Below are positions 1 through 64,000 of a DNA stretch of 64,000 nt, in pieces. A program made the translations under genes and the position numbers. Under the pieces are notes generated by a model. It did not search any database, had not been told where the DNA came from, and worked only from the letters and a program-made list of their open reading frames with translations. The first letter of the stretch is position 1. Every line of letters begins with the position of its first letter. The stretch lies in contig NZ_PEBI01000005.1 of the NCBI RefSeq assembly GCF_002802875.1, positions 124,001-188,000 of the forward strand. The letters run 5' to 3'. This DNA comes from Bifidobacterium primatium. Its GTDB lineage: Bacteria; Actinomycetota; Actinomycetes; Actinomycetales; Bifidobacteriaceae.

Positions 1-17
1 CATGTTCTTCCCCTATT
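1..17 (-). promoter_or_regulatory. RBS and start codon of a gene leaving the window
   Basis: On the minus strand an AGGGGAA ribosome binding site (positions 8-14) stands 4 nt before an ATG at 3-1, so a gene begins exactly at the left edge and continues outside. Its product cannot be seen. Because it follows the pilin genes on the same strand, the missing pilus sortase is one possibility, but that is a guess. A perfect 14-bp palindrome (GGCGGATATCCGCC, 27-40) lies just upstream and could be its operator. Confidence 0.55.
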
Positions 18-136
18 GATTCCGTAGGCGGATATCCGCCATACGAATCCACGCTATCGTTGCAACGGCAACGGAACGCGGAGGGAAGATGAATCACGCA
101 ACGCCTTTGGATGAACAGCGAAAGTCGGTTACGTAG

Positions 137-670
137 TCAGACGACAGGATTGGAAACATCGGTGCCGACGGCGGCACCGGTGTCGCGACGGGCATCGGCG
201 TGACCATGGCCACGGGCTTCGAGGGCGTTGAGTCGCTGCTCCACCGAATGCAGGCTCCTTCGGATCTTTTCGAGCAGGAGCACCTGCTGCCGCATCAGCA
301 TTTCGATTTCGGCGAGGTGACGACCATCATCGGTGGTTTCGGCCGAGATGTCGGCCTCCGTCTGCGGGATGGCGGCGAAGTCGGACGGTTTGGCGACGGG
401 TTCCGCGTTCGCGCTGATGTCGACGCCGAGCTCCGCCGCGCGGTCGTGCCAGCGGGCGATGCAGCGTTCGATGCGCTTGCGTCCGATGATCGAGGGGCCG
501 AGGCCCGCTTCGCGGAAGATGCGCGTGGGAGAGTCGCCGGCGGCGTACCGCTGCACTACGTAACGCTTGAACGTCTCGCTGTAGTAGATTCTGTCGCTCA
601 TCACCGATTCGACCGCAGGCAGCGATTCCAGATAGGATTTCATCTCCGAATCGATTTCCTTGTTGGCCAT
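137..670 (-). CDS. Transposase-like helix-turn-helix protein with coiled coil
   Basis: Predicted 177-aa protein. Residues about 28-75 (YSETFKRYVVQRYAAGDSP through RKRIERCIARW) look like the helix-turn-helix found in IS3-type transposase OrfA proteins. Residues about 118-150 form a heptad-rich segment (EIEMLMRQQVLLLEKI), so the protein is probably an oligomer. No catalytic transposase domain follows, and I see no terminal inverted repeats, so it is more likely a domesticated regulator than an active IS. The ATG at 670 is preferred over an in-frame start 18 nt upstream because AAAGGAG stands 7 nt before it. It lies downstream of, and co-directional with, the two pilin genes, and may be transcribed with them. 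Function unknown. Confidence 0.75.
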   Translation of the reverse strand: MANKEIDSEMKSYLESLPAVESVMSDRIYYSETFKRYVVQRYAAGDSPTRIFREAGLGPSIIGRKRIERCIARWHDRAAELGVDISANAEPVAKPSDFAAIPQTEADISAETTDDGRHLAEIEMLMRQQVLLLEKIRRSLHSVEQRLNALEARGHGHADARRDTGAAVGTDVSNPVV

Positions 671-808
671 GGCGGCGCTCCTTTGCATGAAATTGGTGAG
701 ATTGCACGAAGGCGATGTACAGATGCCAGTGGCCAGGAATCCATTGGACTCCCGGCCACTGATGATTCATGATTCGCGGCCGATCAGGCCGGCTGCGGAA
801 TCATGCGA

Positions 809-2428
809 TCAGGCGTTCAGCATGCGGCTGGCCTTGCGGGACTTGGCGAACACGGTGGCCGCGGCGCCGGCGAGCAGCACGCCGAGGGCTGCGAACAGGG
901 CGATGCCGGCGGCACCGGTCTTCGGCAGCTCGGTGATGTTGCGCACGTTCTTCACGGCGTAGGTGTCATCGTCGGTCTTGCCGCTCAGGCTCGGGGCAAG
1001 ACCCCAGGCGTCGGCGCCCTCGAAGTCCGTGGCCTCTCCGCCGGAGATGGTCACGTAGAACTTGGCCATGAAGTTGGCAAAGCCGCTCGGGGCCTGGGTC
1101 TCGGTGACGAGGTAACGGCCGTCGGCGAGGCCCTTGAACTCCACCTTGCCGTTCGCGTCGGCTTCGGCGGCGGCGTTGGTCGGGGTGACGGGCACGACGT
1201 CGTCGGTATCGTCATCGTCGGCGGCCTCGATCGTGAACTTGGCACCGTCGAGAGCGTTGCCCTGGGCGTCGGTCTTGACGAAGTCGAACTTGCCGAGGGT
1301 GAGGTTGGTGTGGTCCTTGACCTCGGTGCCGTTGTTGTTCACCGAGACGTCGTTGGTGACGGGGTCGGTGTCGGCGGTCACCTTGGCGGTGTAGGTCACG
1401 ACGACGGTCTTGCCGTAGTAGGGCTTGGTGTTGTATTCGGCGTTGGCGAGCAGCTTGGCGAAGTCGATGGTGAAGGACTTGGCGCCATCGGCGGTGAACT
1501 TGGCGGCATCGGTCGTGTCGTCGTAGGTCAGTTCGTAGTCGGTGCCTTCGGTGACCTCGGTGCCGTCGACGGTGACCTTGACGTCCTTGTTCACGTCCTG
1601 GCCGACGCCGGGCGTATCGACGATCTTGAAGGTGTAGTTGGCGAAGCCGGTGGTGATAGGCAGCTGGGTGGTGACGGTGTACTTCACGTCCTGGCCGGTT
1701 GAGACGGTGTTGTCCTTGTCATCGGTGGTCTTGGCCACGGTGGTGATGTGGTTCTTGAGGTTCACCTCGGCGGCGGTCGTCGGGTCGGTGATGACCTTGT
1801 CGGTCTTGTCGAGCGTGCCGGAGGAGACGACCATGGCGGCGGACTGCGCGGTCAGAACCTTGGCATCGTTGTCCGTCGAGGAGGCGGCGGTGTCGAGGAA
1901 CAGGTACACGCCGGCGGGCAGGCTGACGGTCTTGGCGTTGTCGGCGGCATCGGTCAGCGTGGCGACGGTCAGGTCAGTGGCGACCAGGGCATTCTTCAGC
2001 GCGTCGGCGAACTTGCGGGTCGTGCCTTCGTTCCACGGCTTGGCGGCGGACTGGTCGAGGCCGCCGGTTTCGAGGCCCATGGCGTAGGCCATCGGATCGA
2101 CGCCGGTCGGAACGGTGATGCCGGCGGTCTTCAGCGCGGCCTCGATGGCGGCGTCGTGGCCGTTCACCGTCTGCACGCCGTAGGCGGAGGCGGTGGCATC
2201 GGCGGTGTTGGAGTCGTACTGCACGTAGTCGGCGAGCTTGTAGTAGCTCAGCGAGCGGTTGCTCCACTGGGCGGCGTTCTCCACCGTGAACTTGAACGTG
2301 GCGTTGCTGGTCACCACGCCGGTGTTGGCGTCGGCGTCGACCGCGTTCGCGGTGGCGCCGCCGAGGGCAAGACCGCCGAGCAGCGTGGCTGCAGCGGCGA
2401 TTCCTGCGAAGAGCTTCCTCATCTTCAT
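809..2428 (-). CDS. Major pilin, SpaA/isopeptide type, LPKTG-anchored
   Basis: 539-aa secreted shaft pilin. Residues 1-29 are a signal peptide (KMRKLFAGIAAAATLLGG, cleavage near ATANA). The middle holds pilin domains of the SpaH/EbpB kind, and a Cna-B-like domain around 375-480 carries the E-box YLVTETQAPSGF, whose Glu normally supports a Lys-Asn isopeptide bond. The C-terminus has the sortase signal LPKTG, a hydrophobic segment and the basic tail KSRKASRM. A pilus sortase would polymerise it and anchor it in peptidoglycan. AGGGAG precedes the ATG. It follows the large tip pilin by 183 nt on the same strand, a usual bifidobacterial order of tip pilin, major pilin, then sortase, but the sortase is not in this window. 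Confidence 0.93.
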   Translation of the reverse strand: MKMRKLFAGIAAAATLLGGLALGGATANAVDADANTGVVTSNATFKFTVENAAQWSNRSLSYYKLADYVQYDSNTADATASAYGVQTVNGHDAAIEAALKTAGITVPTGVDPMAYAMGLETGGLDQSAAKPWNEGTTRKFADALKNALVATDLTVATLTDAADNAKTVSLPAGVYLFLDTAASSTDNDAKVLTAQSAAMVVSSGTLDKTDKVITDPTTAAEVNLKNHITTVAKTTDDKDNTVSTGQDVKYTVTTQLPITTGFANYTFKIVDTPGVGQDVNKDVKVTVDGTEVTEGTDYELTYDDTTDAAKFTADGAKSFTIDFAKLLANAEYNTKPYYGKTVVVTYTAKVTADTDPVTNDVSVNNNGTEVKDHTNLTLGKFDFVKTDAQGNALDGAKFTIEAADDDDTDDVVPVTPTNAAAEADANGKVEFKGLADGRYLVTETQAPSGFANFMAKFYVTISGGEATDFEGADAWGLAPSLSGKTDDDTYAVKNVRNITELPKTGAAGIALFAALGVLLAGAAATVFAKSRKASRMLNA

Positions 2429-2611
2429 GAGTTCTCCCTTTCTGTCTTCCTGTTTGGTTGTTGCTGTTCTGCAATCGCGGAGGGCTCCGGCCCGTTCAGG
2501 AGCCTTCCCCGATCCGCAAATCCTGTTTGGTTATGACGAGCGGCTGTGACCGCTCACGCACCCACCCTTTTATTCTAGGAGCCTTAACCCCCCGAAGAGT
2601 GTTCAACCCCC
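2429..2611. other. Intergenic spacer between the two pilin genes
   Basis: 183 nt with the major pilin ribosome binding site near 2429. The rest is a pyrimidine/purine-skewed stretch (CCCACCCTTTTATTCTAGG, 2560-2580) and no convincing hairpin. Read-through from the tip pilin gene is likely, with or without a second promoter. Confidence 0.4.
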
Positions 2612-5600
2612 TTAGAGGCTGATGGTCTGGTGGCGTCGCCTCCACTCGCGGTAGATACCGCCGGACAGCAGGCCCATCATTGCGAGCGCCGCGCCGAGCA
2701 GCAGCCAGTTCATGGCGGTGGTGCCACCGGTGAATGGCAGCGCCGCGGTCTCGGCGTTCGTGTTCACGAACATCGGCGGCACATCGTCGCCGGCCAGTGC
2801 GGTGTCGTCGGCGGCCGTGTATGCCACGGCGGCCTTCAGCGAGCCGTCGTCCTGCAGCGTCACGGTCACCTTGGCCTTGTACTGGCTGGAGTCGTAGAAG
2901 AGCTTGTTCGTGGCGTTGTAGTGCCGGCCGTTCACGCAGTCGCTGGCGGCGTCGCCGGTCAGCTCGCACAGCGTATAGGTGAACGTCCTGGACTCGGCAC
3001 CCTCGAGGTCGGTGGTCGTGTACGTGATGTCGCCGAAGTCGGAGGTCACGTGCTGGTACGAGTCGGAGCCTTCGAGCCCGTTGCCCGTCGTCTTGTCGAC
3101 GGTCACGGTGGCGTTCTTCGGCGCGGGCACGTTCGCATCCTGCGAGGCCTTGACGGTGAAGCTGTCGCCATCGGCGGCGCTCTTCCAATCGCGGCCCTTG
3201 ATGGCCTTGCGGAACTCGAACTTCGCGACCGTCTTGTTCGGCTGGTCGGCGATGCGGGCCATGACGGATCCGGTGACGAGCGCGCTGAGCCGCTTCTCGC
3301 CCAGATCGACGCGGCCGACGCCGGGCGCGCCTTCCGCGGCATCCTGCGTGGTGGTCGGCATCAGATAGTCGGTGTCGGTCACGTACACGAGGTTGCCGCC
3401 GCTGGTGCGCGGCTCGTACTGGAGCACGGTGGCGGACGAGCTGCCGTACTTCACACGGATCGTGGTGTCGGCATCGGCTTCATCGTTGTCCACGACCTTG
3501 CCGTTCACCACCTTCGCGGTCTTCACGCTCTTGCCGGTGGTGCCGCCGAACGGAATCGAGGAGTTCTCGTCCTCCGCGCTGGAATACAGGCCCGCCTTCA
3601 TCTTCAGCCAGGTGAGTGTGCCGTCCACGGAACCGGAGGCGCCGTAGGTCGCCATGGTCTTCACGAGGTTGCCCACGCCGCGGACCACGGTCACGCCGTC
3701 GTCCTTCTGGCCGGCGTCGGCGAACACGCCGTAGTCGTTGATGACGACCTTCACTGGCCTGGTGTTGAGCTGGTAGCCCTTCGGCTGCTTCGTTTCCACG
3801 ATGTAGTAGGTGGAGTCGTTGCTCAGCATCACGCCGTCGTGGTTCGGGAACGTGCCGTTGCCGTTGAATCTCGGCACCACGAGGCCGGCGCCGTTGGTGC
3901 TTGTCGACCTGTGGTCGGCCGTGGTCAGCGTGTCGACCGGCCTGCCGCAGGTCTGCTGCACCTTTTCGGCGGTCGTGGCGTCGCAGTCGGCGTTGCCGGT
4001 GGCCTTGTACAGCGCGAATTCGGCGCCGTTGAGCGGGTTGCCCTTCTCGTCGGTCTTCTGCACGGAGACGGCGTTGCGGATGTTCGTCACGTAGAGCTTC
4101 ACGGCGAAGGTGCGGGTGAACGACGCCTTGCCCTCGTCGGCCAGCAGATGCGTGTTCTCGGCGGTGACGCTCTTGGAATCGCCGGCCGAGGACCAGTAGT
4201 AGCCCACGGAATACTTGGCGGCGCCGCCGTCGCCGCTCCAGTAGTAGTAGTCGCGGATGTCGCCCGGCATGTCGCTGAGCAGCACGTCGTAGGATCCGCT
4301 GGACGACATGCTGAACTTGTGCGGGCTCTTCCTGAACGCCTGCATCACGGCGGGCATGTCCGCCTCGCCGCCCTGGTTCTCCGAATCGGTGACGTTCCAG
4401 CCATCGATCTGGTTGCCGTAGATGCCACGCCACTTACCGTCGTTGTCCTTCTGGAACACCACGGCGAACAGCGTGCCGTTCTTGAGATCGTCTTCGTCAA
4501 GCGAATGCCTGGTGCCGTTCTCGGTGTAGTACATGTTCTCCGCGTCGGGAGCGGACACCTGCACCTGGGCCATGGCCAGGGAGCCGGTGTCCCATGCGTT
4601 GCCGTCCGCGCTGGATGTGCTCGGATCGCTGACGAGCACGCCGGTGTCGATGCTCGTTCCCGCGCCGGTGGATTTGTTCTTCTCGTATTTGAGATGCATA
4701 TCGCCCGACTGCCGGTAGCCGTCCGGTACCTTCGTCTCCCGGAGGATGAAGTGGTCGGTGCCGTAGTCCTTGACGACATCGTCCATGAAGATCGGGGCGC
4801 CGGTGGCCTGGTCGACGAGGTCCAGATCGCCGTTCTCGTCGGTCTTTCCCGAGGCGACGGCCGCCCTCGTGTCGCGATACGAGGCATCGGTGGTGTACAG
4901 GGTGAATTCGGCGCCGGGCACGGCCTTGCCGGCCTGGTCCACCTTGACGATATTGCTCTCCGGAGCGGTGACGAGGTTGAACTTCAGGGCCATGTCGGAA
5001 TCGAGATGACCACGCTCCATGTAGAAGAACTTCAGCGTGTGGTACGTATCGTCGGCGAAGGTGTCGCCGCGCCAGTTGGCGGCGTTGCCCGTCTTGCCGG
5101 CGGCCGCGTACAGGTCCTTGAGCGTCGTGGTCTCGACGGAACCCACCACCTGGTTGTTCTTGTTCACGGTGGCACGGCTGACCGTGCCGTCGTGGAAGTT
5201 GATGTTCAGCGAGGAACGGTCGTGGACACCGCCGAGGTCGCCCACGAGCACGTCGTCGATATACACCCACACGTCGTCGTCACCGGAGAATTCGTAGGTG
5301 ACGTCCTTGTTGGTGCCGTCGACGGTGCGTCCGTCGTTCTTCTGCACGAATCGGCTGCTCATGCTCAGACCCATGTAGTGGTTGAGCGCGGGACCGGCCG
5401 ACTTGACGCTGTCGTTCATCACCAGGTTGCCGGAGGAGTCCGTCACCGGCTTGCCGTTGGACGTCTTGAACACGTCGGCGGCCGTATTGAACGGGAAGAA
5501 CTGGCCGGGGGAGGTGTTGGAGCTCGTGTTCACGGCCTTGCCCTTGTACAGGCGGAACGAGTTCGAGGACTTGTCGTAGGAGGCGAAGTTCTGCTGGCTG

Positions 5601-6682
5601 TCGTACGTGTAGTAGCCGTCCTTGAGCTGGAACAGGCCCTTCACGTTCGTGTACGATCGCTTGCCGTTCTGCGCCGATGTGTTGAACAGGTACGCCAGCG
5701 ATTCATCCCGCAGAAGGCCCGTGGTGGTCGGTCCGGCCTGAAGCTTCGGGAAGCCGTCATCCAGCGTGTTGTAGACCATGCCGGAAAGGTAGTGGCCGTT
5801 CGCCAGAGGGGCCTTGTTCCTGGTGGAGTTGTACTTCTTGTACATGTCCATGTCGCCGCTGTAGTCCGGATTGGTCTTGTTCCATTCGGCGTCCGACCAG
5901 CTGGCGGCGTCGCGGTTGAACTGGAGCTGATGGCCCTTGTTGATGCCGGTCTTCCAGTACATGCGCGGGTAGTACTGCGCATCGGCGGCGTTCTCCGAAT
6001 ACCACCAGTAGTCGAACAGGTTCGTGGTGGTGCCGGCCGGGTTGCGCACGTCGTCGGTCTCGATGTAATCGTCGAAGATGCTGTTGTCCACGCCGGTCGT
6101 CGGGCGCTTGCAGTTCGGCTTCGAGTTGAATTCCGTGTTGGGATTGAAGTCGTCGCCCGTGTACGCCTTGCAGTCGACCAGTTCGGAGTCGGAATGCTCG
6201 GCATCGTCGGCGGCCGTGGCCTCGGCGGCCTTGGACGCTTTGGCCGATGCCGCGGTGCCGGCCGCGTCGGAATTCTCGGCATCGTTCGTCGTCGTGCCGG
6301 TTGATTTCGTATCGTCCGACTTCGCGGCGGCCTTGTCGTCCGTCTTGGTGGAATCGCCGGTCTTCGTATCGGACGGCGTCGCGGCTTCCGTAGGAGTCGC
6401 GGAGGCATCGGACTTCATGGAATTCGTGGCGTCATCGGTGGTCGACGGCGTCGTGCTCTGCCGGGCGTCCGCCGTCTGCCGGCTCGTCGTCTGCTCGGAC
6501 ACCGTCTGCTGCGATTCGGATGCGGACGTACTCGCCGCGGCCACGCCGGTGACCGCAAGGGAGCCGAGCGTGCAGACAGCCACCGTCGAGGCGACCAGCG
6601 AACGCCACGAGCCCTTGGGCTTCAGCGAACGCCAGAAACGCATACCCCCCCCCCGAGAGGATGTACTCTTCGGAAACTTCAT
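2612..6682 (-). CDS. Large tip/minor pilin with fibro-slime and Cna-B domains, LPFTG
   Basis: 1356-aa cell-surface pilus subunit. The start chosen (ATG at 6682, MKFPKSTSSRGGG) has a GGAAGAGG-type RBS. The signal peptide follows an internal Met (MRFWRSLKPKGSW, hydrophobic core to about residue 55). Next come a Ser/Thr/Asp-rich linker (to about 190), a fibro-slime-type adhesion region containing DDVWVYIDDVLVGDLGGVHD, two Cna-B-like domains (NIVKVDQAGKAVPGAEFTLY and NAVSVQKTDEKGNPLNGAEF), an FctA-like pilin domain near 1150-1310, and an LPFTG sorting signal with membrane segment and basic tail. A run of ten G lies in codons 10-13 and sets the reading frame, so expression is probably phase-variable. 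It is first in the pilin transcription unit. Ligand unknown; extracellular matrix or mucus glycans are likely. Confidence 0.9.
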   Translation of the reverse strand: MKFPKSTSSRGGGMRFWRSLKPKGSWRSLVASTVAVCTLGSLAVTGVAAASTSASESQQTVSEQTTSRQTADARQSTTPSTTDDATNSMKSDASATPTEAATPSDTKTGDSTKTDDKAAAKSDDTKSTGTTTNDAENSDAAGTAASAKASKAAEATAADDAEHSDSELVDCKAYTGDDFNPNTEFNSKPNCKRPTTGVDNSIFDDYIETDDVRNPAGTTTNLFDYWWYSENAADAQYYPRMYWKTGINKGHQLQFNRDAASWSDAEWNKTNPDYSGDMDMYKKYNSTRNKAPLANGHYLSGMVYNTLDDGFPKLQAGPTTTGLLRDESLAYLFNTSAQNGKRSYTNVKGLFQLKDGYYTYDSQQNFASYDKSSNSFRLYKGKAVNTSSNTSPGQFFPFNTAADVFKTSNGKPVTDSSGNLVMNDSVKSAGPALNHYMGLSMSSRFVQKNDGRTVDGTNKDVTYEFSGDDDVWVYIDDVLVGDLGGVHDRSSLNINFHDGTVSRATVNKNNQVVGSVETTTLKDLYAAAGKTGNAANWRGDTFADDTYHTLKFFYMERGHLDSDMALKFNLVTAPESNIVKVDQAGKAVPGAEFTLYTTDASYRDTRAAVASGKTDENGDLDLVDQATGAPIFMDDVVKDYGTDHFILRETKVPDGYRQSGDMHLKYEKNKSTGAGTSIDTGVLVSDPSTSSADGNAWDTGSLAMAQVQVSAPDAENMYYTENGTRHSLDEDDLKNGTLFAVVFQKDNDGKWRGIYGNQIDGWNVTDSENQGGEADMPAVMQAFRKSPHKFSMSSSGSYDVLLSDMPGDIRDYYYWSGDGGAAKYSVGYYWSSAGDSKSVTAENTHLLADEGKASFTRTFAVKLYVTNIRNAVSVQKTDEKGNPLNGAEFALYKATGNADCDATTAEKVQQTCGRPVDTLTTADHRSTSTNGAGLVVPRFNGNGTFPNHDGVMLSNDSTYYIVETKQPKGYQLNTRPVKVVINDYGVFADAGQKDDGVTVVRGVGNLVKTMATYGASGSVDGTLTWLKMKAGLYSSAEDENSSIPFGGTTGKSVKTAKVVNGKVVDNDEADADTTIRVKYGSSSATVLQYEPRTSGGNLVYVTDTDYLMPTTTQDAAEGAPGVGRVDLGEKRLSALVTGSVMARIADQPNKTVAKFEFRKAIKGRDWKSAADGDSFTVKASQDANVPAPKNATVTVDKTTGNGLEGSDSYQHVTSDFGDITYTTTDLEGAESRTFTYTLCELTGDAASDCVNGRHYNATNKLFYDSSQYKAKVTVTLQDDGSLKAAVAYTAADDTALAGDDVPPMFVNTNAETAALPFTGGTTAMNWLLLGAALAMMGLLSGGIYREWRRRHQTISL
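6645..6654 (-). repeat. G10 homopolymer, probable phase-variation tract
   Basis: Ten consecutive C on the plus strand (G10 in the coding strand) inside the fifth to fourteenth codons of the tip pilin, encoding Arg-Gly-Gly-Gly just before the Met that opens the signal peptide. With ten G the upstream ATG (6682) is in frame with the pilin; gain or loss of one G breaks the frame. The tract ends 1 nt before the internal ATG at 6643 and also resembles an over-long purine RBS for that start, so length changes could act on frame, on initiation, or on both. Confidence 0.85.
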
Positions 6683-7180
6683 ACCGACCTCTTCCGTCTT
6701 CTCTCTGCAGAAACCTCTGCACACCTATTTGCAAGGGCGACCCCATCGACGCCGGGTATCATCGCGCCGGGTCACCCCTCGCACAAAGACCGAGTATACC
6801 CACCCCACCCGATTGTCGGGGGGAAATCCCGTGTTGCGGACATCGCATTATTCCATACGACAGAAGAGCTTTTAATTATATGAAATATCATCACCTACCC
6901 CCTATCAGGCAAACTCCCACACCTGACTCCCCTTGACCCATTGCGACGCCGAGCCCGCCCCGACATCGGATAGATGCCGCTTATCCCTGTATTTACAAGG
7001 AAATCCATCGCCATTGATGGACTTTCATCAAGCAACAGCCGCAGTGCACACCACCCCGTATCCACCCTTATGCGCCTTATGCCGAATATGTCAGGGCCTT
7101 ACGCACGACACACCCGCATCGGCCCGCGACGCGCCACACGTCAGCATCGGACCACAATGCGGACATCAGATACAAATAAT
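6683..7180. other. Promoter region upstream of the tip pilin, no gene seen
   Basis: About 500 nt between the pilin start and the ilvA terminator. It is locally AT-rich (AATTATATGAAATATCATC around 6878-6895), suitable for a minus-strand promoter. Short ORFs here have no RBS and no recognisable domain. A small CCCGATTGTCGGG palindrome lies near 6808-6820. Confidence 0.4.
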
Positions 7181-7205
7181 GCCCGAACCGCAGAACGGTT
7201 CGGGC
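7181..7205 (-). terminator. Rho-independent terminator of ilvA
   Basis: Perfect 10-bp stem (GCCCGAACCG / CGGTTCGGGC) with a 5-nt loop. On the minus strand it is followed by ATTATTTGTATC. It stands about 70 nt after the ilvA stop codon. Confidence 0.85.
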
Positions 7206-7273
7206 ACGAAACGGCGATCAAATCACCGCCTGAATCACCGATATATCAACCGATACATCGATACATATGACGA

Positions 7274-8539
7274 TCAGTACACACGACGCGGCTGGAAGCC
7301 GGCCTCACGCAGGGCGGCGAGGATCTCGTCGATATGATCGGGGCCGTTGGTCTCCACGGTCACGCCGAGTGCCACGGCGTTCGTGTAGTGGTTCGACGCC
7401 TTGAACTGGTCGTGGTCCAGCGCGATGACGTTCGCACGATGCTCGGCGAGAAGCGTGGCCACCTTCACCAGCTGACCCGGCGTATCGGGCAGGTCGACCT
7501 CGAAGTTCATGATGCGGCCGCGGGCGATCATGCCCTTCTGGATCACGGCGCCCATGGTGACGGTGTCGATGTTGCCGCCGGAGACGATCGGCACGACCAC
7601 ATGCGGGCCGGGGGCCGCGGCGAACTTGCGCGAACGCAGGTTCAGGTGCTCGAGCGCGGCGAGCGAGACGGCGCCGGCGCCCTCCACCACGAGCTTGTGC
7701 TTCTCCAGCATGAGCAGGATCATCTCGTTGATGTCACGCTCGGTCACGGTGACGAGATCGTCGAGGAACTCGTTGAGCAGCGCGAACGTCAGGTCGCCCG
7801 GATGCTTCACGGCCACGCCTTCGGCGGAGGTCATCACCTGGTCGGCCTCGACCACACGGCCGGCGCGGAACGAATTGAGGAACGCGGGGCTGCCTTCGGG
7901 GATGGCGCCGATCACGCGCACCTCCGGACGGAACGTCTTGATGGCGAGCGCCACGCCGGCACCGAGGCCGCCGCCGCCGAGCGGCACGACCACGTCGGTC
8001 ACGTCCGGCACATCGTCGAGGATCTCGAGGCCGATGGTTCCCTGGCCGCACAGCACCTCGTAGTCGTCGAACGGCGGCACGTAGATCATGCCTTCCTGCT
8101 CGCTCAGTTCGCGGGCCTTGGCGGCGGCCTCATCGAACACGTCGCCGTAGAGCACCACGTCGGCGCCGTACGCCTTGGTGGCGTCGACCTTGAGCGGCGG
8201 GGTGATCTGCGGCATGCAGATGGTGGCCTTGGCGCCGCGCTCACGGGCGGCGTAGGCGACGCCCTGCGCGTGGTTGCCGGCGGACGCGGTCACGATGCCG
8301 CAGGCCAGCTCCTCTTCGGAAAGCGATGCGATCTTGTTGTAGGCGCCACGGATCTTGAACGAGCCGGTGACCTGCAGGTTCTCCGGCTTGAGCAGAATCT
8401 TATGGCCGGTCATGGCCGACAGCGCGGGGGATTCGATGATGCGGGTATGCCGCGCGGTGCCCTTGAGTCGCTTCGCTGCGAGCTTGAGCTCCTCGGCGTG
8501 GTCGCGCTGCAGATTCTTGAGTACGTCTTTCTGATCCAT
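7274..8539 (-). CDS. ilvA: Threonine ammonia-lyase (threonine dehydratase)
   Basis: 421-aa PLP enzyme converting L-threonine to 2-oxobutanoate and ammonia, the entry step to isoleucine. The PLP lysine motif is in SFKIRGAYNKI (about residues 58-68), the glycine-rich phosphate loop is VPLGGGGLGAGVAL, and an ACT regulatory domain occupies about 335-410 (VDLPDTPGQLVKVATLLAE). One ACT domain and this length fit the short actinobacterial form. The ATG at 8539 is preferred because a TAAGAT hexamer ends exactly 7 nt before it, the leaderless-promoter geometry also seen at neighbouring genes; an upstream ATG (8548) overlaps that hexamer and has no RBS. It is transcribed alone, with a terminator at 7181-7205. 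Confidence 0.93.
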   Translation of the reverse strand: MDQKDVLKNLQRDHAEELKLAAKRLKGTARHTRIIESPALSAMTGHKILLKPENLQVTGSFKIRGAYNKIASLSEEELACGIVTASAGNHAQGVAYAARERGAKATICMPQITPPLKVDATKAYGADVVLYGDVFDEAAAKARELSEQEGMIYVPPFDDYEVLCGQGTIGLEILDDVPDVTDVVVPLGGGGLGAGVALAIKTFRPEVRVIGAIPEGSPAFLNSFRAGRVVEADQVMTSAEGVAVKHPGDLTFALLNEFLDDLVTVTERDINEMILLMLEKHKLVVEGAGAVSLAALEHLNLRSRKFAAAPGPHVVVPIVSGGNIDTVTMGAVIQKGMIARGRIMNFEVDLPDTPGQLVKVATLLAEHRANVIALDHDQFKASNHYTNAVALGVTVETNGPDHIDEILAALREAGFQPRRVY

Positions 8540-8546
8540 GGGGTTC

Positions 8547-8552
8547 ATCTTA
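8547..8552 (-). promoter_or_regulatory. Probable -10 hexamer of leaderless ilvA
   Basis: TAAGAT on the minus strand with 7 nt to the ATG. It matches the actinobacterial TANNNT -10 element placed so that transcription starts at or next to the start codon. Confidence 0.55.
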
Positions 8553-8863
8553 AGGCGCTGCACCAACAACAGGCGCGGTTTCATGCGGTTTTGCCCGCAA
8601 TTCGGGCATCATCGGGCACGGGCGCAGACGTGCCGGCAGACGTTTCGGATGCATGGCCTCGGCAGGCCGTCGCGTCATGGGCGGCAATCCTCCTGTGACG
8701 GTATCCGGTCCGCATGGCCTCTCGACCGGCCGCAACGGCCGCCCCTCACCGCAACGAAGGATGCCGCCCCTTGGCGAACTCGTGCAGCGAACGCCAAAGA
8801 ACGGCAAGAATCAATATGGTCATCGCAGATCACTTCACCGTAAGGACCGCTTCACCATGGCAA
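8553..8863. other. Intergenic region with small hairpins
   Basis: About 310 nt without a convincing gene. It contains a GCCCG-caatt-CGGGC stem (8593-8607) and a GGCCGcaaCGGCC palindrome near 8730-8742. ORFs crossing it have no RBS or domain. Confidence 0.4.
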
Positions 8864-9145
8864 TCACTTCACCATGGAACCGGCGGCCACCGAGGATTCC
8901 TCGGCGACGTCGTCGGCCGGCATGGTGACGGTGACGTGAATCGTACGTGGCGAAGGAGCCGCGGCCGACACATGTTTCGCAGCCGGCGAAGCCACGGCGT
9001 GCATCATGGATTTCGCAGGCATGGATTTCACAGATGCGAATTTTGCAGACGTCACGGTTTTCGCCGACTTCGCAGGCACGGCGGCGAAGAACCTGTCCGC
9101 CACGAACCGGAAGATATCGATCCGGCTGACCATCATCTCGTCCAT
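8864..9145 (-). CDS. Small hypothetical protein, Ala/Ser/Lys-rich
   Basis: Possible 93-aa protein starting MDEMMVSRIDIFRFVADRFF and continuing into a low-complexity Ala/Lys/Ser/Pro stretch. AGGGGAG precedes the ATG at 9145 by 9 nt; the upstream in-frame ATG at 9154 directly abuts that RBS and is less likely. No domain is recognised. It would end about 325 nt before the ilvA start and follows tadA on the same strand. Other frames across this stretch are also open, so it may not be a real gene. Confidence 0.35.
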   Translation of the reverse strand: MDEMMVSRIDIFRFVADRFFAAVPAKSAKTVTSAKFASVKSMPAKSMMHAVASPAAKHVSAAAPSPRTIHVTVTMPADDVAEESSVAAGSMVK

Positions 9146-9351
9146 CGCGCTCATCTCCCCTCATATCTGAGTCGCGCAACGTCGGCCAGAGAATCTCCGA
9201 CTGCGAATCGCAAAATCACGAATCGCGAATTACAGCCCATCGTCGGATTCATGTCCGCCGTTGTGATTCACAACCTACGAGGGAAAACCACAGTTCCCAT
9301 TGCCCCTCGGTTTCGCCGGTGTTACCAATATCGGCCCGTTCGGCGGCACAT

Positions 9352-9822
9352 TCATCGCTTCCCGGCGAAGAAATCGGTGAGCAGCGCACGGCATTCGGAT
9401 TCGCGCACATCGCCCACCACCTCGGGCATCGAGCCCACATGCGGGTCGCGCAGCACATCCCACACCGAACCGCACGCCCCCAGCTTCGCGTCCCACGCGC
9501 CGAACACCACACGACCCACATGCGCCGTCAGCACCGCGCCGGCACACATCGGGCACGGCTCCAACGTCACCACCAGCGTGCAATCGCTCAGATTCCAACT
9601 CCCCCGCGCCAACGCGGCCTCGCGCATCGCCTCCACCTCGGCATGCGCCAGCGGGTCGCCGCCCTCCTCGCGACGATTCCGTCCACGGCCGATGACCGCG
9701 CCGGACGCATCCACCACCACGGCACCCACCGGCACGTCGCCGTGTTCGGCCGCCTCGGCCGCCAACGCCAACGCCTCGTCCATCATCCGCCGATCACTGA
9801 TTCGCCGATATTCGCCACACAT
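9352..9822 (-). CDS. tadA: tRNA-specific adenosine deaminase
   Basis: 156-aa zinc deaminase that converts the wobble adenosine 34 of tRNA-Arg(ACG) to inosine in the cytoplasm. The zinc and catalytic motif HAE is in DPLAHAEVEAMREAA and the second zinc motif PCPMCAG follows about 30 residues later, both with normal spacing for the CDA fold. The ATG at 9822 is chosen over an in-frame GTG at 9843: no Shine-Dalgarno is visible, but TAGAGT (9830-9835) ends 7 nt before the ATG, which suggests a leaderless transcript. It is divergent from upp across a repeat-bearing intergenic region. Confidence 0.93.
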   Translation of the reverse strand: MCGEYRRISDRRMMDEALALAAEAAEHGDVPVGAVVVDASGAVIGRGRNRREEGGDPLAHAEVEAMREAALARGSWNLSDCTLVVTLEPCPMCAGAVLTAHVGRVVFGAWDAKLGACGSVWDVLRDPHVGSMPEVVGDVRESECRALLTDFFAGKR

Positions 9823-9829
9823 GCGCCCA

Positions 9830-9835
9830 ACTCTA
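9830..9835 (-). promoter_or_regulatory. Probable -10 hexamer of leaderless tadA
   Basis: TAGAGT on the minus strand, 7 nt before the ATG at 9822. Same layout as ilvA, upp and rlmH. Confidence 0.5.
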
Positions 9836-9875
9836 CCCAACACGGCTCACTCGGCCAGTCTCCCCCAATCGGTTT

Positions 9876-9936
9876 CCCGATACGGCGGTCCCGATATATC
9901 GGTCCCGATACGGCAGTTTCCCGATACGCCAGTTTT
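9876..9936. repeat. Four tandem CCCGATAC-type repeats between tadA and upp
   Basis: Imperfect units of 14-17 bp at 9876-9889, 9890-9903, 9904-9919 and 9920-9936, sharing CCCGATACGGCAGT or near variants. The second contains the palindrome CCGATATATCGG. They lie between two divergent genes, about 130-190 nt from the upp start. They could be protein-binding sites; no known operator is recognised. Confidence 0.6.
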
Positions 9937-10066
9937 GCGGTCTGCAAACATCCCCACCGTCGATTCCAGCCCCAAACCGGCTCCATCACGACGAATATCA
10001 GCGGGCAAAACCACAAAACTCGCATCCCGACCGCACAAGGCAGCGTGTACGCACCATCCCACCCAC

Positions 10067-10072
10067 TAAGCT
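10067..10072 (+). promoter_or_regulatory. Probable -10 hexamer of leaderless upp
   Basis: TAAGCT ends 7 nt before the upp ATG and no Shine-Dalgarno lies between them. Confidence 0.55.
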
Positions 10073-10079
10073 GGGCAGT

Positions 10080-10724
10080 ATGACTATGGAACTGCATGTT
10101 GTCTCCCACCCGCTGGTGGATCATAAGCTCACCGTGCTGCGCGACAAGAACACGCCGTCCAGCACCTTCCGCGAACTCGTCACCGAGATCGTCATGCTCG
10201 AAGCCTACGAGGCCACGCGCGACATTCTCGTTGAAGACAAGCCCATCGAAACGCCCGTCGCCCCCATGGTCGGCAAGCAGCTCGCCAACCCGCGCCCCAT
10301 CATCGTTCCGATTCTGCGCGCCGGACTCGGCATGCTCGACGGCATGGCAAAGATGATCCCCACCGCCGAAGTCGGCTTCCTCGGCATGAAGCGCGATGAG
10401 GAAACCCTCCAGATCATCACCTACGCCAACCGTCTGCCCGACGACCTCACCGGCCGCCACGTCTTCCTCGTCGACCCCATGCTCGCCACCGGCGGCACCA
10501 TGATCGACGCCATCCACTACCTCGCCGAGCGCGGCGCCCGCGAAATCACCTGCATCGACGTGCTCGCCGCCCCCGAAGGCCTCAAGCGCCTCGAGCAGGA
10601 AGTCGACCCCGCCATCAACTTCAAGGTCGTCGTCGCAGCAGTCGACGATCACCTCAACGACAAGGCGTATATCGTGCCGGGTCTCGGCGACGCCGGCGAC
10701 CGCCTTTATGGCGTCGTCGATTAA
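10080..10724 (+). CDS. upp: Uracil phosphoribosyltransferase
   Basis: 214-aa pyrimidine salvage enzyme making UMP from uracil and PRPP. The PRPP loop is VDPMLATGGTMIDA (about residues 137-150) and the uracil-binding C-terminus ends PGLGDAGDRLYG, as in the family, whose usual length is about 208-213 aa. The start MTMELHVVSHPLVDHK follows a leaderless-type TAAGCT hexamer; an ATG two codons in is also possible. The stop codon lies inside the left arm of a long imperfect palindrome (10710-10814), which may end transcription. Confidence 0.96.
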   Translation: MTMELHVVSHPLVDHKLTVLRDKNTPSSTFRELVTEIVMLEAYEATRDILVEDKPIETPVAPMVGKQLANPRPIIVPILRAGLGMLDGMAKMIPTAEVGFLGMKRDEETLQIITYANRLPDDLTGRHVFLVDPMLATGGTMIDAIHYLAERGAREITCIDVLAAPEGLKRLEQEVDPAINFKVVVAAVDDHLNDKAYIVPGLGDAGDRLYGVVD

Positions 10725-10814
10725 TGGAGCGTCTTTCGCGTTGCAGAGGGTTCGACGTACCTTATGTACGCCTTCACCCTCTGCACCTTGAAGACGCACA
10801 CATTAATCGACGCC
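10710..10814. repeat. Long imperfect palindrome overlapping the upp stop
   Basis: Left-arm blocks (GGCGTCGTCGATTAATG, GCGTCTT, TGCAGAGGGT, ACGTAC) face right-arm blocks (GTACG, ACCCTCTGCA, AAGACGC, CATTAATCGACGCC) around a centre at 10761-10765. It could fold into a stem of about 45 bp with bulges and probably ends upp transcription. A related structure follows at 10871-10961. Confidence 0.75.
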
Positions 10815-10870
10815 GCCCCCAGTAGGTGGCACGCCTTCAGCCGGGTGGGTGGCGGCTGCGCCGTCGCAGC

Positions 10871-10961
10871 GGATTAATGCGTGCGGCCTCTAGGCGCGGA
10901 CGGTGAAGGCGTACAAGAGTACGCCGAACCTTCTGCGGCGACGAGGACGCTCTATTAATCC
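10871..10961. repeat. Second long imperfect palindrome, upstream of rlmH
   Basis: Outer arms GGATTAAT / ATTAATCC and inner arms GGCGTAC / GTACGCC around a 4-nt centre (10915-10918), with partial matches between. The same building blocks (ATTAATC ends, GTACGCC, TTCACC/GGTGAAG) as the palindrome at 10710-10814 suggest both are copies of one element. Its right end abuts the rlmH -10 hexamer. Confidence 0.65.
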
Positions 10962-10963
10962 AC

Positions 10964-10969
10964 TACACT
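10964..10969 (+). promoter_or_regulatory. Probable -10 hexamer of leaderless rlmH
   Basis: TACACT, 8 nt before the rlmH ATG, with no Shine-Dalgarno between. Confidence 0.5.
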
Positions 10970-10977
10970 TGGGCCCT

Positions 10978-11457
10978 ATGCGAATCGACATCATCGGCGT
11001 GGGTAAGATCAAGGAACGTTATCTGCGCGACGGCATCGCGGAATATGCCAAGCGTCTCGGCCGCTACTGCAAATTCAACATCATCGAGGTGGCCGACGAG
11101 AAAACACCCGAACACGCCAGCGACGGCGTCGAACGGCTCATCAAATCCAAGGAAGGCGAACGCATCGCCAAGCACCTGCGCGACGACGCCTACGTCATCG
11201 CCCTCGCCATCAACGGCAAACAGCTCTCATCCGAACAGTTCGCCGCACACATCAACGACCTCGGCCTGCATGGCACCAGTCATATCCAGTTCGTCATCGG
11301 CGGCTCCATCGGCCTCGACGACGCGATTCTCAAACGCGCGAACTATCTGCTCAGCTTCTCGAAGATGACGTTCCCGCATCAGCTTATGCGCATGGTCCTG
11401 GCGGAGCAGATCTACCGCGCCTACAAAATCAACGCCGGCGAGCCCTACCACAAGTAA
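10978..11457 (+). CDS. rlmH: 23S rRNA pseudouridine-1915 N3-methyltransferase
   Basis: 159-aa SPOUT-fold enzyme that methylates pseudouridine 1915 in helix 69 of 23S rRNA on assembled ribosomes, using SAM. The SAM-binding knot is in [14 protein letters not shown], and the C-terminus [20 protein letters not shown]...EPYHK is the family signature. The ATG at 10978 ([16 protein letters not shown]) gives the normal length; an in-frame start at 10903 would add 25 unrelated residues inside the upstream palindrome. Transcription is probably leaderless. It stands alone, followed by repeat-rich intergenic DNA. Confidence 0.95.
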
Positions 11458-11847
11458 CATCGGGCGATATCGCCAACGCAGGAAACGATCTGCCCCGCGG
11501 TTCCACATTCCTTCGGCTCACAACGGTCCCGCATTCCCGCTGCTCACGAATCACCAGATACGCGTCCATTTCATGATTCGAATTTTCACGAATGGTGGGA
11601 TGCATTCATATTTGACGATTCATCGGATGTTTTCGTCTACACGAATCGCCCAATACCGACCTATCGTGGGATTCGCGCAGAAACGAATCGGCAGATATCG
11701 CGATATCTGTCGATTCATGCAATGCCCTTCACAAGACAAACCTTCAAATACCAAGATATCTGACGATTCGTGCACATGCTGAATGCACTTATATCCGCTT
11801 ATCTGCCGATTCGTGCACAAATGGGGTACTCGAGAACGCGAAGCCCG
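11458..11847. other. Repeat-rich intergenic region after rlmH
   Basis: 390 nt with no convincing gene. It carries a near-perfect 32-bp palindrome (11685-11716) and repeated copies of the motif ATCTG-N-CGATTC-R-TGCA at about 11704-11720, 11757-11773 and 11800-11816, plus weaker GATTCGTG-like copies near 11612 and 11638. The same motif forms the arms of the hairpin after hemD (62902-62969). Confidence 0.6.
11685..11716. repeat. 32-bp near-perfect palindrome
   Basis: GAATCGGCAGATATCG followed directly by CGATATCTGTCGATTC: 15 of 16 positions are complementary and there is no loop. It belongs to the ATCTG-N-CGATTC repeat family of this region. Confidence 0.75.
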
Positions 11848-12897
11848 CTAGACCCCCGGGACGAAGGCCTCGAAGATCATGTAGTCGAAGTACGCGTCGG
11901 AACGTTGGAATTCCAACGAGCTGCGCACCGTCCACGACACGGTCTTCGCGCCGAGCTTGCGGGCGAAGCGCACCTGCGGCAGGTCGCCGCCATGCCAGTC
12001 GTACGCCACGAAGTCGGGACGCCCCAGCCAGTTGAACGCCAGCAGCCCGCACAGCCATTCACGCCAGTCGCCCTTGCCGAACGCGACGTTTTCGGCAAGC
12101 TGGCCGCGGTTCACCGACGGCCGATGCTTGCGATACCAGTTCACCGCGCCCGGATGGAACGATTCGACCACGTACGCGCCGGGATACGCCTGCAGCAGTT
12201 CGTCGCCCTTCTCCATCAGTTCCTCGGCGGCGTCATCCCAGCCGTAATCGTCGAACTTGTATTCCACGATCAGCGGCACGCGCCCGCCGACGACGTCCAA
12301 CACGTCGGAGAACAGCGGCACATGCTGGTAGTAGCCTTCCGGCCGCTCGTCCCACCTGCCGTCGCCGCGCGCCACGGCCGCGGCGTCGCCCGACTTCGCC
12401 GGCGCGGGGAACAGCGGGATGTTCTTCAGCTCCTCATACGTCAGATCCTTGATCTTCCTCGGATCGCCGGCGACGCGCTTCAGGTCGGCGTCGTGCACGA
12501 CCACGACCTGCCCGTCGCGGGTGAGCTGCAAATCGAGTTCGATGCCATAGCCGGCCACGCATGCCGCGGCGAACGACGCGAGCGAATTCTCCGGCGCCAC
12601 CGGTCCCTCGAACGATTCATCGGCGTATCCCGCCTTGATGGCGCAGCGACGCGCCAGGTCGACGTAGGCGCAACGCTCGTTCACGGTGCCGACGTCGAGG
12701 CCCGAACCGGCGTCGTGCAGGCCGCGATGCGCGTACTTCACATGCGGGATGGCCGGCACCTTGTTCTGCCGGAAGTCGATGAGCGAACGCGGCGCCAGTG
12801 CCCACGCACCGATGCCGGCCGCCACGCCGCCGGTGATCGCCACGCCGGTGATCGCGGTTCCGATTCCACGCCTTCTGACCAGTCGTTTTCCAGCCAC
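11848..12897 (-). CDS. Glycerophosphodiester phosphodiesterase, membrane-anchored
   Basis: 349-aa GDPD-family enzyme hydrolysing glycerophosphodiesters to glycerol 3-phosphate and an alcohol. Catalytic motifs: HRGLH (about residue 58), APENSLASF, and ELDLQLTRDGQVVVVHD. An N-terminal hydrophobic segment (TAITGVAITGGVAAGIGAWA) after basic residues suggests a membrane anchor with the enzyme outside the cell. The start is GTG at 12897, preceded by AAAGGAGA with 5-nt spacing; an in-frame ATG at 12966 has no RBS and would add 23 odd residues. It is divergent from sdaA. Confidence 0.88.
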   Translation of the reverse strand: MAGKRLVRRRGIGTAITGVAITGGVAAGIGAWALAPRSLIDFRQNKVPAIPHVKYAHRGLHDAGSGLDVGTVNERCAYVDLARRCAIKAGYADESFEGPVAPENSLASFAAACVAGYGIELDLQLTRDGQVVVVHDADLKRVAGDPRKIKDLTYEELKNIPLFPAPAKSGDAAAVARGDGRWDERPEGYYQHVPLFSDVLDVVGGRVPLIVEYKFDDYGWDDAAEELMEKGDELLQAYPGAYVVESFHPGAVNWYRKHRPSVNRGQLAENVAFGKGDWREWLCGLLAFNWLGRPDFVAYDWHGGDLPQVRFARKLGAKTVSWTVRSSLEFQRSDAYFDYMIFEAFVPGV

Positions 12898-13173
12898 TGC
12901 GCTCTCCTTTGCACCTCGTGTTTCGCGTCCTGTCTCGCACCATGCGTCGCAATGCCGCGATGCCATGCCCGCCGTACTCCGATGTCGGTATCGACGACAT
13001 CACTCCACGGCATGCGTCGTAACCCAACCGAACGGTTTTCCCGATACAGTGTGCGGCTAGAACTCAGTCTAGTTCGGATTCCGGTGGTTTCGTCGGCACC
13101 GAATCAGACAAAACAGGCGCATATGACGATTGCAGGAATATTGCAGGAATGCCGTTGGGCAAGGGAGGCGTTG
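12898..13173. other. Divergent promoter region of the phosphodiesterase and sdaA genes
   Basis: 276 nt. Two short palindromes stand out: AACCG-aa-CGGTT (13026-13037) and GAACT-cagtct-AGTTC (about 13060-13075). Either could be an operator; no regulator can be assigned. Confidence 0.4.
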
Positions 13174-14634
13174 ATGCTCAGCACATTGGATATGTTCTCC
13201 GTCGGTATCGGACCGTCGTCGTCGCATACCGTCGGCCCGATGCGGGCCGCCTGCGCCTTCGTCTCGTCGCTCGTCGAGCGCGACCTGCTGGCGAAAACCG
13301 CCCGCGTGCATGTGACGCTGTACGGCTCGCTCGCGCAGACCGGCCTTGGGCACGGCACCGACCGCGCCGCCCTCGCCGGTCTCGAGGGCAAGCAGCCCGA
13401 GACCGTCGACCCCGACGACGTGCTCCACGATCTGGACCGCTGCTCGGATTCCGGCCGTTTGCTGCTCGCCGGCACGAAGGAGATTCCGTTCGACCGTTCC
13501 GACATCGAATTCGACACCTGGCATGCGCCGCGCCTGCATCCGAACCGCATGCTGTTCCGCGCGCTCGACGCCGACGGCCATCTGATCGTCGAGGACGTCA
13601 TCTATTCGATCGGCGGCGGATTCATCGCCTATGAGGACGAGCTGCAGAGCAAGGTCCGGGGCAAGGGACGCGGCGGCAGCGGCAATGCCGGAGCCGGGCA
13701 CAACGACGACAACGCCGATGACAACGGCGTGACCGTGCCGTTCCCCTTCTCCTCCGCCGCCGAGCTCATCGCCATCTGCGAGCGCGAACGGCTGTCGATC
13801 GCCGACGTGGTGTGGCGCAACGAGGCCGCGTTCCGCCCGGAGGAGGAGACGCGCGTGAAGCTGTATTCCGTGTGGAAGACGATGCGCGACTGCGTGCGCA
13901 ACGGCTGCACGAGCACGGAGCGCACACTGCCGGGCGGGCTGCATGTGCCGCGGCGCGCGGCGACGGTGTATCAGCGGCTGAAGCCGCGCAGCGCCGATAT
14001 CTTCGACGGTCACACCGACCGCAATATGCTGCTGTCGCGCGCGTCGGACGCCGAATGGGTCGATTTGTTCGCGCTGGCCGTGAGCGAGGAGAACGCCGGC
14101 GGCGGTCGTATCGTCACGGCGCCGACGAATGGGTCGGCGGGCATCATTCCGGCGGTGCTGCATTATTACTGGTGGCTGGTCGACGGCGCGAATCCCACGG
14201 GGGTCGTTGATTTCCTGCTTACGGCGGCCGCGGTCGGGTATCTGTTCAAGCGCAATGCGTCGATTTCCGGCGCCGAGGTGGGGTGCCAGGGAGAGGTGGG
14301 GTCGGCCTGTTCGATGGCGGCGGCGGGATTGTGCGCCGTATTGGGCGGCACGCCGAAGCAGGTGGAGAACGCGGCCGAGATCGGCATCGAACATAATCTT
14401 GGCCTGACGTGTGACCCCATCGGCGGCCTGGTGCAGATTCCGTGCATCGAACGCAATGCGATGGCGAGCAACACGGCCATCAATGCGGCTCGCATGGCGT
14501 TGCTGGGCAACGGTTCGCATATCGTGTCGCTGGATTCCGCGATTCGTACGATGAAGGAGACCGGCCTCGATATGAAGAGCAAGTACAAGGAGACATCGCG
14601 CGGCGGCCTTGCCGTCAACGTCACCGAATGCTGA
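13174..14634 (+). CDS. sdaA: L-serine ammonia-lyase (iron-sulfur, single chain)
   Basis: 486-aa cytoplasmic enzyme deaminating L-serine to pyruvate and ammonia with an oxygen-sensitive 4Fe-4S cluster. The N-terminal beta domain opens [20 protein letters not shown]; the alpha domain holds the cluster cysteines in [12 protein letters not shown] and [15 protein letters not shown] Gly/Asn/Asp-rich insertion (about residues 165-185, [16 protein letters not shown]) joins the two domains and is looser than usual. The ATG at 13174 has GGGAGG 5 nt upstream. It precedes the LacI-type regulator by 221 nt on the same strand; no functional link is evident. Confidence 0.94.
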
Positions 14635-14824
14635 TTCTCATACGGTCGGGCGCGAAAACCATTTTCCACCATGGGAGCATCACGGCTCCGACACACCGCA
14701 TGCATCGTCGCCGCACGAATACCCCCTCCCTCGTCATTTTCGCCCACGCCAGCGGAAACACGGGAAAATCAAGGAAAAGCTGTAAGGAACGGACACCGCC
14801 GAAGAGAAGACAACCCCTTTCGTT

Positions 14825-14830
14825 TACAAT
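14825..14830 (+). promoter_or_regulatory. Possible -10 box of the LacI gene
   Basis: TACAAT in TTTACAATGACG, 25 nt upstream of the ATG. No clear -35 element is seen. Confidence 0.4.
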
Positions 14831-14855
14831 GACGATGAACGAAACTTGAGAAAGC

Positions 14856-15923
14856 ATGGGAATGACTGCAGTAGAACCACCTCATTCTGGCACGCGCAAG
14901 ACCACTTTGGCCGAAGTTGCGGCTGCGGCCGGGGTTTCGCTGGCCACGGCCTCGAAGGCTCTGAACAATCAGCCGCGCGTAAGCGATGCCACACGACGAC
15001 GGGTTCAGGAAGCTGCGGAAAAGCTGTCATACATTCCCAATGCGCAGGCGCAGTCGTTGATTTCCGGACGTACGAATTCGATTGGCGTCATCACATCCGA
15101 TCTGACCGGCCGCTTCTGCACGCCGATCCTGCTGGGCGCCGAGGACGAGTTCGGCGTCACCTCGAACACGGTGCTGCTGTGCAATGCGCGCGGCGATGCG
15201 CTGCTCGAACGCAATCATCTGTCGTTCCTGCTGTCCCGCAACGTCGATGGCCTGCTGATCGTGGGCGACGAAACCGACCCGCGTCCGCATCTCGACGTGC
15301 CGGACAACGTGCCGGTGGTCTACGTGTACGCGCCGTCGGACAACGCGGACGATTGCTCCGTCGTATGCGACAACGTCGAGGCCGGCGAGATGGCGGTGAA
15401 TCATCTGCTGTCGTGCGGCAAGCGCAAGATCGCCATCATCGGCGGCAGCGATACGACGCCGAACGCGCATAATCTGCTGCTGGGATCGCCGAGTTCGGCG
15501 CAGGCCCGTCTCAACGGCTCGCTGAAGGCGTTGCATGAGGCCGGATTGGAGCCGGCGGGCCCGGTTCGTTTCTCGCAGTGGACGGAATCGTGGGGTCGCG
15601 CGGCCACACGACTGCTGCTGGACCAGAACGTGGATTTCGACGCCGTGGTCTGCCAGTGCGACGGCATCGCCCGCGGCTGCATGGACGTGCTCAAGGAACG
15701 CGGCATCAGCATCCCCTCGCAGGTGGCGGTCATCGGCCACGACAACCGCGATATGCTGGCGCCGGACGCCGACCCGCCGCTCACGAGCATCGACAACTGC
15801 CCGGAGGAACTGGGGCATGTGGCGGCGCGTGCGCTGATCGACGCCATCAACGGGCGGCCCCATCACGGCGTGGAAAGCATTTCGTGCCGTCTGGTCCAGC
15901 GCGAATCCACCCTGCCGATGTAA
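14856..15923 (+). CDS. LacI-family transcriptional regulator
   Basis: 355-aa repressor-type protein. The N-terminal helix-turn-helix and hinge (TLAEVAAAAGVSLATASKAL, about residues 17-65) are typical of LacI/GalR proteins and bind a palindromic operator with a central CG. The rest is a periplasmic-binding-protein-like sugar sensor ending SISCRLVQRESTL. Its target is unknown. It is convergent with the GH127 gene, so the arabinofuranoside locus is one candidate, but an AraC regulator already sits beside that locus. The start could be either of two ATGs 6 nt apart (14856 or 14862); neither has a strong RBS. Confidence 0.92.
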   Translation: MGMTAVEPPHSGTRKTTLAEVAAAAGVSLATASKALNNQPRVSDATRRRVQEAAEKLSYIPNAQAQSLISGRTNSIGVITSDLTGRFCTPILLGAEDEFGVTSNTVLLCNARGDALLERNHLSFLLSRNVDGLLIVGDETDPRPHLDVPDNVPVVYVYAPSDNADDCSVVCDNVEAGEMAVNHLLSCGKRKIAIIGGSDTTPNAHNLLLGSPSSAQARLNGSLKALHEAGLEPAGPVRFSQWTESWGRAATRLLLDQNVDFDAVVCQCDGIARGCMDVLKERGISIPSQVAVIGHDNRDMLAPDADPPLTSIDNCPEELGHVAARALIDAINGRPHHGVESISCRLVQRESTLPM

Positions 15924-16055
15924 AAATCACGCTCCAACCGCACTCGGATTACAGACGCAAAAGGCCGAGATATATGATGCTCGACCGTAAGCTTGGGGAA
16001 GCGAAGCTTCCCCGGCCGAACTACCCTTCAATCCGGCACTGACCCAAGAAACGGA

Positions 16056-16130
16056 GGAGGGGATATGCGTTGCTCGACCGTAGGCTTGGCCGAACGGCCT
16101 TGAGTGTGTCGAGTAATGCATATCCCCTCC
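16056..16130. terminator. Long hairpin between convergent LacI and GH127 genes
   Basis: Arms at 16056-16078 (GGAGGGGATATGC, TT, CTCGAC) and 16108-16130 are complementary at 21 of 23 positions, the two exceptions being G-T pairs. An inner GGCC-gaac-GGCC stem lies between. A second hairpin (GGGGAAGC-g-AAGCTTCCCC, near 15996-16014) shares the string GCTCGACCGTA with it. Probably a two-way terminator. Confidence 0.7.
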
Positions 16131-16145
16131 GACCCCTGACGCAGG

Positions 16146-18104
16146 TCAGACGGTCCTCTGCCATACGCGCATCTGGCCCTCGCCGCGGTTGGCCCATGCG
16201 TAGTACGGGATGAACTTCACCGTCGCGGCCTCGGTCTTCTGGGAGCCGGCGGGCAGGTAGAGGTCGTCGGATTCGTCCTGGATCTCGCGCACGCCCTGTT
16301 CGGTGATGGTGCCGACGCCACCGAGGAGTTCGGGCTTGAATTCGTAGGTGCCGGAGCCGGGCTTGATGGCGTAGAGCCACAGGTCGCCGTCGTTGTCGGC
16401 GGATTCGGCGGTGTAGACGAGCGGGCCGCGGGTGACGGCCACGCGGCCGGCATCCTCTGCCACGCGGGTGTTGGCACGCAGCTCCTTGACGGTCATGTCG
16501 AGATCGAGGGCGATGTCGGTCTTCTCGCTGGCGATGGGCAAGTACACGAAGCCGTCTTCGGGCTCCACGCTGGTCTCCTCGCCGTTGACCGCGAGCGTGA
16601 ATGCGCCCTTGGACCATGCGGGGATGCGGATGCCGAAGCGGAATTCGGCGCCTTCGGGGTTGTCGATGGTGAATTCGACGTGGCCCTCCCACGGGAAGTT
16701 GCTGCGCTGCTCGATCACCACGCCGCCCTGGAACGTGGCCTTGTTGGCGATGAACTGGTCGGCGAGGATGGTGCCGTCGTCCTGCACCGCGTAGATGTAG
16801 CGATCCACGGAGGCGATGAGTCGCGAGAGGTTGGCCGGGCAGCAGGCGCAGGCGAACCAGCCGGCGCGTTCGGCGAGCACGTGGCGGAAGTCGGGGTTGC
16901 CCTTGAGCTTGCGCGGGTCCACCTCGAGCGGGTTGACGTAGTAGAAGTGGCGGCCGTCGAGCGCCATGCCGGCGATGGAGCCGTTAAACAGCTCCTTTTC
17001 GAGCACGTCGCCATATTCGCCCTTGGGCTCGAGCTCGAGCATGCGGCGGGCGAAGAAGCTCATGCCCACGGAGGCGCAGGTCTCGCCATATTCGGCGTCG
17101 TTCGGCAGGTCGTAGTCGTAGGTGAACGACTCGCCTTCCTTGGTGGTGCCGATCTGGCCGGTGACGAACATGCGCTTGTGCACGACGCTCTCCCAGAACG
17201 TGTGGCAGGCCTTGAGCAGGCTGTCGTCGCCGGTGAGGCGGGCGATGTGCGCCATGCCGGTGCACAGGTACATCACGCGCACGGCGTGGCCCTCGGCGTC
17301 CTGCTGCTTGGTCACGGGCTCGGCGGCCTGGTAGTAGGTGCGGGGCAGGTACTTGATCTGTTCGAAGAAGTCGCGGTCCCAGCCGTCGGCCTTGTTCTGC
17401 TTGTCGTAGAACTCCGGGTCCTTGCCGCGCACATGGAGGAACCAGCGGCCGAGTTCGGCGTACTTGCTTTCGCCGGTGACCTCGGCGAGGCGGGCGAGCG
17501 CGAGCTCGATCTCGGGGTGGCCGTCGGCTCCGTGCACCTTGCCGGCCTCGTCGCCGAAGTGCTCGCCGATGCAGGCGGCGATCTTCCTGGCGATGTCGAG
17601 GGCCTTTTCGTTGCCGGTGGCCTCGTAGTAGGCGACGCCGGCCTCGATGTAGTGGCCCATGGTGTAGAGCTCGTGGGACTGCTGGATGCGGGCGAACTTG
17701 CGGTCGGGCCACTTGATCTGGAAGAAGGTGTCGATGTAGCCGTCGGGCTGCTGGGCGGCGGCGATGAGATCCACCACGCCGTCGGCGATCTCCTTGAGGT
17801 CGGCGTCGTCGTGGTCCTGCAGCGCGTAGGCGGCGGATTCGAGCCACTTGTAGACGTCGGAATCCTGGAACGGCATGCCGTGGAACTTGCCTTCGGCCTG
17901 GTCGGCGGCGATCCTGAGGTTTTCGACGGCGTAGCTGAGGGTGTCGCCGGTGGTGGGGTTGCCGCCGGGGTCGAGCGGGAGGTCGACCTCGATCTGGTTG
18001 GTGATGACCTGCCACTGGTAGGGCAGGACCTTCTTGGCGACGAGGTCGCGGTAGTTCTTCCAGAATGCGGAGGTGACCTCGACCTTGGGTGCTGAATACG
18101 TCAT
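16146..18104 (-). CDS. Beta-L-arabinofuranosidase, GH127 (HypBA1-like)
   Basis: 652-aa intracellular glycosidase (no signal peptide) that releases L-arabinose from short beta-L-arabinofuranosyl chains such as those of extensin-type hydroxyproline glycans. The family's zinc and nucleophile residues are visible: Glu and Cys in GETCASVGMSFF (about 337-340) and the cysteine cluster CACCPAN (about 415-418), positions that agree with the described B. longum HypBA1. An (alpha/alpha)6 barrel is followed by beta-sandwich domains. It lies 22 nt downstream of the GPH symporter gene and is surely co-transcribed with it. The partner enzyme releasing the disaccharide (HypBA2, GH121) is not in the window. 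Confidence 0.93.
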   Translation of the reverse strand: MTYSAPKVEVTSAFWKNYRDLVAKKVLPYQWQVITNQIEVDLPLDPGGNPTTGDTLSYAVENLRIAADQAEGKFHGMPFQDSDVYKWLESAAYALQDHDDADLKEIADGVVDLIAAAQQPDGYIDTFFQIKWPDRKFARIQQSHELYTMGHYIEAGVAYYEATGNEKALDIARKIAACIGEHFGDEAGKVHGADGHPEIELALARLAEVTGESKYAELGRWFLHVRGKDPEFYDKQNKADGWDRDFFEQIKYLPRTYYQAAEPVTKQQDAEGHAVRVMYLCTGMAHIARLTGDDSLLKACHTFWESVVHKRMFVTGQIGTTKEGESFTYDYDLPNDAEYGETCASVGMSFFARRMLELEPKGEYGDVLEKELFNGSIAGMALDGRHFYYVNPLEVDPRKLKGNPDFRHVLAERAGWFACACCPANLSRLIASVDRYIYAVQDDGTILADQFIANKATFQGGVVIEQRSNFPWEGHVEFTIDNPEGAEFRFGIRIPAWSKGAFTLAVNGEETSVEPEDGFVYLPIASEKTDIALDLDMTVKELRANTRVAEDAGRVAVTRGPLVYTAESADNDGDLWLYAIKPGSGTYEFKPELLGGVGTITEQGVREIQDESDDLYLPAGSQKTEAATVKFIPYYAWANRGEGQMRVWQRTV

Positions 18105-18126
18105 GGATGTTCCTTAAATATCTGCC

Positions 18127-19533
18127 TTACTTGGCGGCGGCTTCGGCCTTGGCGTGACGCTCGGCGAGCTCGGCCTTGATCTGCGGCTCCATCTTCTCGA
18201 ACTTGCGGTAGAAGCACATGATCACGCCGACGATGATGTACACGATCACCGGCAGCCAGATGAAGCAGAAGCTGATGGCGGACTGCGCACTGGCGGACTG
18301 CACTTCGAGATTGGCGTCGTAGCCGGCGGCGCCCATGATCTCGAGCGGGAGGAAGGCGCCGAAGCCGGAGCCGACCTGGATGCAGAAGGCGGAGCCGACG
18401 GCGGTCAGGAAGCCTGCGGCGTGGACGCCGGTCTTCCATTCGCCGTAGTCGACGGTGTCGGCGAGCATGCCGAACGGCATGCCGATGGCGATGGCGGCGC
18501 CGAGCACGCCGACGGTCCAGAAGATGACCAGCAGCGGCACGTTGTGGCCGGCGAGCGGCATGAGGGCCTGGCCGAGTCCGCCGATGATGAGGCCGATCTG
18601 CATGGTGAGGGTCTTGTTCTTCAGCTTGTTGGCGAGGATCGGCATGGCGATGGTGCCGACGAGGCCGAGCACCTGCACGCCGTTGAAGATGGAGGTCAGG
18701 TCGCGGTTGTTGAGCACGTACTGGGCGTAGTAGGTGGAGACGCCGTTACGGGTGGACTGGGCGACCCAGTAGATGACGAAGGCGACGACGAGGATGATCC
18801 ACGGCCAGTTGCCCTTGGCGGCCTTGAGGGAGTCCTTGAGCGGAATCGGCTTGTTGAGTTCCGGACGGTAGTTGTGCTCGGTGAGGTTCTTGAAGGAGAA
18901 GAGCAGCAGGATGATGGCGACGATGCCCCAGATCGCGGTGACGATCATGAAGCCGGTCTTGTCGCCGCCGCCGAACTTCACGCCGAAGAAGCCGACAAGC
19001 GGGATGGTGAAGGACGAGGTGATGAAGGAGCCGATCTGACCACCGGCCATACGGAAGGAGTTGGCGTTGTTGCGCTCAACCGGGTCGTCGGTGAGGTTCG
19101 GCAGGATGGCGGTGATGGGCGTCTGGATGCCGGTGTACACGGCGCCGGCGGCGAGGATGTACGTGATCAGCGCGTACCAGAACTTCGGGGCGCCTTCCGG
19201 CAGGCTCGGGGCGGTGAAGGCGATGAACACGGTGACGGCGAACGGAATGCACAGCCACAGGAACCACGGACGGCTCTGGCCCCACTTGGTGTTGGTGTGG
19301 TCCACGATCGATCCCCAGACGACCGCGGAGATGGCGTCGGCGAAGCGCGCCACCAGCAGGATGGTGCCCGCACCCAGGGCGCCTGCGGCCGGGATGTGGA
19401 ACACGTTGGTGTAGAAGTACATGATGTACGACGAGATCGTCACGTACAGCAGGTTGCCTGCCATATCAGTGAAGGAGTATGCGATTTTCTCCCTCACAGA
19501 AAGTTTCACTGAGGAGCTAACGTTGCTGCTCAT
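18127..19533 (-). CDS. GPH-family sugar:cation symporter
   Basis: 468-aa membrane protein of the glycoside-pentoside-hexuronide family with about 12 predicted membrane helices, an early conserved loop (DAISAVVWGSIVDHTNTKWG) and a basic C-terminal tail (FYRKFEKMEPQIKAELAERH). It probably imports arabinofuranosyl di- or oligosaccharides for the GH127 enzyme encoded 22 nt downstream. The start MSSNVSSSVKLSVREKIAYS is the family's usual N-terminus, but the RBS is weak (GAGAA). Divergent from the AraC regulator, with possible operators between them. Confidence 0.9.
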   Translation of the reverse strand: MSSNVSSSVKLSVREKIAYSFTDMAGNLLYVTISSYIMYFYTNVFHIPAAGALGAGTILLVARFADAISAVVWGSIVDHTNTKWGQSRPWFLWLCIPFAVTVFIAFTAPSLPEGAPKFWYALITYILAAGAVYTGIQTPITAILPNLTDDPVERNNANSFRMAGGQIGSFITSSFTIPLVGFFGVKFGGGDKTGFMIVTAIWGIVAIILLLFSFKNLTEHNYRPELNKPIPLKDSLKAAKGNWPWIILVVAFVIYWVAQSTRNGVSTYYAQYVLNNRDLTSIFNGVQVLGLVGTIAMPILANKLKNKTLTMQIGLIIGGLGQALMPLAGHNVPLLVIFWTVGVLGAAIAIGMPFGMLADTVDYGEWKTGVHAAGFLTAVGSAFCIQVGSGFGAFLPLEIMGAAGYDANLEVQSASAQSAISFCFIWLPVIVYIIVGVIMCFYRKFEKMEPQIKAELAERHAKAEAAAK

Positions 19534-19581
19534 AGTTTTCTCGCTTTCGTTGCGAACGTTTGTCGAAAATCATATTAATTA

Positions 19582-19599
19582 TTTTCGCGTTTGCGAAAA
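19582..19599. promoter_or_regulatory. Candidate operator, TTTTCGC-N4-GCGAAAA
   Basis: Perfect 7-bp inverted repeat with a 4-nt centre, 49 nt upstream of the symporter start and in the divergent region with the AraC gene. A weaker CGAAC-GTTTG site lies near 19551-19560. Either could bind the AraC or LacI regulator. Confidence 0.55.
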
Positions 19600-19840
19600 G
19601 CCTTTTCCTTTTGCTATCATGACAAAGTCTTTTGAGATATGACACTGCCCGACGCCGCGCATCACGCCTTATGATAGACCGCGCATGCACCGGCGGACAA
19701 CGCGGAAACCGCCGGAACCTTGCCGCTCAGGTGCGCAACCGCGTGCGCAACGGTGGATTCGACGGAATCATCCGACGATGCGGCACCGACCGGCGGCAGC
19801 GTCATCTCCGGCAGCGACCCGACCGTTCGAAGGAGCACCT

Positions 19841-20737
19841 ATGAACAGCGAATTCATATCGATATCGTGCATTCCGTCGCCGACCTTCATCGAAGGCGAC
19901 TACGCGGTGTTCCAGCCGGGCGACCGGCACCCCGACCGCAGCACGCTGCCGTATTTCATCTTCATCGTCGTCACGCACGGCCGGCTGTTCATCGCCGAGG
20001 ACGGCAACAACATGACCGTCGACGCCGGCGAAAGCGTCGTTCTGCTGCCGAATCATCATCATTATTCATGGAAGTCGACCGCGGAGACCACGGAATACTA
20101 CTGGCTGCACTTCGCCGCCACCAGCGCATGGGACGTCGGGCCGCAACCGACGCCCATGCGCTCGTCGATCGACGTGCCGATCCTGCATTATCACACGCCG
20201 CAGCCGACGATGTATCTGCTCAGACAGCGGCGAATCGAGGAGCCGCAGCCGTTGTATTCGCTGTTCAACCGCCTGTTCTCCGCCAGCACGAGCGCGATGC
20301 GGAACAATTTCTGGCCGACGCAGCAGCTGTTTCTCGACGTATTGCAGACCGTGCAGATCATGGGCGAGGAGGAGTCGACCACGTTCCAGCTGGCCGAAAA
20401 GGTACGTCGCCATCTCGATGACCATTTCAGCGAGAACGTGACCTCGGCCACGCTTTCCGAGGCGTTCCATCTGCACTCGAGCTACATCATCCGGTCGTTC
20501 AAGGCCGCGATGGGCATGACGCCGAACGAATACCTCATCGCCTACCGCATGGAGCACGCGTACAAGGCGCTGTCGAACACCGACATCCCCGTGCAACGCG
20601 TGGCCGAAATGATCGGCTATCCGAACGCCAGCTACTTCTCCACGCTGTTCCGCAAGCACTACGGCATGCCACCCAGCACGGTGCGGTCGCTCAACCTCGT
20701 CCACACCGGCGCCCAGCCGCACCCGGTGGACGTCTGA
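19841..20737 (+). CDS. AraC-family transcriptional regulator
   Basis: 298-aa regulator. Residues about 15-90 form a cupin-like sugar-sensing domain (SVVLLPNHHHYSW); residues about 190-285 hold two helix-turn-helix motifs (ATLSEAFHLHSSYIIRSFKA and VQRVAEMIGYPNASYFSTLF) ending in the typical KHYGMPPSTVR. It is divergently oriented to the GPH symporter and GH127 genes, so it is probably their arabinoside-responsive activator. The ATG at 19841 has AAGGAG with 5-nt spacing; the open frame extends upstream without a better start. Confidence 0.92.
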   Translation: MNSEFISISCIPSPTFIEGDYAVFQPGDRHPDRSTLPYFIFIVVTHGRLFIAEDGNNMTVDAGESVVLLPNHHHYSWKSTAETTEYYWLHFAATSAWDVGPQPTPMRSSIDVPILHYHTPQPTMYLLRQRRIEEPQPLYSLFNRLFSASTSAMRNNFWPTQQLFLDVLQTVQIMGEEESTTFQLAEKVRRHLDDHFSENVTSATLSEAFHLHSSYIIRSFKAAMGMTPNEYLIAYRMEHAYKALSNTDIPVQRVAEMIGYPNASYFSTLFRKHYGMPPSTVRSLNLVHTGAQPHPVDV

Positions 20738-20766
20738 TCACGTCGCGCCCTGCCGCACAATGAAAA

Positions 20767-20796
20767 AACGCCGGTCGTCGCGGAACGACCGGCGTT
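20767..20796 (-). terminator. Rho-independent terminator of the dnaK operon
   Basis: Perfect 12-bp stem AACGCCGGTCGT / ACGACCGGCGTT with a 6-nt loop. On the minus strand it runs into a T-tract (TTTTTT), placing it 65 nt after the hspR stop. It can also end the convergent AraC transcript. Confidence 0.9.
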
Positions 20797-20860
20797 GAGA
20801 ACCACGCGAAAACGCGCGCGGACAAGCAGATAGGAGCGTATGCCGATAATCGGCGGCGGA

Positions 20861-21361
20861 TCATCGTGCGGTGATCTGCAGGATGGTGCGTCGGTACGGC
20901 GACGGCTCGCGCACGCGGCGCACGCGCTGCACCTCGATGACCTCGCCGTCGGCACCCGCCTCGAACACGACGTTGCCCTCCATACGGCGACGCAGCTGGC
21001 GGTTCTGCCGTTTGAGCTGGCGGTTCTCCTCCATCAGCTGGAGAATCCTCGTGATGCCGGCGAGATTGATGGACTCCTCCTGGCTCATGCGCTGAGCCTG
21101 GGAAAGCCTGTCGATGTCACGCAGCGAATAACGTCGGGCCCCGCCCGGCGTACGCTGCGGCACGATCAGCCCAAGACGGTCGTACTGCCGCAGCGTCTGC
21201 GGATGGATGTCGGCCAGTTCGCCGGCCTGTCCGACGCTGAAGATCGGAAAATCGACGTTCAGACCGAGCTCCTCGGCGGCGTCAAGACTGACGCGCTCGG
21301 CCACGAGGGCCTGGGCGCACATCGTGTACGCCTTGCGAAGCTTCGGTGCGATCCTTGCCAT
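20861..21361 (-). CDS. hspR: Heat-shock repressor HspR (MerR family)
   Basis: 166-aa autorepressor of the dnaK operon. The MerR-type helix-turn-helix is VGQAGELADIHPQTLRQYDR (about residues 43-62), followed by the wing GGARRYSLRDIDRL and a coiled coil (LQLMEENRQLKRQNRQLRRR). An N-terminal extension of about 40 residues precedes the HTH. In actinobacteria HspR binds HAIR sites together with DnaK, so titration of DnaK by unfolded proteins derepresses the operon. It is the last gene, 16 nt after dnaJ. A HAIR-like site lies upstream of dnaK at 25375-25395. Confidence 0.93.
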   Translation of the reverse strand: MARIAPKLRKAYTMCAQALVAERVSLDAAEELGLNVDFPIFSVGQAGELADIHPQTLRQYDRLGLIVPQRTPGGARRYSLRDIDRLSQAQRMSQEESINLAGITRILQLMEENRQLKRQNRQLRRRMEGNVVFEAGADGEVIEVQRVRRVREPSPYRRTILQITAR

Positions 21362-21377
21362 AATCGATCACCGCGTC

Positions 21378-22412
21378 TTATTCGCCAAGACGTTCGGACG
21401 CGACGCGATCGGCGAAATCGCTGCTGGCGGCGTCGAATTCCTTCAGCGTCTTCTTCTGCTTGAAGCCCAGGCCCTCGGGCACCTGAATCATCACGCGGCC
21501 GACCAGGTCGCCGTTGCCGCGCGGGCTGGCCACGCCCTTGCCCTTGAGACGGACCTCGGCGCCGCTGGACGAACCGGCGGGCACCTTGAACGTGACGACG
21601 TTGCCGTCGATGTCCTTGGCGGAGACCTTGCCGCCCAGCGCCGCCTCGGCGACGGTGACGGGCAGGTCCATGACGATGTCGCGGCCCGACATGCTGAACT
21701 TCGGGTCGGACTTCACATGCACGGCCAGGTACAGGTCGCCATGCGCGCCGCCATACTGGCCCGCGTGGCCCTTGCCGGCCAGACGAATCTTCTGGCCGTC
21801 CTTCACGCCGGCGGGGATATGCGTCTTGAACTTGCCGCCATCCACGCTCAGCGAGACCGTGGCGCCCTTGACCGCCTGACGCAGCGTCAGGTTAATCTTG
21901 GAGTTGCGGTCCTTGCCACGCACCGGCTCCTGCGGTTCGCGATAGCTGCTGCGGCCGCCGCCGAATCCGGCGCCCGGACCGCCCGCGCCGGCCGCGCCGC
22001 CGAACGCCTGGAAGATGTCGTTGAGATCGGGGCCGCCCTGGCCGCCCGTGGAGAAGCGGATGCGCGAGGAGCCCTGCGGGCCGCCCGCACCGCCGCCGAA
22101 CATCGAACCGAAGATGTCGGAGAAGCCGCTGGCGTCGAAGCCGCCCTGGCCGGAGCCGCCGGCGAAGCGCGCGCCGCCCATGCCGAACTGGCGGATGGCG
22201 TCGTACTTCTGACGCTGCTCCTTGTTGTTCAGCACATCGTAGGCCTCGGAGATGTCCTTGAACTTCTCCTCGGCCTCCTTGGTCTTGTTGAGATCGGGAT
22301 GGTACTTGCGGGCCAGCTTGCGGTAGGCCTTGGTGATCTCCTCTTCGGAAGCGTCCTTGGAGACACCGAGGACCTTATAGAAATCCTTGTTCAGCCATTC
22401 ATTCTCAGCCAT
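21378..22412 (-). CDS. dnaJ: Co-chaperone DnaJ (zinc-finger-less type)
   Basis: 344-aa J-domain protein that stimulates DnaK ATP hydrolysis and delivers substrates. The J domain covers residues 8-75 with the HPD motif in [11 protein letters not shown], then a Gly/Phe-rich region (about 80-150) and the two C-terminal beta-barrel domains. The four CxxCxGxG zinc repeats of classical DnaJ are absent, so it is of the type II (CbpA-like) kind, common as the operon-encoded form in actinobacteria. The ATG at 22412 is chosen because AAAGGAG stands 8 nt before it; an ATG 6 nt upstream is too close to the RBS. Confidence 0.94.
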
Positions 22413-22484
22413 CTCCATGTCTCCTTTCTAAAACTGATAGTGATTATTGGAAATACGCCTTGAAAAAGTTACGGATATAAGACC

Positions 22485-22574
22485 GTGTGGGGCAGGGGCA
22501 GGCATATCGCGACACGCTCCGGGCCGCTCAGGCCGAGTCTTTACGGTCTCGACATGCCAGCCCCTGCCCCACAC
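22485..22574. repeat. Inverted repeat with 21-nt arms in the dnaK operon
   Basis: Arms 22485-22505 (beginning GTGTGGGGCAGGGGC) and 22554-22574 (ending GCCCCTGCCCCACAC) match at 20 of 21 positions around a 48-nt core that itself contains a GGCC-gctca-GGCC stem. Same nested layout as the elements at 25481, 62902 and 63347. Confidence 0.8.
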
Positions 22575-22644
22575 TCGTGGCGTTTATCATCGCGCAATGC
22601 ATGCCGTCCTCCCTCTTGGGTACAGCCGTATTCGCTGCGATGTT

Positions 22645-22686
22645 CCTTTGCTGGCAGCCCGTATTGATTGGGGTTGCCGGCAAAGG
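22645..22686. repeat. Hairpin just after the grpE stop
   Basis: CCTTTGCTGGCAGCCC (22645-22660) faces GGGTTGCCGGCAAAGG (22671-22686), with two G-T pairs and a loop of about 10 nt. It lies 30 nt after the grpE stop on the minus strand and has no T-tract, so it may slow or process the mRNA rather than end it. Confidence 0.7.
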
Positions 22687-22715
22687 ACTTCTATAACGCC
22701 TCTTGGGAGGGAAGG

Positions 22716-23366
22716 TCAGTTCTGCGGGGAGGCGACGACGACGCGGGCGGCGCGGATCACGCGGTCGCCGATGCGGTAGCCGGCCTCGACCACGGTGTCC
22801 ACGGTCTCCTTTTCAGCGTCCGGATCCGGCTTGTGCAGGATGGCGTCGTGCTTCGTCGGGTCGAAGTCCTCGCCCTTCTCGCCGAACTTCTCCACGCCGA
22901 ACTTCTCGAAGGCCTTGTCGATCTTCGCGGCCACGGCCTTGAAGGAGTCGTCCATCTCGCTGTGCTCGCGGATGCGGTCGATGTCGTCGAGTGCGGGCAG
23001 CAGCGCGGTCAGCACGTCGATGATGCCGTGCTGGCGGAAGACGTCCTTCTCCTTGGCGCTGCGGTTGCGGAAGTTGATGAACTCCGCACGCTCGCGCTGC
23101 AGGGCCTCGAGGTAGTCGGCGGCCTCCTTCTTGGCCTTGCCAAGCGGGGTGAGCTCGTCGGCGTCGTCGGCCTTGGCATCGGCGGAACCGGCCTTGGCGT
23201 CAGCGGCATCGGCGCCCTTCGAGGCGTCGGCGGCGGTCTTGTCACCCTTGTCGGCGGGGGCTTCCGAAGAGGAAGCGGCGGCAGAGCCGGCGGATGCCGG
23301 GTCGTTCTTCAGCGACTCGGCATCCTCCATGTCGTTCAGGTAATCGTCCTTGTTGAACTCAGACAT
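22716..23366 (-). CDS. grpE: Nucleotide exchange factor GrpE
   Basis: 216-aa protein that releases ADP from DnaK. Residues 1-75 are an acidic Ala/Asp/Lys-rich disordered tail with repeats (DAADAKAGSADAKADDADEL). A long helix follows (YLEALQRERAEFINFRNRSA), then the C-terminal beta domain ending GYRIGDRVIRAARVVV, the family signature. It starts 2 nt after the dnaK stop, so translation is probably coupled. The spacing to dnaJ is unusually large and carries two hairpins. Confidence 0.95.
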   Translation of the reverse strand: MSEFNKDDYLNDMEDAESLKNDPASAGSAAASSSEAPADKGDKTAADASKGADAADAKAGSADAKADDADELTPLGKAKKEAADYLEALQRERAEFINFRNRSAKEKDVFRQHGIIDVLTALLPALDDIDRIREHSEMDDSFKAVAAKIDKAFEKFGVEKFGEKGEDFDPTKHDAILHKPDPDAEKETVDTVVEAGYRIGDRVIRAARVVVASPQN

Positions 23367-23368
23367 GA

Positions 23369-25255
<1,887 letters not shown>

Positions 25256-25374
25256 AATGTCCTCCTATGGTCTAGGTTCGTTCTACGTTTATCGCTCAAG
25301 CTTCCGGCCTCGGCGACCTCCGCGACCGACTGCGTCGATCGTCGAAGCCCGGTAGGCTTTTTCGCTTTCCAAAA

Positions 25375-25395
25375 CTTGAGCCTACACCACTCAAC
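25375..25395. promoter_or_regulatory. HAIR operator for HspR
   Basis: CTTGAGC-N7-ACTCAAC. This matches the actinobacterial HAIR consensus CTTGAGT-N7-ACTCAAG at 12 of 14 positions. It lies 120 nt upstream of the dnaK ATG, the expected place for HspR repression. Confidence 0.85.
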
Positions 25396-25480
25396 TTTGG
25401 AAGTCCAATTGTTATTCCCAATCTTCGGAAATTTTTTTGCAGGCTCGCTGGGAATCGTCGGAGAAGACGGGCCCAAAACG

Positions 25481-25562
25481 CCGAAATCCGCGAATCATGG
25501 CGCCTTTCGGTTGTTTTTTCGATGAAAAACAACCGTTTTGCACCACCAATTGCGGATTTCGG
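25481..25562. terminator. Nested hairpin ending the alkaline phosphatase gene
   Basis: Outer arms CCGAAATCCGC (25481-25491) and GCGGATTTCGG (25552-25562) enclose an inner perfect stem CGGTTGTTTTT (25508-25518) / AAAAACAACCG (25525-25535). It sits between the phosphatase stop (25639) and the dnaK promoter. The region 25256-25638 holds nothing else except the HAIR site and promoter. Confidence 0.75.
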
Positions 25563-25638
25563 GATTTTCAGCAGGTGATGACGGCCAGTGAATCAGCAAC
25601 CAGCCAATCAATCAATTGGCCGGCCGTTCACCGGTCGA

Positions 25639-27774
25639 TCAGTTGCGGGAGCGGGCGAACTTGACGGCCATGCCGCCGGCCACCAGGGCCAGGGCGAACA
25701 GCAGCACGCCGAGCACGGTGGCGCCGGTCTTGCCGAGCGGGCCGTTCTGGCTGGCCTCGTTCACCTTGCCGGAGGCCGGCTTGCTGTTGTTGCCGGCGTT
25801 CGGGGTCACCTGGGCGCTGCCGCTGCCCTCGGTGCCGTTCGGACCGTTGAAGGACTTGATCTCCACGCTCTTACCGGACTGCTGGCCGGTGACGGTCAGG
25901 CTGTACTGGGCATCGGAGGTGATGAACTTGCTCAGATCGAGCACGGTGGTGCCGGCGGTCTGCACGCGCAGGCCGGAAAGCGGCGTGGAGGCGTCGGATG
26001 CGGAGACGACCTTGCCGTCCTTGTCCTTGAGCTCGTAACGCAGCACGGCGTCGCCGTTGAATCCGGTGATGTCGAACACCTGGTTCTTGTTGTCCTGCGC
26101 CTTCACCTCGGCGCCCTTGGAGAGCTCGTTCTGGCCGGCCTTGTCGGTGGCGAGGCCGAGCGCGTGGCCGATGGTGTAGAAGTTGTCGGTCTGGTCGGTG
26201 AGGCCGTCCACACGGGAGGCGCCGGGGCCGGAGGCCGCGATGCGCAGCTGGGTGCCGGTGTGGCTCATGTTGCCCTGGGCCTTGCTCGGATCGGCCTTGC
26301 CCTCGACGTCGCCGCTGGTATCGGAACCATTGCCGTACAGGTCCTCCTCGGAGGTGCCGTAGGAGATGGTGGTCTTGGAGCCGTCACGGTTCTTCAGCAC
26401 GGTGCTCAGCGCGTAGATCGGCTGGGATTCCACGATCTGGGAGGTGTGGGCGTGGTCGGCGGTCACGATCACGAGGGTGTTGCTCAGGTCGACCTTGCTC
26501 AGCGCGGCGGAGATGGCCTTGTCGAGGTCGTCGGTCTCGCCAATCTGTCCGCAGGCGTTGGCGTTGTGGTCCTGCTTGTCGATGGAGGCGCCCTCGACCT
26601 GCAGGAAGTAGCCGTTGTCCTTGCCGTTCTTGTTGTTCCGCAGCAGGTCGATGGCCTTGCCGGTGAAGTCGGCCAGGGAGGCGCCCTGCTTGCCGAGCCA
26701 CTTGTCGTTCACGCTGCACTCGGTGGGGTTGGCGTCCTTGGCGGGATCCTGCTTGGTGGCCACGGACGGGTTGAACTGCGTGGGGAGGTTGCCGTCGCCG
26801 AGCAGGGCGAGGACCGGCTTGTTCTGGTCGGCTGCGGCGAGCTTCTTGAAGCCGTCGACGTCACCGGACTTCACGGTCTGGAAGCCACGGTCGGACGCAT
26901 CCTGCCACAGGGTCTTGCCGGACTGGTCGAGCTGGTTGAAGTACTTGGCGCCGCCGCCGATGGTCACGTCGGCACGGGTGTCGAGCAGCTGCTCGGAGAT
27001 GGAGCCGATGCCGCCGTTGGCCTTGAGCTGGTTGGCGAGGCAGCTGCCGATGCCGGCGGCCTTGGCGTCCTCGAGGTCGACCTTGCCGTCGCCGTTCTTG
27101 TCGGTGCCGTCCCACTTGCCCTGCGGGCCGTAGCAGGCGCGCTCGGAGGAGTGGGATTCCAGAACGGCCGGGGTGGCGTCCTGAATCTCGGCGGTGGTCA
27201 CGTTGCCGGTGGCCTTGCCGGCCGCCTTGGCGAGCTCGATGAGGTTGAGCTGCGGATTGCCCTCGACATCCACGTCAACGGCGTTGTTGTAGGTCTTGGT
27301 GCCGGTGGCCCAGCCGGAGCCGGAGGCGGAGGAGTCGGTCACGGGGGTGATCACGCCGGCGGTCTTGCTGCCGGTGAGCTGGCCGTTCTTGTCCTTGGCC
27401 ATCAGCGAATCGTTGGAGTTGTTGCCCAGCGAGAACGTGGTGTACTGGCCGGTGCCGGTCTCCACGCCCTTGTTCAGGTTCGGCTGGCCGATCTTGTCGA
27501 GACCGTCGAAGCTGCCGTTCACGCCGTGCAGGTAGTTGCGGGCCACGGTGATCTCGGAGTCGCCCATGCCGTCGCCGATGAACAGGATGACGTTCTTGGC
27601 CGTGGTGTTGCCGTAGATGCCGGCGATGCGCTGTGCGGCGCCGTGTTCCTTGAGCTCCGCAGCACTCTGGCCTTCGGTCGCATTGGCCAGACCGGCGAAG
27701 CCGAACAGCGTGGCCGACGCGACCAGCGCGGCGACCGTCCCCTTCAAAGCTTTGCGAGTGTTCACTTCATACCT
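25639..27774 (-). CDS. Surface alkaline phosphatase (PhoA type)
   Basis: 711-aa secreted phosphomonoesterase. After a signal peptide (KALKGTVAALVASATLFGFA) come the metal-site motif FIGDGMGDSEITVARNYL, the nucleophile motif VTDSSASGSGWATG and the late metal motif TADHAHTSQIV, all close to E. coli PhoA. Between the first two motifs and the C-terminal domain there is a large insertion typical of actinobacterial forms. The C-terminus has LGKTG, a hydrophobic segment and the tail KFARSRN, a sortase-type signal with Gly in place of Pro, so it may be wall- or membrane-anchored. The start at 27774 (MRYEVNTRKALK) is uncertain; a GTG four codons on has a better RBS. Confidence 0.9.
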   Translation of the reverse strand, partial: RYEVNTRKALKGTVAALVASATLFGFAGLANATEGQSAAELKEHGAAQRIAGIYGNTTAKNVILFIGDGMGDSEITVARNYLHGVNGSFDGLDKIGQPNLNKGVETGTGQYTTFSLGNNSNDSLMAKDKNGQLTGSKTAGVITPVTDSSASGSGWATGTKTYNNAVDVDVEGNPQLNLIELAKAAGKATGNVTTAEIQDATPAVLESHSSERACYGPQGKWDGTDKNGDGKVDLEDAKAAGIGSCLANQLKANGGIGSISEQLLDTRADVTIGGGAKYFNQLDQSGKTLWQDASDRGFQTVKSGDVDGFKKLAAADQNKPVLALLGDGNLPTQFNPSVATKQDPAKDANPTECSVNDKWLGKQGASLADFTGKAIDLLRNNKNGKDNGYFLQVEGASIDKQDHNANACGQIGETDDLDKAISAALSKVDLSNTLVIVTADHAHTSQIVESQPIYALSTVLKNRDGSKTTISYGTSEEDLYGNGSDTSGDVEGKADPSKAQGNMSHTGTQLRIAASGPGASRVDGLTDQTDNFYTIGHALGLATDKAGQNELSKGAEVKAQDNKNQVFDITGFNGDAVLRYELKDKDGKVVSASDASTPLSGLRVQTAGTTVLDLSKFITSDAQYSLTVTGQQSGKSVEIKSFNGPNGTEGSGSAQVTPNAGNNSKPASGKVNEASQNGPLGKTGATVLGVLLFALALVAGGMAVKFARSRN

Positions 27775-28001
27775 CATTTCCGTCTCATACGGCGAAGTGA
27801 ACGTTCGGAGCACGACGGCCGAAACCACCGGACGCTGCTGGATTCCGACTCGCGCACCGCGTCGAGGGAGCGTCGCTCCCTAATCCTGCACGCTAACCGG
27901 TCAAAGCGTCCGCAACACGGCTTGGGAGCGACGGAAAGATGAACCCCGCGAACAGTGCATGAACATTCGGGGAATACCGGGCGCATAGACCCGAAATCCG
28001 A

Positions 28002-30245
28002 CTACTCGCACCGCCAGATGCAGAACGAACGCGCCGGAATGGCGATCTGCCGCTCATGGCCGCGCGAATAGCTCTCCCAGTTCGCCTCGCCGCACACCTC
28101 GGACCCGCGCGAGCTGAACACGCACTGCCATGCCGAGTCGTCGAGCGGCGCGAACTGCCCCCAGTCGTTCACGGCCCGCAGCGCCGAGACGTTCTGCCAT
28201 GCCATCTGCTTCGTGGGGTTGACCGTCACGCAGTCGCCGCCCACGCGGAACACGACCACGGAGTCGTCGCGCTGCGGCACGATGCGCGGCCCACCGAACA
28301 CCGACGGATTCCGCCGCCGCCATCGAATCAGCGCGGCGTAGTAGTCGACCAAGCCGGCGAGTCGGCGGGCGCGACGCCAGTCCAGCCAGTTCAGCGCGGC
28401 CGACTGGTTGTATGAGTTGTCGCAGCCGTGCTTGGTGCGTGCGAATTCCTCGCCGGAGAGCATGAACGGCACGCCGGCCGACATCAGAACGATGCCGGCG
28501 GCCATGCGGTTGGCCTCCATGATGTCGCCGCTCAGACTGGGGTCGGCGTCGTATTCGGCGTCGGTCGGGCCGGATTCGGCCGACCAGACGCCGCTGCCGA
28601 AATCGGCGCCCGCACCGCCGCCGAACTCCCCCACATGGCCGAACGCGACCGAACGCATGGCCATGCAGAGTTTGTCCCATAACGTCAGGTCGTCGTGGGA
28701 GGAGACGTATTGCACGAACTGGCCGACGCTGGCCGTTTCGACCTCGGTGCCACGCCATGCGTCGACGGCGTGGCGGACGGCCGGCGCGAATTCGCGCGCC
28801 GCGCCAGAGACGTAGCCGGGCTTGTGATGGTGGAAAATGTTGCCGCGGATGGAGTCGCGCGAATCGTCGCTGAAGAATCCGATGCGCGGGTCGAGCCGCG
28901 CGAGGCCGCGTTTGCCGGCGAGCACGATGTCGGGCGGGACGGCGGTCATGTCGGCGGCCCACGGCTCGCCGTACATGACGATGCCGGCGCCGCCGGGCAG
29001 CGCGTCCAATCGGGTGCGTATCGCGTTCATGGTGTCGACGTCCATCAATCCCATCAGGTCGAATCGGAAGCCGTCGATATGGTATTCGCGCGCCCAATAT
29101 TCCACGGAATCGACGATGTATTTGCGCATCATCGGCCGTTCGGAGGCCATGTCGTTGCCGCAGCCGGAACCGTTGGAGAGCGCGCCGCCGGCGTATCGGC
29201 GGCAGAAATAGCCCGGCACCATGCGCTCCAGCCAGTTGTCGACGGAATACATGTGGTTGTAGACCACGTCCATGATGGCCTTGAAGCCGTTGCGATGCAA
29301 TGCCTGGATCATCCGCTTGCATTCGCGGATGCGCACGGCGCCGTCGAACGGGTCGGTGCTGTAGGAGCCTTCGGGAACGTTGTAGTTGACCGGATCGTAA
29401 CCCCAGTTGAAGGGTTTGCGCGCGGGGTCGGCGTCCGGCTTGGAGGCTTCGCGCGCGGCGGCCTCGTCCACCGAGCCGAAGTCGAATATCGGCATCAGCT
29501 GCACGGCGGTGACGCCGAGACGCCGCAGATACGCCATGCATGTGGGGAATTCGCTGGTGTCGTCCACCCTCGTCTCGTCGTGGGTGAACGCCAGGTAGGT
29601 GCCGCGATGCTCGGCGGGGATGCCGCTGTGCGGGTCGTTGCTGAAGTCGCCGACGTGCGTCTCCCATACGACGAGTTCGCTCAGCGGGATGTTCGGGGCC
29701 TTGTCGTCGGCCCAGCCTTCGGGGTCGGTCCGCCGCAGGTCGACGACCATGCTGCGCCGGCCGTTCGCACCGGCGGCCCGCGCCCATGGATCGGCCGTGC
29801 GGGACACGTGACCGTCGGGGAAATACGCCACGTAGTCGTAGAACGTGCCGTGGCCGGCGCCGTCGATATGCGCGACCCAGGTGCCGTCGGGCCGGCCGTC
29901 GGCGCCCATGCCGGGTGTCATCGCATAGGTGGCGTACGGCTGGCGGGAGACGTCCTCGTCGCCTTCCTCGCCGGTACTGGTGCTCGGCGGCAGGGTCGGT
30001 TCGCGATGCGAGGCCGCCATGCTGGCGCCGCCATAACAATCCCCGCCGTCGTGGAACAGGCGCAATTCCACACGGCTGGCGGTCGGCGCCCACACGCGGA
30101 ACGTGGTGCCGTCGCGATCGGCACCTTCCGCTTCCCGGTCCCGGCCGCCTTCGTCCGCCGCCCGTTCGCTGTCGGGAATCGCCCCCAGATCGTCGCCCTC
30201 GTACGGCTGCAGATCGTCAATCGCCGGAACACCTGAAACACTCAT
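28002..30245 (-). CDS. Type I pullulanase / debranching enzyme (GH13)
   Basis: 747-aa intracellular alpha-1,6-glucan hydrolase. A CBM48-like N-terminal domain (GTTFRVWAPTASRVELRLF) precedes the barrel, which carries the pullulanase motif NWGYDPVNYNVPEGSYSTDP, the nucleophile region DGFRFDLMGLMDVDT, the acid VMYGEPWAAD and the third acid VSSHDDLTLWDKL. It would debranch glycogen, starch or pullulan fragments. The start ATG at 30245 (MSVSGVPAIDDLQPY) has GGGGGT upstream; the frame is open for another 107 codons but without a plausible start. The first 60 residues include an acidic low-complexity part (DEGGRDREAEGADRDG). Confidence 0.92.
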   Translation of the reverse strand: MSVSGVPAIDDLQPYEGDDLGAIPDSERAADEGGRDREAEGADRDGTTFRVWAPTASRVELRLFHDGGDCYGGASMAASHREPTLPPSTSTGEEGDEDVSRQPYATYAMTPGMGADGRPDGTWVAHIDGAGHGTFYDYVAYFPDGHVSRTADPWARAAGANGRRSMVVDLRRTDPEGWADDKAPNIPLSELVVWETHVGDFSNDPHSGIPAEHRGTYLAFTHDETRVDDTSEFPTCMAYLRRLGVTAVQLMPIFDFGSVDEAAAREASKPDADPARKPFNWGYDPVNYNVPEGSYSTDPFDGAVRIRECKRMIQALHRNGFKAIMDVVYNHMYSVDNWLERMVPGYFCRRYAGGALSNGSGCGNDMASERPMMRKYIVDSVEYWAREYHIDGFRFDLMGLMDVDTMNAIRTRLDALPGGAGIVMYGEPWAADMTAVPPDIVLAGKRGLARLDPRIGFFSDDSRDSIRGNIFHHHKPGYVSGAAREFAPAVRHAVDAWRGTEVETASVGQFVQYVSSHDDLTLWDKLCMAMRSVAFGHVGEFGGGAGADFGSGVWSAESGPTDAEYDADPSLSGDIMEANRMAAGIVLMSAGVPFMLSGEEFARTKHGCDNSYNQSAALNWLDWRRARRLAGLVDYYAALIRWRRRNPSVFGGPRIVPQRDDSVVVFRVGGDCVTVNPTKQMAWQNVSALRAVNDWGQFAPLDDSAWQCVFSSRGSEVCGEANWESYSRGHERQIAIPARSFCIWRCE

Positions 30246-30307
30246 CTCGCACCCCCGTTGGCACATCGCTTCCACACAGCAATCTACCAGCCGAGAATCC
30301 GAAACCG

Positions 30308-30435
30308 CGAGTTGTGGGTGTTTGCTTTTCGAGATACCGGCAAACCCGAAAACCACAACCGCGAATTCGCAACGTTTCTCAGAGAAGGCACCCGCCAGAA
30401 GACCGTAATGCGCGCAAACAAGCACCCACAACTCG
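30308..30435. repeat. Widely spaced inverted repeat, ACAACTCG family
   Basis: CGAGTTGTGGGTG (30308-30320) and CACCCACAACTCG (30423-30435) are perfect complements about 100 nt apart, with further partial matches (TTTGC / GCAAA) inside. The string CACAACTCG-R-GTTTT recurs in the hairpin at 63347-63414. It follows the monooxygenase stop and may end its transcript. Confidence 0.7.
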
Positions 30436-30453
30436 AGTTTTCGGCGTAAAGAA

Positions 30454-31860
30454 CTACTTCGACACCTTGTACCGGTAGCCGCGGTGGTTCGGGTTGAGGT
30501 AGTCGCCCTTGCCGAAGAGCTTGTTGCGCAGCGTGCCGGGCGTGTATTCGGTCTGGTAGACGCCACGCTCCTGCAGGATCGGCACCACGTAGTCGATGAT
30601 GTCCTCGAACGTGCCGGGGTTGGTCACGTAGGCAAGGTTGAAGCCGTCCACGTCGGTGAGTTCGGCGATGCGCTGCAGTTCGTCGGCCACCTGCTCGCCG
30701 GAGCCGACGATGACCGGGCTGTTGCCGCCGATGGCGCGGCGCACGGCGATGTCGCGCACCGTCCAGCGCCTGCCGTCGTCGCCGGTCACCTTCTGCATGT
30801 TGGCGGCCGTGGACTGGATGGCGTTGGAGTCGATGTCGTCAAGCGGCTGGTCGAGGTCGTACTTCGAAAGGTCGGTGCCAATCCAGCCGGAGTAGAGCGT
30901 GAGCGCGCCTTCGGTGGAGGCGTAGCGCTCGTAGTCGTGGTACTTGTCCCACGCCTCCTGCTCGGTGTTCGCGGTGATGGCGGTAAGCATCATGAAGATG
31001 CGGGCGTCGTAGCGGCCACGGCCGGCGGCCTCCAATGCGTCGCGCACCTTCTTCACCTGCGGGGCGATGAGTTCGGGCGTCGGGCCGGTGACGAAGATGG
31101 CCTCGGCGTTCTCGGCCGCGAACTTGATGCCGCGCGGCGAGGTGCCGGCCTGGAAGATCACGGGCGTGCGCTGCGGCGACGGCTCGCACAGGTGGATGCC
31201 CGGCACGTCGAAGTATTCGCCGTGGTGGTTGATCTCATGCACCTTCGTGGGGTCAGCGTACACGTCGTTCGCCTTGTCCTTCACGACGGCGTCGTCTTCC
31301 CACGAGCCCTCCCAGAGCTTGTAGAGCACCTCGAGGTATTCGTCGGCGTAGTCGTAGCGCTTGTCATGCGGGATGTCCTGCTGGCCCATGTTGCGCAGCG
31401 CGGACGGCAGGTAGCCGGTCACGACGTTCCATCCCACACGGCCGTTCGTCAGATGGTCGAGCGAGCTCATGCGGCGGGCGAACGTGTACGGATGCTCGTA
31501 GAACACGCCGGCCGTCACGCCGAAGCCGAGGTTCTCGGTGGCCACCGACATGGCCGAGACCAGCGTGGTCGGGTCGTTGATGGGCAGCTGCGAGGCGGTG
31601 CGCAGTGCGGAGTCCACGTTGCCGCCGTACACGTCGAAGTATCCGACGAGGTCGGCGATGAACATCGAATCGAACTTGCCGCGTTCGAACAGTTTCGCCA
31701 GTTCGACCCAGTGGTTGATGTCGGTGTAGTCGGCGGAACGGTCGCCGGGGTAGCGCCACATGCCGGACGACTGATGGCCCACGCAGTCCTTGACGAATCC
31801 GTTGAAGTGAATCTGTCGTTTGGCTGCGTTCGATTCGGTGCTGGCGGCGTTGTTCCCCAC
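30454..31860 (-). CDS. FMN-dependent monooxygenase, NtaA/SnaA/DmoA family
   Basis: 468-aa luciferase-like flavin monooxygenase. Family marks include WVELAKLFERGKFDSMFIAD, the glycine-rich GRVGWNVVTGYLPSALRNMG, PVIFQAGTSPRGIKFAAENA and the late HRGYRYKVSK. Relatives oxidise dimethyl sulfide, nitrilotriacetate or similar sulfur and nitrogen compounds using FMNH2 supplied by a separate reductase; the substrate here cannot be told and no reductase gene is adjacent. The start is GTG at 31860 with AAAGGA 7 nt upstream. It sits alone between pullulanase and the nickel transporter. Confidence 0.88.
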   Translation of the reverse strand: MGNNAASTESNAAKRQIHFNGFVKDCVGHQSSGMWRYPGDRSADYTDINHWVELAKLFERGKFDSMFIADLVGYFDVYGGNVDSALRTASQLPINDPTTLVSAMSVATENLGFGVTAGVFYEHPYTFARRMSSLDHLTNGRVGWNVVTGYLPSALRNMGQQDIPHDKRYDYADEYLEVLYKLWEGSWEDDAVVKDKANDVYADPTKVHEINHHGEYFDVPGIHLCEPSPQRTPVIFQAGTSPRGIKFAAENAEAIFVTGPTPELIAPQVKKVRDALEAAGRGRYDARIFMMLTAITANTEQEAWDKYHDYERYASTEGALTLYSGWIGTDLSKYDLDQPLDDIDSNAIQSTAANMQKVTGDDGRRWTVRDIAVRRAIGGNSPVIVGSGEQVADELQRIAELTDVDGFNLAYVTNPGTFEDIIDYVVPILQERGVYQTEYTPGTLRNKLFGKGDYLNPNHRGYRYKVSK

Positions 31861-32050
31861 TGCGGCGTCCTTTCATGGCGGCATCCCCACGGCATCGTTC
31901 ACCGGGGATGCGTTTGACGATTTCGGCGCGCACCTCCCCCGGCGCGCGTCATGGCTATCGCCATTATGACGCCCGCGCACGGGTCGAAACCGCCAAAATC
32001 GCCAACCGCCGTATAGACGTTGCTTATCAGCGCTTATCAAGCCGCGGAAT

Positions 32051-32797
32051 TCAGCGCCGGCCTTCCACGGAACCGTTGACGGGGTCTTCGGAGTCGTCGA
32101 TGGGACGGACGGCAATGCGGCGGGAATGCAGCGCTTCGACGATGTCGTGATGATGGGTGGAGACGAGGATGGTCTTGCCGGCGGCGACGAATTGGTTGAG
32201 CACACGCACGACGAGGGCGGTGTTGCGTTCGTCGAGTCCGTCGGTGGGTTCGTCGAGCACGAGCAGGTCGGGATTGAGCGACATGCAGCAGGCGATGGCG
32301 ACGCGTTTCTTCTCGCCGCCGCTCAGCCGGTACGGCGCGCGGTCGGCGAAGCGTTCGAGCTCGAACAGGCGCAGCACGTCGCGGGTCCGTCGCCGGATCT
32401 CATCGTCCGGCAATCCCATCTGCGCGGGACCGAACGCTATCTCCTCCTCCACCGAGGGGCAGAACAACTGGGTTTCGGAGTTCTGGAACACGAAGCCGAT
32501 GCGCTGGTGCAGCCGCTTGGCGAACGCCTTGTCGGCAAGCGCGGCTTTGGTGATGGTCTCGCCGTCGAATCGGTATTCGCCGGAGTCGAGGAATTCCAGA
32601 CCGTTGAGAATACGCATGATGGTGGTCTTGCCGCTGCCGTTGGGACCGAGCAATGCCACGGACTCACTGCGGCCTATGGTCATATCGAAGTCGCGCAGCA
32701 CTTCACGCGGAGGGTCGCCTTCCACGCCCGGATAGGCGAAACATGCCCCACGCAGCTCCACCAGGGGCCGTTCCGCCTCGCGCACCGTGCTCACCAT
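32051..32797 (-). CDS. cbiO: ECF nickel/cobalt transporter ATPase (CbiO/NikO)
   Basis: 248-aa ABC ATPase with Walker A LLGPNGSGKTTIMR, signature YRLSGGEKKRVAIA, Walker B DLLVLDEPTDGLDE and switch His in VSTHHHD. It energises the metal-uptake complex with CbiM and CbiQ. It follows cbiQ by 86 nt on the same strand. The ATG at 32797 lies only 2 nt from AAGGAG; the GTG in the next codon (32794) has better spacing. The neighbouring urease genes make nickel the likely metal. Confidence 0.92.
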   Translation of the reverse strand: MVSTVREAERPLVELRGACFAYPGVEGDPPREVLRDFDMTIGRSESVALLGPNGSGKTTIMRILNGLEFLDSGEYRFDGETITKAALADKAFAKRLHQRIGFVFQNSETQLFCPSVEEEIAFGPAQMGLPDDEIRRRTRDVLRLFELERFADRAPYRLSGGEKKRVAIACCMSLNPDLLVLDEPTDGLDERNTALVVRVLNQFVAAGKTILVSTHHHDIVEALHSRRIAVRPIDDSEDPVNGSVEGRR

Positions 32798-32883
32798 TGC
32801 TCCTTACATCTCGAAAAGCTCGAATCCGGCTTCGACCATGCCAATCGCCGGTCTCGTCTCCGGCATTGTCACCGGCAGGTCGG

Positions 32884-33723
32884 CTACCCGAAATATACCG
32901 CCATCGCAATCATCACAGCAATCATGACCGCATAGACTGCGTTCGCCGCAGTCAGCCAACGTTGCTTCGGTATGCGGTATTCGCCTTCGAATCCTCGGCA
33001 GAGCATGGATTCGCCCATCTCCCTGGCGCGCCGATTCGCCAGCAGGAACACGGCGCCGAGCACATGACCGGCCGAGGCCATTTTGCGCCGGTCGCGTCCG
33101 ACGCTGCGCAGACTCAGCGAGTCGAGTAGCATCAGCATCGACCGGCCGAGGATGTCGATGAACTGGATGGTCACATCACAGACATACACCACCGAGTTCG
33201 GCACATGCAGGCCGCGAAGTCCTGCGATCAGACGGTTCCACGGCACTGTTCTCGCCAATCCGACGGTCAGCGACACGGTGATGAACGCCCTGATGAACAG
33301 CCGCATCGGAGAACCGTACTGCCCGAGGAATATCGCCGGCAGGGCGACCAGCGCGCTCAGCACGGCGACCCCCAGACCGGCGAATACCACGGTCCGCATC
33401 AGCCGGACCGGTCTCACGGCCAGCACCGCCAACACCACGGCCAATACCATGTAGTCGAATGTCATATTGCGGGTCATATTGACGCAGACGATGGCGGCCA
33501 TCAATCCCAACAACCGCAACGACGCGGAGACGTTTCCGAGCGCCCTGTCAATCGGACCGTCCACGAGTCCGGGCTGGCCGCCATCGGCAACGGCGGCCAG
33601 CGCCCTGCCGAATGCGCCAAGGTTCTTCTCCACGAACGTCGATCGATCATCGGCCGGTTCATAGGATTCGGAGACGCCCAGCCAATCGGGGAACGACGTC
33701 GATTCCCCATCCACTCCGGTCAC
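32884..33723 (-). CDS. cbiQ: ECF nickel/cobalt transporter T component (CbiQ/NikQ)
   Basis: 279-aa membrane protein of the energy-coupling T component family, with about five hydrophobic helices and the coupling-helix motifs near ESMLCRGFEGEYR and SLSLRSVGRDRRKMASAG. A soluble N-terminal stretch of about 70 residues precedes the first helix. The start overlaps the cbiM stop (ATGA), so the two are translationally coupled. It links the substrate-binding CbiM to the ATPase CbiO. Confidence 0.9.
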   Translation of the reverse strand: MTGVDGESTSFPDWLGVSESYEPADDRSTFVEKNLGAFGRALAAVADGGQPGLVDGPIDRALGNVSASLRLLGLMAAIVCVNMTRNMTFDYMVLAVVLAVLAVRPVRLMRTVVFAGLGVAVLSALVALPAIFLGQYGSPMRLFIRAFITVSLTVGLARTVPWNRLIAGLRGLHVPNSVVYVCDVTIQFIDILGRSMLMLLDSLSLRSVGRDRRKMASAGHVLGAVFLLANRRAREMGESMLCRGFEGEYRIPKQRWLTAANAVYAVMIAVMIAMAVYFG

Positions 33724-34790
33724 GCCGTCTTCTTACCGTTCGCGCCGCCGACCGCAGCACCCAGCAGACGGAACACAATGGTCATCACGGCGATGCCGAT
33801 GACGGCGCAGAGTATATAGCCGGCCCAGGCGGGCAGCCCCTGCATGGAGTAGTCCGGCAGCAGGGCGTTCCACGAGAACCCGTTGGCAATCTGGTCGGGC
33901 ACATACGTCAACCCCGTTGCGGCCTTGAATTCCTCGGCTCCCCATTCGCCGTACGCGGTGCCGGTGGCCAGCAGTCCGATGGGAGAGATGACGGCCAGTG
34001 CTCCCAGGCCAATCCACACCGGCGTCTTCAGACCGCTTGCGCCACGAGCCGCATCGGCTTCGCCGTCGACTTTCCCAAGCCCCGCACCGGCATCGGCCAC
34101 GATCTCCGGAGCCGCATGACGCACGAATTCCACGACCGCCACGGTCACGATTCCCTCGACGATGCTCGCCATGAGCAGGTGCGGAATCAGCATGGCCGGC
34201 ACCGCAATCGCCATCGGATACGGGAAGTACAGCGCCTGACCGGCGGCATCATGGAACAGCACCGGCTGCATGCCGAGCTCCAGCGCCACCATCAGCGCAG
34301 CCGCCGTAAGGCCGACGTATGCGCCGGCGAACACCGCCACGCGGTTCTTCCATCCGTTATCAAGTATCTTTTGCAATAACACATATACACCGTAAGCCAC
34401 GAACGGCAGTACGAACGCCATGTTGAAGCAGTTCGCGCCATAGGTGATCAGTCCGCCGTCACCGAACAGCAGCGCCTGCAGCAGCAACGCCACCGAAACG
34501 GCGACCGTCGCGTACTGCGGTCCGAGCAGGATGGCGATGAGCGATCCGCCGACCGCATGCGCCGTGGTGCCGCCGGGGCACGGCACGTTGAACATCATGA
34601 CAAGGAACGAGAACGCCGCGCCCGCGCCGAGATACGCCATCTTCTCGTGGTTCGCGTGCGTCATCACGTATTTCAGGCACAATGCCCAAACCGGAATCAT
34701 GATGAGGAAGAACACCAGCCCCGTCGACGGCGACAGATAATTATCGGGAATGTGCATCGCCAGCGTGGCGGTGTTGTCGAACGTGGTCAT
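33720..34790 (-). CDS. cbiM: ECF nickel/cobalt transporter S component (CbiM/NikMN)
   Basis: 356-aa integral membrane metal-binding component. The family's metal site is formed by an N-terminal Met-His (MHIPDNYLSPSTG); here that motif stands at residues 12-13 after the leader MTTFDNTATLA. The ATG at 34790 has GGAAAGG upstream, while the Met of MHIPD has no RBS, so either the leader is cleaved or the start is internal. The CbiM domain ends near residue 225; the C-terminal part (SGLKTPVWIGLGALAV and two further helices) is CbiN/PDGLE-like, as in fused NikMN proteins. First gene of the cbiM-Q-O operon, divergent from ureEFGD, which points to nickel. Confidence 0.92.
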   Translation of the reverse strand: MTTFDNTATLAMHIPDNYLSPSTGLVFFLIMIPVWALCLKYVMTHANHEKMAYLGAGAAFSFLVMMFNVPCPGGTTAHAVGGSLIAILLGPQYATVAVSVALLLQALLFGDGGLITYGANCFNMAFVLPFVAYGVYVLLQKILDNGWKNRVAVFAGAYVGLTAAALMVALELGMQPVLFHDAAGQALYFPYPMAIAVPAMLIPHLLMASIVEGIVTVAVVEFVRHAAPEIVADAGAGLGKVDGEADAARGASGLKTPVWIGLGALAVISPIGLLATGTAYGEWGAEEFKAATGLTYVPDQIANGFSWNALLPDYSMQGLPAWAGYILCAVIGIAVMTIVFRLLGAAVGGANGKKTA

Positions 34791-35046
34791 TTGCGGCCCT
34801 TTCCTTCAGGATTTCGGGCCCAAAGACCCGAGAAATATGGTAGACAAGCCGATTTCACGTGTGTAAACACCACATATCCAATGCATCGTTTCGTTGAAAT
34901 CCCAACGAAAATCAGGCATATCGGCATATGGGACACGCCGACGGGGCAACGGTCGCCATCGGTGATTTTCCCGTTACATAAGCGGTTTTTTTCGGCATTA
35001 TTCTTGGCGGCAGATTTTCATGGCGACGCTTGCGAAAGGAATTCAT
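34791..35046. promoter_or_regulatory. Divergent control region, cbiMQO and ureEFGD
   Basis: 256 AT-richer bases between the nickel transporter and urease accessory operons. A hairpin or operator TTTCGTTG-aaatcc-CAACGAAA (34889-34910) is perfect over 8 bp, and a GTGTAAACAC site lies at 34861-34870. A nickel- or nitrogen-responsive regulator could act here; none can be named. I see no NiCo riboswitch core with confidence. Confidence 0.5.
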
Positions 35047-35724
35047 ATGATAGCTGACCACATCAGCGGCAACATCATCGAGAACCCGCCCAAGGACGGC
35101 AAGCTGAGCGTGCCCATCACGTTCGACTGGTTCGAGACCGACAAGAAGCGCATGGCCAAGGTGGCCGAGGACGGCACCGAGTTCGGCGTGATGGTCGGCC
35201 GGACCATCAAGGACGGCGACGTGCTCGCCGAAACCGACGACAAGCGCTACTACGCGAAGATCAACACCGCGCAGCTCATCGAAATCCCCGTCTCGTCGAT
35301 GAAGGAGATGGGCCGTCTGTGCTTCGAGCTCGGCAACCGCCACCTGAGCCTGAAGGTGGAGGACGACCGCGTGCTCGTGCCGTACGACCATCCGACGATG
35401 GAATACACGAAGAAGATCGGCTTCGAGCCGCACATCATCGAAGGTGGATTCGACGGATTCCTCATCGTCAAGGCGCATGCCGGTTCGGGCACCATCATCC
35501 CCGGCACGAACAAGACCACGGGCGATGTGGCCGAGGAGGAGCAGGAGGCCGCAGCCGACGAGGCGTGGAAGAGCGAGCACGCCGACGGCCACGAGCACGG
35601 CGGACATCATCATGGTCACGCCGAACACGAGCATGCGGTCGGCGAATACGAGGTCAACGGCGTGCTGCATCGCCCCGACGGCACGCACAGCCACGACGGC
35701 GGCCACACCTGGCACAAGCACTGA
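35047..35724 (+). CDS. ureE: Urease accessory protein UreE, nickel chaperone
   Basis: 225-aa protein delivering Ni2+ to the urease maturation complex. The peptide-binding N-terminal domain and central metal domain (LCFELGNRHLSLKVEDDRVL, PYDHPTMEY) are followed by a long His-rich tail (EHADGHEHGGHHHGHAEHEH and onward to HTWHKH) able to store several nickel ions. The ATG at 35047 has GAAAGGA with 7-nt spacing. First gene of ureE-F-G-D on the plus strand. Confidence 0.94.
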   Translation: MIADHISGNIIENPPKDGKLSVPITFDWFETDKKRMAKVAEDGTEFGVMVGRTIKDGDVLAETDDKRYYAKINTAQLIEIPVSSMKEMGRLCFELGNRHLSLKVEDDRVLVPYDHPTMEYTKKIGFEPHIIEGGFDGFLIVKAHAGSGTIIPGTNKTTGDVAEEEQEAAADEAWKSEHADGHEHGGHHHGHAEHEHAVGEYEVNGVLHRPDGTHSHDGGHTWHKH

Positions 35725-35747
35725 TTCCATCCACGAAGGAAGCCCTC

Positions 35748-36596
35748 ATGCCACGAGTCGCATCACACGCATCCGTCACCGCAACGCCGCCCATGAGCGA
35801 CGACGAGATTGAATCGCGCCATCTCGCCATGCTGCAGGTGTGCGACAGCGTGTTCCCCATCGGCGCGTTCGCCTTGTCGAACGGCATGGAGACGTTCGTG
35901 CAGCGCGACTTCCTTCGCAAGGGTCCTGATTTCGAGCAGTATCTCAAGAACTATCTCGAGGTGGCGCCGTACAAGGAGATCGGCCAGATGGTCATCGCCG
36001 GCAAGTACGCGCAGGATGCGCGGCTTTCCGCGAAAGGCCTGGAACGCAGGCTCACCGAACTGGACGAGCTGGCGTCGGCGCTGCAATCCGCGCGCGAGAT
36101 TCGCGAGGGCAGCGAGCGCATGTGCGCCCGCCTCATCAAGCTCGTCGACAAGATGGATGCGGGGCAGAGCGCGGGTAACGCCGGCAACGTCAGATCGGAC
36201 GCGGCCGGCCGGAACACGCACCCCGACGATGCCGGCATCGAATCTCGCAGTCCGCATCTGTCGACGTATCGCTCGCTCATCGCCGCCGGTCGTTGCCGCG
36301 GTCTGCATTCCATCGCGATGGGCCTGTACGCGGCCGATCATGCGGCGAGTCTGCGCAGTGCAGCGGTCACCTATGGCTATTCGCTCATCAGCGCGCTCAC
36401 CATGTGCGCGGCGAAGGCGATTCCGCTTAGCCAGTTCGCCGGCCAGGTGGCGCTGCACGACTCGTTCCCGAATCTCGTGCATGCGGTCGATGTGGCGTTC
36501 ACGCTCAAACCCGACGACCTCGGTATTTCCGGTGCCTATCTCGACATCGCCGCCATGCAGCACGAAACCCTGTATTCAAGGCTCTACATGAGCTGA
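35748..36596 (+). CDS. ureF: Urease accessory protein UreF
   Basis: 282-aa all-helical scaffold that with UreD and UreG loads nickel into apo-urease and gates UreG GTP hydrolysis. Family marks are LQVCDSVFPIGAFALSNGME near the start and LYAADHAASLRSAAVTYGYS later. A loop of about 40 residues (QSAGNAGNVRSDAAGRNTHP and following) is inserted in the middle and is longer than in most UreF. The ATG at 35748 has GAAGGA upstream, 23 nt after ureE; the open frame upstream overlaps ureE and is not used. Confidence 0.92.
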   Translation: MPRVASHASVTATPPMSDDEIESRHLAMLQVCDSVFPIGAFALSNGMETFVQRDFLRKGPDFEQYLKNYLEVAPYKEIGQMVIAGKYAQDARLSAKGLERRLTELDELASALQSAREIREGSERMCARLIKLVDKMDAGQSAGNAGNVRSDAAGRNTHPDDAGIESRSPHLSTYRSLIAAGRCRGLHSIAMGLYAADHAASLRSAAVTYGYSLISALTMCAAKAIPLSQFAGQVALHDSFPNLVHAVDVAFTLKPDDLGISGAYLDIAAMQHETLYSRLYMS

Positions 36597-36638
36597 CCGC
36601 ACACGCTGCACCACACCAAACAACCAAAGGAGAATCCC

Positions 36639-37247
36639 ATGTCATACGTACGCATCGGCGTCGCCGGCCCGGTCGGTTCCGGCAAGACCGCCCTCATCGA
36701 GCGCCTGACCCGCAAGATGGCCGACGAATACAGCATCTGCGTGGTCACGAACGACATCTACACCAAGGAGGACGCCGAGTTCCTCATCGCGAATTCCCGC
36801 CTGCCCGAGGACCGCATCGTCGGCGTGGAGACGGGCGGATGCCCGCACACCGCCATCCGTGAGGACTGCTCGATGAATCTTGAGGCGTGCGAGGCCATGG
36901 CCGAGGCGCATCCGGACGTCGACATCATCTTCGTGGAATCGGGCGGCGACAATCTTTCCGCCACGTTCAGCCCCGACCTCGCCGACGCCACGATCTACGT
37001 GATCGCCACGGACGAGGGCGACAAGATCCCGCGCAAGGGCGGCCCGGGCGTCACCCGCTCCGACCTGCTGGTCATCAACAAGGCCGATCTGGCGCCGCTC
37101 GTGCACGCCGACCTCGACGTGATGGCCCGCGACAGCAAGAAGATGCGTGGCAATCGCCCGTACATCTTCACCGATCTGATGGGCGGCGCCGGCGTGGACG
37201 ACGTCATCAACTGGATTAAGAAGGACGTCCTCTTCGAAGGCAAATAA
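36639..37247 (+). CDS. ureG: Urease accessory GTPase UreG
   Basis: 202-aa SIMIBI-class GTPase that couples GTP hydrolysis to nickel insertion. P-loop [14 protein letters not shown] (residues 9-22), metal motif CPH in [14 protein letters not shown], the strand [17 protein letters not shown], and the guanine motif NKADL are all present. The AAAGGAG RBS lies 8 nt before the ATG. Third gene of the accessory operon. Confidence 0.97.
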
Positions 37248-37295
37248 TCCGTTCATTCCACGCCATAGCCCATGCCTTAGATTTCGAGGATCACC

Positions 37296-38300
37296 ATGCC
37301 CAGCAGCACCTTCCGTCTTGCCACCGCGTTCCGCAACGGCCGGACCAAAATCGACGACGTGTATTTCGAGGCGCCGTTCAAGCTCATGACGCCGTTCGTG
37401 AACGGACGTCATGCCGACTTCATCGTGATGCTCGCCTCGCCTGGTTTTCTCAAGGGCGATGACGCGCATATCGTATGTGATTTCGGCCCCGGCACCGATT
37501 CCACGTTGAAGACGCAAAGCTACGAGAAGGTACTGGACACGGCCGACGGCGAGGCGAACCGCACGATCGACCTGACCGCGCGCGGCGACGCGAAGGCCGT
37601 GTTCCTGCCGTTCCCAGTGATTCCGTTCCATAACAGCACGTTTACGAATGTAACCCAAGCACATATCAGTCCCGAGTCGACGTTCGTGTATGCGGACGTG
37701 GTGACGTGCGGGCGCGTGGGCATGGGCGAGCGCTGGCGGATGCGCCGCTTCACGAACCGGCTGAGGGTGACGGTCGATGAGTCGTTGGCGTCGGACGACT
37801 ATCGGAGGGCCTTGGGCGAGACTCCGGAAGAGCGGCCGAAGCGTGGCCGACCGCGTAAGCCGGAGCATCGTTCGCGGCTCGTGTTCGCGGACCGGCTGCT
37901 GCTCGAACCCGAGCATTTCGACTACGAGGAGATGGGCATGTGGCGCGAGTACACGCACTGCGGCGTGCTGTATGCCCACATTCCCGAAACCGACCCCGGC
38001 TATGACCCCGATGCGCTGGCCGACGCCGAGCATTCGCCGTATGCCGCGTCGTCGGGTGCGGCGACCGGTTCCAAGGACCCGAGGCTGATTCCCGATGTAC
38101 GGCAGCGCATCGCCGCAGCACGTACGGCCGCCGAGGATGCGCAGATCGACCGCATCCGTGCGTTCGCGGAGGAAACGGGCTTCGAAGGCGAATTCGGCGC
38201 AAGCCGCGTCACGAACGGCATCTGCGTACGCATTCTCACCAAACGCGGCGACGACGCCTTCGACTTCATCAAGTCGGCCGCCGACATCATCTCCGCATAA
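37296..38300 (+). CDS. ureD: Urease accessory protein UreD (UreH)
   Basis: 334-aa scaffold that binds apo-urease together with UreF and provides the tunnel for nickel transfer. Family features are the N-terminal LATAFRNGRTKIDDVYFEAP, the central QSYEKVLDTADGEANRTIDL and PVIPFHNSTFTNVTQAHIS, and YADVVTCGRVGMGERWRMRR. A basic stretch (RPKRGRPRKPEHRSR) and a C-terminal extension make it longer than the usual 270-280 aa. Last gene of ureEFGD, convergent with ureC. Confidence 0.92.
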   Translation: MPSSTFRLATAFRNGRTKIDDVYFEAPFKLMTPFVNGRHADFIVMLASPGFLKGDDAHIVCDFGPGTDSTLKTQSYEKVLDTADGEANRTIDLTARGDAKAVFLPFPVIPFHNSTFTNVTQAHISPESTFVYADVVTCGRVGMGERWRMRRFTNRLRVTVDESLASDDYRRALGETPEERPKRGRPRKPEHRSRLVFADRLLLEPEHFDYEEMGMWREYTHCGVLYAHIPETDPGYDPDALADAEHSPYAASSGAATGSKDPRLIPDVRQRIAAARTAAEDAQIDRIRAFAEETGFEGEFGASRVTNGICVRILTKRGDDAFDFIKSAADIISA

Positions 38301-38332
38301 GACGATATTCCTCTTTCCCGGTTTCCCGGTCT

Positions 38333-38363
38333 GGGGCTGGCTCAGTCAATCTCAGCCAGCCCC
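38333..38363. terminator. Two-way terminator between ureD and ureC
   Basis: Perfect 10-bp stem GGGGCTGGCT / AGCCAGCCCC with an 11-nt loop between the convergent stops. No strong T-tract on either side. Confidence 0.75.
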
Positions 38364-38381
38364 AACCGGCACCAGCCGGTC

Positions 38382-40106
38382 TCAGAACAGGAAGTAGCGC
38401 TGCGTAAGCGGCAGCTCGTTCGCCGGATCGGAGTGAATGAGCTCGCCGTCGACCGTCACCTGGAACGTTTCGGGGTTCACCTGGATGTCGGCCAACGTGT
38501 CGTTGAACTTGAGGTCCTTCTTGCCCACCGTGCGGCAGCCGTGCACCGGCAGCACCTGACGCTGCAGACCGAGCTTGCCCTTGATGTCGTCGTCGATGGC
38601 GGCCTGCGACACGAACGTCGCGCAGGAGCTGCCCAACGCACGGCCCAGAGCGCCGAACATGTCGCGGTAGTACACGGGTTCCGGCGTCGGGATGGAGGCG
38701 TTGGCGTCGCCCATGCGCGAGTAGGCGATGGATCCGCCCTTGATGACCATTTCGGGCTTGGCGCCGAACATGGCCGGCTGCCACAGCACGAGGTCCGCCA
38801 TCTTGCCGACCTCCACGGAGCCGACGTAGTCGGCGATGCCGTGCGTGATGGCCGGGTTGATGGTGAACTTCGAGACGTAGCGCTTCACGCGGAAGTTGTC
38901 GTTGCGGTTGTTGTCGTGCTCGTCTTCGGGGAGCGGGCCGCGCTGCTTCTTCATCTTGTCGGCGGTCTGGATGGTGCGGGTGATGACCTCGCCCACGCGA
39001 CCCATGGCCTGCGAGTCGGAGCTCATCATGGAGATGATGCCCATGTCGTGCAGCACGTCCTCCGCGCCGATGGTCTCGGGGCGGATTCGCGAGTCGGCGA
39101 ACGAGATGTCCTCGGGAACGTTGCGGTCGAGATGATGGCAGACCATCATCATGTCGAGATGCTCGTCGACGGTGTTGCGCGTGAACGGCATGGTCGGGTT
39201 CGTGGAGCTCGGCAGCACGTTGGGGAAGCCGGCCGCACGGATGATGTCGGGCGCGTGGCCGCCGCCCGCGCCCTCGGTGTGGTACGTGTGGATGGCGCGT
39301 CCCTTGAACGCGGCGATGGTGTCTTCCACGCAGCCGCCCTCGTTCAGGGTGTCGGTGTGGATGGCCACCTGCACGTCCATTTCGTCGGCGACGCCGAGGC
39401 AGGTGTCGATGACAGCGGGCGTGGAACCCCAGTCCTCATGAATCTTCAGGCCCGCGGCGCCGGCGCGAATCTGCTCGCGCAGCGGTTCGGGCGAGGAGTC
39501 GTTGCCCTTGCCGAGGTACGCGATGTTGACGGGCAACGCTTCCGCCGCCTCGATCATGCGGGCCAGGTGGAAGGCGCCGGGGTTGCAGGTGGTTGCATTG
39601 GTGCCGTCGGCCGGGCCGGTGCCGCCGCCGACCATGGTGGTCACGCCGCCGGCGAGCGCGGTGCGCACCTGCTGCGGCGAGATGAAGTGGATGTGGGTGT
39701 CGAGTCCGCCGGCCGTTACAATCATGCCTTCGCCGGCGAGCGCCTCGGTGCCGGAGCCGACGGCCAGGCCGGGCGTGACGCCGTCCATGGTCTGCGGATT
39801 GCCGGCCTTGCCGATGGCCGAAATCTTGCCGTTCTTGATGCCGATGTCGGCCTTGTAGATGCCGGTGTAGTCGACGATGAGGGCGTTGGTGATGACGGTG
39901 TCGGGCGATTCGGCGTCGAGCTGCACGGAGCTTTGGCCCATGCCGTCGCGGAATGATTTGCCGCCGCCGAACTTGAGTTCGTCGCCGTAGTTCGTGTAGT
40001 CCTTTTCGACTTCGATAATGAGGTCGGTGTCGCCGAGGCGTACGCGGTCGCCCGTCGTCGGGCCGAACATGCCGGCGTAGTCGCTGCGTGTAATCGTCTT
40101 GCTCAT
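38382..40106 (-). CDS. ureC: Urease alpha subunit
   Basis: 574-aa catalytic subunit hydrolysing urea to ammonia and carbamate at a dinuclear nickel centre. Visible ligands: the HxH pair in [13 protein letters not shown], the carbamylated Lys in [13 protein letters not shown], the mobile-flap His in [14 protein letters not shown] and Asp in [12 protein letters not shown]. Length is normal. It lies 121 nt downstream of the fused ureAB gene on the same strand; a 52-bp palindromic repeat occupies much of the gap. The RBS is AAGGAC. Confidence 0.97.
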
Positions 40107-40132
40107 GATTTCAAGTCCTTACCGTTGTTGTC

Positions 40133-40184
40133 GGCTCCCCTCCCCGAGGGGAGCTGTCGGCCGTCAGGCTGACTGAGGGGAGCC
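40133..40184. repeat. Double-hairpin repeat, copy 1 (ureAB-ureC gap)
   Basis: GGCTCCCCTC-ccc-GAGGGGAGC followed by CTGTCGGCCGTCAGGCTGAC and TGAGGGGAGCC. Same family as the copies at 58263, 59381 and 59511, with a diverged second stem. It lies within the urease transcript. Confidence 0.85.
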
Positions 40185-40227
40185 CACGGATGCGGGCGAG
40201 AGAACGGCGAAGCCGTCTCCACCCAAC

Positions 40228-40908
40228 TCACATCCCCAAAAATCCTTGTTCCTTGGCCTTGGCGAATGCGGCTTCGCGTACGGTCGGGTCGTCGAGCTTG
40301 CCGTCGACGAGGGCGCTGAAGCCGTGCACTTCGCGTGTGCCGGCGATGTCGATGAGCTGCACGCGATGCGATTCGCCCGGTTCGAAGCGCACGGCGGTGC
40401 CGGCGGGGATGTCGAGCCGCTTGCCGTAGGCGGCTTTGCGGTCGAACTTGAGGTATTTGTTGACTTCGAAGAAGTGGAAGTGCGAGCCGATCTGGATCGG
40501 ACGGTCGGCGGTGTTGACCACGTCGAGTTCGATGCTTTCACGGCCGGCGTTGATGGTGAGGTCGCCGTCGGCGAAGAAGTATTCGCCCGGCTTGAGCTTT
40601 TCGGTGGTTTCGATGGGGTTGTGCACGGAGACGAGCTTGGTGCCGTCGGGGAACGTGGCCTCGACCTCCACGACGTCGATCATCTCGGCCACGCCGTCCA
40701 TCACGTCTTCGGGCTTGAGGAGCGTGCGGCCGTACTGCATGAGTTCGGCGACGGTCGCGCCCTCGCGCGCGCGTTCCACGCATTCGGAGCTGATGAGCGC
40801 CACAGCCTCCGGATAGTTGAGCTTCACGCCGCGGTTTTTCCGTTCCTTGGCAAGCTCGCCCGCCTGATGCAGCAGCAGCTTGTCGATCTCCCTAGGAGTA
40901 AGTCTCAT
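40228..40908 (-). CDS. ureAB: Fused urease gamma/beta subunit
   Basis: 226-aa fusion. Residues 1-100 are the gamma subunit ([40 protein letters not shown]), and residues about 105-215 are the beta subunit ([56 protein letters not shown]). Such gamma-beta fusions occur in Helicobacter and in bifidobacteria. The ATG at 40908 opens the domain; an in-frame start 36 nt upstream adds no conserved residues. First structural gene on the minus strand. It is separated from urtE by the inserted defence island, so it needs its own promoter in 40909-41061. Confidence 0.95.
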
Positions 40909-41061
40909 CGGACCCCCATCGCCGTTGGTTGAAATTACCAGCAACTTTAAGCCTTCAATAAAAACATCACGTTTCTATAGCTCATGCGCCACGCATATGC
41001 ACTTACCGTGCACTCACATCGCAGAATCTACACAGCGTTGCTTTCTGCAGAAACCTCTCAC

Positions 41062-42837
41062 TCAAAGGGAAGGCAATAATAATCGCAATGTTTTACCCAA
41101 TTCAGTCAACAATGAATTATTACCCCCTCCCTTGATAACTCTCGCTAAATACATCTGCTGAACCGCAGCTTGCTGGTTCGCTGGCACAGATTCCGTTTCA
41201 TCAAGATTAAACTCTTCCCGCGCTATTCGCTGCCAACATTCTTTTGCATCATGAGGATCAGAAGGCAAATGCTGATTGCAAATGCGAAGTAACAGGTAAT
41301 CCGGATTATCGCTACTTGGCAGAAAGGCAACATGATTACAAATCCATGCCAGAGTTTCTCTCATCGCCTGAAGGTCAAGCTCAGAGCTGTTATCATTCCC
41401 ACCGTTGCGCAATATATATTTTTTTGATATTCCAATTTTCCCCAGTTCCGATTCAAGTTCATTATCAGGGACATCTTCAGGCTTCCGCAATGTCGTCTCA
41501 GGTTTCATATCCCCATCCAAAAGCACAAAGGACGAAGAGTGCGTCTGAGCAGAGACTGGAATGACACGTGTTTTGATGGTTCCCGCTCCACCAGGTACTG
41601 GGACTACCTTGATGGATTGTTGGTAATCTTTACTAATTAATTTTGCTGCCGTATTAACCAACATAGCGGCTAACTCATCCTCTACGAGAAAAGTCCTCTC
41701 TGGATAATTCATCCCCAATCGATTGAAAGCTTCTAGCGGAGACGCTTCCTGCGAGAGAACTGCAACCTTATGACTAATCGGATCAATGTCCAGCATTTTA
41801 ATGGCCTCTGGCGGAAGCTCTTCAATAAGGGTGGGAGCATGAGTCGACATCACTACTTGATGACCATCAGTTTTACACTTTTTTGCCAAAAAACGCAGCA
41901 ATTCTCTCTGTGCACTCGGATGCAGCGACGTCTCCGGCTCATCTAATAAGATGAGACTCCTGCTTTGCGTAGTGCAAAGCTGATGGACCAGCATAATTGC
42001 CGCGAATTCACCACTTCCTGCGTATGCTTCTGAATAGTCGCGATTTTCTGTGACGAGTTTAGCTGTATAACCCTCCACTCCGAAGAAATCATGTTTCACT
42101 AAGCTTATTTTTCTATATTCTCTTCCGAGAATCTTAGATACCGATGTACGTTCCACAGCGTCAAGTTCAACAGGAGGTTCAAGGATGCGATTAGCTCCAT
42201 ATAAGCGCTGCTCAGTCTCTAAAGTTTCTAGAGCTTTCTTGACATGGGGCGATGCTCTACGAACATTACGCTTCTTATCCTTAAGCTTATTTCTCTGATT
42301 TCGCCAATTAAAGCTGGTATAGATATCATATGCAGGCAGTTCCTGACGAAAGTCAAGATATAATACATGCTTCTCGACCGGACGCCAACGAGTTTGGCTA
42401 CGGTACTGTGCGTCTTCTTTACGATAAGGAGGCATGGCCGCCATGCCATCCCTCTTACGTGGCTCGTCTGTTTCGAAGTAATCAGGATCATCTCGCCGCG
42501 CATTATTCACGCGCGTAAGCATCACCTCTGCATGCACATCCCGTCGAGGAATATAGCCATAGTAGTATCGTTGCTTACCGTTGTCTGCTTCCTCAATCGG
42601 ATCCAAAGCTGTTTCAAACCAGTATCGGCCAATGTTATACCCATTAGGCGCCCCTTGAAGTGCTCTAAGGATGGAGCTCTTATTCACACCATTAGGCCCT
42701 ACAATGGCCGTAATTGGATATGTGAAATTAATACGAGCACCAATCGATAAGTTTTTGAAGTGAGGAAAACATACGTACGATATAAAAGGAAAGAAATCTT
42801 CTTGATTCTTCCTCTTCAGAATGTCGAAATCATCCAT
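41062..42837 (-). CDS. OLD-like AAA ATPase with TOPRIM domain, defence candidate
   Basis: 591-aa protein. Residues about 30-370 are an ABC-type ATPase of the AAA_15/AAA_21 group: P-loop VGPNGVNKSS (residues 46-55), signature-like YAGSGEFAAIM, Walker B LILLDEPETSLHPSAQ (about 295), switch region MSTHAPTLIEE. Residues about 380-480 look like the TOPRIM nuclease domain of OLD proteins (FLVEDELAAM, then LLDGD near 441). The P-loop has Asn where Gly is usual. The gene overlaps the end of the upstream m5C methyltransferase by 8 bp, so the two are coupled. Base composition is clearly AT-richer than its surroundings, a sign of transfer. It may be a phage-defence effector; function inferred only. Confidence 0.85.
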   Translation of the reverse strand: MDDFDILKRKNQEDFFPFISYVCFPHFKNLSIGARINFTYPITAIVGPNGVNKSSILRALQGAPNGYNIGRYWFETALDPIEEADNGKQRYYYGYIPRRDVHAEVMLTRVNNARRDDPDYFETDEPRKRDGMAAMPPYRKEDAQYRSQTRWRPVEKHVLYLDFRQELPAYDIYTSFNWRNQRNKLKDKKRNVRRASPHVKKALETLETEQRLYGANRILEPPVELDAVERTSVSKILGREYRKISLVKHDFFGVEGYTAKLVTENRDYSEAYAGSGEFAAIMLVHQLCTTQSRSLILLDEPETSLHPSAQRELLRFLAKKCKTDGHQVVMSTHAPTLIEELPPEAIKMLDIDPISHKVAVLSQEASPLEAFNRLGMNYPERTFLVEDELAAMLVNTAAKLISKDYQQSIKVVPVPGGAGTIKTRVIPVSAQTHSSSFVLLDGDMKPETTLRKPEDVPDNELESELGKIGISKKYILRNGGNDNSSELDLQAMRETLAWICNHVAFLPSSDNPDYLLLRICNQHLPSDPHDAKECWQRIAREEFNLDETESVPANQQAAVQQMYLARVIKGGGNNSLLTELGKTLRLLLPSL

Positions 42838-43936
42838 GTCTTTCCGCTCTTTCTATATTGCGAAGGATACGCTGAGCAATCGCCTTCCCCAGGGGAATAG
42901 GAACAGCATTACCGATTTGTCTCGCTATAGAAACCTTGGACCCGACAAAACGGTGACTTTCCGGAAACCCTTGCAACAGCGACGCCTCATACAAAGTAAG
43001 CGCACGATCTTCATCAGGATGAAGATAACGTCCTTTTTCTGGTTTGAAAAACTCAGTCCTAATCGTCACCGATGGGGCATCCCAACGTAGGCGTCCCATG
43101 ACATCTGTAGCACCTTTGGTATAGCCCTTCCAGCAAGGTGCTAACAGTCTCTCCGGAATATCAAAACGATTACCCCCAACAGGTATGAAACTAAATCGCG
43201 CAAGAGATAAATCAGAATATCTCCGTGTTAAATGTAATTCATGCGGAGCAAAGGCACCGGGGTAGGACTTCCCATTAAACTCAAAAAACCTTCCAGAGGG
43301 CAACTCAATTTGCGTTACATGGCTTTGTACATGCGACAAAGCATCTCTCACTGTCAACGGTTTTCCATCATTCGTCGGAACAGGGAAACCGGGATTGTCG
43401 CAGTCTCGACGATAGCCAATGACAACAGCTCTCTTGCGCAGTTGAGGAACTCCGTAATCTGCAGCATTAAGAATCTTAACCGTTAACAAATAATCAGAGA
43501 GAATCCCGTTCTTCCCCGTGCTCGCCAACAAAGCCTCATACTGCTTAGATTTCAAAAATGCCGGCACATTTTCCATAACAAAATATCGAGGCTTCGTTCT
43601 ATTAATAGTTTCTGCATATTGTTGCCACAACATGTTGCGCTTATCTTCTTGATCGCGCTTGCCCAATGTTGAAAATCCTTGGCAGGGGGGGCCGCCAATA
43701 ACGACATCAATATTTTGTGGCACATCACTTTCGACCAGCCATTCCTGAATAGGCACAGCATGCACAATGCCTTTCCCAAAGGAGGCTTCATATGAAGCAG
43801 CAGCAGATTGATCCATCTCCACTGCAGCCACGACGCAATAGCGTTCCGAGGCCTGATGAAAACCTTCGGATAGTCCACCAGCCCCGCAAAAGAGGTCTAA
43901 AATACAAATTTTACCTTCCCGACCAGCCATATCCAT
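42830..43936 (-). CDS. DNA (cytosine-5) methyltransferase, coupled to OLD-like ATPase
   Basis: 368-aa m5C methyltransferase. Motif I ILDLFCGAGGLSEGFHQA, catalytic motif IV GGPPCQGFSTLG (Cys near residue 83), motif VI FVMENVPAFL, motif VIII QLRKRAVVIGYR, and motif X IARQIGNAVPIPLG are present, with a target-recognition region of about 100 residues between VIII and IX. Target sequence unknown. AT-rich like the ATPase it overlaps. No Shine-Dalgarno is seen before the ATG at 43936 or the ATG two codons on; TAATAT lies just upstream. Divergent from the second methyltransferase. No separate endonuclease gene accompanies it. Confidence 0.92.
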   Translation of the reverse strand: MDMAGREGKICILDLFCGAGGLSEGFHQASERYCVVAAVEMDQSAAASYEASFGKGIVHAVPIQEWLVESDVPQNIDVVIGGPPCQGFSTLGKRDQEDKRNMLWQQYAETINRTKPRYFVMENVPAFLKSKQYEALLASTGKNGILSDYLLTVKILNAADYGVPQLRKRAVVIGYRRDCDNPGFPVPTNDGKPLTVRDALSHVQSHVTQIELPSGRFFEFNGKSYPGAFAPHELHLTRRYSDLSLARFSFIPVGGNRFDIPERLLAPCWKGYTKGATDVMGRLRWDAPSVTIRTEFFKPEKGRYLHPDEDRALTLYEASLLQGFPESHRFVGSKVSIARQIGNAVPIPLGKAIAQRILRNIERAERHG

Positions 43937-44035
43937 TTATATTACGTTACAATTTCTCGTCACTTCGACCAATAGACGAACAGCGTTCTTATTTTCACAA
44001 TAAGATTTCCACTTTAGATTCATAGAGGGAGTTTT

Positions 44036-44051
44036 TGTCATCATAATGACA
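44036..44051. promoter_or_regulatory. Candidate operator of the HTH-methyltransferase
   Basis: TGTCAT-cata-ATGACA, a perfect 6-bp inverted repeat, abutting a TATATT hexamer (44052-44057) that ends 7 nt before the methyltransferase ATG. The layout fits autorepression by the enzyme's own N-terminal HTH, as described for M.EcoRII and M.SsoII. It also lies in the divergent promoter region with the first methyltransferase. Confidence 0.6.
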
Positions 44052-44064
44052 TATATTCTTCCCT

Positions 44065-45393
44065 ATGAGTAGCCTGATTCCCGAAAACGCCATTGATGAT
44101 GCCGACGAGCTTATCTCCAAGTTGCGCGAGAGTATGACCCGACGCCAGCTGGCCGAGTCGCTCGGCCTGTCCACATCCACCGTGGAGCGCTGGGAGTCGG
44201 GCAAGGTCCAGTGCAAGCCCGCCTACGTCCCCGCGTTGCAGGAGCTGTACTACGGCACCACGCACGAGACCGGCACGGACTTCCGGACCATCGATCTGTT
44301 TGCCGGCATCGGCGGCATCCGCCGCGGCTTCGCGACCGCCGGCGGCCACGCCGTGTTCTCGTCCGAGTGGAACGAGTTCTCCACGCGCACCTACCGCACC
44401 AACTACGGGTTCGCCGAGACCATGGCCGGCGACATCACACAGGTGGACGCGAACGACATCCCGGACTGTGACGTGGTGCTCGCTGGCTTCCCGTGCCAGC
44501 CGTTCAGTCTGGCCGGCGTCTCGAAGAAGCGCAGCCTCGGACGGGAGACCGGCTTCCGCGACAAGACGCAGGGCACCCTGTTCTTCGACGTGGCGCGCAT
44601 CATCGCGGCCAAGCGTCCCGCCGCGTTCCTCCTGGAGAACGTGAAGAACCTCACCAGCCATGACCGTGGTCGCACGTTCAAGGTCATCCTCGACGCACTG
44701 CAGAACGAGCTCGGCTACGAGGTGCACTGGAAGGTCGTCGACGGCCAGCACTTCGTGCCCCAGCACAGGGAGCGCATCTACATCGTCGGCTTCCGCTCTA
44801 GGACCGACTTCACATGGGACGATCTCAAGTTCCCGGACCATCAGCCGGTGCTCGCCGACATCCTCCACAAAACCGACGGCACCGAGCCCTATCTGCCGTG
44901 GGACGGCGACAAGTACTTCGACTTCGAGCACAAGAAGGTGCAGGACAAGTACACGCTCACCCCGCGTCTGTGGCAGTACCTTCAGGACTACAGGAAGAAG
45001 CACGAGGCTCTGGGCCACGGGTTCGGCTACGGGCTCGTCACCCCGGACATGGTGTCGCGCACCCTGTCCGCCCGCTACCACAAGGATGGCAGCGAGATTC
45101 TTATCTCCCAAGGCGACGAGCGCCCCCGCCGTCTGACGCCGCGCGAGTGCGCCCGTCTCATGGGCTACCCGGACGACTTCCGCATCCCCGTTTCGGACAC
45201 GCAGGCCTACCGCCAGTTCGGCAACAGCGTGGTCGTGCCCGCCATCGCCGAGGTCGCGCGCATCATGCGCCCCCACATCCTCAAGGTCATGGCAGAGGGC
45301 GACCAAGGACTGATTCTGGACGATGCGGAAAGATCCGTGGACGAAATCCAGAAGGCCCGGGAGCTTGCCGTCGCCGGAGCCAGCGAGAACTAA
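44065..45393 (+). CDS. Type II DNA (cytosine-5) methyltransferase with N-terminal HTH
   Basis: 442-aa enzyme of the Dcm/EcoRII type. Residues about 20-55 form a Cro/XRE-like helix-turn-helix ([20 protein letters not shown]). The methyltransferase follows: motif [16 protein letters not shown] (about 74), motif [14 protein letters not shown] (Cys near 146), motif [11 protein letters not shown], motif [17 protein letters not shown], and motif X FGNSVVVP. It should protect the host against the endonuclease encoded 58 nt downstream; target probably CCWGG- or CCSGG-like, inferred from the endonuclease family. The transcript looks leaderless (TATATT, 7 nt to ATG). GC-rich, unlike its AT-rich divergent neighbour. 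Confidence 0.94.
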
Positions 45394-45398
45394 CCCTA

Positions 45399-45423
45399 AA
45401 TGGCCGGTGTCGAGCCGGCCATT
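45399..45423 (+). terminator. Hairpin between methyltransferase and endonuclease genes
   Basis: Perfect stem AATGGCCGG / CCGGCCATT with a 7-nt loop, 5 nt after the methyltransferase stop. It could end or weaken transcription so that the endonuclease depends on its own promoter just downstream (TATCGT, 45440-45445, 6 nt before the ATG). Confidence 0.7.
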
Positions 45424-45451
45424 GTCTGTTGTTCGTGGGTATCGTGGTTGC

Positions 45452-46870
45452 ATGTGCGATACCCACGTCAATGAAGCCCGCCAATGGTACGACACGGCCG
45501 ACATCAGCCAGGTCAACGAACTGCTCGCCAACGCCGGTGCAAGCAGCATCTGGGTCAAAAGACTCGTCGCGAACAACAACTCCAAGCAGCAGATATGGCT
45601 GGCCAATGATCCATCGGATCTATCCTTCTTCCCGCTGGGGAAGCCGTCATATACTCCGGCAAAATCGCAGAAGAAAAAGGCCGGCAACCCGGTCATCCAG
45701 ATTCCTGTGACGTGGCAATGGGTCACGCCGAATGGTCGGTTTGATGCCCCCGACGCGAAGCTCTGCTACTACCCGCAATATCCCGAGGTTCGTTTTTCCG
45801 GGTTTCTACGCGGCTGCAAGGAGGCCCCGTCCGAGCTGCTGAGTGAAACGAAACGCGGCCATGAAGTAAACCGCTGCCTGTTCCTAGGCCCGGTGAAGAA
45901 TGCTTCCGGCGAAGTCGTTCGGATAGTGGCACTTGTGGTCGGGGCCGAATCCCCGGCGGCGCGGTACGTGCTCGGCATGGAGACCTTCGAGGCGGGGCAC
46001 TTATGCCCGATCGTCTACCAGTCACAGCGTCAGCAGGACGAGTTCTCCACTCTCGAACGGGCCTTGGAGAACATCGTCGGCCGCAAAATCATTCCGTGGC
46101 GGCTTAACAATGACGGCACCATCGTCCAACCGTACGCTGCCCCCAATGCCCCCGGTCTCACGCTGGAGGCGGAGCTGGGCGTGGGGGAGAACGCCATTCC
46201 CGGACCGGACTTCGACATCTGGGAGCTTAAGGCCATCAAGCAGAAGTCTTTGGAACGCCGATACAACCACAAGGTCACGCTCTTCACCCCGCAGCCCGAC
46301 CGCCCCGAAACAGGACGCCTGTCCACGGTCGACTTCGTACTCAAGTACGGGCATGTACACACCACTGACGAGGACGGCAACCCGACCAGTTACTATTTCA
46401 CCTCCGGCGACATCCAGCGCGAAGGCGAGGACAAGCCGGGCGCGAAGCTCGAACTCGTTCTGGAAGGCTTCACCGACGCTAGGCACTTCGACCCCAACGG
46501 CATGATTGCCCTCTACGAGAAGGGCACGAGAAACCTCGCCGCCGGATGGTCGTACCTGAAGCTGCTCGGACACTGGCAGCGCAAGCACAACCGCGCCGCA
46601 TACGTGCCTTACCTGAGCGAGAAGAACGACGGCGTCGCCACGGTCGAGTTCGGTCCGCTCATCACCCTCGGCATCTCCACCAGCTTCGGCCTGTTCCTCC
46701 AGGCGTTCAAGGACGGCAAGGCAGTCTACGACCCTGGCGACAAGGCAACCCTCGTGAACGGCAAATGGAAGCCGAAAGCCCGCAGCCAGTTCCGCATCAA
46801 CCTCAACGACATCGCCGCCATCTACGGAGAAGTACGAGAAGTCGATATGCGAAATCATAAAACATACTAA
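45452..46870 (+). CDS. MvaI/BcnI-like type II restriction endonuclease
   Basis: 472-aa protein. The region LGVGENAIPGPDFDIWELKA (about residues 242-261) holds a PD-(D/E)xK-type catalytic motif (Asp, then Glu-x-Lys) in the context I associate with MvaI/BcnI enzymes, which cut CCWGG or CCSGG. It is longer than MvaI/BcnI themselves (about 240-250 aa); the N-terminal 220 residues form an extra domain I do not recognise. The ATG at 45452 (MCDTHVNEARQWYDTADISQ) has no Shine-Dalgarno but a TATCGT hexamer 6 nt before it. It follows its methyltransferase on the same strand. Family assignment is moderate, restriction role likely. Confidence 0.82.
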   Translation: MCDTHVNEARQWYDTADISQVNELLANAGASSIWVKRLVANNNSKQQIWLANDPSDLSFFPLGKPSYTPAKSQKKKAGNPVIQIPVTWQWVTPNGRFDAPDAKLCYYPQYPEVRFSGFLRGCKEAPSELLSETKRGHEVNRCLFLGPVKNASGEVVRIVALVVGAESPAARYVLGMETFEAGHLCPIVYQSQRQQDEFSTLERALENIVGRKIIPWRLNNDGTIVQPYAAPNAPGLTLEAELGVGENAIPGPDFDIWELKAIKQKSLERRYNHKVTLFTPQPDRPETGRLSTVDFVLKYGHVHTTDEDGNPTSYYFTSGDIQREGEDKPGAKLELVLEGFTDARHFDPNGMIALYEKGTRNLAAGWSYLKLLGHWQRKHNRAAYVPYLSEKNDGVATVEFGPLITLGISTSFGLFLQAFKDGKAVYDPGDKATLVNGKWKPKARSQFRINLNDIAAIYGEVREVDMRNHKTY

Positions 46871-47029
46871 TGCTAAAGGCGATGTCATGGAAGCAGAACA
46901 AAAAAAGACAGACCGCACCAAGCTGATACCCAGAAATACGGATGCTTTTTTCTGGCCTTTCGCACGACAAGCCTCTCTACGTCAGCATCCTTAACCATCA
47001 CACTTTTCCAACACAGCTTCGGTGCCTCT

Positions 47030-48334
47030 CTACTCCCCAACGCAGAACGCCGCATACAGCGGCACGCTGCGGACGCCGTTGTCGACCCCGAAATTCTTGG
47101 TCGAAAGACGCAGCGCCTCATCAGGTTCATACTTGCCTCGGTACACCGACAGGCTGCGCGATCTGGTGTTATCGGACGACTTCACCTCCACCGGCACACC
47201 GGCGGCGCTGTCGTTCATCTGCATGACGAAATCCACCTCGGCGGTGGCGCCGCTGGTCCAATACCGCAACGGAACACCATTGGCGCACATGCTCTGCGCA
47301 ACATAGTTTTCCACGACACCGCCCAAGTCGACCCGTCGGCGGCGCTCCACATCCATCACCATGTCCTGACGCAATTCCGAACGGGCCGACAGCAAGCCGG
47401 TGTCTCCCATGTAGATTTTGAATGCCGCCGCATCCTCGTGCATGGCAAGCGGAAGCTGCCCACTGGAAACACGCACGCATCGCTCGACCAAACCGGCAGA
47501 CAACAACCACGAAATCGCCGGAGCATATACCGACGCCCTTCCACCGGAACGCACAAGTTTGTACTGGAATTTATGATTTTCCTTTGCCAATTGCGCCGGA
47601 ATACTGTTCCAGGTATCCCGTATGCGAGCGGTTTCCACCGGTGATGCATATTTGGCCATGTCGGCTGAGTACAAATCCAAAATATCCATCTGTAAAGCTC
47701 GGACCGCATCAAAACTGCCGCTACGGGCATATTCGGAAACGGCCTCAGGCATGCCGCCCACCAGAAGATATTGCCAAAATCGAGACATCATCTCGTCGTG
47801 CAGATAAAACGACTCACCGCTATGATAGCTTTCCCGAATCTCCGCGACCAACGCCCCTTCTCCGAGAGCATCCAAAAACTCGGCAAAATTCATCGGCCTT
47901 AAGGTCAGTGTCTGCACTTTCCCAACCGGGGCAGTAAATCCTTGCTGATTAACAGCGACCCCCAGCAGGCTTCCAGCAGCGACCACAGCAAGCTGCGGCA
48001 TATCCTCCTGAAAATACTTCAAAGACGCCAACGCACGGTTGGAAGCCTGAATCTCATCCAAGAACAGCAGCGTATGCTCCGGGGCGATACGCATGCCGGA
48101 AATCTGCGACAGTCGACGAATCAACGTCCTGGGCTCAAGATCCTGTTCAAAAGCCTGACGAGCACGACCATCCCTCTCCAAGTCAAAGCGCACATAATCA
48201 TTCGCAAATTCCGTCTTTGCGAACTCATTCAACAAGTAGGTCTTTCCTGTCTGACGAGCGCCATATACAAGCAGCGGCTTGTGGCTGGGAGCATTCTTCC
48301 ATTCGGCAAGACGCTTCATCATATTCCTATGCAT
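47030..48334 (-). CDS. AAA_14/DUF4143 ATPase
   Basis: 434-aa protein. P-loop VYGARQTGKTYLLNEFA (residues 23-39), Walker B TLLFLDEIQA, sensor VVAAGSLLGV, then the DUF4143 domain with a PD-(D/E)xK-like core (SGATAEVDFVMQMNDSAAGV then PVEVKSS, about 363-391). Such proteins are widespread, often in accessory regions, and their biological role is unsettled. Convergent with the endonuclease gene and inside the island interrupting the urea locus. The start may be the ATG at 48334 or one of two adjacent ATGs five codons in, which have AGGA upstream. Confidence 0.88.
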   Translation of the reverse strand: MHRNMMKRLAEWKNAPSHKPLLVYGARQTGKTYLLNEFAKTEFANDYVRFDLERDGRARQAFEQDLEPRTLIRRLSQISGMRIAPEHTLLFLDEIQASNRALASLKYFQEDMPQLAVVAAGSLLGVAVNQQGFTAPVGKVQTLTLRPMNFAEFLDALGEGALVAEIRESYHSGESFYLHDEMMSRFWQYLLVGGMPEAVSEYARSGSFDAVRALQMDILDLYSADMAKYASPVETARIRDTWNSIPAQLAKENHKFQYKLVRSGGRASVYAPAISWLLSAGLVERCVRVSSGQLPLAMHEDAAAFKIYMGDTGLLSARSELRQDMVMDVERRRRVDLGGVVENYVAQSMCANGVPLRYWTSGATAEVDFVMQMNDSAAGVPVEVKSSDNTRSRSLSVYRGKYEPDEALRLSTKNFGVDNGVRSVPLYAAFCVGE

Positions 48335-49021
48335 AGGTCATCAGCCCCTATCGCACCCATCGTCGCCAATACGCTTATATCTGAGTTATCTTCGGAAAAA
48401 TGTCGCAAATGACATTTTTTGGTTGATAAAAATGTATTCTACTACTTTTTTTTGAAGATAACTTGCCGACACCGAAAAGTCACCGGAAAGGAAAACGACT
48501 CAGCAACGGTATGCGGCCGCCGCAAACGCCGACCGCGAACCCACCCTTTTATATCTTTTTATAAGTTTTATATCTTTTATAAGTTGGAAGACACAAAACC
48601 GGAGAAACGTTGATATTCCAACATTTTTGTCGCAACGGCACCAATCCCCGTTGCGACCCCTAAATGGACCCTTTAACTACCCTTTTCCTCAGATCACCGA
48701 GTTGCCTCAGCCAAGCGTCGGTAGATATCCGACGGCAGGTGACAGTTTCCGAAGCCTCGCACTCGGATGCCGGAGTCCGTGCGCTGATACACGATGCACA
48801 TGTCGGCGAGGATGCCCCGGAACCGGCGATGCTGAAAATGGCAGGACCGCGAAAACACCCTTATTGACGAATCGTCATAGACCCTACTGATGAATCATCG
48901 GCATTCCTATTGATGAATTTGCATGAATCCTACTGATGAAATTACATAAACCCTACTGATGAATTTGCAGAACAAAACTAACAAATTCCACAAAACCGAA
49001 CAACACATATGAACAACGCAG
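48335..49021. other. AT-rich, gene-free right end of the island
   Basis: About 690 nt without a supported gene. It contains the inverted repeat AAAAATGTC-gcaaat-GACATTTTT (48396-48419), an 18-19-bp direct repeat TTTTATATCTTTTATAAG (48547-48565 and 48566-48583), a stem GTCGCAACGG / CCGTTGCGAC (48629-48657), a CGTCGG-tagatat-CCGACG stem (48716-48734) and the five-unit tandem array at 48862-48976. Short ORFs lack RBS and domains. It looks like the decayed end of an integrated element. Confidence 0.6.
48862..48976. repeat. Five tandem degenerate 23-bp repeats
   Basis: Units start at 48862, 48885, 48908, 48931 and 48954, each exactly 23 bp with no spacer. The consensus of the conserved part is TAYTGATGAATNNNCA, and four units end in CCC or TCC. 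The exact spacing (about two helical turns) resembles plasmid iterons or an operator array. Not a CRISPR: there are no unique spacers. Confidence 0.85.
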
Positions 49022-49074
49022 AAAAAGGCGGGGCGGTCGCTGCCACGGACAGTTACAGCAACGGCCGTCCCGCC
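49022..49074 (-). terminator. Terminator of the urtABCDE operon
   Basis: GC-rich hairpin (GGCGGGGCGGTCGCTGC against GCAACGGCCGTCCCGCC, 49027-49074) followed on the minus strand by TTTTT (49026-49022), 166 nt after the urtE stop. It implies that urt transcription stops before the island and does not reach ureAB. Confidence 0.8.
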
Positions 49075-49239
49075 GGAACAAACCTTCCCCGACGGGCTTC
49101 GATGCCGGCGTCGAGGAAGGAGTATTGAGAGGCGCCGCACAAGATGCAGCGCATCACACGGGTCCGAGGGCATCATGCGGGACGAACAGACCGTATGAAC
49201 AGACCGTATGACACACGCATCCCGCAAGCCATGCAACGC

Positions 49240-49941
49240 CTACACGCGCATGGCTTCCTTTGCGGTCTCGACCTGGTCGGCGCCGCCCTTGCCGGAGGCG
49301 ATGAACCGACCGGATGCGAGCACATGGTACGTGTCGCAGCGTTCGACGGCGAACTGCACCTTCTGTTCGACCAGCACGACGCCGATGCCGCGGTCCTCGA
49401 CCATCGAACGGATCGAACGCTGGATGTCGGCCACGATGTTCGGCTGGATGCCTTCGGTCGGCTCGTCGAGAATCATGAGCTTCGGCCGCGTGATCAACGC
49501 CCTCGCGATCGAAAGCTGCTGCCGCTGGCCTCCGGACAGCAGACCGGCACGTCGACCGGCGAACTCCTTCAGCACGGGGAACGCCTCCACGGCCTCGTCA
49601 TAGCGGGCCTGCGCCTCGGAACCATAGCGGTCGGCGACCACGTGCAGGTTCTCGTCGACGGTCATGGTGCCGAACGACTGCTGTCCCTGCGGCACGAACG
49701 CCATGCCCGCGCGGATGCGCTGGTTCGGCGCCGCCTTGGTCACGTCCTTGCCGTCGAATTTCACCGTGCCGCCGGTGGTGGGCAGCAGGCCGAGAATCGC
49801 CTTGAGCAGCGAGGTCTTGCCGGCGCCGTTGTTGCCGATGATGCTGACCCATTTGCCTTCGGGCACGTCGAAGCTGATGTCGTTGACCACGGTCACCTTG
49901 CCGTAGCCGGTGCTCAGCCCATTCACTTCCAACATTGCCAT
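49240..49941 (-). CDS. urtE: Urea ABC transporter ATPase UrtE
   Basis: 233-aa ATPase of the branched-chain amino acid/urea transporter class (LivF-like). Walker A SIIGNNGAGKTSLLKA, signature AGLLSGGQRQQLSIARAL, Walker B KLMILDEPTEGIQPN, and the UrtE-typical FVPQGQQSFGTMTVDENLHV. Its start overlaps the urtD stop by 1 nt. Together with UrtD it drives the UrtBC channel. Confidence 0.95.
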   Translation of the reverse strand: MAMLEVNGLSTGYGKVTVVNDISFDVPEGKWVSIIGNNGAGKTSLLKAILGLLPTTGGTVKFDGKDVTKAAPNQRIRAGMAFVPQGQQSFGTMTVDENLHVVADRYGSEAQARYDEAVEAFPVLKEFAGRRAGLLSGGQRQQLSIARALITRPKLMILDEPTEGIQPNIVADIQRSIRSMVEDRGIGVVLVEQKVQFAVERCDTYHVLASGRFIASGKGGADQVETAKEAMRV

Positions 49942-50921
49942 TAGTTTTCGCCTCCGCCCAGGTAAATACTTACGACTTCGTCGTTATTCTGAATTTCTTC
50001 AACCGAACCCTCGGCGAGGATCTCGCCCTGGTTGAGCACGGTGACGGAGTCGGCGAACTTGCGCATGAATTCCATGTCGTGTTCGACGATGATGACCGTG
50101 CGGTTGCGGCTGCATCGCTTGAGCAGCTCGCCGGTCTGCTGCCTCTCCTCCGGCGTCATGCCGGCGACGGGTTCGTCGAGCAGCAGCAGATGGGCGTCCT
50201 GCACGAGCAGCATGCCGATCTCGAGCCATTGCTTCTTGCCGTGCGGCAGGATGCCGGCCGGCTTGTAGGCGTCGGCGGTCAGGCCGGTGACGTCCATCAT
50301 GTACTGGATGTTCTGCGAGACGCCCCTGACCGGTCGGAACAGGTCGCGCGTCTTCTTGCGGAAGCCTTCGGCCAGCTGCAGGTTCTCCAGCACCGACAGC
50401 TCCTCCACGACCGACGCGGTCTGGAAGGTGCGTCCGACGCCGAGTTTGACGATGTCGTTGGGCTTCCTGCCGAGCAGCTGCTCGCCGCGGAATTTGGCGG
50501 AGCCGGTCGCCGGCGTCAGGCCGGTGATCGCGTCGATGATGGTGGTCTTGCCGGCGCCGTTCGGGCCGATGAGGAATCGCAGATCGCCATGCTGCACCGT
50601 AAGGTTCAAGTCCTTGACGGCGACGAATCCGTCGAATTCCACGTGCAGGCCCTGGATTTCGAGATAGTCGCTCCACTGGCCGCCGCGGTCGTCGAGCACG
50701 GAGAGCTCGTCCTTCAGGTCCTGCATGCGCTTGCGTTCGGAGACGATCTCGTCCTTCATGCGGCTGACTTCGTCTCGCATCTGCCGGGCCTCGTCGCGCA
50801 GCTGCTGCGCCTCGGCGCGAAGCTGCGCGGCATCGGAAATATCGTTCTTTTCGGCCGTGTTCTTTTCGGCCGTGTTCTTTTCGGTCACGTCGCTCACCTC
50901 TTTCCTGCTGGTCCCGCTCAT
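49941..50921 (-). CDS. urtD: Urea ABC transporter ATPase UrtD with coiled-coil extension
   Basis: 326-aa LivG-like ATPase: Walker A FLIGPNGAGKTTIIDAITGL, signature region ILPHGKKQWLEIGMLLVQDA, Walker B HLLLLDEPVAGMTPEE. The core begins near residue 84 (SDYLEIQGLHVEFDGF). The 83 residues before it are unusual: three short repeats (EKNTAEKNTAEKND) from a 15-bp tandem repeat in the DNA, then an R/E-rich coiled coil (QLRAEAQQLRDEARQMRDEV and on to VLDD). The start overlaps the urtC stop (ATGA). Role of the extension unknown. Confidence 0.95.
   Translation of the reverse strand: MSGTSRKEVSDVTEKNTAEKNTAEKNDISDAAQLRAEAQQLRDEARQMRDEVSRMKDEIVSERKRMQDLKDELSVLDDRGGQWSDYLEIQGLHVEFDGFVAVKDLNLTVQHGDLRFLIGPNGAGKTTIIDAITGLTPATGSAKFRGEQLLGRKPNDIVKLGVGRTFQTASVVEELSVLENLQLAEGFRKKTRDLFRPVRGVSQNIQYMMDVTGLTADAYKPAGILPHGKKQWLEIGMLLVQDAHLLLLDEPVAGMTPEERQQTGELLKRCSRNRTVIIVEHDMEFMRKFADSVTVLNQGEILAEGSVEEIQNNDEVVSIYLGGGEN
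50844..50888. repeat. 15-bp tandem repeat, three units, inside urtD
   Basis: GTTCTTTTCGGCCGT at 50844-50858 and 50859-50873, then a third unit 50874-50888 with three changes at its end. It keeps the frame and encodes repeats of EKNTA. Unit number may vary between strains. Confidence 0.85.
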
Positions 50922-52075
50922 GCTTCCACCGCCTTGGCTCCCACGACGGCACCGGCTGCGGCCACGTCACCGGCCGTCGAGCCGGCCCCGCCACCGAATT
51001 TCTCCTTCAGCCACGGCCACAGATCCTTGGCCTGGCCGAGTCCGTATGGCGCGAACGCGATGACGAGGATGAAGATGAGGCCTTCGATGTACGTCCAGGC
51101 GGACGGATAGGCGTCCGACAGCTGCGTTTCGGCGAAGCGGATGAGCAGCGTGCCGACGACCGGGCCGAGCAGCGTGGTTCGTCCGCCGATCACCACGCCG
51201 GCGAGCATCAGGATCGACGGCGTCACGCCGATGTCGGACGGCGAGATGATGCCGACGACGGGCACGAACATCGCGCCGCCGATGCCGGCGAACATGGCCG
51301 CCAGCGAGAACGCGAACACCTTGATGGACGCGGGGTTGTAGCCGAGGAACTTCATGCGGTTCTCCTGGTCGCGCACGCCGATGATGAGCTCGCCCATGAA
51401 CGACTTGCGGATCCAGCGCACGATAAGCACCATGGCCAGCACGAGGAACGCGCAGATGTAGTAGATCATCTGCTTGTTGGCCGGGTCGGTGAGGTCGTAG
51501 CCGAAGAATCCGGAGAAATCACTGAGGCCGTTGGCGCCGCCGGTGGTCTTGGACTGTCCGACGAGCAGCACGGAGAACGCCGCGACCAACGCCTGCGAAA
51601 GGATCGCGAAGTAGGCGCCGCGCACGCCGCGTCCGAACACGAGGATGCCGAGCACGGCGGCGATCGCGCCGGGAACGACGGCCACGCCGATCACGGCGAC
51701 GACGGGATTGCGGAACAGGTCCCAGAATCCCGGCAGGTCGGTGATGCCGTACTGCGCCATGAAGTCGGGCACCTGGCCGGGACCGAGCTCCTCGAGTTTC
51801 AGATGAATGGCCATGACATATGCGCCGAGGCCAAAGAACAGGCCCTGTCCCAGCGTCAGCATGCCGCCCTGGCCCCAGGCCAGTCCGATGCCGACGGCCA
51901 CCATCGCATAGCACAGATACTTCGACAGCAGACCGAGGCTGTAGCCGCTCAATACGGCCGGCATGAGGAAAATCAACGCCACGGTGACGACGATGCCCAC
52001 CCATACACGATATTTTTCGAATACGGCGCCGGCCGACTTGTCGCTGCCGATGCCCTGAACGATGCCGTTGCTCAT
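50918..52075 (-). CDS. urtC: Urea ABC transporter permease UrtC
   Basis: 385-aa LivM-like membrane permease with about ten hydrophobic helices and family segments WGQGGMLTLGQGLFFGLGAY, QSKTTGGANGLSDFSGFFGY and GVRDQENRMKFLGYNPASIK. The C-terminus is a long Ala/Gly-rich tail (FGGGAGSTAGDVAAAGAVVG). It starts 15 nt after urtB and overlaps urtD. Confidence 0.94.
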   Translation of the reverse strand: MSNGIVQGIGSDKSAGAVFEKYRVWVGIVVTVALIFLMPAVLSGYSLGLLSKYLCYAMVAVGIGLAWGQGGMLTLGQGLFFGLGAYVMAIHLKLEELGPGQVPDFMAQYGITDLPGFWDLFRNPVVAVIGVAVVPGAIAAVLGILVFGRGVRGAYFAILSQALVAAFSVLLVGQSKTTGGANGLSDFSGFFGYDLTDPANKQMIYYICAFLVLAMVLIVRWIRKSFMGELIIGVRDQENRMKFLGYNPASIKVFAFSLAAMFAGIGGAMFVPVVGIISPSDIGVTPSILMLAGVVIGGRTTLLGPVVGTLLIRFAETQLSDAYPSAWTYIEGLIFILVIAFAPYGLGQAKDLWPWLKEKFGGGAGSTAGDVAAAGAVVGAKAVEA

Positions 52076-52090
52076 TGCAATCCCCTTCCC

Positions 52091-52975
52091 TTACGCCAGA
52101 TTCCTGGAACGGATGGCCACAAGGCCCTGCGGGCGGAACTGCAGGAAGATGACCACGATGAGGAACACCGACATCTGCGCGATGGACGACGACGTGGGCA
52201 GTTCGACGGCCGACTGGCACAGGCCGAGCACGAACGACGCGATCACGGCGCCCTTGAGCTGGCCGACGCCGCCGGCGACGACCACGAGGAACGCCTGCAC
52301 GATGAACGAGGTTCCGAAGTTGTAGCTGATGGAGTTCAGCAGGCTCAGGGCCACGCCGGCCACGCCGGCGATGCCCGAGCCGATGAAGAACGTCACATGG
52401 TCGACGGCCTTGGTGGAGATGCCCGAGACCTCGGCGAGGTCGCGGTTCTCGGAGGTCGCGCGAATCTGGCGGCCCAGCGGCGTGAGCTTCAGCACCGCGT
52501 ACAGCGCGGCCACGCATACGATCGCCAGAATGAAGATGAACAGTCGTGCGGCCGGGAAGCTGTAGCCGAAGATGGTCACCGGCTTGGTCAGCGCCTCGGG
52601 GGCCTGCGCGTACACGCCGGTCGAGCCGAAGATGTCACGCGCGATCTGCTGCAATACCAGCGAGACGCCGAACGTCACGAGCAGCGTATCCAACGGCCTG
52701 GTGCGCATGCGTTCGAGCAGCAGCACGTCGAGCAGCAGGCCCAGCAGGCCGGCCACCACGAATCCGACGACCAGTGCGAGCGCCAGCGACGCCGCGTTGC
52801 CGCCGATGAGCGAGCTCATCACATAGGCCGTGTAGGCGCCGGCCATCATGAACTCGCCGTGGGCGTTGTTGATGACGCCCATCTGGCCGAAGGTCAGCGA
52901 CAAGCCGAGCGCGGCCAGCAGCAGAATCGATCCGTTCGACAATCCCGCGACTATCTGCGGAAACAACATATTCAT
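52091..52975 (-). CDS. urtB: Urea ABC transporter permease UrtB
   Basis: 294-aa LivH-like permease with about eight helices. Family marks: AALGLSLTFGQMGVINNAHG near the N-terminus, PLGRQIRATSENRDLAEVSG, and GGVGQLKGAVIASFVLGLCQ. The ATG at 52975 (MNMLFPQIVAGLSNG) has AAGGAGAGG 7 nt upstream; the longer open frame upstream overlaps urtA and is not used. Length is normal for UrtB without a long N-terminal domain. Confidence 0.94.
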   Translation of the reverse strand: MNMLFPQIVAGLSNGSILLLAALGLSLTFGQMGVINNAHGEFMMAGAYTAYVMSSLIGGNAASLALALVVGFVVAGLLGLLLDVLLLERMRTRPLDTLLVTFGVSLVLQQIARDIFGSTGVYAQAPEALTKPVTIFGYSFPAARLFIFILAIVCVAALYAVLKLTPLGRQIRATSENRDLAEVSGISTKAVDHVTFFIGSGIAGVAGVALSLLNSISYNFGTSFIVQAFLVVVAGGVGQLKGAVIASFVLGLCQSAVELPTSSSIAQMSVFLIVVIFLQFRPQGLVAIRSRNLA

Positions 52976-53000
52976 AGCGGTTCCTCTCCTTGGCTCCCGA

Positions 53001-54314
53001 TCACTCGCCGGACCCGTCCGAACCGGACGTGCTGGCGCTGAGGCTCTTCGCCCAGTCATAGGTCTTCAGATACGGGTCGGGCGCGATGGGCCCGTCGGAC
53101 TTCCATACGGTGTGGATCAGCTTGTCGGAGCCGATCTTGCCGATATACGACGTCTTGTAGATGTGGTGGTTCTTGCCGTCGACCTTCACCTGGCCTTCGG
53201 GGGCGTCGAACGTGACGCCGTCGGCCGCGGCCTTGACCTTGTCCACGTCGAACGACCTGGCCTTCTCGACCATCTTCTTCCACAGGTACACGGACGTGTA
53301 CGCGGATTCCATCGGGTCGGAGGTCGGCCGGCTTTCGCCGTACTTGGCCTTGAAGTTCTTCACGAACTCCTTGTTCTCGGGGTTGTCGAGCGTCTGATAG
53401 TAGTTCCAAGCGGTCAGCTGGTCCTTGACGTTGTCGACGCCGATCGAGGCGACCTCCTCTTCGGCGATGGACATAGAGATGACCGGCACCTTGTCGGCGG
53501 AAAGGCCGGAGGCCTTGTATTCCTTGAAGAACGCGACGTTGGAGTCGCCGTTCAGCGTGTTCACGACGGCGTCGGCACCGGAGAACTTGAGCTTGTTGAC
53601 GATGGTGGTGAAGTCTGTCGATCCCATCGGGGTGTATTCCTCGCCGACGACCTCCATGCCGTTGCCTTCGGCGTAGGCCTTGACCACGCGGTTGGCAGTC
53701 TGCGGGAACACGTAGTCGGATCCGACGAGGAACAGCTTCTTATGGCCCTGCTCCTTGAGGTAGTCGAGCGCGGGAACGATCTGCTGGTTCGGGGCGGCGC
53801 CGGAGTAGAAGATGTTCGGCGAGGATTCCATGCCCTCGTATTGCAGCGGATAGAACAGCAGCGCGTTGTCCTCCTCGAAGACCGGCAGCATGGCCTTGCG
53901 CGAGCTGGACGTCCAGCCGCCGAACACGGCGGCGACGCACTGCTTCTCGATGAGCGTGCGGGCCTTTTCGGCGAACGTGGCGGGTTCGGACTTGCCGTCC
54001 TGCTGTTCGATCTGGATCTGCTTGCCGAGCACGCCGCCGTCCGCGTTGATCTCGTCGACGGCCATGTGCAGCGAATCGCTGACAGTCTTTTCGGAGATGG
54101 CCATCGTTCCGGAAAGCGAGTTCACGAAGCCGACCTTGATGGTGTTGCCCGACGTATCCACGCATGACGTGGCCGAGGCGTTCGACGCCGAGTTCTTGTC
54201 GAGGGCCTCTTTCTCGGCGACGGTGCGTCCCCATCCGCAGCCGCTGAGGCCCATGATCGCGGCGACCGCGAGGGCCGCCGCTCCGGCACGCAACGCTAGT
54301 GATGTTCTGCCCAT
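53001..54314 (-). CDS. urtA: Urea ABC transporter substrate-binding lipoprotein UrtA
   Basis: 437-aa extracellular solute-binding protein. A lipobox LSGC (residues 23-26) follows a short signal peptide, so it is lipid-anchored. The binding domain starts IKVGFVNSLSGTMAISEKTV and contains VFGGWTSSSRKAMLPVFEED and NALLFYPLQYEGMESSPNIF, typical of urea/amide-binding UrtA rather than amino-acid LivK. First gene of urtABCDE with a GGGGAGAGG RBS. A palindrome upstream (54360-54387) may control it. Confidence 0.95.
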   Translation of the reverse strand: MGRTSLALRAGAAALAVAAIMGLSGCGWGRTVAEKEALDKNSASNASATSCVDTSGNTIKVGFVNSLSGTMAISEKTVSDSLHMAVDEINADGGVLGKQIQIEQQDGKSEPATFAEKARTLIEKQCVAAVFGGWTSSSRKAMLPVFEEDNALLFYPLQYEGMESSPNIFYSGAAPNQQIVPALDYLKEQGHKKLFLVGSDYVFPQTANRVVKAYAEGNGMEVVGEEYTPMGSTDFTTIVNKLKFSGADAVVNTLNGDSNVAFFKEYKASGLSADKVPVISMSIAEEEVASIGVDNVKDQLTAWNYYQTLDNPENKEFVKNFKAKYGESRPTSDPMESAYTSVYLWKKMVEKARSFDVDKVKAAADGVTFDAPEGQVKVDGKNHHIYKTSYIGKIGSDKLIHTVWKSDGPIAPDPYLKTYDWAKSLSASTSGSDGSGE

Positions 54315-54577
54315 GCGTTCCTCTCCCCTTTACCCTATGAATGCAACAGGGAACAGCATGGCAACGTTCGGCATCGAACGTGTTGCCCGATTATTTCGAT
54401 TCCGTCTCGAAGATGACGGGCAGGTTACAGAGGAGCGGCGCATCCGCCGGATGACGCGGCTTCTTCGGCGGAGGGCACGGGACTTTCGCGGGCCCGAACG
54501 TGACGAATCGCACAACGCCCCACATAGCTCCATATATATGGATATGTGACGTCCATATATACGCAATCCATATATAC
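54315..54577. other. Promoter region of urtA
   Basis: About 260 nt with no gene. It contains an inverted repeat GGCAACGTTCG-gcat-CGAACGTGTTGCC (54360-54387, core GTTCG-gcat-CGAAC), a perfect palindrome CCATATATATGG (54530-54541), and an exact 15-bp tandem repeat TCCATATATACGCAA (54552-54566, 54567-54581). The first is the best candidate operator for the urea genes; nitrogen control is plausible but not shown. Confidence 0.55.
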
Positions 54578-54622
54578 GCAAAACGTCCCGCCGGACCGTC
54601 GGGTCCGAACGGGACGTTTTGC
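54578..54622 (-). terminator. Terminator of the symporter gene
   Basis: Perfect outer stem GCAAAACGTCCCG / CGGGACGTTTTGC with an inner CGGACC / GGTCCG stem, 22 nt after the symporter stop. The T-run lies in the stem. It overlaps the 15-bp tandem repeat at its left edge. Confidence 0.8.
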
Positions 54623-54643
54623 GTCGATGATTATCGCGGATGA

Positions 54644-56188
54644 TTATTCGGCGTTTTTGGACGAGCCGGCCCTGGACGGCAGACGCACGCCGCACAGGTC
54701 CTCGCCCTGGCCGGCGAGCACCGCGCCCGGCGTGAGTTCGAGCGGATTCGACGACGTGGACGCGAACACGTTCGCGGCGGACGTGGATGCGGTGAATACG
54801 TTCGCGGATTCGGCACCGGCGCCAAGCGCGGTGGCACCTCGGGAGGCCTCGATCGCATCCTCCTCGGTCTCCACGAACTCCTTGCGCTGGTAATAGAGGT
54901 CCTCGTCCAGCTGCTTCTCGCTTGCCGCCACGACCACGGCCGTGTTGGCGGCGCCGGCCACGTTGAGCGCGGTACGGCCCATGTCCACGATCTGCGAGAT
55001 GGGCTGCGTGATGGCGATGAACGGCACCGGAAGGCCGGCTGCGGCGAACAGCGAGGTGGCGGTGATGGTGGCGGTGCCGGGAACGCCCACCGTGCCGATG
55101 GACACGAGCAGCGCCAGCACCACGAGGAAGCCGTACTGCGCGGGCGAGTAATCCAGGCCCTGCGCGTTCACGGCGAACACGGCGAGCAGCACGGGCCACA
55201 CGCCGGCGCAGCCGGGCATGCCGAGGTTGGCGCCGATGCCGGCCACGAACGACGCGATGTCGCCGGGCACGCCCGCACTGCGCAGCTGGCGCACGGTCAC
55301 CGGAATCGTGCCGATGCTGCTTTCGGAGGTGAACGCCACCACGCCGGCGGTCCAGAACGTCCTGAAGAAGTACACCGGGTTGAGCCGGGTCACACCGGCC
55401 AGCACCAGCGGCTGCACCACGAACAGCTGCAGCACCATGGCGATGTACGCCACCAGCAGCACCACGAGCAACGGCAGCAGGGCCGCCACGTCGCTGCCGC
55501 TCACGGCCGCTGCGATGAGCGAGAGCACGGCATAGGGCGTGAAGCCGACCACGATCTGCGTGGCACGCGAGAGCACCACGTTGCCGGCGTCGATGAACGC
55601 CTTGAACGGCACGATGGCGGCACGCGCCTTGTCGGTGGCGCCGGCGGCGTTATAGGCCACGGCCACCAGGATGGCGAAGATCACCACGGGCACCACCTGG
55701 TTCTCGGACCAGTTCGCGGCCAGGTTCGTGGGGAACAGGTTCACGATGGTGTCGAGCACGGCCGGCACCTCGCGCTGCTGGTAATCGGTGGGCAGCGTGT
55801 ACTGGAATCCCTTGCCGATGCCGAACGCGAGCGACAGGGCGAGCGTGATCGCCGCCGCCGTGAACGTGTTGAGCAGCAGCAGGAACACGGTCTTGATGCC
55901 GATGTTCTTCAGGCGGATGGATTCCCCGAGGTTGGTGATGCTGGCAATGATGCTGAACAGCAGCAGCGGCACCACGATGGCGGAGATCACGTTGGACCAC
56001 ACGGTGCCGAACGCCGCCACGTAGTCGGTGTGCCCCTTGAACGCCACGCCCATGCCGATGCCCAGCACGGTGGCGAGCAGCACGCGTGCGGTGAATCCGG
56101 CCTTCTTCTTCACGCTCAGCAGTCCGAGTCCCGCGAACAGGACGACGGTGACGCCGAGCGCCACCCAGTTGAGTGCGATGTCTGACAT
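54644..56188 (-). CDS. Dicarboxylate/amino acid:cation symporter (DAACS), TcyP-like
   Basis: 514-aa transporter of the DAACS family. Conserved parts are NVISAIVVPLLLFSIIASIT, the serine-rich re-entrant loop FTSESSIGTIPVTVRQL, IGANLGMPGCAGVWPVL and GVPGTATITATSLFAAAGLP. The MSDIALNW start and loop sequence recall L-cystine symporters (TcyP) more than glutamate carriers, but the substrate is uncertain. A C-terminal tail of about 90 residues, partly low-complexity (NVFTASTSAANVFASTSSNP), extends beyond the membrane domain. Divergent from the alpha-glucosidase gene. Confidence 0.88.
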   Translation of the reverse strand: MSDIALNWVALGVTVVLFAGLGLLSVKKKAGFTARVLLATVLGIGMGVAFKGHTDYVAAFGTVWSNVISAIVVPLLLFSIIASITNLGESIRLKNIGIKTVFLLLLNTFTAAAITLALSLAFGIGKGFQYTLPTDYQQREVPAVLDTIVNLFPTNLAANWSENQVVPVVIFAILVAVAYNAAGATDKARAAIVPFKAFIDAGNVVLSRATQIVVGFTPYAVLSLIAAAVSGSDVAALLPLLVVLLVAYIAMVLQLFVVQPLVLAGVTRLNPVYFFRTFWTAGVVAFTSESSIGTIPVTVRQLRSAGVPGDIASFVAGIGANLGMPGCAGVWPVLLAVFAVNAQGLDYSPAQYGFLVVLALLVSIGTVGVPGTATITATSLFAAAGLPVPFIAITQPISQIVDMGRTALNVAGAANTAVVVAASEKQLDEDLYYQRKEFVETEEDAIEASRGATALGAGAESANVFTASTSAANVFASTSSNPLELTPGAVLAGQGEDLCGVRLPSRAGSSKNAE

Positions 56189-56308
56189 TGCCTCGATATT
56201 CCCCTCAATATATTCTGCGAAAAATTACAATTCAGCGATTCGGACAAAATACCATATCGTCTCCCGATATCGCCGCCGGCTATAAACCGTCCATCTTGCG
56301 AGGTACTG

Positions 56309-56322
56309 TTAGAACGTTCAAA
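56309..56322. promoter_or_regulatory. Candidate LacI-type operator, TTAGAACGTTCAAA
   Basis: Perfect 8-bp core GAACGTTC with a central CG inside a 14-bp near-palindrome (12 of 14), about 110 nt upstream of the GH13 gene in its divergent promoter region. The form fits operators of LacI/MalR-type repressors; no such repressor gene is adjacent. Confidence 0.5.
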
Positions 56323-56429
56323 TCGACATGACGAATATGCGTTCCATTATCGCGACCAACACTTGCGACACCGACGTCAGTATTGGATTGCGCGACGAAC
56401 ACACGAATCGATGATGAAAGGGGACGTCA

Positions 56430-58250
56430 ATGACGGCGAACAACGAACATGCCGACTGGTGGAAGCAGGCGGTGGTCTATCAGGTCTACCCCCGCAGTTT
56501 CAAAGACATGAACGGCGACGGCCTCGGCGACATCGCCGGCGTGACCGACCGTATGGACTATCTCAAGAATCTCGGCGTCGATGCCATCTGGCTTTCGCCG
56601 TTCTATCCCTCCGAACTGCACGACGGCGGCTACGACGTCATCGACTATCGCAACGTCGACCCGCGGCTTGGCACGATGGATGATTTCGACGCAATGGTCG
56701 ACGCCGCGCATACAGCCGGCATCAAGGTCGTCGTCGACATCGTGCCGAATCACACGGCCGACAAGCACGTCTGGTTCCAGGAGGCGCTGGCCGCCGGACG
56801 CGGCTCGGCCGCCCGCGAGCGCTACATCTTCCGCGAGGGCCGCGGCGAGCACGGCGAGATTCCGCCGAACGACTGGGAGTCGATTTTCGGCGGCCCGGCG
56901 TGGGAGCGCGTGGATGATGGGCAGTGGTACCTGCATCTGTTCGCCAAGCAGCAGCCGGACCTCAATTGGAAGAATCCCGAAGTGCATGAGGAGTTCCTCA
57001 AGACGCTGCGCTTCTGGTCGGACCATGGCACGGACGGCTTCCGTGTGGACGTGGCGCATGGCATGGCGAAGGACCTGGAGTCGAAGCCGCTGGAAGAGCT
57101 TGGGCATTGGTCGACGCTGGACCAGTTCAATCCGAACGGCGACAATCCGCTGTTCGACCGCGCCGAGGTGCACGACATCTATCGCGAGTGGCGCAAGGTG
57201 TTCAACGAGTACGATCCGCCGCGCTTTGCGGTCGCCGAGGCGTGGATCGCGCCGGAGCATCAGGCGCTGTACGCTTCGCCGGACGAATTGGGCCAGGTGT
57301 TCAATTTCGAGTTCGCGAAGGCGGATTGGGATTGCACGGCGATGCGCACGGCCATCGAGGAGGGCCTGGCTTCGGCCGACCGTTCCGGTTCGACGACCAC
57401 GTGGGTGATGAACAATCATGATGTGCCGCGTTCGGCGAGCCGCTACGCGCTGCCGCAGGTGAAGACGCATGTGTATCACCAGATGGCGCAGGCATGGCTG
57501 CTGCGCAACGGCGATCTGTTCGACGAGAACCGCGAGCTGGGCACGCGTCGTGCGCGTGCGGCGGCGCTGATGGAGCTGGGACTGCCGGGTGCGGCCTACA
57601 TCTATCAGGGCGAGGAGCTGGGCCTGTTCGAGGTGGCGAATATTCCGTGGGACCGTCTGGAGGACCCGTATTCGCGCACGAGCCGTCATCAGTTCGCGGT
57701 GAAGGGCCGTGACGGCTGCCGTGTGCCGCTGCCGTGGACGGCTTCGGACGAGCCGACGCTGGCCGCGTGGAGCGACGAGAAGATCGGCAGCAGCGACGAC
57801 AGCAACGCGGACGGCCGCAACGCCAGCCTGTGGAAGTTCGGTGACGGCAGGACCGGTTCGTTCGGATTCTCGCCGGCCGGGTCGGGCGCGGAACCGCATC
57901 TGCCGCAGCCGCTGTGGTTCAAGGATTTCGCGGCCGACGCCGAGGACGCCGACGACGATTCCATGCTGAACCTGTATCGTGCGGCGCTGGCGTTGCGCCA
58001 GGAGCTGCTCACGCCGACTGGCGACATCGGCCTCACGTGGCTGGATGACGAGGTTGGCACTGCGTCTGTGGACACACGCACGGCGGTCGCCTATTCGCGT
58101 CCGACCACGGACGGCCGCCGCTTCGCCAGCGTCACCAACTTCGCCGCCGAACCGCTGGCCCTGCCGGCCGGCGAGGTGAAGCTCGCGTCCGCGCCGCTGG
58201 TGGATGGACGCCTGCCGCAGGACGCCACCGCCTGGCTCCTGCTGGAGTAG
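56430..58250 (+). CDS. Alpha-glucosidase / oligo-1,6-glucosidase (GH13)
   Basis: 606-aa cytoplasmic enzyme hydrolysing alpha-linked gluco-oligosaccharides. GH13 motifs in order: DIVPNHTADKHVWF, nucleophile GFRVDVAHGMAKD (about 200), acid FAVAEAWIAPEHQALY, and the third acid VMNNHDVPRSASRY. It is close to the bifidobacterial AglA/AglB enzymes. The ATG at 56430 follows AAAGGGGA. It stands alone; the 50-bp repeat (copy 2) lies 12 nt after its stop. Confidence 0.94.
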   Translation: MTANNEHADWWKQAVVYQVYPRSFKDMNGDGLGDIAGVTDRMDYLKNLGVDAIWLSPFYPSELHDGGYDVIDYRNVDPRLGTMDDFDAMVDAAHTAGIKVVVDIVPNHTADKHVWFQEALAAGRGSAARERYIFREGRGEHGEIPPNDWESIFGGPAWERVDDGQWYLHLFAKQQPDLNWKNPEVHEEFLKTLRFWSDHGTDGFRVDVAHGMAKDLESKPLEELGHWSTLDQFNPNGDNPLFDRAEVHDIYREWRKVFNEYDPPRFAVAEAWIAPEHQALYASPDELGQVFNFEFAKADWDCTAMRTAIEEGLASADRSGSTTTWVMNNHDVPRSASRYALPQVKTHVYHQMAQAWLLRNGDLFDENRELGTRRARAAALMELGLPGAAYIYQGEELGLFEVANIPWDRLEDPYSRTSRHQFAVKGRDGCRVPLPWTASDEPTLAAWSDEKIGSSDDSNADGRNASLWKFGDGRTGSFGFSPAGSGAEPHLPQPLWFKDFAADAEDADDDSMLNLYRAALALRQELLTPTGDIGLTWLDDEVGTASVDTRTAVAYSRPTTDGRRFASVTNFAAEPLALPAGEVKLASAPLVDGRLPQDATAWLLLE

Positions 58251-58262
58251 CCCGCCGATCTT

Positions 58263-58312
58263 GGCTCCCCTCAAGATTGAGGGGAGCTGTCGGCAAAGCC
58301 GACTGAGGGGAG
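58263..58312. repeat. Double-hairpin repeat, copy 2
   Basis: GGCTCCCCTC-aagatt-GAGGGGAGCTGTCGGC-aaa-GCCGACTGAGGGGAG: two stems (CTCCCCTC/GAGGGGAG and GTCGGC/GCCGAC) and a trailing GAGGGGAG that can pair alternatively with the first arm. Follows the GH13 stop, so it may act as a terminator. Confidence 0.9.
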
Positions 58313-58399
58313 TTGACATCACACCTCTACCCTCAGCCTCCCCACTCCAGCATCTCCCGCCTACGGGGAGCATCCATAACTTTTCCCTATAGCCGCACG

Positions 58400-58451
58400 G
58401 CTCCTCGTCCAACGCTCAAATGTTATAGTGGGGCTCGCTTGGACGAGGAGC
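58400..58451. promoter_or_regulatory. hemC promoter inside a 13-bp inverted repeat
   Basis: GCTCCTCGTCCAA (58400-58412) and TTGGACGAGGAGC (58439-58451) are perfect complements around a -10-like TATAGT (58424-58429). The right arm contains the hemC RBS (GAGGAG). In mRNA reading through from upstream the left arm would mask the RBS; in mRNA started at TATAGT it would not. Confidence 0.65.
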
Positions 58452-58455
58452 TTGC

Positions 58456-59367
58456 ATGACACACGTATTTCGGGTCGGTACCCGCAAAAGCCGGTTGGCG
58501 CTGCGCCAGACCGAGCTCATCATCGACGCCCTGCGCGAGCGTCATCCCGATTGCGAGTTCGTCGTCACACCGATCGTCACTCAGGGCGACCGCGACCTGA
58601 ATTCCAGTCTGCAGAAAATCGGCGGCAAGGGCGTGTTCGTCAAGGAGATCGAACGCGAACTGCTCGACGGCACCATCGACTTCGCCGCGCACAGCCTCAA
58701 GGACGTGCAGCCCGTACTGCCGGAATCGTTGACGCTTGGCTGTTTCCCCAAGCGTGACTCCCCGTTCGACTGTCTGATTTCCGCGCAGCCGTTCGCCGGC
58801 ATCGACGATCTGCCGCAGGGTGCCCGCATCGGCACGAACAGTCTGCGACGTCAGGCGCAGATTCTGCGGCTGCGGCCCGATATCGTCATCGTGCCGATTC
58901 GTGGCAATGTGGAGACCCGGCTGCACAAAATCGAGACCGAGCGTCTTGACGGCGTGATTCTCGCCGAAGCCGGATTGAACCGGCTCCGCCCCGATTTGGG
59001 CGGCTATCACCGCCTGTCGCTGCGCGATGCGATTCTACCGGCGGCCGGCCAGGGCGCGATGACCGTGGAATGCCGTGCCGACGACGCCGATACGCTGGCG
59101 ATGCTCGCCACCATCGACGATGACGCCACCCGCGCCGCCGTGCATGTCGAACGCGAGTTCATGACCGCGCTCGGCGGCAGCTGCACGTTCCCAATCGGTG
59201 CATACGCACGTTACGAAAGTAATCTACTTACATTTGATGGCCTGGTGGCGTCCGCCGATGGCCGCCACTGCTTCACCCGCCATCTCACGGGAACGGCGGC
59301 CGACCGACTTGGTTCGCAAGCCGCCGAATCGTTGATCGCCGCCGGCGCCCTCACCTATTTGCGGTAA
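58456..59367 (+). CDS. hemC: Hydroxymethylbilane synthase (porphobilinogen deaminase)
   Basis: 303-aa enzyme joining four porphobilinogens into hydroxymethylbilane. Motifs: RVGTRKSRLALRQTELII, FVKEIERELLDGTIDFAAHS, NSLRRQAQILRLRPDI, and the cofactor cysteine in ALGGSCTFPIGAYAR (about residue 238). With hemB, hemD and the two siroheme genes nearby it forms a uroporphyrinogen III/siroheme set. The start ATG has GAGGAG 5 nt upstream. Confidence 0.96.
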   Translation: MTHVFRVGTRKSRLALRQTELIIDALRERHPDCEFVVTPIVTQGDRDLNSSLQKIGGKGVFVKEIERELLDGTIDFAAHSLKDVQPVLPESLTLGCFPKRDSPFDCLISAQPFAGIDDLPQGARIGTNSLRRQAQILRLRPDIVIVPIRGNVETRLHKIETERLDGVILAEAGLNRLRPDLGGYHRLSLRDAILPAAGQGAMTVECRADDADTLAMLATIDDDATRAAVHVEREFMTALGGSCTFPIGAYARYESNLLTFDGLVASADGRHCFTRHLTGTAADRLGSQAAESLIAAGALTYLR

Positions 59368-59380
59368 GCCATTTCACCCC

Positions 59381-59430
59381 GGCTCCCCTCAAGATTGAGG
59401 GGAGCTGTCGGCAAAGCCGACTGAGGGGAT
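59381..59430. repeat. Double-hairpin repeat, copy 3
   Basis: Identical to copy 2 over nearly its whole length (GGCTCCCCTC-aagatt-GAGGGGAG and GTCGGC-aaa-GCCGAC). It starts 14 nt after the hemC stop, between convergent hemC and the precorrin-2 dehydrogenase gene. Confidence 0.9.
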
Positions 59431-59510
59431 TTTGCCGTCAAGCAAACGGCGGAGGCGTTTGCAGGCAAAATGCGAGCCGACAGGCGAGCCAGTACACCCA
59501 TTTGTCCCTT

Positions 59511-59560
59511 GGCTCCCCTCAAGACTGAGGGGAGCTGTCGGCGAAGCCGGCTGAGGGGAG
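59511..59560. repeat. Double-hairpin repeat, copy 4
   Basis: GGCTCCCCTC-aagact-GAGGGGAG and GTCGGC-gaa-GCCGGC, in the same orientation as copies 2 and 3, 80 bp after copy 3. The sequence between copies 3 and 4 (GCCGTCAAGCAAACGGC stem and flanks) shows no gene. Confidence 0.9.
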
Positions 59561-59578
59561 TTGACACGAACCGCAACC

Positions 59579-60118
59579 TCACATCTCCCCCACCCACTCA
59601 CGCAAACGCCGCTTAAGGCGTCGCGCGCGGGCGGGGTCACGCCCCTTGGTGGAGACGGTGAGCAGGCAATCGTCGGTTTCCACCGTCGCGACGTTATAGA
59701 AATCCGACTGCCCGGGGTCGCCGACGTTGTTGACCAACGGAACGCCGGCAGCATGTGCATCGCTCACGACCTGTGCGTTCACGTCGGTGTTATCGGTGCA
59801 TGCCAGCACGACGAACGGCACGGCGGGCGACGGACCGCCAGCCACCGCGCCATCGGCGTCCATCGACCCGGTGGCCGCCGCACCGACCGCGAAGATATCC
59901 CCAGACTTATAGGACTTTTCCCGCCAATCCACACGGGACGCGTCAATGCGCGAGCCCAATGCCGGACTGATGACGACAACCTTTGCGCCGCAATGCAGCA
60001 GCGTACCGACCTTGCGCGCGGCCACTGCCCCGCCGCCGACCACGACGGCGAGACGGCCGCGCATGTCGATGTTCACGGGGTAGGGATGCTCGGGAAGCCC
60101 CGATGCCACGCCGCTCAC
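59579..60118 (-). CDS. Precorrin-2 dehydrogenase / sirohydrochlorin ferrochelatase
   Basis: 179-aa protein like the N-terminal half of CysG (Met8/SirC type). NAD-binding motif LAVVVGGGAVAARKVGTLL, then LACTDNTDVNAQVVSDAHAA and LVNNVGDPGQSDFYNVATVE, ending TVSTKGRDPARARRLKRRL. It oxidises precorrin-2 to sirohydrochlorin and may insert iron to give siroheme. The start is GTG at 60118, overlapping the SUMT stop (GTGA). A low-complexity loop (ATGSMDADGAVAGGPSPA) is inserted in the middle. Confidence 0.9.
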   Translation of the reverse strand: MSGVASGLPEHPYPVNIDMRGRLAVVVGGGAVAARKVGTLLHCGAKVVVISPALGSRIDASRVDWREKSYKSGDIFAVGAAATGSMDADGAVAGGPSPAVPFVVLACTDNTDVNAQVVSDAHAAGVPLVNNVGDPGQSDFYNVATVETDDCLLTVSTKGRDPARARRLKRRLREWVGEM

Positions 60119-60903
60119 GACCGTCCCGACCCGGCCGAGTCCGATGACGAGGCCGCGTCGCCACCGTCATCTCCATCCTCCAGCAGCGAGGCCACGCCGC
60201 CGACCACGATCAGCGCCGGCGCACCCAGTCCGGCGGCCTCAACCGCCGTCTCGATTCCCCGCAAATCGGACTTCACGGCGCGCTGGTTCTCGCGGGTGGC
60301 CCACTGGATCACGGCGATCGGCGTATCGGCCGGCTTGCCGTTGGCCAGCAGCTCGCCGACGATGCGCCCCAACGACTCCATGCCCATGAGGAACACGAGC
60401 GTGCCTTCCATGTGCGCGATGTTGTCCCAATCGAGCTCATGCCCCGCGCGCTTGCGATGACCGGCGATCACATGGAAGCTCGACGCATAGTCGCGATGAG
60501 TCACCGGAATGCCCACCGACGCCGGTCCGGCGATGGCGCTGGTGATGCCCGGCACCACCTCCACCTGCACGCCGAGACCGCGCAGATACCGCTGCTCCTC
60601 GCCACCGCGACCGAACACGAACGGATCGCCGGACTTCAGCCGCACCACACGCTTGCCGTCGAGCGCGAGCCGCGCCAGCAGATCGTTGATCTCCTGCTGC
60701 TTGACGGGATGATGATGCGCGGATTTGCCCACGTCGATGCGTTCGGCGTCGGCGCGCGCGAATTCCAGCAGTTCCGGATTCACCAGCCGGTCGTATACGA
60801 CGGCGTCGGCCTCCTCCAGTCGGCGCTTGCCGCGCAGCGTCAGCAGTTCCGGATCGCCCGGCCCGGCTCCCACCAACGACACGAGACCCTGCCGTTCACT
60901 CAT
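60115..60903 (-). CDS. cobA: Uroporphyrinogen-III C-methyltransferase (SUMT)
   Basis: 262-aa SAM-dependent methyltransferase converting uroporphyrinogen III to precorrin-2. Motifs: VSLVGAGPGDPELLTLRGKR, VYDRLVNPELLEFA, LKSGDPFVFGRGGEEQRYL, VVPGITSAIAGPASVGIPVT, and TLVFLMGMESLG. It is the counterpart of the C-terminal half of CysG. The ATG at 60903 has GGGAGA upstream. It overlaps the following dehydrogenase gene, so the two CysG activities are separate but coupled here. Divergent from hemB. Confidence 0.95.
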   Translation of the reverse strand: MSERQGLVSLVGAGPGDPELLTLRGKRRLEEADAVVYDRLVNPELLEFARADAERIDVGKSAHHHPVKQQEINDLLARLALDGKRVVRLKSGDPFVFGRGGEEQRYLRGLGVQVEVVPGITSAIAGPASVGIPVTHRDYASSFHVIAGHRKRAGHELDWDNIAHMEGTLVFLMGMESLGRIVGELLANGKPADTPIAVIQWATRENQRAVKSDLRGIETAVEAAGLGAPALIVVGGVASLLEDGDDGGDAASSSDSAGSGRS

Positions 60904-61120
60904 GACATCTCCCTTCCGCACTGCGACTCAACGTATCTCAACCATCTATTGTCAGCCATGCAGACGCGGCGGCCGCACACGCGCGACGCACCGCAACACC
61001 GCAAATCCGGCGATGTATCGCCCGTCATAACTAACCGATATAGGCTATACCCTTCCCCGCCCAGCGAAGCCACCGCCGACCGCATATTCTTGAAAGTCGG
61101 AAACGTCAGGGGGACTCATC

Positions 61121-62104
61121 ATGTCATTGGTTTTCGACCGTCATCGTCGGCTGCGCACCAGCGCGGCGATACGCGGTCTGGTACGCGAGACGACCGTCAC
61201 GAAGAACGACCTCATCATGCCGGTGTTCGTCGATGCGACGATCGACGGCGTCGCGCCGATTCCGTCGATGCCCGGCATCAACCGCTACGGCCTTGATGCG
61301 CTGCCTGACGAGATCAGGGCCATCGCCGACCTGGGCATCACATCGGTCATCGTGTTCGGCATTCCAGACCATAAGGACGACGTCGGGTCCGACGCATGGA
61401 ACGACGACGGCATCGTACAATGCGGCATCCGCGTCATCAAGGCCACCTGCCCCGACCTGGTGGTGATCGCCGACGACTGCATGTGCGAATACACGTCCAC
61501 CGGCCATTGCGGCATCGTGCGTGACGGCGAGGTCGTCAACGACGAATCGTTGGAATACATCGTTCGTATCGCCGTCAGTCAGGCGAAGGCGGGGGCCGAT
61601 ATCATCGCCCCGTCAAATGCCATGGACGGTTATGTCGCGTCGATTCGCCAAGGCCTTGACAAAGCCGGATACATCAACGTTCCAATCATGTCGTATTCGG
61701 TTAAATATGCATCGAGTTTCTACGGACCATTCCGCGACGCCGCCGATGGGGCGCCGCAGTTCGGCGACCGCAGCGGCTACCAGATGGATCCCGCGAACCG
61801 GTTTGAGGCCCTGCGCGAGGCGGCCAGCGACGAGCGCGAGGGCGCCGATTTCCTGATGGTCAAGCCGGCGATGGCATTCCTCGACATCGTGCGCGACATC
61901 CGCAACGCCAGCAATCTGCCGTTGGTCGCCTACAACGTCTCGGGCGAATACGCCATGGTCAAGGCGGCCGCGGCGAACGGCTGGATCGACGAGGCGCGCA
62001 TCGTGAAGGAGACGCTGACCGGCATCAAACGCGCCGGCGCCGACCTCATTATCACGTACTTCGCCAAGGACGTGGCCGCACGCATCGACCGCGGCGAATG
62101 GTGA
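61121..62104 (+). CDS. hemB: Porphobilinogen synthase (ALA dehydratase)
   Basis: 327-aa enzyme condensing two 5-aminolevulinates. The zinc-type cysteine cluster is present (DDCMCEYTSTGHCG, about 122-135), with the Schiff-base lysines in MSYSVKYASSFYGPFRDAA and FLMVKPAMAFLD. The start follows AGGGGGA. It leads hemB-hemD on the plus strand and is divergent from SUMT. Genes for 5-aminolevulinate synthesis (hemA, hemL) and for late heme steps are not in the window. Confidence 0.96.
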   Translation: MSLVFDRHRRLRTSAAIRGLVRETTVTKNDLIMPVFVDATIDGVAPIPSMPGINRYGLDALPDEIRAIADLGITSVIVFGIPDHKDDVGSDAWNDDGIVQCGIRVIKATCPDLVVIADDCMCEYTSTGHCGIVRDGEVVNDESLEYIVRIAVSQAKAGADIIAPSNAMDGYVASIRQGLDKAGYINVPIMSYSVKYASSFYGPFRDAADGAPQFGDRSGYQMDPANRFEALREAASDEREGADFLMVKPAMAFLDIVRDIRNASNLPLVAYNVSGEYAMVKAAAANGWIDEARIVKETLTGIKRAGADLIITYFAKDVAARIDRGEW

Positions 62105-62173
62105 CGCCGACGACACATACGGCAACGCACGACATACGGCAATGAGAGAATTGCCACCGGCAAGGAGGATGAC

Positions 62174-62896
62174 ATGACCGTGCTGATCACGTATCCGCAG
62201 GACCACATCGACGAGGCGCTGCGTCGGCGGCTCGACGATGCCGCTCGCCCTGCCGGAGGCGTCGTGTACTGCCCGCTGCGCAAGCTGCACGCCACCGTGC
62301 CGAACGAATCCGACCTGCGCACGATCGCGAGCAGCGATTATCTGATCATCACGAGCAATTTCGCGCTTGCGCTGTATCTGGAGCATTACCGGCATCTCAA
62401 CTGGCTGGCCACGGTGGTGGTGCTGAGCCGCAAGATGGCGACGCAGGCCGAACGATACGGCCTGCCGCATGTATTGACGCCCGACGAGGAGAACCAGCGG
62501 GGGCTGGCGCGTCTGCTGGTTACGCTGCCGCGCGCCCGCATGGCGATGCTCGGCGGCGACCTGCGCGTGCCGCACGACCATATCCCCGAGGAAATCCCGC
62601 GGATTCGCATCTACGAGAATATGTGGAACGATGAGTTGGAGCAGTCGGCGGTCGCGACGATTGCTGCCGGCGCCGGCGCGGACCGTCCCATCGACCGCAT
62701 TCTGGTGACGAGCCCGTCGTCGTATCGACGGCTGCGGGCGATCATCGAAAAAAAACCCGATTCCTTTGCACCGACCCCTACGTATTACGCGTTGGGCCCG
62801 AGTACGGCGGATATCATCCGCGAAGACGGCGGCAGCGTTATCGTGCCCGAATCGAATGATGTGCTGAGGCGGGCGATAGAGCTTATTATGCGGTAG
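62174..62896 (+). CDS. hemD: Uroporphyrinogen-III synthase-like protein
   Basis: 240-aa protein. Sequence similarity in the HemD family is low, but the C-terminal half fits: RILVTSPSSYRRLRAIIEKK, YYALGPSTADIIREDGGSVI and VPESNDVLRRAIELIM. The N-terminal half begins TVLITYPQDHIDEALRRRLD. Position 70 nt after hemB and the need for this step between hemC and SUMT support the call. AAGGAGG stands 5 nt before the ATG. Confidence 0.82.
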   Translation: MTVLITYPQDHIDEALRRRLDDAARPAGGVVYCPLRKLHATVPNESDLRTIASSDYLIITSNFALALYLEHYRHLNWLATVVVLSRKMATQAERYGLPHVLTPDEENQRGLARLLVTLPRARMAMLGGDLRVPHDHIPEEIPRIRIYENMWNDELEQSAVATIAAGAGADRPIDRILVTSPSSYRRLRAIIEKKPDSFAPTPTYYALGPSTADIIREDGGSVIVPESNDVLRRAIELIMR

Positions 62897-62901
62897 CCCC
62901 T

Positions 62902-62969
62902 TGTGCACGAATCGTCAGATACCGGCCGCGAAAACCTTTTTTCGCGTGGCATCTGACGATTCGTGCACA
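62902..62969. terminator. Nested hairpin between convergent hemD and a small gene
   Basis: Perfect 19-nt outer arms TGTGCACGAATCGTCAGAT (62902-62920) and ATCTGACGATTCGTGCACA (62951-62969) around an inner stem CGCGAAAA / TTTTCGCG (62927-62946). The arm sequence recurs in the intergenic region after rlmH. Likely two-way terminator. Confidence 0.85.
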
Positions 62970-62983
62970 GGGAGAAACGGAAT

Positions 62984-63319
62984 TTACAGCATTCCCCACG
63001 AACGCGCGTATTCCACGCGCACGGCGAAATCATTATCGGTGAATCCCGCGTCGTACAGCTGCTGTTCGAGCTGCTCGAACGCGGCGCCGTCGCGTTCCGC
63101 ACGCAGGCCCTTCCACGAGAGCGCCAGCTGCCAGTCGCCATCCTCGTCGGCGGGGCTCAGTTCGCGCAATTTCGCCAATACGCGCTGCGCGATCTTCGCA
63201 CGGTCGATACGCTCCTGCAAGTCGTTCGTCGCGTCGTCAATGCTCAGTCCCGTGCTGCGAAACGGCCTGCCGGTAAACGGAATATCGACGATGACGTGCC
63301 AGACGACCGGTAGATTCAT
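62984..63319 (-). CDS. Hypothetical protein, 111 aa
   Basis: Small soluble protein beginning MNLPVVWHVIVDIPFTGRPF and containing a helical, charged middle (DLQERIDRAKIAQRVLAKLR) and QLYDAGFTDNDFAVRVEYA. No domain is recognised. AAGGAG stands 6 nt before the ATG at 63319; an in-frame start 27 nt upstream lacks an RBS. Flanked by two palindromic terminators. It follows the YeiH-type gene on the same strand, but a hairpin lies between them. Confidence 0.75.
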   Translation of the reverse strand: MNLPVVWHVIVDIPFTGRPFRSTGLSIDDATNDLQERIDRAKIAQRVLAKLRELSPADEDGDWQLALSWKGLRAERDGAAFEQLEQQLYDAGFTDNDFAVRVEYARSWGML

Positions 63320-63346
63320 GGGATTCTCCTTAATAAAAAATATCAA

Positions 63347-63414
63347 GCCTCACAACTCGGGTTTTTGATGCGATATGAGCGTTCACACCGCGATACAAAC
63401 CCGAGTTGTGAGGC
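63347..63414. terminator. Hairpin with perfect 18-nt arms after the YeiH-type gene
   Basis: GCCTCACAACTCGGGTTT (63347-63364) and AAACCCGAGTTGTGAGGC (63397-63414) around a 32-nt centre. On the minus strand it is followed by TTGATATTTTTT. Shares CACAACTCG with the repeat at 30308-30435. Confidence 0.85.
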
Positions 63415-63422
63415 CGGCAAAA

Positions 63423-64000
63423 TCAGGCGACCGGAATATTGGCCCAGAAGCCGGGCAGCAGCACGGCCGAGAGCACGAATCCGAGGATGATGTTGACGAC
63501 GGCGCCGATGCTGAATGCGGCGATGGGCTTCCATCCGAGCGACGACAGCTGCTTGAATCGAGTCGTCAGGCCGATGGAGAGGAACGTGAACGTGAAGGCC
63601 CACGTACGCAGCTCCTTGACCGGCGTGATCAGGTCGCTGGTGATGCCCGCCGAGGCCGAGGCGCCGGCGGTGGCAATCACGATGGTCAGGAAGATCGACG
63701 CCACGAAGAATCCGATGACGAACTTCGGGAAGCGGTGCCAGATCTGCGCCACATCGAGCTTCTGCTTCGGCAGCTTGGAAATGTCCTTGCCGGCGGCCTT
63801 GGCCTCGGCCACGCGGTCCTGACGATCCCAGTAGGTGATGGCCACGAACGCGAGGATGAGGCACCACACGCCGATGAAGATGTCGCGGCCGACGACCTTC
63901 ATGAGGGTGAACGCCGCGATGCCCTGATCGCCGAAGCTGGCGGCGGCGGTGATGCCGGCCGCGTCGGCGAATTCGGAGGTGCCGACCCAGGCGCCGGCCA
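63423..64000 (-). CDS. YeiH-family putative sulfate exporter, 5' end missing
   Basis: C-terminal 192 residues of an integral membrane protein; the gene continues beyond the right edge. The visible part starts ...AGAWVGTSEFADAAGITAAA and contains SFGDQGIAAFTLMKVVGRDI, WHRFPKFVIGFFVASIFLTI, ITPVKELRTWAFTFTFLSIG and a terminal helix. These are features of the YeiH/UPF0324 family, annotated as putative sulfate exporters; transport has hardly been tested. A hydrophilic loop (EAKAAGKDISKLPKQKLD) lies between helices. An internal Met at 63902 is not the start. Confidence 0.85.
   Translation of the reverse strand, partial: AGAWVGTSEFADAAGITAAASFGDQGIAAFTLMKVVGRDIFIGVWCLILAFVAITYWDRQDRVAEAKAAGKDISKLPKQKLDVAQIWHRFPKFVIGFFVASIFLTIVIATAGASASAGITSDLITPVKELRTWAFTFTFLSIGLTTRFKQLSSLGWKPIAAFSIGAVVNIILGFVLSAVLLPGFWANIPVA

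Follow-up and report, generated by a model that had tools for sequence, protein, structure and literature searches.

Related restriction-modification systems

C5 DNA methyltransferases that bear a helix-turn-helix (HTH) are established repressors of their own genes in the available text of two papers (PMC3978073, PMC3874152), the first of which cites M.EcoRII as such a repressor, and the precedent of M.EcoRII and M.SsoII named in the first-pass annotation of this locus is found there. For M.SsoII, the available text of PMC6100179 and PMC3695355 describes N-terminal domains that hold the site and methyltransferase domains that lie on the flanking DNA. BlmNCII of Bifidobacterium longum NCIMB 8809 is a type II system with a C5 methyltransferase and a predicted CCWGG target; the available text of the same paper reports protection of DNA against EcoRII by a bifidobacterial system of predicted CCWGG specificity, and describes no regulation for BlmNCII (PMC4618763). 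Systems of the PvuII kind, with a C protein, combine HTH autoregulation with leaderless transcripts and with hairpins near the start of the endonuclease gene, whose disruption was without effect according to the available text (PMC2997769).

The locus analysed here lies in a Bifidobacteriaceae genome of 2.70 Mb (G000, contig C5) and carries an EcoRII-like restriction-modification cassette; the window, that is, the whole stretch of DNA that was analysed, is 64,000 nucleotides long. As in the M.EcoRII / M.SsoII kind, its methyltransferase (M) has an N-terminal HTH fused to a C5 methylase domain and, by comparison of homologues, a dyad operator overlapping its own promoter. The best explanation overall is that M most likely represses its own gene through a 37-bp two-tier dyad, and the sequence comparisons given below lead us to a probability of about 0.72 for this reading. 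Self-repression of this kind is known already. Neither the outer dyad nor a start-codon hairpin comparable to the one at the endonuclease gene (R) was found in the literature searched, which extended neither to most subscription papers nor to the original M.EcoRII papers.

M is 48% identical to M.EcoRII, an HTH-bearing C5 methyltransferase whose gene also has GGGW-N29-WCCC just upstream. In contrast to the window, the EcoRII nuclease lies on the opposite strand in plasmid pN3, M.EcoRII has a leader between the bracket and the start codon, and its inner dyad has a different sequence. The N-terminal HTH is shared with SsoII and Ecl18kI, self-repression being known for the M.SsoII kind, and the inner core shares its register with the M.SsoII site AGGACAAATTGTCCT, whose inner site is GGACA-N3-TGTCC (available text of PMC3978073, PMC6100179, PMC3695355). 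These two systems differ in their CCNGG target, in their divergent M and R genes and in their flanks, which the available text describes as A/T tracts with non-specific contacts. BlmNCII resembles the present cassette by its description. Unlike the PvuII kind, the cassette has no separate C gene and the predicted regulator is the methyltransferase itself; no small C reading frame is present between M and R in the list of open reading frames, and the HTH is part of M.

Genomic features of the cassette

44027..46870, + strand: whole restriction-modification cassette, bordered by blastn similarity
44065..45393, + strand: M, C5 DNA methyltransferase of 442 residues (HTH 21-64, methylase domain 73-399)
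45399..45423, + strand: intergenic hairpin, terminator-like, not above chance for the region
45452..46870, + strand: R, MvaI/BcnI-family endonuclease of 472 residues (catalytic part 205-458, N-terminal region of about 200 residues)

The cassette contained M followed by R on the same strand. The N-terminal HTH claimed in the first-pass annotation was recovered as an HTH_31 match (29.6 bits, cut-off 27) ahead of the C5 methylase domain. R matched PF15515 with 98.6 bits (cut-off 25), so that the catalytic domain of the MvaI/BcnI family is present, and its predicted structure (mean pLDDT 83.2) gave Foldseek values of 6.8e-12 to MvaI and 1.9e-9 to BcnI. R differs from these enzymes in its roughly 200 extra N-terminal residues. 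MvaI and BcnI are partnered by N4C methyltransferases. From the M.EcoRII/Dcm and MvaI relatives we infer CCWGG as the putative target of both M and R. The window contained 114 CCWGG against 144.8 expected and 122 CCSGG against 163.3 expected, and depletion of CCWGG was rejected as a sign of specificity, being no stronger than that of CCSGG.

In the family of the window, 23 of the 189 genomes gave a match. In seven genomes (G040, G041, G054, G061, G075, G080, G086) blastn similarity to relatives in other contexts started exactly at 44027 and stopped at 46824-46871, in L090 it started at 44026, and in the remaining relatives it started further inside the cassette. As similarity begins at 44027, the shared cassette has the operator at its left border, and most of the M promoter must lie within the operator. 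In L089 (G038, same family) the M N-terminus and the operator are identical to those of Bifidobacterium callitrichos L006, on which the assignment of the window to Bifidobacteriaceae is based. Judged from these homologous loci, the cassette is compact and mobile.

The whole M-R cassette, with the operator and the dyad at the start of R, was seen on contigs classed viral (L133, L134 and L135; 14-37 kb), and carriage by prophages is possible. L090 and L007 have an M with the operator and a different or absent R downstream, which means that M and its operator can part from R. C-terminal R fragments of 72-114 residues and 70-82% identity were seen in L127 and L129 (genome G001) and in L128 (G066), and in G001 no M match above the cut-off was found; the three fragments are, to all appearances, remains of lost cassettes.

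Operator of the methyltransferase gene

44027..44063, no strand: two-tier operator GGGA-N14-A-N14-TCCC, 37 bp, from homologue comparison
44027..44030, no strand: left outer arm GGGA, from homologue comparison
44060..44063, no strand: right outer arm TCCC, more strongly conserved than any other part (C at +17 in 43/44 non-redundant windows)
44039..44051, no strand: inner core CATCAT-A-ATGACA, from family comparison and arm covariation at offsets 4-6
44036..44051, no strand: palindrome TGTCAT-N4-ATGACA of the first-pass annotation, exact, not conserved

The 37-bp dyad is centred at 44045, has the general form GGGW-N14-centre-N14-WCCC and fills the M promoter nearly up to the ATG. A total of 185 homologous loci were fetched for comparison. 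The named-genome set consisted of the best 80 of at least 558 relatives together with the locus of the window (81 loci). GGGA-N29-TCCC was exact in 25 of the 81, while each other spacing from 20 to 39 occurred in at most 5; as a control, the remainder of the 81 loci (542,488 bases) gave 8 matches. A position matrix trained on the 81 loci placed a site above threshold in 73 of them. In 44 non-redundant windows, obtained by collapsing near-identical ones and including loci without a real site (e.g. L070, L071, L085), the inner arms covaried at offsets 4, 5 and 6 (column shuffling: p 0.001, 0 of 2000, and p 0.001, respectively). The outer arms were too constant for this test. The left outer arm read GGG in only 24 of 44 non-redundant sites. 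The 17 close homologues (L001 and L086-L101; full-length, 75-100% identity) had GGGW-N29-TCCC in 16 cases, the lone exception being L100 with TTCC for TCCC. The bifidobacterial inner core was CATCAT-W-ATGATG or a variant of it, and was perfect in L087, L088 and L094.

The viral contigs, of which the best 80 of 89 relatives were taken, served as a test set that was not used for finding the pattern. GGGW-N29-WCCC was found in 16 of 35 HTH-bearing loci and in 0 of 45 HTH-less loci, while the other spacings from 20 to 39 gave 2 matches in HTH-bearing and 15 in HTH-less loci. With a matrix built from 64 genome windows, a score of at least 10 was reached in 17 of 34 HTH-bearing against 1 of 44 HTH-less scored loci (Mann-Whitney p 1e-8; medians 9.8 and -10.3; L161 and L169 unscored), the HTH-less loci having been searched over a longer region. 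The other 17 of the 34 HTH-bearing loci scored below 10, some of them far lower. The lone HTH-less match (L141) has nearly the site of the HTH-bearing L136. Upstream of M.EcoRII, GGGT-N29-ACCC ends 12 nt before the start codon. The bracket with its exact spacing is common to bifidobacteria, Paraburkholderia, viral contigs and M.EcoRII. The proposal that M regulates itself through its HTH gains from this, as the operator accompanies HTH-bearing and not HTH-less methyltransferases and M.EcoRII has the same bracket.

Two further uses of the dyad were considered. A scan of the genome for a second M operator gave no other site at 0-1 mismatches and one at 2 mismatches, and an M regulon was rejected. 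The outer arms were also rejected as decoy CCWGG sites, since just two arms (in L064 and L099) among the 88 that make up the non-redundant set contain a full CCWGG, about the chance value given CC (1 in 32); counting all rows, L033 has one as well.

Promoter of the methyltransferase gene and proposed readers of the operator

44052..44057, + strand: -10 box TATATT of M, TAnnnT at the same offset in 16/16 homologues listed

The TATATT element reported in the first pass is present and lies 7 nt before the ATG of M. TAnnnT was found at +7..+12 from the dyad centre in all 16 close homologues listed (L093, a copy of L092, is unlisted), with the ATG at +19 to +21. No Shine-Dalgarno sequence was found before the ATG in the window, and none between the -10 box and the ATG in the close homologues. 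The M transcript is predicted to be leaderless, which fits the 15% of leaderless start sites given for Bifidobacterium pseudolongum in the available text of PMC4782308. In many proteobacterial relatives the operator is centred on CATAAT, and a Shine-Dalgarno-like stretch follows the bracket, so that the promoter appears to be shifted relative to the operator.

The two tiers vary independently. Bifidobacteria alter the inner core and retain the outer arms, while a more distant methyltransferase clade (L104, L105, L193-L196) has inner AGGACA and outer GTGT/ACAC at the same outer position. In L104 and L105 a longer outer repeat, TTATGTGTT/AACACATAA, was seen. On a tree of methyltransferase domains, outer CCC (89 rows) and outer ACAC (6 rows) were separated by one change (SH-aLRT 99), with 31 of 126 rows of neither type left uncounted. 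A blind dyad finder picked the wrong site in some loci, e.g. L006 and L089, both of which have the bracket, so that its 32 of 133 loci of type 'other' is an inflated count. The simplest reading, and the most likely one on these comparisons, is that an HTH pair sits on the inner core and the methyltransferase domain on the outer arms. The corresponding contact of M.SsoII with flanking DNA is treated as non-specific in the available text of published work; the outer dyad, with its exact spacing from bifidobacteria to M.EcoRII, suggests that the contact is sequence-specific in a large clade.

Residue 41 of the HTH helix was compared with inner CC in 72 non-redundant rows (near-identical rows collapsed; doubtful sites L035, L071 and L109 included). 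R/K occurred with CC in 40 rows and without it in 3, while other residues occurred with CC in 4 and without it in 25. On the tree, tested without L035, L070, L080, L085 and identical domains, this gave 3 supported (at most 6) independent contrasts, which was not significant, and several columns of the methyltransferase domain outscored column 41. A recognition-helix code for the inner arm was dropped to a lead, its raw association being strong and not significant on the tree. L048, L053, L061 and L063 have the helix STxGRW or STLTRW for KTVRRW and an inner core around ATGCAA, L053 fitting least; this listing of helices and inner cores was made without L102 (no start found), L002-L005, L103, L108 and L110.

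The alternatives to this arrangement differ in which bases are read and where transcription starts. The first-pass annotation had placed the operator in the 16-bp palindrome, and if that alone were read by an HTH dimer, the outer GGGA/TCCC would be incidental. The palindrome is indeed exact in the window and its left TGTCATCAT is retained in most close relatives, but its right arm ATGACA becomes ATGATA, ATGATG, ATGAGG or ATGGGG in most of them, while the 37-bp bracket is kept in all but one of the close homologues and beyond the family in another register (palindrome centre 44043.5, 1.5 bp off the conserved dyad). If up to 2 mismatches are allowed, chance alone would give 1.34 occurrences of the pattern per window. 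Of the Bifidobacteriaceae loci compared, the window and L091 alone have a perfect copy (L135 is a near copy of L091), and the copy in the window is perfect because its ATGACA departs from the family core. The palindrome stands as a sequence and was rejected as the operator on register and conservation, which leaves this alternative very unlikely. A cooperative tetramer, in which a second HTH dimer and not the methyltransferase domain would contact the outer arms, is an unlikely but more credible proposal, as in many proteobacterial sites outer GGGAC resembles inner GGACA, both pointing the same way and spaced by about one turn of the helix. It is opposed by the independence of the tiers, seen in bifidobacteria and in the clade that joins inner GGACA to outer GTGT/ACAC, and by outer half-sites that have no palindrome of their own. 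M might also be transcribed from TTCATA-17-CATAAT (44019-44047), the pick of a consensus scan (9 of 12), with a leader of about 11 nt; the proteobacterial CATAAT centre and Shine-Dalgarno-like stretch speak for it. We regard this as improbable, since CATAAT becomes CAGAAT in L006 and CATCCT in L007, 44019-44026 lies outside the conserved cassette, TAnnnT is retained in all homologues listed and M has no Shine-Dalgarno sequence.

Promoter and start-codon dyad of the endonuclease gene

45440..45445, + strand: -10 box TATCGT of R, TAnnnT at a like distance from the ATG in 13/18 bifidobacterial rows
45434..45467, + strand: inverted repeat CGTGGGTATCG (45434-45444) / CGATACCCACG (45457-45467), 11-bp arms, ATG in the loop, from folding and comparison

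The TATCGT hexamer of R lies 6 nt before the ATG (45452), as the first-pass annotation stated. Thirteen of 18 bifidobacterial rows (near copies included) have TAnnnT at a distance of 12 or 13 nt upstream of the R ATG; in L095 and L096 the distance is 14 nt, and in L100-L102 the motif is not near the ATG. Together with the M promoter, these fixed offsets favour the leaderless transcripts proposed for both genes. R would have its own -10 box and no M operator. The intergenic hairpin that was said to separate the genes exists but is weak as a terminator: it has no long T-run, it is shared only with the closest relatives L086 and L087 and with L133, and the region has 5 terminator-like sites against 3.1 +/- 1.9 in shuffles. 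A terminator was rejected, the hairpin being neither above regional chance nor general.

The dyad around the R start codon scored 11, while 93 mechanical ORF starts of the window scored at most 8 (shuffle p 0.003). As RNA the stretch folded with -21.4 kcal/mol (z -4.38), while a transcript starting at the R ATG is without the left arm and folded worse than shuffles (z +1.6). Because the dyad flanks the start codon, a read-through mRNA would put the R AUG in the hairpin loop and a leaderless mRNA would not. The hairpin was found in 9 of the 15 bifidobacterial loci folded (z -1.9 to -10.3), was missing in the other 6 (L088, L098-L102) and was not found in the 7 proteobacterial loci folded. L134 is a further case, by eye. 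A left GTGGG pairs with codon CAC and a left ATGGG with CAT, with the exception of L086 (GCGGG, CAC), and the aspartate codon of the right arm is GAT in 8/8 hairpin loci listed (10 loci listed), against 20 GAC and 5 GAT in R of the window. In 9 rows, 82.6% of cells were paired, against 25.0-51.4% when slid, and 6 cells were changed on both sides, a number reached in 16 of 500 shuffles. For the same rows, shuffles gave no fewer pairs altered on both sides (2 observed) and no fewer additional types of pair (11 observed). In one group of relatives the dyad seems to be genuine.

Whether it acts as RNA is a closer matter. A DNA operator for an unknown regulator or for R itself is a contender that we place a little short of even odds: the dyad overlaps the R -10 box, a DNA dyad explains the symmetric changes equally well, and the antisense strand folds nearly as well. 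The sense z is lower than the antisense z in 8 of 9 hairpin loci and the sense strand has 9 G-U and 3 A-C non-Watson-Crick stem pairs (near copies L095/L096 both counted), points that favour RNA and are not decisive. Lack of any function, with chance and shared descent as the origin, is an unlikely reading. It agrees with the absence in 6 of 15 bifidobacterial relatives and with a count of pairs changed on both sides equal to the shuffled mean, but the score stands out among the ORF starts, GAT is kept against the codon usage of R, and L095/L096 have a different stem sequence in the same place (7-bp arms, shuffle p 0.11-0.13).

Proposed mechanism and its meaning

In the preferred reading, two M molecules would set their HTHs on the inner core around 44045, and the outer GGGW/WCCC arms would be read elsewhere in the protein, most likely by the methyltransferase domain. 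The bound pair would bar RNA polymerase from the -10 box at 44052-44057, from which M transcription would start at the ATG or within about a base of it. Synthesis of M would be unchecked just after entry into a new cell and throttled once M exceeded its unmethylated sites. Expression of R would depend on a separate leaderless promoter with its -10 box at 45440-45445, which lies beyond the M operator. On an mRNA that reads through from M into R, the 11-bp hairpin would hold the R start codon in its loop and may block R synthesis; this is the least certain step.

The full combination, in which the HTH reads the inner dyad, the methyltransferase domain reads a clade-specific outer dyad (GGGW/WCCC in EcoRII/Dcm-like enzymes, GTGT/ACAC in another clade) and a start-codon hairpin spares the leaderless R transcript, is put forward tentatively and on balance remains rather doubtful. 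If the two-reader operator were true, repression would report the amount of methyltransferase free of methylation sites, and the bifidobacterial start-codon hairpin would let R be translated from its own leaderless transcript and not from read-through. The split of the methyltransferase between methylation and repression becomes a testable question, and the R-start dyad would be a second possible way of delaying the nuclease. The comparison also yields exact promoter borders for cassettes of a type that impedes the genetic manipulation of bifidobacteria.

Genomic surroundings

Upstream of the cassette, an AAA ATPase gene (41062-42837, - strand), whose best PADLOC matches were HEC-04 and ATPase-Toprim, overlaps by 8 bases a second C5 methyltransferase gene (42830-43936, - strand). 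The G+C content of these two genes is 44-47%, while that of the window is 62%; they are a possible further defence pair. The island 38382-50921 is flanked by what we take, from the translations, to be a urease alpha-subunit-like gene and ABC transporter ATPase genes, and perhaps lies inside a urea-use region. The second methyltransferase gene has its second in-frame ATG at 43930, and a TAATAT ends 8 nt upstream of this codon (region 43930-43944, - strand); the gene could thus be leaderless if it started there.
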